Both the position numbers and the translations under genes were made by a program. The notes under the pieces are model-generated. The model was not told where the DNA came from. It worked only from the letters and a program-made list of their open reading frames with translations, and searched no databases. Shown here one piece after another: positions 1 to 28,937 of a stretch of DNA of 28,937 nucleotides (its first letter is position 1; each line of letters opens with the position of its first letter). The DNA lies in IMG/VR virus record IMGVR_UViG_3300031841_000233, positions 1 to 28,937 of that record. One strand, given 5' to 3'. The DNA is from a virus.

Positions 1-2
1 AT

Positions 3-542
3 CGCAATGGAAGAATGTATCCTTCCTCAACTCTTGCAAGGGAAGTTGCTCGTTATAACGAGGCCTTTGTAAATAAGGGACGTGCTCTTGGAGAACTTGG
101 TCACCCAGAAGGTCCAACCGTGAACCTCGATCGCGTATCTCACAAGATTACTTCTCTGAGACAAGAGGGTTCAAACTTCATTGGTCGTGCAAAAATCCTC
201 AGCACACCAATGGGAAACATCGCAAAGTCTCTCCTCGATGAGGGAGTAAAACTCGGTGTTTCTTCTCGTGGTATCGGTTCTATTCGTACCAACAATGAGG
301 GTGTAAACGTTGTCGGTGAAGACTTTATGCTCGCCACCGCAGCGGACATCGTTGCTGATCCATCTGCTCCTGATGCTTTCGTCGATGGCATTATGGAAGG
401 AAAAGATTGGGTCTGGGACGGTGGAATTCTCCGCGAAAAATATGCAGAGAAAACTTATAAACAGATCAATACTCTTGCTGACAGTCGTCAACTGCAAGAG
501 AATAAGCTCAGACTCTTTCAAGATTTTCTTGGAAGTCTCTGA
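3..542 (+). CDS. gp21: Prohead core protein protease gp21, 5'-truncated
   Basis: This is the C-terminal part of the T4 gp21-type serine protease, which sits in the prohead core and cleaves scaffold and capsid proteins during head maturation. The open frame runs in from the window edge. The first in-frame ATG (position 15) lies inside the conserved NGRMYP block, so it is not the real start. Two family motifs are visible: LGHP, with the likely catalytic His at codon 102-104, and GVSSRG, with the likely nucleophile Ser near 261-266. The scaffold and capsid genes follow directly, as in T4. Family and gene order agree; the catalytic residues are assigned from family knowledge. Confidence 0.93.
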   Translation, partial: RNGRMYPSSTLAREVARYNEAFVNKGRALGELGHPEGPTVNLDRVSHKITSLRQEGSNFIGRAKILSTPMGNIAKSLLDEGVKLGVSSRGIGSIRTNNEGVNVVGEDFMLATAADIVADPSAPDAFVDGIMEGKDWVWDGGILREKYAEKTYKQINTLADSRQLQENKLRLFQDFLGSL

Positions 543-544
543 TA

Positions 545-552
545 CATAAATA
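545..552 (+). promoter_or_regulatory. T4-type late promoter match before gp22
   Basis: The octamer CATAAATA begins just after the gp21 stop and 46 bases before the gp22 ATG. It matches the TATAAATA-like late promoter core read by gp55-type sigma factors in T4-like phages at seven of eight positions. Placement ahead of the scaffold and capsid genes fits late expression. This is a motif match only. Confidence 0.55.
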
Positions 553-597
553 AAAAAAGATTAACTACTATTATCAAAGTCTAATCGGAGAGTTCAA

Positions 598-1653
598 ATG
601 TCCGTTGGTAACGATTTACAAGAAATGGAAGTAGGCACTGTTCAATCCAAGACTGCCGTTAATTCTGCTGCTAAAGGCGGGGACCCTATGCCAAGTGTTC
701 CTCCCAGTGCCGTTCCAGGCCAAGCAATCGAAGATCTCGGCGGACCTACTCCCGAAAACTATCGTGCAGATGACGATAGTGCTAAACTGAGAGAGCCTCG
801 TCTTTCTCACGTTTCAAACGTCGTAAACGCTAAAGCTGCAAAAGCAGAACCCATGCCTACTCTTGGTAAAGAAGAAACCGAAGCTCCTGCAGAGGAAGTA
901 ATCAGCGAGGAAGAAGTCGTAGTAGACGAAACTCCTGAGTACAGTGTAGAAGAAGACATGGCTGCACTCTTCTCTGGTGAAGAACTCACCGAGGAGTTCC
1001 AAGAGAAAGCAAAAACGATTTTTGAAGCTGCTATCAACTTCAAAGTTTCCCAGATTGCTGAGGAAATGGAGAAGAAGAATGAGGAGCGTATCGTAGAAGA
1101 AATCGAAACCGTCAAAGGTGCTCTGGTTGAGCGTGTAGACGCTTACCTGGAGTACGTTGCTGACGAATGGCTGCAAGAGAATGAGATTGCAGTCGAACAT
1201 GGTCTCAAGTCCGAAATGACCGAGAGTTTCCTCTCGGGTATGAAGGACCTTTTTGAAGCACATTATGTATCCATCCCTGAAGATAAGTACGATGTAGTTG
1301 AGAATATGGTCAACAAACTTGATGAAATGGAGACTAAACTCAACGAGCAGATCGAAAGAAACGTTTCCCTTAACCAGCGTCTGGCTGAGTCCACCGCTGA
1401 TGGAATCGTCTCTGAAGTTGCTGAGGGTCTTGCCCTGAGTCAGAAAGAGAAGCTCGCCCAACTCGCTGAGAGTGTTGAGTTTGAGAGTGAAGAATCATAT
1501 CGTGAAAAACTGTCCACTCTGAAGGAGTCGTACTTCGGACAGAGTGTTCAGAAAGAGACCTCCGAACAGGTGCTTACCGAAGAATCAGCTGCACCAGATT
1601 ACTCTGGTCACATGGCTGCCTACATGAGCATCCTGGATCGCGTCAAAAAGTGA
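598..1653 (+). CDS. gp22: Prohead scaffolding core protein gp22
   Basis: This 351-aa protein lies between the prohead protease and the major capsid protein, the position of T4 gp22, the main scaffold on which the capsid shell assembles and which gp21 later degrades. It is very acidic, with a Glu-rich low-complexity stretch around residues 80-170, and its C-terminal half (about 235-330) has the charged heptad-like pattern of a coiled coil. It is longer than T4 gp22 (about 270 aa), mainly through a disordered, Pro/Ala-rich N-terminus. GGAG at 587-590 supports the ATG at 598. Sequence alone is weak evidence in this fast-evolving family; synteny and composition carry the call. Confidence 0.88.
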   Translation: MSVGNDLQEMEVGTVQSKTAVNSAAKGGDPMPSVPPSAVPGQAIEDLGGPTPENYRADDDSAKLREPRLSHVSNVVNAKAAKAEPMPTLGKEETEAPAEEVISEEEVVVDETPEYSVEEDMAALFSGEELTEEFQEKAKTIFEAAINFKVSQIAEEMEKKNEERIVEEIETVKGALVERVDAYLEYVADEWLQENEIAVEHGLKSEMTESFLSGMKDLFEAHYVSIPEDKYDVVENMVNKLDEMETKLNEQIERNVSLNQRLAESTADGIVSEVAEGLALSQKEKLAQLAESVEFESEESYREKLSTLKESYFGQSVQKETSEQVLTEESAAPDYSGHMAAYMSILDRVKK

Positions 1654-1694
1654 ATTTAAGATTATCAAACTAAACCCTTAACCTGTAAAAGCAA

Positions 1695-3068
1695 ATGTTT
1701 CAATCTGAGCATCTGCAGGAGAAGTGGGCGCCCCTTCTGAATCATGAAGGCCTTGGCGAAATCAAGGACGCCCACCGTAGAGCGGTCACCGCTTGCCTGC
1801 TGGAAAACCAAGAGAGATTCCTCTCTGAAGAAAGAAGCTTCCTGAACGAAGCCCCAACTAATGCCGTCGGTTCTAACGGTTTCACTGGTTCTGCTGCTGC
1901 AGCCGGTCCTACCGCTGGTTTCGACCCCGTTCTGATCTCGTTGATCAGACGCTCCATGCCTAACCTGCTCGCATATGACCTGTGCGGTGTGCAGCCAATG
2001 AACGGTCCTACTGGACTGATCTTTGCAATGCGCTCCCGTTACGAGTCTCAGTCTGGCGACGAGGCATTCTTCAACGAGCCCGATTCCGCATTCTCCGCCC
2101 AGCGCGAAGGCTATGACGCCAACGCTGGTTGGACCTCTGAGAACGCTGGTTTCGGTACTACTGCTCAACAGGGTACTAACCCATCGGTTCTCGGTTCTAC
2201 CGACACTGCCCAGGCACTGTATAGTGTTGGTCAGGGTATGCGTAAGGACGAGGCAGAAGGTCTCGGCGAGTCTGGAAATGACTTCAACGAAATGGCCTTC
2301 TCGATCGAGAAGGTTACCGTTACCGCTAAGTCCCGTGCTCTGAAGGCTGAGTACTCCCTGGAACTGGCCCAAGACCTCAAGGCGATTCATGGTCTGAACG
2401 CTGAGGCTGAACTGGCCAACATCCTTTCCAGTGAGATCCTCGCTGAAATCAACCGCGAAGTCATCCGTACCATCTACAAGGTTGCCCGTTCTGGTGCTCA
2501 GAACAACGTTGCAACTGCTGGTACTTTCGACCTCGACGTTGACTCCAACGGTCGCTGGAGTGTTGAGAAGTTCAAAGGTCTGCTGTTCCAAATCGAGCGC
2601 GATGCCAACGCAATCGCACAAGAGACTCGTAGAGGAAAGGGCAACACCATCATCACCTCTGCTGATGTTGCTTCCGCTCTGACCATGGCTGGTGTACTTG
2701 ATTACACCCCTGCCCTGAACGCTAACCTGAACGTTGACGACACCGGCAACACCTTCGCTGGTACTATCAACGGTAAGTACAGAGTCTACATCGACCCATA
2801 TTCGGCTAACGTCGCTGCCAACCACTACTACGTTGTTGGTTACAAGGGTACTTCCCCTTATGACGCTGGACTCTTCTACTGTCCTTACGTTCCCCTGCAG
2901 ATGGTCCGTGCCGTTAACGATGGCACTTTCCAACCCAAGATCGGCTTCAAGACCCGCTACGGCATGGTCGCGAACCCCTTCGCAGAAGGAACCACCCAAG
3001 GCCTTGGCGCTCTCACCCAGAACGCTAACCGCTACTATCGTCGTACTAAGGTGACAAATCTGATGTGA
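1695..3068 (+). CDS. gp23: Major capsid protein gp23
   Basis: This 457-aa protein is the T4 gp23-type major capsid protein that forms the hexamers of the head. The block PNLLAYDLCGVQPMNGPTG (residues 89-107) is a hallmark of the family. A probable gp21 processing site is FLNE/A after Glu52, which fits the L/I-x-E rule known from T4 and would remove a propeptide slightly shorter than T4's 65 residues. Codon use differs from most neighbours, with strong preference for C-ending codons, as expected for a very highly expressed gene. No Shine-Dalgarno sequence is visible ahead of the ATG (only AAAAG), and no ATAAATA late promoter lies in the 41-base gap, so transcription probably comes from upstream. 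Confidence 0.98.
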   Translation: MFQSEHLQEKWAPLLNHEGLGEIKDAHRRAVTACLLENQERFLSEERSFLNEAPTNAVGSNGFTGSAAAAGPTAGFDPVLISLIRRSMPNLLAYDLCGVQPMNGPTGLIFAMRSRYESQSGDEAFFNEPDSAFSAQREGYDANAGWTSENAGFGTTAQQGTNPSVLGSTDTAQALYSVGQGMRKDEAEGLGESGNDFNEMAFSIEKVTVTAKSRALKAEYSLELAQDLKAIHGLNAEAELANILSSEILAEINREVIRTIYKVARSGAQNNVATAGTFDLDVDSNGRWSVEKFKGLLFQIERDANAIAQETRRGKGNTIITSADVASALTMAGVLDYTPALNANLNVDDTGNTFAGTINGKYRVYIDPYSANVAANHYYVVGYKGTSPYDAGLFYCPYVPLQMVRAVNDGTFQPKIGFKTRYGMVANPFAEGTTQGLGALTQNANRYYRRTKVTNLM

Positions 3069-3079
3069 TGTGGTACAAT
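3051..3079 (+). promoter_or_regulatory. Sigma70-like promoter at the 3' end of gp23
   Basis: GTGACA (3051-3056) and TACAAT (3074-3079) are separated by 17 bases, five of six matches to each bacterial consensus hexamer with ideal spacing. The -35 box lies within the last codons of gp23. A transcript would start near 3086 and meet the terminator at 3114-3138. This is a motif match only. Confidence 0.4.
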
Positions 3080-3085
3080 TAGTCT

Positions 3086-3138
3086 TCCGTGTGAAGGCTA
3101 CTCTGTGCTTACCGACCCCCGAAAGGGGGTCTTTTTTT
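3086..3138 (+). ncRNA. Possible short promoter-to-terminator RNA
   Basis: The interval between the predicted start point near 3086 and the end of the terminator T-run is about 53 bases and holds no plausible reading frame of its own. It could yield a small RNA whose 3' half is the terminator hairpin. A further dyad at 3081-3099 (AGTCTTC / GAAGGCT with a 5-base loop) straddles the predicted start. Alternatively the promoter is accidental, or it serves the HNH gene by read-through. No known RNA family was recognised. Confidence 0.25.
3114..3138 (+). terminator. Intrinsic terminator after gp23
   Basis: GACCCCC, loop GAAA and GGGGGTC form a perfect 7-bp G/C-rich stem, followed by seven T residues. 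It lies 46 bases after the gp23 stop and should end capsid transcription. The T-run overlaps the late promoter of the following gene. Confidence 0.9.
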
Positions 3139-3145
3139 ATAAATA
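3138..3145 (+). promoter_or_regulatory. Late promoter TATAAATA before the HNH gene
   Basis: A perfect match to the T4-type late promoter core TATAAATA begins at the last T of the gp23 terminator and lies 23 bases upstream of the ATG at 3169. It probably restarts late transcription for the HNH gene and possibly the tail gene after it. Confidence 0.65.
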
Positions 3146-3168
3146 AAGTTACCAACATAACGGTAACC

Positions 3169-3480
3169 ATGGTTAGAAAAAATCCATTAGAAAGAGCCGA
3201 ATACAATAGACGTAGAAGAGATAGAAGAAAAGACAAACTAGTGGAAATGTTTGGTAATAAGTGCCATGATTGTGGTGGAACATTTCACAAATGCGCCTAC
3301 GACTTTCACCATGTCAATCCAGAAGAAAAATCGTTCGCAATTGCACCTGGACTAGATCGTAACTGGGAAGTTATTCTAGAAGAAATCAACAAGTGTGTGA
3401 TGTTGTGTTCTAACTGTCATAGAGTTAGACATTATAGGGAAGATAGAGGTAACACTGAATTTGATAGTCTGCTGGTCTAA
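3169..3480 (+). CDS. Free-standing HNH endonuclease
   Basis: This 103-aa protein has an HNH nuclease domain. A zinc-binding pair CHDC (about residues 29-32) and CSNC (about 84-87) flank a DFHHVNP block that supplies the catalytic His pair, and the C-terminal NCHRVRH completes the fold. The N-terminus is very basic (RRRRDRRKD-like), suited to DNA binding. The frame is open back to 3070, but that would run through the gp23 terminator and late promoter, so the ATG at 3169 was chosen. Such small HNH genes are common homing endonucleases in T4-like phages, inserted between core genes. Its A/T-rich codon use contrasts with gp23. The target site is unknown. Confidence 0.87.
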   Translation: MVRKNPLERAEYNRRRRDRRKDKLVEMFGNKCHDCGGTFHKCAYDFHHVNPEEKSFAIAPGLDRNWEVILEEINKCVMLCSNCHRVRHYREDRGNTEFDSLLV

Positions 3481-3497
3481 ATACATAAAAAAGCCTC

Positions 3498-4061
3498 ATG
3501 GCTAATCCTCTCCTTAATCAGGTTTCTAATAGGAACTTTCTGTCACCTATTGGTTTCAAACTGAAAATCAATAAGTGTCCCAAGGTAGACTTTCTGGCAA
3601 CGGGATGCAATCTCCCAGGAGTCACTCTTGGATCAGCTGTACAACCAAACTATCTAAAGGACATTGATGTTCCTGGTGATAAGTTGGTCTATGAAGATTT
3701 TCGCGTCAACTTTATTGTTGATGAAAACTTAGAAAATTATTCTCAAATTTACAACTGGATGAAGGGATTAGGATTCCCTGAGAGTCAAAAACAATTTATT
3801 GATCTGAGAGCTGAAGACGTATATTATCCAAACACAGTAGATAAAGAAAATCCATTTGCAGAATTTTCGGACGCTACATTACAAATCCTCAATAGTAACC
3901 TAAGACCCCAAGCTCATGTTAAACTAGAAGGGATGTTCCCTGTTAGTTTGACTGGTCTTGATTTCAATGCAACAGATACTGATGTAAATTATCTAACTGC
4001 ATCAGTTACGTTCAAATATCTCTACTTCAAACTCACGGACAAAAATAATAACGAACTTTGA
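3498..4061 (+). CDS. gp3: Tail-tube-fold protein, probable gp3 tail completion protein
   Basis: This 187-aa protein lies between the capsid gene and uvsY, where T4-like cyanophages carry the gene annotated as gp3, the tail completion and sheath stabiliser protein. Its sequence resembles the contractile-tail tube family: F-x-L-x-I near residues 20-24, a CNLPGV turn (about 37-42), a GDKLVYEDF-x-V-x-F strand pair (about 60-72), then a DEN..N...IYNWM helix and a C-terminal beta-rich FKYLYFKL. These are also features of gp19-like tube proteins, so a tube-initiator or tube paralogue is the main alternative. No clear Shine-Dalgarno sequence precedes the ATG. The tail-tube-fold call is firmer than the gp3 assignment, which rests mainly on position. 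Confidence 0.65.
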   Translation: MANPLLNQVSNRNFLSPIGFKLKINKCPKVDFLATGCNLPGVTLGSAVQPNYLKDIDVPGDKLVYEDFRVNFIVDENLENYSQIYNWMKGLGFPESQKQFIDLRAEDVYYPNTVDKENPFAEFSDATLQILNSNLRPQAHVKLEGMFPVSLTGLDFNATDTDVNYLTASVTFKYLYFKLTDKNNNEL

Positions 4062-4064
4062 TTT

Positions 4065-4499
4065 ATGAACCTTGAAACGATTCAGGAAATGTGGTCGAAA
4101 GATTCGATCATTGATCCTGATGAATTACACACTGCATCATTAGACGTTCCTCGGTTACACTCTAAATACTTCCAGTTGTACAACGATCTGAAACTTCTTC
4201 GTGCGAGAGCCAAGAAGGTGCAACAATCGGTATATCACGAAAGACATCTGTATTATTCGGGGAAAGCTGAACCAGAGATCTATGAAAAAGATCCGTTCCC
4301 TTACAAAGTGAGAGAAAAGGACGCACTTCAAAGATATTTGGACGCAGATGAAAAACTAACCAATGCTTTATTGAAAGTAGAATATTACGACGTGATGTTG
4401 GATTATCTTACAGATATTATTAAGGTAGTACAAAACCGAACTTTTCAGATCAAGAACGCAATTGATTGGCAGAAGTTCATCCGTGGATACGACAGTTAA
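4065..4499 (+). CDS. uvsY: Recombination mediator UvsY
   Basis: This 144-aa protein resembles T4 UvsY, the hexameric mediator that loads UvsX recombinase onto single-stranded DNA covered by gp32. It matches in length (T4: 137 aa), in the N-terminal pattern M-x-LE-x-IQE...D..ID, in a central LYYSGK motif (T4 has DYYSGR) and in the C-terminal helical LDYLTDIIK...NRTFQIKNAIDW block. It precedes uvsW, as in T4, and overlaps its probable GTG start by 17 bases, which suggests translational coupling. Confidence 0.92.
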   Translation: MNLETIQEMWSKDSIIDPDELHTASLDVPRLHSKYFQLYNDLKLLRARAKKVQQSVYHERHLYYSGKAEPEIYEKDPFPYKVREKDALQRYLDADEKLTNALLKVEYYDVMLDYLTDIIKVVQNRTFQIKNAIDWQKFIRGYDS

Positions 4500-5952
4500 G
4501 ATTTCAAAGAAGAACGAAGTATTCCTGAAAATTCAAGCAGAACCACACGTTTTCTACGAACTTTCAGACGCTTTTACTTTTGATGTACCTGGGGCTAAGT
4601 TTATGCCCCAGTATCGGAGTAAGTATTGGGACGGAAAAATTAGATTATTCAACACAGGCTCTGGTGAGATCTATGTTGGACTTCTCGATAAAGTCGTGAA
4701 GTTCATGAATGAACATGGATATGACTATGAGTTTGAGAACAGTAAGTTCTACGGAACCCCCTACGAAGAGAACGAAATGGTTTCTCTTGAGGGGGTTTCT
4801 GACTATATGAAATCTATTTCTAGATATGAACCCAGACCATACCAAGTTCAAGGTGTATATGATGCACTAAGACAAAATCGAAGACTTCTCATTTCTCCCA
4901 CAGCTTCAGGTAAATCATTGATGATTTATTCTGTTGTCAGATACATGGTTGAAAAAGGTCAAGATGTTCTTCTAGTTGTTCCCACAACATCTCTTGTTGA
5001 ACAGATGTTCAAGGACTTTGAAGATTATGGTTGGGATGCCGAAAAATATTGTCATAAGATCTACTCTGGTAAAGAGAAACAAGATAGTAGACCTGTCACA
5101 ATCACAACATGGCAGTCTGTCTATAAGTTAGACCGCAAGTTCTTTGCACGTTACGGTTGTGTCATTGGAGATGAGGCACACCAGTTCAAATCAAAGTCTC
5201 TGGTCAATATCATGACCAAACTTGCAGATGCAAAATATCGTTTTGGCTTTACTGGAACTTTAGACGGAACGCAAACTCACAAGTGGGTATTGGAAGGATT
5301 ATTTGGTCCTGCATATAAGATTATCAGAACCGAAGAGTTGATGCAGAAAGGTCACCTTTCTAAACTCGATATCAACATTCTTCTTTTAAAACACTCTCCA
5401 CAAAAATTTGAATGTTTTGAAGATGAAGTTCAATTCATCATCCAAAATGAACAACGAAATAATTTTATCAAAAATCTTACCATTGACTTAAAAGGAAACA
5501 CTCTGATTCTTTATAGTCGGGTGGAAAGTCATGGAGCCGTTTTATACGACATGATAAATAATTCCGTTAGTGGACGAAAAGTATTTTTTGTTCATGGCGG
5601 AGTTGATGCCGAAGAAAGAGAACAAATCCGAGAAATCACAGAGAGAGAAAACAACGCAATTATCGTTGCATCATACGGAACATTCTCTACAGGCATTAAT
5701 ATCAAGAACCTCCATAACGTAGTGTTTGCATCACCTAGTAAATCTAGGATTAGAAATTTGCAATCAATTGGTAGAGTTTTGAGAAAAGGAAACAATAAAA
5801 CAAAAGCTGTTCTCTACGATATTGCAGATGACACCACATACAATTCTCGTAAAAACTACACTTTAAATCATCTCATTGAAAGGGTAAAAATTTACAATGA
5901 AGAGAATTTTAATTATGAGATTATCCCAGTAAAAATGAGGAAGCAAGAATGA
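4483..5952 (+). CDS. uvsW: Recombination helicase UvsW
   Basis: UvsW is an SF2 RNA/DNA and DNA/DNA helicase that unwinds R-loops and remodels branched DNA, switching T4 from origin-dependent to recombination-dependent replication. Motifs seen: Walker A SPTASGKS (138-145), DEAH (230-233), FTGT (motif III) and QSIGRVLRKG (motif VI). I chose the GTG at 4483 because the resulting start M-D-x-x-V aligns with the T4 UvsW N-terminus; a TTG at 4462 is possible but lies further inside uvsY. The product is 489 aa, close to T4's roughly 500. The stop overlaps the next ATG (ATGA). Confidence 0.95.
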   Translation: MDTTVKISKKNEVFLKIQAEPHVFYELSDAFTFDVPGAKFMPQYRSKYWDGKIRLFNTGSGEIYVGLLDKVVKFMNEHGYDYEFENSKFYGTPYEENEMVSLEGVSDYMKSISRYEPRPYQVQGVYDALRQNRRLLISPTASGKSLMIYSVVRYMVEKGQDVLLVVPTTSLVEQMFKDFEDYGWDAEKYCHKIYSGKEKQDSRPVTITTWQSVYKLDRKFFARYGCVIGDEAHQFKSKSLVNIMTKLADAKYRFGFTGTLDGTQTHKWVLEGLFGPAYKIIRTEELMQKGHLSKLDINILLLKHSPQKFECFEDEVQFIIQNEQRNNFIKNLTIDLKGNTLILYSRVESHGAVLYDMINNSVSGRKVFFVHGGVDAEEREQIREITERENNAIIVASYGTFSTGINIKNLHNVVFASPSKSRIRNLQSIGRVLRKGNNKTKAVLYDIADDTTYNSRKNYTLNHLIERVKIYNEENFNYEIIPVKMRKQE

Positions 5953-6350
5953 AAGAGACTTTTGCAATTATTAAATTAGTTTCAGGTGAAGAAGTATTTG
6001 CACAAGTAGAAGAATTTTATGATGAAGAAGCCAAAGCTCTTCTATTGATAGATCCATGCGTAATGAAAGAGATTCCTTCAAGAAGGAGTGGTCAATCTTT
6101 CTTCAAAGTAGATGCATGGATGAAACTTGCAGATGACTCTATCTATTGTCTAGAACTAAAACATGTAATGTGTTATCAGAGATGTAATGATCCTGATATT
6201 ATTAGAACATATAGAAAGTGGACTAGAGCTATAAATAATGAGCCTGAAGAGACAGTAAAGTCTAAGGTAGGAGTTTCTACTTCTATGGGATATGTCTCTT
6301 CTGTAGAGACTACAAGAGAAGCCTTAGAGAAGCTTTATAAAAATAGCTAA
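5949..6350 (+). CDS. Sm-like (LSm-fold) phage protein, copy 1
   Basis: This 133-aa protein begins with a compact beta-rich pattern: ..IIKLVSGEEVFAQVEEF, then ..LLLIDPCVMKEI, then FKVDAWMKLADDSIYCLELKHVM. That is the order of a five-strand Sm-like barrel, with 'L.SGEE..A.V' forming the first two strands. A crystal structure of an Sm-like protein of putative cyanophage origin has been published, and this family is widespread in T4-like cyanophages. Two further members lie at 21827 and 22119. The C-terminal 45 residues look flexible. It overlaps the uvsW stop by ATGA. A role in binding RNA or single-stranded DNA is plausible but not shown. Confidence 0.75.
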   Translation: MKETFAIIKLVSGEEVFAQVEEFYDEEAKALLLIDPCVMKEIPSRRSGQSFFKVDAWMKLADDSIYCLELKHVMCYQRCNDPDIIRTYRKWTRAINNEPEETVKSKVGVSTSMGYVSSVETTREALEKLYKNS

Positions 6351-6388
6351 GTTGTTCTCTTGAACACTGGCAGAGTTATTGTACAGAG

Positions 6389-6427
6389 AATCCAGAACGT
6401 TGTCAAGCCTCTGGATTATGGTATAAT
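6389..6427 (+). promoter_or_regulatory. Sigma70-like promoter with a dyad over the -35 box, before gp55
   Basis: TTGTCA (6400-6405) and TATAAT (6422-6427) are 16 bases apart, giving a strong host-sigma promoter. The predicted start near 6434 leaves a leader of about 23 bases to the gp55 ATG. An exact 8-bp inverted repeat, AATCCAGA (6389-6396) and TCTGGATT (6410-6417), flanks the -35 box and looks like an operator or an RNA-independent dyad. It sits in the only sizeable gap between uvsW and gp41 with such a consensus promoter. Confidence 0.65.
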
Positions 6428-6456
6428 ACTTATATGATTATGAGTACTAATGCAAC

Positions 6457-6987
6457 ATGTACACTGTAATGACAAAGAGACGCAGATCAGAACACTACGT
6501 CAATAACAAAGAGTTTCTTGCAGCGATTGTTGAATACAAACGCAGAGTACGAGAAGCTGCAGAAAAAGAACACCCAGGTATTACTAACGATGAACTGAAG
6601 GGTTGGAAAAGTCCAAACAAACCTCAGATCACAAATTATCTTGGTGAGTGTTTTCTGAAGATTGCAACTCATTTGTCTTACAAGCCAAACTTCGTCAACT
6701 ACATGTTCAAAGATGACATGATCTGTGACGGAATTGAGAACTGCGTACAGTACATCAATAATTTTGATCCAGAAAAATCTAGTAATCCTTTTGCATACTT
6801 CACTCAGATTATTCACTATGCATTTTTGAGAAGGATTCAGAAAGAGAAAAAACAACTAGAGATTAAGACAAAGATTATCGAAAGAAGTGGATATAGTGAA
6901 GTCTTCTCAGATGATGGTATGATGGCCGGTACTGAGAGTGATTACAACACGATCAAGGACAACATCAACTACCGTTATAATCAATGA
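6457..6987 (+). CDS. gp55: Late-promoter sigma factor gp55
   Basis: gp55 is the small phage sigma factor that directs host RNA polymerase to ATAAATA late promoters. This 176-aa protein aligns with T4 gp55 (185 aa): YVNNKE.L.AI near the N-terminus, MI.DGIE.C..YI.NFD (about 89-107), NP.AY.TQ...AF..RI.KE (about 110-127). The two starts are ATG 6457 and ATG 6469 in frame; neither has a clear Shine-Dalgarno sequence. It is transcribed from its own host-type promoter, fitting expression before the late phase. Its stop overlaps the next ATG. Confidence 0.94.
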   Translation: MYTVMTKRRRSEHYVNNKEFLAAIVEYKRRVREAAEKEHPGITNDELKGWKSPNKPQITNYLGECFLKIATHLSYKPNFVNYMFKDDMICDGIENCVQYINNFDPEKSSNPFAYFTQIIHYAFLRRIQKEKKQLEIKTKIIERSGYSEVFSDDGMMAGTESDYNTIKDNINYRYNQ

Positions 6988-7220
6988 GTGAACATCCAGA
7001 AATTGCAGAAATCGATTGGATTGACGATTCTTTTTATGTTGAACAAACTCGATTCATGTGGAAGAGTGTTCGCAAAGACACAGGTAAAGACTTTTTGTTT
7101 GGATTGACAAAAGATATTGTCACTAATATGACACGGTGGCATCTTAAGTGTGAACAAGAAGGTACACTTGATCAATATACTAGAATTGTTAATGATGGTT
7201 TTGTTGGAGGAAAACTTTGA
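6984..7220 (+). CDS. Small conserved hypothetical protein between gp55 and gp47
   Basis: I do not recognise this 78-aa protein. It is acidic at the N-terminus (IAEIDWIDDSFY) and otherwise mixed helical with several Trp residues and no membrane segment. It starts with an ATGA overlap on gp55 and its stop overlaps the TTG start of gp47, so it belongs to the same translational chain. Conservation of the frame between two coupled core genes supports it as real. A role with gp55 or gp47 would be guesswork. Confidence 0.75.
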   Translation: MSEHPEIAEIDWIDDSFYVEQTRFMWKSVRKDTGKDFLFGLTKDIVTNMTRWHLKCEQEGTLDQYTRIVNDGFVGGKL

Positions 7221-8266
7221 AAGTTGCAATCATTACAGATCAACACTTTGGAGCTCGCAAGGGTTCTAAATTATTTCATGAATATTTTCTTCAATTTTAC
7301 AATGAAGTATTCTTTCCAACTCTAGAGAAAGAAGGTATCAAGACCGTAGTTGATATGGGTGATACCTTTGACAATCGGAGAGGTATTGATTTCTGGGCTC
7401 TAGATTGGGCCAAAGAAAATTATTACAATCGTCTTCGTGATATGGGTGTGACAGTTCACACTGTCATCGGAAATCACACTGCATATTATAAAAATACAAA
7501 TGAGATCAATGCGATTGGTCTTCTTCTTCGTGAATATGACAATGTGATCTGTTATGATTCTGTGAAAGAAATCAAACTCGGTAATCTTAAAACATTACTG
7601 ATTCCATGGATCAACCAGGAGAACGCAGATGAAACTTATTCGGCTATTGAAAAGACAGATTGCGTATGTGCGATGGGGCACCTTGAGCTCAGAGGATTTG
7701 CAGCTAATCGATACGTCGTCATGGAACATGGTGATGAGTGCGACCGCTATAAAAAATTCGCCAAGGTCTACTCTGGCCACTACCACACTAGAAGCACAAA
7801 GGAGAATGTAAGTTATCTTGGAAATCCTTACGAGTTGTATTGGAGTGATGTTGATGACCCCAGAGGTTTTCACATTTTTGACACTGAAACTCTAGAGACA
7901 GAACCAGTTAACAATCCTTTCAAGATGTTCCATAACATCTACTATGAGGATACTCCACATCAATTGTTTAAAACTTCCTACCTCAAGAACAAGATTGTAA
8001 AGGTCATTGTTCGCAAAAAATCTGATCCTCTTGAGTTTGAAAAATTCATTGACAAACTCTACAAAGCCAACATTCATGAATTGAAGATCGTTGAGAACTT
8101 TGATTTTGCTGGCATCTATGATAAAGAGGAGATTGAGAGTGATGAAAGTGAAGATACGGTAAGTATCTTAAATAGATATATCGATGAAGCAGATGTTGAT
8201 CTCGACAAATCATTGATCAAAGAACTTCTGAAAACCGTATACATTGAAGCTTGCGAAGTTGACTAA
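7217..8266 (+). CDS. gp47: Recombination endonuclease subunit gp47 (SbcD/Mre11-like)
   Basis: gp47 is the nuclease half of the phage gp46/gp47 complex that resects DNA ends for recombination-dependent replication. Metallophosphoesterase motifs are in order: D8-x-H10, GD (48-49), GNH (85-87), GH (154-155) and GHYH (187-190). The usual GNHD/E reads GNHT here. The start is TTG at 7217, supported by GGAGG at 7206-7210 and by a TTGA overlap with the preceding stop; no upstream ATG fits. The length of 349 aa is near T4's 339. The partner gp46 follows after one small gene. Confidence 0.95.
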   Translation: MKVAIITDQHFGARKGSKLFHEYFLQFYNEVFFPTLEKEGIKTVVDMGDTFDNRRGIDFWALDWAKENYYNRLRDMGVTVHTVIGNHTAYYKNTNEINAIGLLLREYDNVICYDSVKEIKLGNLKTLLIPWINQENADETYSAIEKTDCVCAMGHLELRGFAANRYVVMEHGDECDRYKKFAKVYSGHYHTRSTKENVSYLGNPYELYWSDVDDPRGFHIFDTETLETEPVNNPFKMFHNIYYEDTPHQLFKTSYLKNKIVKVIVRKKSDPLEFEKFIDKLYKANIHELKIVENFDFAGIYDKEEIESDESEDTVSILNRYIDEADVDLDKSLIKELLKTVYIEACEVD

Positions 8267-8538
8267 TGTGGATTCTCACCGTAGAAGGTAAAGAAAATGA
8301 TGGAGCTTACGCTGTCGAAAATGATGACGGTGATAAGACTCTTTTTATTTTTGAAGATGAAGATGATGCGGTGAGATATGCCATGATGAATGATATGGCA
8401 GACAAATACATGCCGAAACTGATTCCAACGGAAGTTGATGAGGAAGTTGCCATAAAAGCGTGTGAGATGTATGATTACCCATATGCTATAATTAAGTCCT
8501 CTGACTTGGTGATTCCTCCCGATTATGATAAGATTTAA
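8266..8538 (+). CDS. DUF3110-like small protein
   Basis: This 90-aa acidic protein reads ..ILTVEGKENDGAYAVENDDGDKTL, then the stretch FIFEDEDDAVRYAMM and ends ..SSDLVIPPDYDKI. The FEDEDDA.RYA core and the C-terminal 'L..PP' agree with my recollection of the cyanobacterial and plant family DUF3110, whose function is unknown. It is wedged between gp47 and gp46, sharing one base with the gp47 stop and overlapping gp46 by 14 bases, so the three are likely translated together. Host-family ancestry is an inference from remembered motifs. Confidence 0.7.
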   Translation: MWILTVEGKENDGAYAVENDDGDKTLFIFEDEDDAVRYAMMNDMADKYMPKLIPTEVDEEVAIKACEMYDYPYAIIKSSDLVIPPDYDKI

Positions 8539-10237
8539 AACCGTCCGTTGGAAAAACTTTCTTTCGACTGGTAATCAGTGGACACAAATTGATTTTGAGA
8601 AGAACGATACCACTCTAATCATTGGTACTAACGGAGCTGGTAAATCTACAGTGCTTGATGCACTTACCTTCTCTTTGTTCAATAAACCATTTCGTAAAAT
8701 CAATAAACCTCAACTTGTCAACTCTACAAATGAGAAAGACTGTAAGGTAGAGATTGAGTTTGATGTTGGTACACGTCAATATAAAGTTATTCGTGGAATC
8801 AAACCATCCATCTTTGAGATCTGGGTGGATGGTAAAATGTTGAATCAAGATGCTGCAGCTTCTGATCAACAAAAGTATCTTGAAAATAATATTCTTAAAC
8901 TGAACTATAAGTCTTTCACTCAGATTGTGATTCTGGGTTCATCGACTTTTGTTCCTTTCATGCAGTTGCCTGCGAATAGTCGTCGTGAAGTTATTGAAGA
9001 TCTTCTCGACATCCGTATCTTTTCTGCAATGAGCGGTATCATCAAAGATAAGATTCGTTCTAATCGAGAAGAAATCAAAGTTCTTTCTCTCAAGAAAGAT
9101 GGTCTCTCAGATAAAGTTGAGATGCAGAAAGAATTTATTCAACATCTTGAGGGAGAAGCTAATCAAGAGATTATCCGAAAGGTCAATAAAATTGATGAAC
9201 TTAAAACAAACATTCAACAAATCACAGACAACACAAAATCTCTAACCAGGGTAGAAAATACTCAACGGTCTAAGATGGAAGATCTGAGTTTTGATAAAAC
9301 CAAGATGAAAAAACTTGGTGGTCTTCGTGGAAAAATTACTCAGAAAGTATCGACCCTGACCAAGGAGTTGGAATTTTTCCAAAGTAATACGGTTTGTCCT
9401 ACTTGTACTCAGTCCATCGAAGATGAGTTTCGCTTAAATAAAATTGCTGACGCTCAAACTAAAGAAACGGAGCTAACTCAAGGTCTTAAAGAACTTGAAA
9501 GTGCCATTAAAGAACAGGAGGAAAAAGAAAGTCAGTGGATTGCTCTATCGAAAGAGGTAAGTCAACTCTCTAATGACATTTCTCAAAACAATACAAGAAT
9601 TTCTGGGATTCAACGACAGATCGGCGATCTGGGAATTGAAATTCAAAGAATTACCGATCAGTTACAAAACAGAAATACTGAACATGAGAAGTTAAATGCC
9701 CTCCAACAACAACTGAATACAGTTTATGATGAACTTGTAGAACGTAAGGAGGACAGCCAATACAAAGAGTTTGTGTATAGTCTCTTAAAGGATGGTGGAG
9801 TTAAGTCGAAGATCATCAAAAAATATCTGCCTCTGATTAACAAGCAGGTAAACAAATATCTTCAGATGATGGACTTCTACATTAACTTCACCCTTGATGA
9901 AGAGTTCAATGAAAAGGTACAATCACCAATTCATGAAGACTTTTCTTACGCAAGCTTTTCTGAAGGAGAAAAAATGCGTATTGACCTCGCACTATTGTTT
10001 ACATGGCGTGAGGTCGCCGCTTTCAAGAATTCTACAAATACAAATCTCTTGATTATGGATGAGGTTTTTGATTCTTCTCTTGATGGGTTTGGAACTGATG
10101 AGTTCTTGAAAATTATCCGATATGTTATCAAAGGTGCAAACATCTTTGTCATCTCTCACAAAGATGGCCTTCAAGATAAGTTTGGTAGTGTGATTCAGTT
10201 TGAGAAAGTCAAAGGATTTAGTAGGATGGTGTCCTAA
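8525..10237 (+). CDS. gp46: Recombination endonuclease subunit gp46 (SbcC/Rad50-like)
   Basis: gp46 is the ABC-type ATPase half of the end-resection complex with gp47. Seen: Walker A GTNGAGKS (34-41), a long coiled coil (about 165-430) with a zinc hook CPTC (291-294) at its tip, the ABC signature FSEGEKMR (478-485) and Walker B LLIMDE (508-513), followed by ISHK. The length of 570 aa matches T4's 560. The ATG at 8525 lies inside the preceding gene, and the resulting N-terminus MIRFKTVRWKNFLSTG is the usual Rad50-type start. The stop overlaps the next ATG (TAATG). Confidence 0.96.
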   Translation: MIRFKTVRWKNFLSTGNQWTQIDFEKNDTTLIIGTNGAGKSTVLDALTFSLFNKPFRKINKPQLVNSTNEKDCKVEIEFDVGTRQYKVIRGIKPSIFEIWVDGKMLNQDAAASDQQKYLENNILKLNYKSFTQIVILGSSTFVPFMQLPANSRREVIEDLLDIRIFSAMSGIIKDKIRSNREEIKVLSLKKDGLSDKVEMQKEFIQHLEGEANQEIIRKVNKIDELKTNIQQITDNTKSLTRVENTQRSKMEDLSFDKTKMKKLGGLRGKITQKVSTLTKELEFFQSNTVCPTCTQSIEDEFRLNKIADAQTKETELTQGLKELESAIKEQEEKESQWIALSKEVSQLSNDISQNNTRISGIQRQIGDLGIEIQRITDQLQNRNTEHEKLNALQQQLNTVYDELVERKEDSQYKEFVYSLLKDGGVKSKIIKKYLPLINKQVNKYLQMMDFYINFTLDEEFNEKVQSPIHEDFSYASFSEGEKMRIDLALLFTWREVAAFKNSTNTNLLIMDEVFDSSLDGFGTDEFLKIIRYVIKGANIFVISHKDGLQDKFGSVIQFEKVKGFSRMVS

Positions 10238-10584
10238 TGGGAATGTTTGATACGGTCAGATCATCTTATGATCTTGGTCCTGGTTTTCAAAAAGATCTCC
10301 AGACAAAAGATCTTGATTGTTGTATGAATGAATACTGGATCGATCCATCTGGTCGATTGTTTGAGATTGATTTCAGTGGGACTCATGATTTTCTTGAAAT
10401 CGTTGAAGATCATAGGGGATGGCCAAAGTTTCAAACGATTCCAAATGGCAATCATGGAAAAGTAAAACCTGTATATTTGTTCAAAGTTATTGAAGTTTAC
10501 CCGTCTGAATGGGATTGTAAATATTCTCCATACATACGGAAACATATTTTCTTTAAAGATGGGATTATTGAGGAAGTGAAATGA
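10237..10584 (+). CDS. Conserved phage protein, 'MGMFDTVR' family
   Basis: This 115-aa protein starts MGMFDTVR and continues with FQKDLQTKDLDCCMNEYWIDPSGRLFEI. That pattern (GMFDT, then 'F.TKDLDC....Y.I...GRL') is familiar from hypothetical proteins in many phages and some bacteria; its function is unknown. A compact beta-rich fold with a conserved Cys pair (about residues 28-29) is likely. It is coupled to gp46 by a TAATG overlap and to the next small gene by ATGA. Being real is well supported; no function is assigned. Confidence 0.8.
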   Translation: MGMFDTVRSSYDLGPGFQKDLQTKDLDCCMNEYWIDPSGRLFEIDFSGTHDFLEIVEDHRGWPKFQTIPNGNHGKVKPVYLFKVIEVYPSEWDCKYSPYIRKHIFFKDGIIEEVK

Positions 10585-10778
10585 AAGAACAATGGCGCGA
10601 AGCAACTAACAAAGTAATCGCAAAAAATCTTTTAGACAACATTGCATCATTGACAAATGGAAGATGGTATCGAACAGAAACCCTCAACTCCCGAGGAGAA
10701 AGAACAACACGTTTCACAGTTGAGTTCACCCCTTCCGAATATTCTGATGTTTCTGGGAGTGATAGTAATGACTCTTAG
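10581..10778 (+). CDS. Small hypothetical protein
   Basis: I do not recognise this 65-aa protein. It has a basic amphipathic N-terminal helix (about residues 1-27) and a Ser/Asp-rich tail, with no membrane segment. The ATGA overlap with the previous gene and GAGGAAG ahead of the ATG support translation. Confidence 0.6.
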   Translation: MKEQWREATNKVIAKNLLDNIASLTNGRWYRTETLNSRGERTTRFTVEFTPSEYSDVSGSDSNDS

Positions 10779-10854
10779 TATTATTACTGCAGGCTATTTC
10801 AAAGGTAACATGCATATAGAAACGGTCTGGCACAATTTGCACAACTTTGCGTAA
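10768..10854 (+). CDS. Possible 28-aa single-span membrane peptide
   Basis: A very short frame starts at ATG 10768, with GGGAG at 10755-10759 eight bases upstream, and overlaps the end of the previous gene by 11 bases. The first 17 residues are mostly hydrophobic (TLSIITAGYF) and could insert in a membrane; the tail is His/Asn-rich. The frame is open further upstream, but the Shine-Dalgarno position favours this start. Cyanophages carry many such mini-proteins, yet this one could be chance. Confidence 0.35.
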   Translation: MTLSIITAGYFKGNMHIETVWHNLHNFA

Positions 10855-10876
10855 CCAGTTCAATAAGTGTCCCATT

Positions 10877-10902
10877 GACCCTCAGGCGACCGCCTGGGGG
10901 TC
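10877..10902 (+). terminator. Intrinsic terminator after the gp46 cluster
   Basis: GACCCTCAGGC pairs with GCCTGGGGGTC around a 4-base loop, an 11-bp stem with one G-T pair. Only a weak T-tract (TCTTAT) follows, so termination may be partial. It lies directly upstream of the shared leader motif of the next gene. Confidence 0.65.
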
Positions 10903-10903
10903 T

Positions 10904-10921
10904 TATACTGTGTACATACAC
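10904..10921 (+). promoter_or_regulatory. Shared leader motif, copy A (before the CobT-like gene)
   Basis: TATACT (10904-10909) is followed after three bases by TACATACAC (10913-10921), 11 bases before the ATG at 10933. The same arrangement stands before the CobS-like gene at 15664-15681, also directly after a terminator. TATACT resembles a -10 box but the position of a -35 box is inside the terminator stem and does not match. It is probably a phage-specific promoter or leader element. Confidence 0.5.
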
Positions 10922-10932
10922 GAAGACACCCA

Positions 10933-13002
10933 ATGTCCATTCAAAACATCAAAGGTACTCTTGCACGTCTTCTGGCCACTGAGAATCTGATCGTAGAACA
11001 TAAGAAGTGTGAAACTGCTCAATTCAACGTTGAGACCCGTGTCTTGACTCTCCCTATCTGGGAAAACTTCTCTAACATTGTCTACGATCTTCTGGTTGGT
11101 CATGAAGTCGGTCATGCACTCTTCACACCTAACGAAGACTTCAGTAACCTCAAAGCTCCTCAGTCTTATCTAAACGTGACTGAAGATGCACGGATTGAGA
11201 AACTGATGAAACGAAAGTTTCCTGGACTAAACAAATCCTTTTACAAAGGATACAATGAGTTGATGGAGATGGATTTCTTTGATGTAAAAGATACCGACCT
11301 CTCCACCATCGGGTTGATTGATCGCATTAATCTTTACTTCAAAGGTAATCGCGACATTGAGTTTTCTTCCAAAGAACAACCTTTGGTTGATATGACTGGT
11401 AAGTCAGAAACTTTTGGTGAAGCTGTTGAAGCTGCAGAAGCCATCTATGCCTTTATGAAAGAAGAACAGGAACAAAAGAAAGAAGATAAACAAGATATTG
11501 AAGTTCCTCAGATGGGAAACCAGGGTGGTGGTTCTCCTTCCGAAACCGAAAGTGTTGATGCCGAAGAATCTGAACAGAAAGAAGAAGGTCAACCTCAACC
11601 TCAACAATCTCAAGGTGGCACTGCTGGTGGTGATCACTCAGATGAAGAGATCAATATTGATGATGTCTTGACCGATGAAAGTCTGCAGGAAAAACTGAAG
11701 GAGGCTGCAGCAAAGTATGGTATGGATTATCAATACTATGAAGTTCCTCAGGTCAATCTTGATACTGTGATTGTTTCAAACAAAGAAGTTTGGGATTGTG
11801 CATATGATTATTGGGAGGGACAAGATTACATCAACTTCTATGACCATAAGTATCAACAGTTCAAGAAAGATATTCAGAAAGAAGTCAACTATCTTGTCAA
11901 AGAGTTTGAATGTAAGAAGTCTGCAGATGCATATGCTCGTTCTTCTACTTCTCGTACTGGTGTCCTTGATACTACAAAGCTACATACCTACAAGTTCAAT
12001 GATGACCTTTTCAAGAAAGTGACAGTTCTGCCTGATGGTAAGAATCATGGTCTAATTTTCATTCTTGACTGGTCTGGTTCGATGGGTCATGTTCTTCAAG
12101 ACACTATCAAACAACTTTTGAGTTTGGTATTTTTCTGTCGCAAGGTCAAGATTCCTTTTGAGGTGTATAGCTTCACTAATGAGTGGTTCAAAGGTGATGA
12201 CACAGGAACCATGTATGGTGATCGCAGTCAGTGGAACACGACTCCTCATATGGAACCAGGTCAGGGTAAATTGTGTGTGAGTAAGTGGTTCAACCTTCTC
12301 AACATTCTGACTCACAAAGTCAATGCTCAGGATTTTGAACGTCAGTGCAGAGGTCTTTTTGCTCTTGGTTATGGTGTTTGGCCTAGTAAGTTGGGTCTGT
12401 CTGGTACTCCTTTGAATGAAGCTTTGATCTCTCTCCACACCATCATTCCTCACTTCAAGAAAGAGAATGGTGTTCAGAAACTTCATGTTTCTGTTCTCAC
12501 CGATGGTGAATCTGCAGGTGTTCCTTTCTTCTCTTGGATTGATCGTCCAGATGGTCAGAGTTATTGGGGAAACGTTCATACTCGGGAAGATGTTGGATTT
12601 ATTCGTAATCGCAAAAACGGTCATACCTATCAGATCACTGGTCGATATACTGGAATGACGAAATCTCTTCTTGATCATCTTAGTGATGTTTTCCCCGATG
12701 TGAATCTGATTGGATTCCGTTTGGTTGGTAGTGGTGATTTCAATCGATTCCTTGGTGCAATCAATCGTTGGCAAGATGCAGACTTGATCTCTGAGTTCCG
12801 TAAGAACAAGAGTGTGGCCATTGAAGGAACTGGTTATGTTAAGTATTTTGCGATGAACGCCAATTCCCTGAACAACAATGTAGACTTTGATGTACAGGAG
12901 GGTGCGAAAAAATCCACCATCCGCAGTGCGTTCAAGAAGTCTCTTGCAAACAAGAAACTGAACAAGAAAGTCCTGTCCCAATTCATCGAACTGGTTGCAT
13001 GA
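10933..13002 (+). CDS. CobT-like protein with HExxH and VWA (MIDAS) domains
   Basis: This 689-aa protein combines an N-terminal zinc-peptidase-like motif HEVGH (57-61), followed by a NVTEDARIE block (Glu84 a possible third ligand), an acidic Gln/Glu/Ser-rich linker (about 172-245) and a C-terminal von Willebrand A domain. The VWA domain shows the MIDAS motif D379-W-S381-G-S383 and a later T523-D524. This architecture resembles CobT, the VWA subunit of the aerobic cobaltochelatase, and other VWA partners of MoxR-type AAA+ ATPases. A CobS-like ATPase lies five genes downstream with the same leader motif, so they may act as a pair. Whether it is a protease, a chaperone-like remodeller or linked to cobalamin is not settled by the sequence. 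The stop overlaps the next ATG. Confidence 0.8.
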   Translation: MSIQNIKGTLARLLATENLIVEHKKCETAQFNVETRVLTLPIWENFSNIVYDLLVGHEVGHALFTPNEDFSNLKAPQSYLNVTEDARIEKLMKRKFPGLNKSFYKGYNELMEMDFFDVKDTDLSTIGLIDRINLYFKGNRDIEFSSKEQPLVDMTGKSETFGEAVEAAEAIYAFMKEEQEQKKEDKQDIEVPQMGNQGGGSPSETESVDAEESEQKEEGQPQPQQSQGGTAGGDHSDEEINIDDVLTDESLQEKLKEAAAKYGMDYQYYEVPQVNLDTVIVSNKEVWDCAYDYWEGQDYINFYDHKYQQFKKDIQKEVNYLVKEFECKKSADAYARSSTSRTGVLDTTKLHTYKFNDDLFKKVTVLPDGKNHGLIFILDWSGSMGHVLQDTIKQLLSLVFFCRKVKIPFEVYSFTNEWFKGDDTGTMYGDRSQWNTTPHMEPGQGKLCVSKWFNLLNILTHKVNAQDFERQCRGLFALGYGVWPSKLGLSGTPLNEALISLHTIIPHFKKENGVQKLHVSVLTDGESAGVPFFSWIDRPDGQSYWGNVHTREDVGFIRNRKNGHTYQITGRYTGMTKSLLDHLSDVFPDVNLIGFRLVGSGDFNRFLGAINRWQDADLISEFRKNKSVAIEGTGYVKYFAMNANSLNNNVDFDVQEGAKKSTIRSAFKKSLANKKLNKKVLSQFIELVA

Positions 13003-13529
13003 ACATTTTCGCTACTGATCAAAGTCCCCGTATTTCTGCTCGGGTTCTTCCTGACAAACACATTGTCAAAATGCCTCTAGAGAGTTGTCAGATGTTGGCT
13101 ATTATTTTCTCTAAGTGGTATTATGATTGGGGTACAATCAACAAACTTGATGGTACTCCTTACGCAACTGCAAAAGGTGCCTTTCGCAATCACCCTTGTA
13201 CTCAGTGGGCCGCACAAAATGTCTACAACACTGCATGGCTAATTGCACATGGAACTTCTCTTGCGTTTGAGTATTATCTTCGATACGGAAAAATTCATTC
13301 CTGTACCAAAACTTTGTTTGAAGCTAAAAAATTATTTCATCGTATGACTGGTGAGTCGATTACCTGTTATTCCATGGCAGATAATTTTGCCCGTGCCATG
13401 CCTGATGAATGGAAGTATGATGATAGTATAGATACATTTACTGCATACAAAAGGTACATCAATTCTAAGCCTTGGGTATCTGAAAATTATCTTCGTAATC
13501 CTGACCGTAAACCAGAGTGGATAAGTTAG
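12999..13529 (+). CDS. Conserved phage protein, 'MNIF...DKH.VKM' family
   Basis: This 176-aa protein belongs to a family I know from many phages, with M-N-I-F-x-x-D at the start, DKHIVKM (19-25), then a helix ending in ML, a central NHPCTQWA and NYxWL-like stretch, and a C-terminal FA-x-AMPDE-x-K followed by AY-x-x-Y. The pattern of His, Lys and Cys residues looks enzymatic, and I considered a distant relation to phage pyrimidine-dimer glycosylases, but the sequence does not prove it. It is coupled to the CobT-like gene by ATGA and overlaps the next frame by 13 bases. Confidence 0.75.
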   Translation: MNIFATDQSPRISARVLPDKHIVKMPLESCQMLAIIFSKWYYDWGTINKLDGTPYATAKGAFRNHPCTQWAAQNVYNTAWLIAHGTSLAFEYYLRYGKIHSCTKTLFEAKKLFHRMTGESITCYSMADNFARAMPDEWKYDDSIDTFTAYKRYINSKPWVSENYLRNPDRKPEWIS

Positions 13530-14017
13530 TTCGTCATTGTTATCAAAAAGGAAGTAAAGAGTGGAAGATCATCAAGACTGATGTTCTGAACTACCAACGT
13601 ATTCCTTATGACATCAATTGGATTCTTCAATATAGTCAGAAGATTCGGGACTGTTTGACTCCTGATCTTCTGACTAAGAAGTATCGAGAAGAGAATGCAA
13701 CTAATCCGATGTATGGTCATTGTTACCATGTAACTCAAGCCATGTTTTATTTTCTGGATACGGACACTCTTGTTCCACACAGAGGTAAAGACTGGAGAGG
13801 AGAAGACCACTGGTGGTTAAAAGACAGTCAGAATGGATTTATACTTGACGTTACGTCCGATCAGTACTATAGTATCGGGAAGGAACCACCTCACGACAAA
13901 GGGAAACCTGCGAAGTGGTATGGTTTCAAGGGTCGGGTTCATAAACGAACCATGGTCCTGATGCAACGAGTTCAAAAAGATCTTGCCTTTTTTGATCCAA
14001 CGTTGTATTTTATCTAA
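13517..14017 (+). CDS. Putative papain-like-fold protein (Cys-His-Asp triad)
   Basis: I do not recognise a named family for this 166-aa protein. It has a Cys at the start of a helix in GHCYHVTQA (C69), a His in EDHWWL (H98) and an Asp in ILDVTSDQY (D111, or D115). That order and spacing, with the 'LD.T..Q' ending, is typical of papain-like or transglutaminase-like folds. It could be a peptidase, amidase or acyltransferase. The GTG at 13517 overlaps the previous stop and starts the frame; a later start would lose only basic N-terminal residues. Neighbours are an unknown conserved gene and an SF2 ATPase. Confidence 0.6.
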   Translation: MDKLVRHCYQKGSKEWKIIKTDVLNYQRIPYDINWILQYSQKIRDCLTPDLLTKKYREENATNPMYGHCYHVTQAMFYFLDTDTLVPHRGKDWRGEDHWWLKDSQNGFILDVTSDQYYSIGKEPPHDKGKPAKWYGFKGRVHKRTMVLMQRVQKDLAFFDPTLYFI

Positions 14018-14034
14018 ACAATCCCACAAAATTC

Positions 14035-15615
14035 GTGTCATCCACTAATCCGAACGAAATCCGTGAGAAATGGCTCATTGAGCCCTTCATGTCATTCCTA
14101 AACAAGAGTCTTGAAGACTCTGATCGTGGTTCCTACAAGGAAAAAATCAAGGTTCTTCAAGCCCCAACTGGTTTTGGTAAAACCTATTCCACAACCAATA
14201 CTTTCATTCCTCGTCTTTTTGAGGACATTGATATCGTTGTTTATGTAGCCCCAAACACCGAAAACATTGCCAGTGATGCTTTTAAAATTGCTGGCGGTAA
14301 ACATGGTTACATGTTTTCGCGGGATGTAAATGAATCAATTCGTTTTGTCAAACAGGGTCAAAAAGTAGTTCTTGCACTGACCTGGGCTTCACTTTCCAAT
14401 TCTTCTAATAAGTGTAAAAAAGAACGCGAGAATCTTCTTCAATTTACATCTCGTTCCGCTTGGTTTATCGAAGAGTGTCACTCTTGGTTAGGTGTAACTG
14501 CACAAGAATATTATCTTGATGTAATTGGTCATGCCACTCCACAGTACAACGGAACCGCATACAAAACTCTTACTGAGGTTCTGAAAAAAACAGATCTGGT
14601 ATTTGGTGTTACTGCAACCACTACGAAACAACATCGTGGAATTGTTGGTGATGATTGTTTTGTGGTTCTTAATGAGTGGTGCCCTGTAAAAGAACGTCGG
14701 TGGTTGACAAAGTGGTCTGCATCATATGAAAAGTATGAAGGATACATTCCTGAATATCGGCCTAGTAGTCGAAAAACGGTAGATGTTCTAGATCAAGAGG
14801 AAGCTCTTTTTCAACTTGATAAGTATGTCGTCGAACATCACATCGCAAATATTTCTCAACTGAATCGACTGAAAACCTTCGATCGTCGAATCGTCTCAAA
14901 ACTGTCATCGTTGATCGTTTGTGGTGGAGAAAATAATAATCGACTTTCTATTCACGTTGATGATGCTCGTGAAGAATTGTCTGAAATTCTGGCTAGAAAC
15001 GGTTATGCTATTCCTGGTCAATGGATAGCTGTGATGACCGATAATCATAAAGGATTCTATGATCTTGCGGGGAACTTTTCCTCTTCTAATGAAGATGAGA
15101 TCATCGCATCTCTGAATGATGAAGAATCTGATTGTCAGTTTCTACTTGTCAACAACAAAGGAACCGCTGGTATTGATGTATTCAACCTTACTGGTACATG
15201 TTCTCTTCGCATTCGAGCTCCAAAGACCGCAGATTGCACACAACTTTCGCGTCAAATCATTGGTCGATTGACCCGTCTCAACTCTGGTCATGGTTCCATT
15301 CTAAAGAATGAATATGACTATGATTTGCAGAAAATGTGTGATGAATACTGTGATGAGTATGATGTCAACCCTCAAGTATTCTATGAAACTGTGAAGATTG
15401 CCAATACTTTCAAGTTTGTTTATCCCAGCACCCCTAATGATCACTGGGAAATGGCTCAGGATGAGTTCAACTCTGATTACACATCGACTTTCAATGATGT
15501 AAAAGATGAACTTCGGTCCATGGTTTTTGGTAAGACTCTTTGTTCCAATTGCCCTCTTCTGGTAACAGGGAGGAACTTCACCCCCATCGAACTGGCCCTT
15601 GGAATTGTAGAGTGA
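14035..15615 (+). CDS. Divergent SF2 helicase/ATPase
   Basis: This 526-aa protein shows the SF2 motifs in order: Walker A APTGFGKT (43-50), an altered DExH box reading EECH (146-149), VTATTT (motif III, from 192) and SRQIIGRLTR (motif VI, 405-414). The GTAGIDVF block before motif VI fits motif V. The core resembles type III restriction or DEAD/DEAH helicases. It is distinct from UvsW and has no visible nuclease domain; a CSNC pair near the C-terminus may bind a metal. The start is the GTG at 14035, which lacks a good Shine-Dalgarno sequence; the first in-frame ATG is at residue 19. Its role is not known, though such a gene accompanies the CobT/CobS-like genes here. Confidence 0.8.
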   Translation: MSSTNPNEIREKWLIEPFMSFLNKSLEDSDRGSYKEKIKVLQAPTGFGKTYSTTNTFIPRLFEDIDIVVYVAPNTENIASDAFKIAGGKHGYMFSRDVNESIRFVKQGQKVVLALTWASLSNSSNKCKKERENLLQFTSRSAWFIEECHSWLGVTAQEYYLDVIGHATPQYNGTAYKTLTEVLKKTDLVFGVTATTTKQHRGIVGDDCFVVLNEWCPVKERRWLTKWSASYEKYEGYIPEYRPSSRKTVDVLDQEEALFQLDKYVVEHHIANISQLNRLKTFDRRIVSKLSSLIVCGGENNNRLSIHVDDAREELSEILARNGYAIPGQWIAVMTDNHKGFYDLAGNFSSSNEDEIIASLNDEESDCQFLLVNNKGTAGIDVFNLTGTCSLRIRAPKTADCTQLSRQIIGRLTRLNSGHGSILKNEYDYDLQKMCDEYCDEYDVNPQVFYETVKIANTFKFVYPSTPNDHWEMAQDEFNSDYTSTFNDVKDELRSMVFGKTLCSNCPLLVTGRNFTPIELALGIVE

Positions 15616-15632
15616 CAATCTAGTGGCTGTCC

Positions 15633-15659
15633 ACCCTCCTGTCGCCAGGGGGGTTTTTT
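15633..15659 (+). terminator. Intrinsic terminator after the SF2 gene
   Basis: ACCCTCCTG, loop TCGC and CAGGGGGGT form a 9-bp stem with one G-T pair, followed by TTTTT. It lies 18 bases after the stop and directly upstream of the second shared leader motif. Confidence 0.85.
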
Positions 15660-15663
15660 CATG

Positions 15664-15681
15664 TATATTATATACATACAC
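15664..15681 (+). promoter_or_regulatory. Shared leader motif, copy B (before the CobS-like gene)
   Basis: TATATT (15664-15669), three bases, then TACATACAC (15673-15681), with the same internal spacing as copy A at 10904-10921 and followed in both by AAG...GACA.CC(A)AATG-like text. Here it also contains an inverted repeat ATGTATA-TTA-TATACAT (15661-15677). GGGAG at 15685-15689 is the ribosome binding site of the next gene. Confidence 0.5.
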
Positions 15682-15698
15682 AAAGGGAGACAACCCAA

Positions 15699-16751
15699 AT
15701 GACCACGGCCATCATTGATTCACTTCGCGATGCATACGGTGAACAGATCACTGCGGCTGACGTTCGTGCTTATTGTGCCATGAATGGTGTTTCGTATCCC
15801 ACTGTCACCAAGAAACTGGAACAGTTCAAAGTCAAACGTGGGACTTGGAATCTCACGATTCAAGAGGTTCGTCAACAACTGGAAAAATCTGTAGATACAC
15901 TGGAATACGTTCAACAATCTCTGATCCCTCAGAAGGATTCCAACTTCGTTCAGTTTGGTAACTTCAAGGATCTGAAAAACATCATCGGATCTCGTTCGTT
16001 CTTCCCTGTCTTCATCACTGGTCTGTCAGGAAACGGTAAGACCATGGGTGTTGAACAGTCCTGCGCTCAACTAAATAGGGAGTTGATTCGCGTCAATATC
16101 ACCATTGAAACCGACGAGGATGACCTTATTGGTGGCTTCCGTCTTGTTGATGGGAACACTGTTTGGCATAATGGACCCGTTATCGAAGCTCTGGAAAGGG
16201 GAGCTGTGTTGCTTCTAGACGAGATTGATCTTGCATCTAACAAGATTCTCTGTCTGCAATCTGTTCTGGAAGGTAAAGGTGTTTTCCTGAAAAAGATTGG
16301 TAAGTATGTCAAACCTGCACCTGGGTTCACTGTAGTTGCAACTGCAAATACCAAGGGTAAGGGTTCTGACGACGGTCGTTTCATCGGAACCAATGTTCTC
16401 AACGAAGCTTTCCTGGAACGATTCCCGATCACCTTTGAACAGTCTTATCCCACTTCTGCTACTGAAGCTAAGATCCTCAGTAAGATTTGTGATGATGATA
16501 GTTTCGTTTCTCACCTGGTTGATTGGGCCGACATCATCCGTAAGACCTTCTACGATGGTGGTGTTGATGAAGTGATCTCGACTCGTCGTCTTGTTCACAT
16601 TGTTCAGGCTTTCAACATCTTTGGTGATAAACTGAAGTCGATCCAAGTTTGTCTGAATCGTTTCGATGATGAAACCAAACAGGCCTTCATGGATCTCTAC
16701 GACAAAGTTGACGCAGACATTGACATGAACCCTGATGACAGTGTACAATGA
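15699..16751 (+). CDS. cobS: CobS-like AAA+ ATPase (MoxR/CobS type)
   Basis: This 350-aa protein is the AAA+ ATPase annotated as CobS in T4-like cyanophages. Seen: Walker A GLSGNGKT (108-115), Walker B LLLDEID (D174-E175), sensor 1 ATANT (N217), and FLERF with a likely arginine finger (R241). The N-terminal 60 residues look like a small helical DNA- or protein-binding domain. In bacteria, CobS with CobT and CobN inserts cobalt into the corrin ring. A CobT-like partner lies at 10933, but no CobN is in the window, so a MoxR-type remodelling role is an equally good reading. The stop overlaps the next ATG (ATGA). Confidence 0.88.
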   Translation: MTTAIIDSLRDAYGEQITAADVRAYCAMNGVSYPTVTKKLEQFKVKRGTWNLTIQEVRQQLEKSVDTLEYVQQSLIPQKDSNFVQFGNFKDLKNIIGSRSFFPVFITGLSGNGKTMGVEQSCAQLNRELIRVNITIETDEDDLIGGFRLVDGNTVWHNGPVIEALERGAVLLLDEIDLASNKILCLQSVLEGKGVFLKKIGKYVKPAPGFTVVATANTKGKGSDDGRFIGTNVLNEAFLERFPITFEQSYPTSATEAKILSKICDDDSFVSHLVDWADIIRKTFYDGGVDEVISTRRLVHIVQAFNIFGDKLKSIQVCLNRFDDETKQAFMDLYDKVDADIDMNPDDSVQ

Positions 16752-17197
16752 ATTCGTGGTCTCTCCTTTACGATGAACTCTATATGAACGACCTTGATTG
16801 GGTAAGTGCAAACGGGGGTTTTGAATACACCCCCGAAACAAATGATACGGAACTTGTGGAAAACGAAATTAATCTAAATTTAGATCAACTTGCAAACAAT
16901 GGTTTTTGGAAGTATGAAGAAGATCTGACCATGAAAGAAGTTCGTGACTATTTGTCGGGAACTTACAAGGCCCACTATACTTCTCAAGAATCTAAGACTC
17001 AGACTCTTGATTTGATTGAGAGTATTGGTGATGCAGAGGCCTTCTGTCGATCCAATGCAATAAAATATCTCTCTCGGTTTGGTAAGAAAAACGGGAAGTC
17101 GAAACTTGACATTCTGAAGGCCATCCATTATTGTATTCTTCTCTACCACTTCTCTGGACTGCACAATGACCGCAAGGACGCATATGAAACTTTCTAA
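16748..17197 (+). CDS. DUF3310-domain protein (possible nucleotide kinase)
   Basis: This 149-aa protein has a C-terminal block of about 50 residues (about 88-137) reading 'DLIESIGDAEAF..SNAIKYLSRFGKK.GKSKLDILKAIHY'. It matches the DUF3310 pattern E.I......F..GN.IKY..R.G.K......DL.KA..Y. DUF3310 occurs in phage T7 gp1.7, reported as a nucleotide kinase. The first 80 residues are acidic and unassigned. It starts on an ATGA overlap with cobS, and its end overlaps the start of the clamp gene by 14 bases. Enzyme activity is an inference from the T7 relative. Confidence 0.75.
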   Translation: MNSWSLLYDELYMNDLDWVSANGGFEYTPETNDTELVENEINLNLDQLANNGFWKYEEDLTMKEVRDYLSGTYKAHYTSQESKTQTLDLIESIGDAEAFCRSNAIKYLSRFGKKNGKSKLDILKAIHYCILLYHFSGLHNDRKDAYETF

Positions 17198-17846
17198 TAA
17201 CACCACCAACATCCTTAAGAACTTCTCTCAGATCAATCAGTCTATCCTGATCAAACAGGGTAACAAACTGAAGACCATTTCTGTGATGAAGAACATCCTT
17301 GCAGAGGCTGAGATTGAAGAAGACTTTGAAGCTGACTTTGCGATCTATGATCTGAACCAGTTCTTGTCTGGTCTGTCTCTCTACGACTCTCCTGATCTGG
17401 AGTTTGGTGATTCTTACCTGACTATCCGTGATGGTCGTCGTCGTGCAAAATACTTTTTTGCAGATCCCAGTGTGATCGTTTCTCCTCCAGAGAAAGAGAT
17501 CTCTCTTCCTTCTAAAGACGTTTGTTTCACTGTTGCAACTCAACAACTGGACAAACTTTTGAAAGCTGCAGCGATTTATCAAGTTCCTGATCTGTCCGCA
17601 ATTGGTCGTAACGGTAAGGTTGAACTGGTTGTTCGTGATAAGAAGAACGACACCTCTCACGAATTCAGTGAAGAAGTTGGTGAGACCAGTGATGAGTTCT
17701 GTTTTAACTTCAAGGTTGAAAACATCAAGATCATTCCTGGAACTTATGATGTTGTGATCTCTTCTAAACTTCTTTCTGAGTTCACGAACAAGAACACCGA
17801 TCTCAAGTATTATATTGCACTTGAACCTGATTCTACATATGCATGA
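17184..17846 (+). CDS. gp45: Sliding clamp gp45
   Basis: gp45 is the trimeric DNA polymerase processivity clamp, also the coactivator of late transcription with gp55 and gp33. The start at 17184 is chosen because MKLSNNTT...LKNFSQIN aligns with the T4 gp45 N-terminus (MKLSKDTT..LKNFA.IN); an ATG at 17166 in frame would add six residues with no counterpart. Further matches: DFAIYDLNQFLSGLSL, ADPSVIV.P and the C-terminal IALEPDST. The product is 220 aa (T4: 228). AAGGA lies ahead of the ATG. It overlaps the preceding stop and the next ATG. Confidence 0.95.
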   Translation: MKLSNNTTNILKNFSQINQSILIKQGNKLKTISVMKNILAEAEIEEDFEADFAIYDLNQFLSGLSLYDSPDLEFGDSYLTIRDGRRRAKYFFADPSVIVSPPEKEISLPSKDVCFTVATQQLDKLLKAAAIYQVPDLSAIGRNGKVELVVRDKKNDTSHEFSEEVGETSDEFCFNFKVENIKIIPGTYDVVISSKLLSEFTNKNTDLKYYIALEPDSTYA

Positions 17847-18055
17847 CTACCCTCACTAGGATGAGGATTATGGGCAGTATCCTTGTGATCACTGCCTATT
17901 TTATTATCCTCCATGTTAATATTTTGACAGGTGTGGTGATTAATTTTATTGCCGACCTGATTTCAATTCCATTCTTTGTGAAGACAAAGGCTTGGGATGT
18001 TGTTATAATGTTGGGGTTCCTCCTCACAATTAGTCTCTCTAAACTTTTATCATGA
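17843..18055 (+). CDS. Small two-helix membrane protein
   Basis: This 70-aa protein is almost entirely hydrophobic, with two or three membrane spans (about 9-29, 31-46 and 52-70) separated by a short FFVKTKAWD loop. It sits between the sliding clamp and the clamp loader with ATGA overlaps on both sides, so it must be made with them. I do not recognise a family. Coupling to replication genes suggests a membrane role during genome replication, but nothing in the sequence says which. Confidence 0.7.
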   Translation: MTTLTRMRIMGSILVITAYFIILHVNILTGVVINFIADLISIPFFVKTKAWDVVIMLGFLLTISLSKLLS

Positions 18056-18999
18056 ATCGTAACGACTTTCTTTGGGTTGAAAAGTATCGTCCGAAGGTTG
18101 TTGAAGATTGTATCCTGCCTGAGTCTACTCTCAAGACTTTTCAGGATTTTCTAAACTCTGGTGAAATTCCCAACCTCCTTCTCTCTGGTCCCGCAGGTTG
18201 TGGTAAGACAACAATTGCTCGTGCATTGTGTGAAGAACTGGGGGCCGATTACATCATCATTAATGGATCCGATGAAGGACGATTTCTGGACACTGTACGG
18301 AACACAGCGAAGAACTTTGCTTCGACCGTCTCTCTTTCTGCTGACGCGAAACACAAAGTCATCATTATTGACGAAGCTGATAACACAACCCACGACGTAC
18401 AACTCCTCCTACGGGCGAATATTGAGGCATTTTATAACAACTGCCGATTCATCTTCACCTGTAACTACAAAAACAAAATTATTGAACCCCTCCACAGTCG
18501 ATGTGCCTGTGTGGAGTTCTCAATCACAGGAAAACAAAAGCCTCAACTCGCAGCAAAGTTCTTCAAACGCATCCAAGAAATCCTGGGTGCAGAAGGTGTT
18601 GAATATGATAACAAGGTCCTGGTAGAACTGATCAACAAACACTTCCCCGATTACCGTCGTGTACTGAATGAGTGCCAACGATATTCTGTTGGTGGTAAGA
18701 TTGACAGTGCAATCCTTGCAGAGTTCTCTGATGTAAAAGTAAATGATCTCCTTAAGTTCCTTAAAGAAAAAGATTTTGCAGAAGTACGACGTTGGGTCGT
18801 TAATAATTTGGACAATGATCCTAGTGTACTTCTTCGGCGTGTTTATGATGCTCTTAACGGCACCCTTGAAGGCCCTTCTGTTGCTGCTGCCGTGCTTATT
18901 ATTGCTAAGTATCAGTACCAGATCGCTTTCGTCGCAGATCAGGAAATCAATCTCCTCGCGGCGTTGACTGAAATTATGGTGGAGTGTAACTTCAAATGA
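18052..18999 (+). CDS. gp44: Clamp loader large subunit gp44
   Basis: gp44 is the AAA+ ATPase that, with gp62, loads the gp45 clamp on primed DNA. Motifs: LWVEKYRP near the N-terminus (7-14), Walker A GPAGCGKT (46-53), DEAD (107-110), sensor 1 TCNY and SRC (arginine finger motif), then a helical collar. The length of 315 aa matches T4's 319. ATG at 18052 overlaps the preceding stop (ATGA), and the next gene begins at its own stop. Confidence 0.96.
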   Translation: MNRNDFLWVEKYRPKVVEDCILPESTLKTFQDFLNSGEIPNLLLSGPAGCGKTTIARALCEELGADYIIINGSDEGRFLDTVRNTAKNFASTVSLSADAKHKVIIIDEADNTTHDVQLLLRANIEAFYNNCRFIFTCNYKNKIIEPLHSRCACVEFSITGKQKPQLAAKFFKRIQEILGAEGVEYDNKVLVELINKHFPDYRRVLNECQRYSVGGKIDSAILAEFSDVKVNDLLKFLKEKDFAEVRRWVVNNLDNDPSVLLRRVYDALNGTLEGPSVAAAVLIIAKYQYQIAFVADQEINLLAALTEIMVECNFK

Positions 19000-20147
19000 T
19001 GTTAAGTGAAAGTGATGCAGTATATGCTGCAGACAAATTCATCAATTACTTTTCCAACATGGATCGTATTGATGAGTATCTTCGTAATGTAAAGATTGAG
19101 AGGGTTCTCAATCGTAGCCCTCTTTCTCAGTTCTATGAGGAAGAGGATACTCATGGGATGTTTACTGCATTCGATATGCATCCTGAAGAGATGGACATTG
19201 TTTGTTATGAAGCCAAAGATCTGAAGAAAGTTTCTGGTCGGGTCTCTGGTATCCGATCTGTCAAGGAGTTCAATGAAAAACTTCAGATCACTACGTCTCA
19301 CGCAATTGAAGATTCCGTTCCTGGGAAATCTCTCAAGTGGATGGTCGTGGAAAAGAACACCAATACGATTCTTGGTTTCTGTCGGTTTGGTTCCCCTACA
19401 ATTAACTCTAGACCTCGCAATCTATGGCTTGGTACGACTCCTGATCTCAACATCTTCAACAGACATGCGATCATGGGGTTTATTATCGTACCTACGCAGC
19501 CTTTTGGCTATAATTACTTGGGTGGTAAGTTGCTTGCGATGTTGTGTTGTACGCATGAGGTCAGGGAGATTCTGAACGCAAAGTACGATGCAAATATTTG
19601 TCACTTTGAAACCACTTCACTCTATGGTTCTACAAAGAGTGCATCTCAATATGATGGTCTCAAACCGATCATGCGATATAAGGGTCTGACTGATAGTAAC
19701 TTCACTCCTCTTCTTCATGATCATATCTTCAAGGATCTGAATCAGTGGTTCATTGAACGTAATGGTGGTGAATCTTTGGTCAAAGCTGATGCGTCTAGTC
19801 GCAAACTGAAGACACAACAGAAGATGATTGCAACGATCAAAAAGTGTCTTCCTGCAGATAAGGTTCAAGAGTTTGTTGATGCAATCGCTGGTGCTACTGC
19901 ATTGACTGAGAAGAAACGCACATACTTCTCCGATTATGGTTTTGCAAACACCCGTGAGGTTCTTCTTGGTGAAGATACTGAATTGGTTGAGAATCCTCAG
20001 AACTATGAAAAGTTCTACATGGAAAATGTAGTTGCAAAATGGAAGAAGATGGCCACAAAACGTTACAACAAACTCAAGTCTGAAGGTAACCTCCGCACAG
20101 AACTTGAGGTTTGGACCAAAGATATGGAGATTGATATTATTCGATAA
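18996..20147 (+). CDS. DUF4338 (DruA-like) domain protein
   Basis: This 383-aa protein carries a domain (about 125-245) with LGFCRFGSPT, then GFIIVPTQPFGYNYLGGKLLAM, a CCTHEVR helix, KYD..ICHFETTSLYGS and YDGLK..MRYKGLT. Family DUF4338, which includes DruA of the Druantia anti-phage system, has the same order: 'NtRFLI..w....LAS..L......W...YG....LLETFV...G..Y'. The match is from memory and imperfect, but GKLL/ETTSLYG is a clear family-style signature in phages. It sits between gp44 and gp62, where T4 has none. The C-terminal third is basic and helical. It starts on an ATGA overlap with gp44 and shares one base with the next gene. Function unknown. Confidence 0.65.
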   Translation: MMLSESDAVYAADKFINYFSNMDRIDEYLRNVKIERVLNRSPLSQFYEEEDTHGMFTAFDMHPEEMDIVCYEAKDLKKVSGRVSGIRSVKEFNEKLQITTSHAIEDSVPGKSLKWMVVEKNTNTILGFCRFGSPTINSRPRNLWLGTTPDLNIFNRHAIMGFIIVPTQPFGYNYLGGKLLAMLCCTHEVREILNAKYDANICHFETTSLYGSTKSASQYDGLKPIMRYKGLTDSNFTPLLHDHIFKDLNQWFIERNGGESLVKADASSRKLKTQQKMIATIKKCLPADKVQEFVDAIAGATALTEKKRTYFSDYGFANTREVLLGEDTELVENPQNYEKFYMENVVAKWKKMATKRYNKLKSEGNLRTELEVWTKDMEIDIIR

Positions 20148-20440
20148 TGTGGAGATTGTGGTGTAAAGCTCTTGGAGAAAAAGATGGACGAGATGACAGA
20201 GAGGCTAATATTATCGCTGGCATACGCACCATTATTTTTATTTCTTACCTGGTTACTAACTGTTTTATTATATCTGGAGTGATTCGACATTGGAACTCAA
20301 AGACTGGCTCAACTCAATCAATCTCACAAAAAACAATCTCATCGAAGAAGACCCCGACAGTAAAAAAGAATATCCTCCCTTCATCATCAACAAATGCCTC
20401 GCAGGACACATTGATACTGTCTTGTACGCCAATGAGATGA
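20147..20440 (+). CDS. Single-span membrane protein overlapping gp62
   Basis: This 97-aa frame starts MWRLWCKALGEK and has one membrane span at about 24-46 (IAGIRTIIFISYLVTNCFII), then GVIRHW. The N-terminal pattern is familiar from small cyanophage proteins that, as I recall, end soon after IRHW. Here the frame stays open for another 48 residues of Ser/Thr-rich text and overlaps gp62 by 151 bases. The extension may result from loss of the usual stop. Coupling to the previous gene is by the shared base TAATG. Confidence 0.65.
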   Translation: MWRLWCKALGEKDGRDDREANIIAGIRTIIFISYLVTNCFIISGVIRHWNSKTGSTQSISQKTISSKKTPTVKKNILPSSSTNASQDTLILSCTPMR

Positions 20441-20670
20441 ACATGTCTCATTATCTTGATAAAGACATGCAGTACGAATTCTTTCTAAATAGTGTCAGGA
20501 AACGGAAAAGATTCTCTCCGTGGCTCCGAAAGGATAAAGTCAAGGACCTTGATGTAGTCAAATCTTACTATGGTTATAGTAATGAAAAAGCGCAACAAGC
20601 CCTCCGTATTTTATCACCTGAACAAATTGAATTTATTAAGTCTAAACTTGAGACTGGAGGAAAGAAATGA
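20290..20670 (+). CDS. gp62: Clamp loader small subunit gp62
   Basis: gp62 is the non-ATPase subunit of the clamp loader with gp44. This 126-aa protein is shorter than T4 gp62 (187 aa), as in other cyanophages. Features fitting the family: INKCLAGHIDTVLYANEMN near residues 33-51, a basic RKRKRFSPWLRKDK stretch (70-83) and a C-terminal helix LSPEQIEFIKSKLE. The start is TTG at 20290 with GGAG at 20276-20279; no ATG is available nearby. Its position between gp44 and regA is that of T4 gene 62. Confidence 0.82.
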   Translation: MELKDWLNSINLTKNNLIEEDPDSKKEYPPFIINKCLAGHIDTVLYANEMNMSHYLDKDMQYEFFLNSVRKRKRFSPWLRKDKVKDLDVVKSYYGYSNEKAQQALRILSPEQIEFIKSKLETGGKK

Positions 20671-21101
20671 GTGTTGCGGAACCTGAAGTCCGTTGGACAC
20701 CTGATCAAATGGTAGAGGTAACTCTACGCGAACCTGACGACTTTCTCAAGGTGCGTGAAACCTTGACCCGTATCGGAGTTGCATCTCGTAAAGAGAAAAA
20801 ACTCTATCAGTCATGCCATATCTTGCATAAACAGGGTAAGTACTTTATCGTTCATTTTAAAGAGTTATTTGCTCTTGACGGTAAGAAGGCTAATCTGACG
20901 GTGAATGATGTTCAACGTCGCAATCGAATCACTAATCTTCTTTGTGATTGGGGTTTGATTGATGTCGTAGATGAAACCCGTGTTGCAGAGGTTGCACCTC
21001 TGAACCAAATTAAAGTTCTCTCTTATAAAGAGAAGAATGAGTGGGCTTTGGAAACCAAATATAATATTGGTAAGAAAAAGAAAACAGAAGAGAGTGAATA
21101 A
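20667..21101 (+). CDS. regA: Translational repressor RegA
   Basis: RegA binds the start region of early phage mRNAs, including clamp and clamp loader genes, and blocks their translation. The 144-aa product aligns throughout with T4 RegA (122 aa), for example 'EVTL..PDDFLKVRETLTRIG' and 'LYQSCHILHKQGKYFIVHFKE'. The T4 start corresponds to Met15 here (20709). The GGAGG just before 20667 and its ATGA overlap favour the longer form with a 14-residue N-terminal extension. A Lys-rich tail follows the family core. Confidence 0.97.
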   Translation: MSVAEPEVRWTPDQMVEVTLREPDDFLKVRETLTRIGVASRKEKKLYQSCHILHKQGKYFIVHFKELFALDGKKANLTVNDVQRRNRITNLLCDWGLIDVVDETRVAEVAPLNQIKVLSYKEKNEWALETKYNIGKKKKTEESE

Positions 21102-21104
21102 ATA
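21097..21104 (+). promoter_or_regulatory. Late promoter match AATAAATA before hsp20
   Basis: AATAAATA at the regA stop codon fits the ATAAATA late promoter core. A transcript would first cross the terminator at 21153-21185, so it may make a short RNA or read through to hsp20. TTAAATAG at 21196-21203 is a second, poorer match beyond the terminator. Confidence 0.45.
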
Positions 21105-21152
21105 GTTTCGTGCTTTTCGTGCGGCACACTCTACAATCGGAACAACCCTATA

Positions 21153-21185
21153 AAGAGGTACGGTTTTCACCGTATCTCTTTTTTT
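21153..21185 (+). terminator. Intrinsic terminator after regA
   Basis: AAGAGGTACGGT, loop TTTC and ACCGTATCTCTT form a 12-bp stem with one G-T pair, followed by a run of T residues and CGTTTC. It ends the replication operon and isolates hsp20. Confidence 0.88.
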
Positions 21186-21205
21186 CGTTTCTTGGTTAAA
21201 TAGTA

Positions 21206-21263
21206 GTGGATCATATTTTTCATTCTATTAACCACAAAGATCTTTGTGGTTAATATGATCCAC
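21206..21263 (+). repeat. Large two-part palindrome between regA and hsp20
   Basis: A perfect 28-bp palindrome occupies 21227-21254 (left half ATTAACCACAAAGA, centre between 21240 and 21241). An outer inverted repeat GTGGATCATATT (21206-21217) pairs with AATATGATCCAC (21252-21263), sharing three bases with the inner arm. Together they can form a long cruciform or hairpin with a one-sided bulge of nine bases (21218-21226). No T-run follows, so it is not a plain terminator. It could be an operator, an origin-like element, an mRNA stability hairpin or a recombination scar. Confidence 0.9.
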
Positions 21264-21320
21264 AAACGGATGCCTTCGGGGTCCACACAACACAAACTCG
21301 CTTAATAGGAGCTAAGAATC

Positions 21321-21755
21321 ATGACCGGCCTTCAACGGTGGCGCGCTGCAGATCTGCCTGCACTCGTCGATAGGATTAATAAACACAGTATTGGGATGGA
21401 AGATTATTTTGATCGTCTTGCTGAACTTAATGGCGCATCAAATAATTATCCTCCGTACAATCTAGTTCAGGTGAGTAATGTCGAATATCGACTAGAACTA
21501 GCACTAGCAGGATTTAAAAAGACAGATGTTAAAGTCTACACAGAACACGGAAGACTCTTTGTCGAAGGTAAAAAAGAAGGAGAAGAACACTCCCCAGAAT
21601 ACCTCCATCGAGGAGTGGCTCAACGATCTTTCTCCAGAGCTTGGAGTCTCTCAGATGAAACGGAAATTAGATCAGTTGAATTTGAGGATGGGATGTTAGT
21701 AATCAGTCTTGGTAAAATTGTTCCCGAACATCATCAACGCAAAGACTACCTCTAA
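21321..21755 (+). CDS. hsp20: Small heat shock protein Hsp20
   Basis: This 144-aa protein is an alpha-crystallin-type small heat shock protein, an ATP-independent chaperone that holds unfolded proteins; hsp20 is a core gene of T4-like cyanophages. The alpha-crystallin domain (about 47-135) shows YRLELALAGFKKTDVKVYTEHGRLFVEGKK, an FSRAWSL block and the closing FEDGMLVISL. The N-terminal 45 residues are variable as usual. GGAG at 21308-21311 precedes the ATG. It is a single-gene unit between two terminators, with a late promoter match and the long palindrome upstream. Confidence 0.95.
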   Translation: MTGLQRWRAADLPALVDRINKHSIGMEDYFDRLAELNGASNNYPPYNLVQVSNVEYRLELALAGFKKTDVKVYTEHGRLFVEGKKEGEEHSPEYLHRGVAQRSFSRAWSLSDETEIRSVEFEDGMLVISLGKIVPEHHQRKDYL

Positions 21756-21781
21756 ATAGATGTACCTGCGTGCCATGCAGT

Positions 21782-21809
21782 GGGGTTGCCTTTAGGGGTA
21801 ACCCCTTTT
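21782..21809 (+). terminator. Intrinsic terminator after hsp20
   Basis: GGGGTTGCC pairs with GGTAACCCC around a TTTAGG loop, a 9-bp stem with one G-T pair, followed by TTTT. The T-run runs into TATAAT (21809-21814), so the terminator overlaps a promoter candidate. Confidence 0.85.
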
Positions 21810-21814
21810 ATAAT
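21786..21814 (+). promoter_or_regulatory. Sigma70-like promoter candidate inside the hsp20 terminator
   Basis: TTGCCT (21786-21791) and a perfect TATAAT (21809-21814) are 17 bases apart. The -35 box forms one arm of the hsp20 terminator. A start near 21821 would leave only about six bases before the Sm-like ATG at 21827, so the mRNA would be nearly leaderless. Confidence 0.4.
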
Positions 21815-21826
21815 TTTTGAAAAACC

Positions 21827-22150
21827 ATGTCTGTATTACTTTTAATGCTCAAGTCCGGCGAAGAACTCATTGCCGAAACGAAAGAACTTCTCCTTGAAGA
21901 AAAAGTCATTGGATTTCAATTAACAAATCCACAAGTCCTTTCTTTATCCAGAGCTACTACACTGAATGAAGAAACCGAAGAAGAAAACAAAATCAGTGTA
22001 AACTTCTCCAAGTGGCAGATTTATTCTGATGATACTGAATTCCGAATCCCTATTGATTGGGTGGTGACTGTCTGCAACCCAATTGAATCATTGAAAACAT
22101 CTTACGAGGCTAAATTTGATGAACGTACAGTGTCTGCTATTTCAGAATGA
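21827..22150 (+). CDS. Sm-like (LSm-fold) phage protein, copy 2
   Basis: This 107-aa protein opens with LLLMLKSGEELIAETKEL, then VIGFQLTNPQVLSL, then a turn rich in Glu and Asn and SVNFSKWQIYSDDTEFRIPIDWVVTV. That strand order parallels the Sm-like protein at 5949 and the next gene. It is the member closest to the published cyanophage Sm-like type: 'L.SGE...A', 'P......', 'W..y.......i....V'. It begins right after the hsp20 terminator and overlaps the next frame by 32 bases. RNA or ssDNA binding is inferred from the fold. Confidence 0.75.
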   Translation: MSVLLLMLKSGEELIAETKELLLEEKVIGFQLTNPQVLSLSRATTLNEETEEENKISVNFSKWQIYSDDTEFRIPIDWVVTVCNPIESLKTSYEAKFDERTVSAISE

Positions 22151-22394
22151 CCTGGTGGTCATTGCTGAAGTCATTGAAGTGATGTCTGAGATCGGTGACC
22201 CCGATTGCAAACTTGTCAAACCATTCAGGATCCTGGGTCGTCATGAGGCCCCAGACATGACACCTGATGAACGGATCCAACCGTGGTTGGACTTTACGGA
22301 ACAGTCTGATATAATGGTGAGGTCATCGGATATTCTCACGTTCGTTGAACCAGCTCCTCAGTTGCTGGCCCATTACATGACTCTTATTGATTGA
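22119..22394 (+). CDS. Sm-like (LSm-fold) phage protein, copy 3
   Basis: This 91-aa protein begins MNVQCLLFQNDLVVIAEVIEV, then DPDCKLVKPFRIL, a variable loop, WLDFTEQSDIMVRSSDILTFVEP, the same beta-strand plan as copies 1 and 2. The ATG at 22119 was preferred over the TTG three bases earlier. It lies in the overlap of the preceding gene and its stop TGA overlaps the ATG of the DNA polymerase (TGATG). Adjacent copies 2 and 3 with differing sequences look like old paralogues that may form a mixed ring. Confidence 0.7.
   Translation: MNVQCLLFQNDLVVIAEVIEVMSEIGDPDCKLVKPFRILGRHEAPDMTPDERIQPWLDFTEQSDIMVRSSDILTFVEPAPQLLAHYMTLID
22287..22315 (+). promoter_or_regulatory. Weak promoter candidate upstream of gp43
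   Basis: TTGGAC (22287-22292) and a perfect TATAAT (22310-22315) with 17-base spacing lie inside the third Sm-like gene, 78 bases before the gp43 start. The -35 match is only partial, so this may be chance. Confidence 0.25.
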
Positions 22395-24892
22395 TGCGAT
22401 TTTATACAAACGTTCAAATGGTCGGGGACCAAATTCTCGTTCGGGGATATGAAAACGGTAGACGTTTCATGAACCGCGAGTCTTTCAACCCGACTCTTTT
22501 TGTGCCTGCAAAAGGTAAGAGTAAATTCAAAACTCTTGAGGGTGAGTATGTAAGTCCTGTTAATCCTGGTACGATTCGTGAGACCCGCGACTTCATCAAG
22601 AAGTACGATGGTGTTGATGGATTCAAGATCTATGGATTTGAACGTTTCATCTATCAATATATCGCTGATAATTATCAGCAAGACCATATTGAATTTGATA
22701 TGTCAAAGATCAATCTGGTCACGATTGACATTGAGACCAAGGCTGAGTATGGATTTCCTGATGTAGAGTCTGCTGCCGAGGAGATGCTCCTGATCACGAT
22801 TCAGGACTTCAATACCAAACAGATCATCACCTGGGGTGTGGGTCCGTTCGTCAACAAACAGAAGAACGTGGACTATCGTCAGTTCCCTGATGAGAAGGCC
22901 ATGTTGAATGGATTCATCCACTGGTGGATCGAGAACACCCCTGACGTGGTGACAGGGTGGAACTGTGAGTTCTTTGACCTTCCGTACCTGGCAGGACGCC
23001 TGGCGAGGGTCCTGGGAGACAAGATGATGAAACGTCTGTCCCCCTGGGGTCTGGTGACGCAACAAGAAGTCTTCGTGATGGGTCGTAAGAACTTCTGTGT
23101 AGATGTTGGTGGTGTAGCCATCCTGGACTACATGCGTCTTTATCGGTGGTCTCCTGGTACTCCTAACCAAGAGTCATTTCGTCTTGACTACATTGCACAA
23201 CAGGAACTCGGTCAACAGAAACTAGATCATAGTGAGTTCGATACGTTCAAAGATTTCTACACTCATGGGTGGCAGAAGTTTGTTGAATACAACATCGTTG
23301 ACGTGGAACTGGTTGACCGTTTTGAGGACAAGTTGAAACTGATCGAACTTGCTCTCACTATGGCTTATGATGCCAAGGTGAACTATCAGGATATTTTCTT
23401 TCAAGTTCGACTCTGGGACTGCATTATCTACAACTATCTGAGGAAGAAGAACATTGTCATTCCTCCAAAGGAGAGATCTGAAAAGGATGAAAAGTACGCA
23501 GGTGCTTATGTCAAGGAACCGATTCCTGGAAAGTATGATTGGGTTGTCAGTTTTGACCTTAACTCTCTGTACCCTCACCTAATCATGCAGTACAACATCT
23601 CACCTGAGACTCTTCAGGAAGAGAGACATCCTACTGCAACTGTTGATAAGATTCTGAATGAAGATCTTACTTTTGAGTTGTACAAAGACTATGCAGTCTG
23701 TGCCAATGGTGCAATGTATCGCAAAGATGAACAGGGATTTCTTCCTGAACTGATGCAGAAATACTATGACGAACGTGTCATCTTCAAGAAGAAGATGATT
23801 CAAGCCAAGAAAGACAATGAGAAGACGCCATCTATTGCTTTACAAAAGGAGATCGCTCGTTGCAATAACATTCAAATGGCGAAGAAGATTTCTCTTAACT
23901 CTGCTTATGGTGCTATTGGTAATCAATACTTCAGGTATTACAAACTAGCCAATGCAGAGGCCATCACTTTGAGTGGTCAGGTATCAATTCGTTGGATTGA
24001 GAATCGAATGAACGGATATCTAAATAAACTATTGCAAACTGAGGAAGTCGATTATGTTATCGCATCTGACACTGACTCAATCTATCTTAATCTTGGACCT
24101 CTTGTTACTAAATTTCTTAGTAATAAGTCTGATGATAAAACAGCGATTGTTGGCTTACTTGATAAGATCTGTCAGGACAAGTTGGAACCATTCATTGATA
24201 AGTCTTATCAGGAACTTGCGGATTATGTTCAGGCATATGATCAGAAGATGTTCATGAAACGGGAGAATATCGCTGATCGTGGTATCTGGACTGCGAAGAA
24301 ACGATACATTCTCAACGTGCATGATTCTGAAGGTGTTCGATATGCAGAACCTAAACTAAAGATTATGGGTATTGAAGCTGTGAAGTCTTCGACTCCTGCA
24401 CCTTGTCGTCAGGCTATTAAGGACGCACTCAAGGTAGTCATGAAGGGTACTGAAGATGAAGCTATTGACTTCATTGAAAACTTCCGCAAAGAGTTCAAGA
24501 GTCTTCCTCCCGAAGATATTTCATTCCCCCGTTCTGTCAGTGAGGTTACAAAGTACAAAAGTAATCAAGCGATCTATCAGAAAGGAACTCCTATTCATTG
24601 TCGTGGCGCTCTTCTGTTCAATCACCATATTAAACGTCTGAAATTGGATGGTAAATATTCACTGATTAAGAATGGAGAGAAGATCAAGTTTTGTTATCTT
24701 CGTAGTCCAAATCCAATTCATGAAAACGTGATGTCTTTCATTCAGGACTTCCCTAGAGAGTTGGGTATTGAGAAGTATGTCGATTATGATCTTCAGTTTG
24801 AAAAATCTTTCCTTGATCCCTTGAAAATCATCCTAGACGTGATAGGATGGGACGTGGAAAAAACCGTAAACCTAGAGTCATTCTTCCTATGA
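22394..24892 (+). CDS. gp43: DNA polymerase gp43 (family B)
   Basis: This 832-aa enzyme replicates the phage genome together with gp44/62 and gp45. It has a 3'-5' exonuclease domain, with Exo I D112-I-E114 and the NCEFFDLPYL block (Exo II), and a polymerase domain with motif A FDLNSLYPHL (D388), motif B KISLNSAYGAIGN and motif C SDTDS (D559, D561). A C-terminal ESFFL fits the clamp-binding tail of gp43. It is slightly shorter than T4 gp43 (898 aa). ATG 22394 was chosen over the TTG three bases earlier. The stretch around 22860-23170 is richer in G/C than the rest of the gene. The stop overlaps the next ATG. Confidence 0.98.
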   Translation: MRFYTNVQMVGDQILVRGYENGRRFMNRESFNPTLFVPAKGKSKFKTLEGEYVSPVNPGTIRETRDFIKKYDGVDGFKIYGFERFIYQYIADNYQQDHIEFDMSKINLVTIDIETKAEYGFPDVESAAEEMLLITIQDFNTKQIITWGVGPFVNKQKNVDYRQFPDEKAMLNGFIHWWIENTPDVVTGWNCEFFDLPYLAGRLARVLGDKMMKRLSPWGLVTQQEVFVMGRKNFCVDVGGVAILDYMRLYRWSPGTPNQESFRLDYIAQQELGQQKLDHSEFDTFKDFYTHGWQKFVEYNIVDVELVDRFEDKLKLIELALTMAYDAKVNYQDIFFQVRLWDCIIYNYLRKKNIVIPPKERSEKDEKYAGAYVKEPIPGKYDWVVSFDLNSLYPHLIMQYNISPETLQEERHPTATVDKILNEDLTFELYKDYAVCANGAMYRKDEQGFLPELMQKYYDERVIFKKKMIQAKKDNEKTPSIALQKEIARCNNIQMAKKISLNSAYGAIGNQYFRYYKLANAEAITLSGQVSIRWIENRMNGYLNKLLQTEEVDYVIASDTDSIYLNLGPLVTKFLSNKSDDKTAIVGLLDKICQDKLEPFIDKSYQELADYVQAYDQKMFMKRENIADRGIWTAKKRYILNVHDSEGVRYAEPKLKIMGIEAVKSSTPAPCRQAIKDALKVVMKGTEDEAIDFIENFRKEFKSLPPEDISFPRSVSEVTKYKSNQAIYQKGTPIHCRGALLFNHHIKRLKLDGKYSLIKNGEKIKFCYLRSPNPIHENVMSFIQDFPRELGIEKYVDYDLQFEKSFLDPLKIILDVIGWDVEKTVNLESFFL

Positions 24893-25086
24893 AAGACCAG
24901 TATGTAATCGACGACGGAGAATCCAAACAGGATAAATGGAATCGAGGCCTAGATCTCTTTGTTGAGTCTGTCCTCAAACCAGATCCCGCACTGCGTCAAT
25001 GTGCTCATAATCAGAGGTGTTATCACGAACTGATGGACGTTCGTCAAAATGTGTTAGAATATTTGAAAACCTTGAGGTGGAACTGA
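24889..25086 (+). CDS. Small conserved hypothetical between gp43 and uvsX
   Basis: This 65-aa helical protein starts at the ATG overlapping the gp43 stop (ATGA); a longer version from 24847 would overlap gp43 by 46 bases. It has a Cys pair in LRQCAHNQRCYHEL (about 41-54) and an amphipathic C-terminal helix. Its stop directly abuts the uvsX ATG. I do not recognise a family; the position and coupling suggest co-expression with polymerase and recombinase. Confidence 0.65.
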   Translation: MKDQYVIDDGESKQDKWNRGLDLFVESVLKPDPALRQCAHNQRCYHELMDVRQNVLEYLKTLRWN

Positions 25087-26088
25087 ATGGATTTTTTGAA
25101 AGACATTGTAAAGGAGATTGGTGGTGAATACACCCAACTCGCATCAGAAATCGATGAGTCTGAAACTTATGTGGACACGGGTTCGTACATCTTTAACGGA
25201 CTTGTTTCAGGTAGTCTATTTGGTGGTGTATCTGGGAATAAGATTACTGCCATTGCTGGCGAGTCTAGTACTGGAAAAACTTTTTTCTCCCTTGCTGTCG
25301 TCAAGAACTTTTTGGATTCTAATCCTGACGGTTACTGCCTCTATTTTGACACTGAAGCTGCTATTACCAAATCTCTCATTGAGTCTCGGGGTATTGACAC
25401 CAGTCGTCTGATTGTTGTAAACGTTGTTACAATTGAGGAGTTCAGGGGTAAAGCCCTGAAAGCTGTGGATATATACCTTAAGAAACCTGAGGATGAACGC
25501 AAACCTTGTATGTTTGTGTTAGACTCTCTCGGTATGCTGTCTACAGAGAAAGAGATCACTGACGCACTGAACGACAAACAAGTTCGTGACATGACCAAAT
25601 CCCAACTGGTCAAAGGTGCTTTCCGTATGATCACTCTGAAACTGGGACAGGCTAAAATCCCAATGATCGTAACCAATCACACCTATGATGTCATCGGTGC
25701 TTATGTCCCTACAAAAGAAATGGGAGGAGGCAGTGGCCTCAAGTATGCAGCAAGTACAATCATCTATCTCTCAAAGAAAAAAGAAAAGGATGGTACAGAA
25801 ATCGTCGGAAATCTTATCAAGGCTAAGACTGCTAAGTCGCGTCTAAGTAAGGAGAATAAGGATGTTACGGTGCGTCTTTATTACGATGAGCGTGGTCTCG
25901 ATCGATATTATGGTCTTCTTGAACTCGGTGAGATCGGTGGACTTTGGAAGAATGTTGCTGGTCGATATGAGATGAATGGTAAGAAGGTCTATGCAAAACA
26001 AATCTTGAAAGAACCTGAGGTCTATTTCACTCCTGAAGTTATGGAGCAACTTGATGAAATTGCGAAGAACGAATTCTCATACGGTTAG
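25087..26088 (+). CDS. uvsX: RecA-like recombinase UvsX
   Basis: UvsX is the phage strand-exchange protein that works with UvsY and UvsW in recombination-dependent replication and repair. The 333-aa product has Walker A GESSTGKT (58-65), a Walker B MFVLDSLGM (residues about 141-149) and a loop GGGSGLKYA typical of UvsX. T4 UvsX is 391 aa; the N- and C-terminal segments are shorter here, as in other cyanophages. The ATG follows GAGGTGG. The next gene begins 35 bases before its stop. Confidence 0.96.
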   Translation: MDFLKDIVKEIGGEYTQLASEIDESETYVDTGSYIFNGLVSGSLFGGVSGNKITAIAGESSTGKTFFSLAVVKNFLDSNPDGYCLYFDTEAAITKSLIESRGIDTSRLIVVNVVTIEEFRGKALKAVDIYLKKPEDERKPCMFVLDSLGMLSTEKEITDALNDKQVRDMTKSQLVKGAFRMITLKLGQAKIPMIVTNHTYDVIGAYVPTKEMGGGSGLKYAASTIIYLSKKKEKDGTEIVGNLIKAKTAKSRLSKENKDVTVRLYYDERGLDRYYGLLELGEIGGLWKNVAGRYEMNGKKVYAKQILKEPEVYFTPEVMEQLDEIAKNEFSYG

Positions 26089-26614
26089 AACTTATGATAA
26101 GATCCTGAACCTAGAACAGTGTCAGGGTCTTATTTCTGCTTTTGAGGGTATGTCTCAATATCATGAGACTGTAAAAAATGATGGTAGGCCTAACTTTACT
26201 CAACTGAATGTAAATAGTCATCATGTTCAGGCAATCAATTATTTGGTTGATAGAGTAAAGACATGTCTTGAAATATATCAATCTGATTTATTGGGACTTA
26301 CTAGACACATGCCTCCAATAAAATCGTTGGAGAGTTTTAGAGTCAAAAAATATGTTCCTGGTGGTGACGATAGATTTGATGAACATGTTGATGTCGGGGA
26401 CTATCCCAGTGCCAGACGTTATTTGGCTATGTTATTTTATCTCAACGATGTTGAGGAAGGAGGGGAGACAGTCTTCCCTTTCCATGATATGATGGTGAGG
26501 CCCAAGACGGGTTCCGTCTTGGTGTTTCCGCCGACGTGGGAGTATCCACATTCTGGCCGTCCACCCATTAGTGGACCGAAGTACATAATGAGCACGTATC
26601 TCCACTATGGATAG
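26054..26614 (+). CDS. 2OG-Fe(II) oxygenase (prolyl 4-hydroxylase-like)
   Basis: This 186-aa protein is a non-haem Fe(II) and 2-oxoglutarate-dependent dioxygenase. The iron ligands are H111-x-D113 and H166; the 2OG carboxylate contact is probably K176. The pattern EGGETVFPF and the 'P..GSVLVFPP.W' strand mark the prolyl 4-hydroxylase-like type found in cyanophages. The substrate is unknown: protein Pro residues or nucleic acid are the usual options. It starts inside uvsX (ATG 26054 or TTG 26051) and overlaps gp41 by eight bases, so it is embedded in the replication chain. Confidence 0.9.
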   Translation: MKLRRTNSHTVRTYDKILNLEQCQGLISAFEGMSQYHETVKNDGRPNFTQLNVNSHHVQAINYLVDRVKTCLEIYQSDLLGLTRHMPPIKSLESFRVKKYVPGGDDRFDEHVDVGDYPSARRYLAMLFYLNDVEEGGETVFPFHDMMVRPKTGSVLVFPPTWEYPHSGRPPISGPKYIMSTYLHYG

Positions 26615-27983
26615 AGTCGAAAATACAATTCTTCGGACTATGATTCATGACGAGGACTACCTTCGTAAGGTGGTCCCTTTTATTGAACCATCATATTTTG
26701 AAGATCGTAAAGATCGTGTGATCTTTGATGAGATTGCAAAGTTCATCGTCAAGTATGACAAACCTATCTCCCAAGAGATTCTCAAGATTGAGATTGGGAA
26801 TCGTGATGATGTCACGGATGAAGAACACAAACAACTCTTAGATCAGATTTCTGTCCTAGATAGAGAGCCTGTCAACAGTGACTGGATTCTGGACACTACT
26901 GAGAAGTGGTGTAAAGAACGTGCGATCTATCTTGCCCTGATGGAATCAATCAAGATTGCTGATGGACAAGATAGTAAAAAAGGAAGGGATGCTATCCCAA
27001 GTATTCTGAGTGATGCTCTTGCAGTATCATTTGACAATCACATTGGTCACGACTATCTTGAAGATTATGAGCAACGTTACGAGGTATATCACCGAAAAGA
27101 AGAAAAGATCTCTTTCGACCTTGAGTACTTCAACAAAATTACAAAAGGTGGTCTCCCTAACAAGACTCTCAATATCGCACTTGCTGGTACAGGCGTCGGC
27201 AAGTCTCTATTCATGTGCCACTTGGCTAGCTCCGTCCTCCTGCAAGGAAAGAACGTTCTGTATATCACTCTTGAAATGGCAGAAGAGAGAATTGCTGAGC
27301 GAATTGACGCCAACCTTCTTAACGTCAACATCCAGGAGATTGCGGACCTTCCGAAGGTGATGTTTGAGAACAAGGTGAGTAACCTGTCCAAGAAGACTCA
27401 GGGTCAACTCATCATCAAAGAGTATCCTACTGCTTCGGCTCATGCTGGACATTTTCGTGCCTTACTTAACGAACTTGCACTTAAAAAGTCTTTTCGACCT
27501 GATATTATATTCGTGGATTATCTTAATATTTGTACCTCTTCGCGTTACAAAGGGGCTGCCAATATTAATTCCTATACTCTTATTAAGTCTATTGCAGAGG
27601 AACTTAGAGGATTGGCTGTCGAAGCCGAGGTCCCTATCGTATCTGCCACCCAGACCACTCGTTCTGGTTACGGTAGCTCTGATGTTGACATTACTGACAC
27701 TAGCGAGTCCTTTGGTCTCCCTGCTACTGCTGATCTTATGTTTGCCCTTATTTCCACGGAAGAGTTGGAACAGTTGGGACAGATTATGGTGAAACAGTTG
27801 AAGAATCGATACAACGATCCCACAATCAACAAACGATTTATTGTGGGTATCGATCGAGCTAAGATGCGTCTGTACGATTGTGAACAGACCGCACAAGATG
27901 ATATCCTTGACTCTGGTCAAGAATCGGGTTATGATGAACCCGAATCCAAATTCAAAAGTAAATTCGCGGAGTTGAAGTTTTGA
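26607..27983 (+). CDS. gp41: Replicative helicase gp41 (DnaB-like)
   Basis: gp41 is the hexameric helicase of the phage primosome. The 458-aa product has the RecA-like core with Walker A GTGVGKS (194-200), a LYITLEM motif (DnaB motif 1a), Walker B IIFVDYLNI and a SATQTTRSG switch (H4-like) typical of DnaB. The length is close to T4's 475. The N-terminal domain begins VENTILRTMIHDEDYL. ATG 26607 overlaps the preceding stop. The stop is shared with a TTGA overlap for MazG. Confidence 0.95.
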   Translation: MDRVENTILRTMIHDEDYLRKVVPFIEPSYFEDRKDRVIFDEIAKFIVKYDKPISQEILKIEIGNRDDVTDEEHKQLLDQISVLDREPVNSDWILDTTEKWCKERAIYLALMESIKIADGQDSKKGRDAIPSILSDALAVSFDNHIGHDYLEDYEQRYEVYHRKEEKISFDLEYFNKITKGGLPNKTLNIALAGTGVGKSLFMCHLASSVLLQGKNVLYITLEMAEERIAERIDANLLNVNIQEIADLPKVMFENKVSNLSKKTQGQLIIKEYPTASAHAGHFRALLNELALKKSFRPDIIFVDYLNICTSSRYKGAANINSYTLIKSIAEELRGLAVEAEVPIVSATQTTRSGYGSSDVDITDTSESFGLPATADLMFALISTEELEQLGQIMVKQLKNRYNDPTINKRFIVGIDRAKMRLYDCEQTAQDDILDSGQESGYDEPESKFKSKFAELKF

Positions 27984-28387
27984 GTCACGTTGATCCTAAG
28001 AAGTATCAAGAATTCGTTGATGCCGTTACCTCTAATGAAAGTAAGAACTATTACGATTTCGCGCAAAGGATTGCGATTCTCCAAGACCAAGGTTTTCCTA
28101 CCGAGCGATTGCTTACTGCTGCTGTAGGTATGTCTGCTGAGTCTGGTGAGTTTACTGAAGTTATCAAAAAGATTATCTTCCAAGGTAAACCTGTCAACGA
28201 AGAAAACCTGTTTCATCTCAAACGCGAACTGGGTGATATCATGTGGTATGTCATGCAGGCCTGCATGGGTTTGGATATTTCACTGGATGAAGTTATTGAG
28301 ATGAATGTTGAAAAACTTGTCAAACGATATCCTGGTGGTGAGTTTGATGTACACTATTCTGAAAACCGTCAAGAGGGAGACCTGTGA
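27980..28387 (+). CDS. mazG: MazG-like nucleotide pyrophosphohydrolase
   Basis: This 135-aa protein belongs to the all-alpha NTP pyrophosphohydrolase family, with metal-binding E54..E57 and E83..D86 (ESGEFTE and RELGDIMWY), and the family end 'N..KL..RYPGGEF'. Cyanophage MazG has been proposed to act on (p)ppGpp or to hydrolyse dGTP/dCTP-type nucleotides for phage DNA synthesis. The start is TTG at 27980 (TTGA overlap with gp41; GGAG upstream at 27968-27971). The C-terminus ENRQEGDL is the common tail of the phage version. It is followed by a GTGA-coupled small gene. Confidence 0.92.
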   Translation: MSHVDPKKYQEFVDAVTSNESKNYYDFAQRIAILQDQGFPTERLLTAAVGMSAESGEFTEVIKKIIFQGKPVNEENLFHLKRELGDIMWYVMQACMGLDISLDEVIEMNVEKLVKRYPGGEFDVHYSENRQEGDL

Positions 28388-28557
28388 AAAAAGTAACTAT
28401 TGAAATGTCCACCTATCAAGCTGCTGCAGTTCGTCAATCTTTGTTTTGGGATACGCGAAACTATACCTATGGTGAAGCATGTCCAGAACGTGTCTTTGAA
28501 CTTCGAGAGGTGATCACGGATCTAGATGCTGCAATCGAATCTGCATTGGAGGAATGA
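28384..28557 (+). CDS. 57-aa hypothetical protein between mazG and thioredoxin-like gene
   Basis: A 57-codon frame runs from GTG 28384, overlapping the mazG stop (GTGA), to TGA 28557, which overlaps the start of the next gene. The product starts MKKVTIEMSTYQAAAVRQ, has a central FWDTRNYTYGEACPE turn and ends in an acidic helix. The exact fit between two real genes, coupling on both sides and normal codon use make it a likely gene. I do not recognise the family. Confidence 0.72.
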   Translation: MKKVTIEMSTYQAAAVRQSLFWDTRNYTYGEACPERVFELREVITDLDAAIESALEE

Positions 28558-28853
28558 TGTCGGTTAAATTCATTTTGTTTACTAAGGATAGTTGTGGTCC
28601 TTGTGGTCTAGTAAAACGATACTTTAATGCTCTCAATGATGAACGCACAAAACTTATTGAAGAAGTTCATCTAGAAGACTTCAGTGATGAACCTATCCCA
28701 GAAGAAAATATTGAAATTGCTAAAAAGTATGGTGTGACTGCCACTCCTGTTCTCATTGTTATTAATGAGGATGGAGAACTACTTGAGACTTTCTCAAGTG
28801 GTATGCCAATCACACAAAACATTCGTAAGTTGTGGACTAAGTACGGTGTATAG
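28557..28853 (+). CDS. Thioredoxin/glutaredoxin-like protein
   Basis: This 98-aa protein has the redox-active CGPC (C13-C16) near the N-terminus, after the strand VKFILFTKDS, and the cis-Pro motif TATP (P64) before VLIVINEDGE. That is the thioredoxin fold with the classic thioredoxin active site, in a size closer to glutaredoxin. It may supply electrons to a phage ribonucleotide reductase, as such genes do elsewhere, but none is in this window. GGAGG at 28548-28552 suits ATG 28557; ATG 28554 is only one base from it, though it gives the ATGA overlap. Confidence 0.88.
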   Translation: MSVKFILFTKDSCGPCGLVKRYFNALNDERTKLIEEVHLEDFSDEPIPEENIEIAKKYGVTATPVLIVINEDGELLETFSSGMPITQNIRKLWTKYGV

Positions 28854-28937
28854 TCTCTGGATTCATACGGTAGCTTTCTTCCAAGTTGTTGTGATGAATT
28901 GTGTTCAACCTACCAACTGGCAGTATTGTTATCGTGT

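Follow-up and report, generated by a model that had tools for sequence, protein, structure and literature searches.

The stretch of DNA analysed here (the window, 28,937 nucleotides) is the 28.9-kb virus contig IMGVR_UViG_3300031841_000233. It comes from a T4-like cyanophage. By megablast it matches Synechococcus phage S-CAM9 at 94% identity over 98% of its length, and a second T4-like cyanophage, S-PRM1, at 98% over 73%. The gene order is that of S-CAM9: UvsW, late sigma factor, gp47, gp46, a CobT-like gene, three genes, and a CobS-like gene, followed downstream by sliding clamp, clamp loader, RegA, Hsp20, and DNA polymerase. The features of the CobT-like to CobS-like region are given in Table 1.

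Table 1. Features of the CobT-like to CobS-like region, in positions of the window
Feature	Position	Strand	Remarks
CobT-like protein P0001, 689 aa	10933..13002	+	N-terminal zincin-like domain, acidic linker, C-terminal VWA domain
HEVGH, residues 57-61	11101..11115	+	within predicted helix 48-64 (AlphaFold)
N81-x-x-E84-D85-x-R87-I-E89	11173..11199	+	predicted helix 77-95 (AlphaFold)
Acidic linker, residues 190-237	11500..11643	+	low confidence, pLDDT below 50
MIDAS DWSGS, residues 379-383	12067..12081	+	present in 74/74 homologues
Remaining MIDAS residues T492 and D524	12406-12408, 12502-12504	+	invariant, D524-G525 included
Inserted gene 1, pyrimidine-dimer DNA glycosylase-like	12999..13529	+	PF03013, E 1.7e-11
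Inserted gene 2, PHROG_12251	13517..14017	+	function not assigned
Inserted gene 3, weak SF2 helicase / ResIII match	14035..15615	+	PF04851, E 0.002, below cut-off
CobS-like MoxR-clade AAA+ ATPase P0002, 350 aa	15699..16751	+	PHROG_249, E 2e-138
Walker A GLSGNGKT, residues 108-115	16020..16043	+	invariant in homologues
Walker B LLLDEID, residues 171-177	16209..16229	+	invariant in homologues except I176
Candidate arginine finger R241	16419..16421	+	invariant in homologues

The CobT-like protein falls in PHROG_459, which carries the label 'peptidase' (E 1e-254). A Pfam search gave no significant match for it, leaving remote similarity as the basis of the CobT name. The CobT families PF06213 and PF11775 do not match it either, and the link to them is via intermediates only. 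The AlphaFold model has a mean pLDDT of 83.9. In this predicted structure helix 48-64 is followed by helix 77-95, which is the motif order expected of a gluzincin, with HExxH in a helix and a conserved acidic residue on the next predicted helix. From the alignment and the model, E84 (or D85) is a candidate for the third zinc ligand. Unlike known gluzincin metallopeptidases, the protein is without a significant family or structure match, and its peptidase activity is putative. Among the curated peptidase families none was significant (best MPTase-PolyVal, E 0.07, and HEXXH_Rv0185, E 0.014), and a sequence search of solved structures with the whole protein or its N-terminal domain found no significant zincin relative. 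The N-terminal domain was not picked up in the fold search, where the matches listed are to the VWA domain. The best of these is NorD, from NorQ-NorD complexes, and the MIDAS domain of MDN1/midasin is among the top matches. The MIDAS is complete (D379-W-S381-G-S383, T492, and D524-G525).

The CobS-like protein is a CbbQ/NorQ/CobS-type AAA+ ATPase. It matches Pfam AAA_5 (E 2e-18), and its modelled structure has CbbQ and NorQ as best matches in the fold search. Its PHROG carries the label 'porphyrin biosynthesis'. Against TIGR01650 it scores 77.6 bits, far under the cut-off of 558.6. A small helical/beta domain (about residues 1-52) forms the N-terminus. Other motifs are the sensor-like A214-T218 and R296-R297, and the motif residues are nearly all invariant. 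Thus, an AAA_5-type ATPase with intact Walker motifs is linked to a VWA protein with a complete MIDAS, as in MoxR-clade AAA+/VWA pairs.

Pairing of the two genes

The two genes are consistently found together. Among IMG/VR loci flanked by 4 kb or more, a downstream CobS gene was found for 34/34 CobT-like loci and an upstream CobT-like gene for 35/35 CobS loci, always on the same strand. In the phage collection both proteins matched equal numbers of records (365 for Synechococcus, 61 for Cyanophage, and 24 for Prochlorococcus phage), the equality being one of record numbers per group and not of record-by-record overlap. This pairing in cyanophages is already published. According to that report, cobST is widespread among tailed viruses and belongs to the core genes of cyanophages (PMC8651126).

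The three genes between them are an unusual, local insertion. A gap of more than 1.2 kb was found in only 13 of the 126 loci that have both genes, and the median gap is about 340 bases. The start of the first inserted gene overlaps the stop of the cobT-like gene. A sequence-only reading of this DNA had described HEVGH and a MIDAS in a 689-aa protein, AAA+ motifs in a second protein, and three genes separating the two. All of these were found again where it had placed them, with exactly three genes in between, and the co-occurrence across cyanophages that it had proposed to check is borne out by the counts above.

CobS-like ATPases were also seen in phages of Gram-positive hosts, namely Staphylococcus, Lactobacillus, Mycobacterium, and Microbacterium (L138, L141, L142, and L144). 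No neighbour with HExxH plus MIDAS was found at these loci within the stretch read, and they were left out of the comparison.

The HExxH site and its spread on mobile elements

The HExxH motif is present in 71/71 non-redundant homologues having residues at the site. In an alignment of 88 sequences, H57, E58, and H61 are invariant at a mean column identity of 33%. Thus, the motif is not there by chance. Seven columns (H57, E58, H61, N81, E84, D85, and I88) show no variation in an alignment of 27 N-terminal domains. These domains come, among other sources, from phages of Ochrobactrum, Pelagibacter, and Gordonia, from an SSU5-type phage-plasmid, and from two plasmids, one IncC and one of Flagellatimonas. 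HExxH is also found in a Rhizobium phage relative and, in bacterial genomes, in four CobT relatives with low scores. With the phage-plasmid protein as query, a plasmid search matched 1849 plasmid records; the Ochrobactrum protein matched none. There are phage or plasmid proteins in which the motif is degenerate and the gene pair is kept, with QEVAK in Acinetobacter, SEISK in a Pseudomonas phage, and REVST in a Stenotrophomonas phage. Proteolysis is therefore not essential to the whole family.

The genes around the pair were explored in these relatives. In Rhizobium, Pseudomonas, and Stenotrophomonas phages the pair adjoins genes for primase, ligase, DNA polymerase III, a recombinase, or a sigma factor. 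The phages of Ochrobactrum and Pelagibacter have it between gp46/47 and the clamp. The relative on a MOBH conjugative plasmid adjoins bet and exonuclease genes.

Several other arrangements were observed. On IncC and other plasmids a DUF3150 gene is next to or near the HExxH/VWA gene (L172:5666-8824, L178:3642-6797, and L179:4887-9601), and in L178 the HExxH/VWA gene is also near bet and lambda-exonuclease genes. Pseudoalteromonas phage XG4 (L146:5851-8108) has a split CobT-like protein, with a VWA ORF followed by a separate HExxH ORF, both in PHROG_459. The 188-kb contig NZ_RMVE01000006 (L154), whose assigned source is the flavobacterium strain Nonlabens xiamenensis, contains a cyanophage-like CobT gene, and similar phage-type genes are present in several MAGs.

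Relation to cobaltochelatase and cobalamin

The gene pair is the same as that of the viral cobST cluster described previously, where the peptidase label of cobT was called a mistake and cobT was treated as a cobaltochelatase (PMC8651126). The sequence suggests that the label was not a mistake, with a zincin motif that is intact and conserved here, unlike in cobaltochelatase-type CobT. HExxH stands at the aligned site in 0/30 cobaltochelatase-type CobT proteins, chosen for their high Pfam CobT scores in one phylum-level sample of proteobacterial genomes; one of them has an HExxH string elsewhere. No report of this contrast between phage and cobaltochelatase CobT was found in the open-licence literature.

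The two groups do appear to be related. Profile comparison joined the cyanophage protein to mobile-element CobT (98.7%, E 2e-16) and mobile-element CobT to cobaltochelatase-type CobT (100%, E 6e-40). Over the N-terminal domain there is no direct profile link between the cyanophage protein and cobaltochelatase-type CobT, and the link runs through mobile-element CobT. Three Pfam CobT matches fall inside the N-terminal domain alignment itself. In a tree of 43 proteins HExxH needs three changes, compared with 14.6 in shuffles; the motif label of the tree is a text pattern that misses HECYH of ICP2. The cobaltochelatase-type group forms a single clade without HExxH in this tree. The tree is unrooted and has many long branches; it shows that the motif clusters, but not which way it changed. 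The zincin site is best read as having decayed in cobaltochelatase CobT. The absence of the motif there comes from the alignment, and loss would be the simplest reading of its direction.

The aerobic cobaltochelatase CobN-CobS-CobT also has AAA+ and VWA subunits, and mobile-element CobT provides the remote homology to it. It differs from the phage pair in that no CobN was found with the pair and the phage CobS is far below the family cut-off. It also has no HExxH, whereas the phage protein has this motif and lacks a Pfam CobT match. CobN is not annotated in S-CAM9, read over nearly its whole length, and tblastn gave no CobN match in the S-CAM9 stretches, the window, or the other phage loci examined. 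The sequence-only reading had stated that CobN is absent from the window and that HExxH is no part of a standard cobaltochelatase. Both statements are supported, and no CobN was found in the nearest complete phage genome, S-CAM9, over the stretches covered.

The main rival explanation is that viral CobS and the CobT-like protein are replacement motor subunits for host CobN that raise cobalamin during infection (PMC8651126). A partner for the phage proteins does exist. Of 151 genomes from the family to which a Prochlorococcus genome belongs, 147 have a CobN match of any kind and 130 have one above cut-off, while Pfam CobT is found in 0/151 and CobS in only one, on a phage-type contig. The phage proteins are also remote relatives of CobS and CobT. 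Against this explanation stands the HExxH motif, which never varies in the phage branch and which cobaltochelatase-type CobT lacks. Related pairs are, in addition, present in hosts without corrin synthesis. Enterobacteria harbour the SSU5-type pair and the IncC protein, and since Escherichia coli does not make the corrin ring, cobalt insertion there is unlikely. Finally, S-CAM9 annotates both large and small ribonucleotide reductase subunits, which points to a class I composition that would not need B12. A role as replacement subunits for CobN is considered unlikely. The same host genomes, with no CobT and with CobS only on a phage-type contig, suggest that the pair probably came from elsewhere than these hosts, and the label 'host-derived' for cobS is doubtful.

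A putative remodelling machine

MoxR-type motors with VWA adaptors have been described as remodelling protein complexes (PMC7159879). The best reading of the two genes, held with moderate confidence, is that they encode a MoxR-VWA remodelling machine with a fused and probably active zincin. The CobS-like protein would form a MoxR-type AAA+ ring, as its family and fold suggest. The CobT-like protein may dock on this ring through its MIDAS-bearing VWA domain, by analogy with NorQ-NorD and midasin. The HExxH helix and the E/D helix that follows it probably bind zinc, and the zincin domain probably cuts or clips a protein substrate that ATP-driven remodelling would hand to it. Judged by gene order, a likely work site is the replication, recombination, or late-transcription apparatus, since several unrelated elements have the pair in the midst of such genes. 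Replication or recombination neighbours were seen in T4-like, Pseudomonas, Stenotrophomonas, and Rhizobium phages as well as in the MOBH conjugative plasmid. The sequence-only reading had considered a phage-specific remodelling or maturation machine to be as likely as cobalamin salvage. Remodelling does appear to be at least as likely as cobalamin metabolism. That the machine would be phage-specific is not supported, since IncC and other plasmids also carry relatives with HExxH, as do bacterial genomes. Head maturation was not upheld either, and a T4-type prohead or head maturation protease was rejected because S-CAM9 annotates a separate one.

Known systems resemble this machine in part. The NorQ-NorD and CbbQ-type MoxR/VWA activases, whose targets are cellular enzymes, are the best structural matches of both phage proteins, but the matches indicate no zincin domain in them. 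VMAP and other MoxR-vWA ternary conflict systems share the MoxR plus vWA core (PMC7159879). Unlike in those systems, no third VMAP-type component was identified with the phage pair, and the HExxH and VWA domains are joined in one protein. A role as a defence system was also considered, and PADLOC gave no meaningful match.

The pair could instead be a chaperone of the MoxR-VWA type without proteolysis, its HExxH domain having a structural role or binding only metal or substrate. Midasin, the Cox/Mox activases, and other such MoxR-VWA pairs have been described as factors in assembly (PMC7159879). In fold, the nearest match is NorQ-NorD, and members with a degenerate HExxH persist. However, the predicted catalytic E58 is as invariant as both histidines in the cyanophage branch and beyond, and binding alone would need no such glutamate. 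A chaperone without proteolysis is judged quite improbable. Tuning of host magnesium chelatase (ChlH with ChlI/ChlD) by the pair, and hence of chlorophyll or tetrapyrrole flux, is a very remote prospect. In its favour, that enzyme has an AAA+/VWA motor of the same kind (PMC7159879), and the hosts are photosynthetic. Against it, related pairs are found in phages of Gordonia, Ochrobactrum, Pseudomonas, and Rhizobium, bacteria that do not generally make chlorophyll, and the HExxH motif would be left unexplained.

The remodelling machine with a zincin bears on how cobS is classified. This gene is one of 25 reported as core to T4-like cyanophages (PMC3037559). In ocean surveys it is listed as a B12 gene, and whether cyanophage cobS serves cobalamin production in infected cells has been called unknown (PMC9983427). 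If the partner of CobS is the metalloprotease of a remodelling machine, the B12 assignment of cobS changes, and a core cyanophage function may have been mis-assigned. More tentatively, it is possible that a widespread AAA+/VWA/active-zincin machine of mobile elements cuts or disassembles protein complexes on DNA while replication or recombination proceeds, and that cobaltochelatase CobS and CobT descend from it by loss of the protease site. If so, the 'vitamin B12' core gene of cyanophages would not be metabolic.

Two further genes in the window were observed. A DruA-like protein (PF14236, E 8e-10; 18996-20147) is encoded between the clamp loader subunit genes, and its namesake is a component of the Druantia defence system. 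Immediately after the major capsid gene is a small ORF (3070-3480) with no Pfam match below 0.01. It has an HNH-like Cys/His pattern and is possibly a homing endonuclease.
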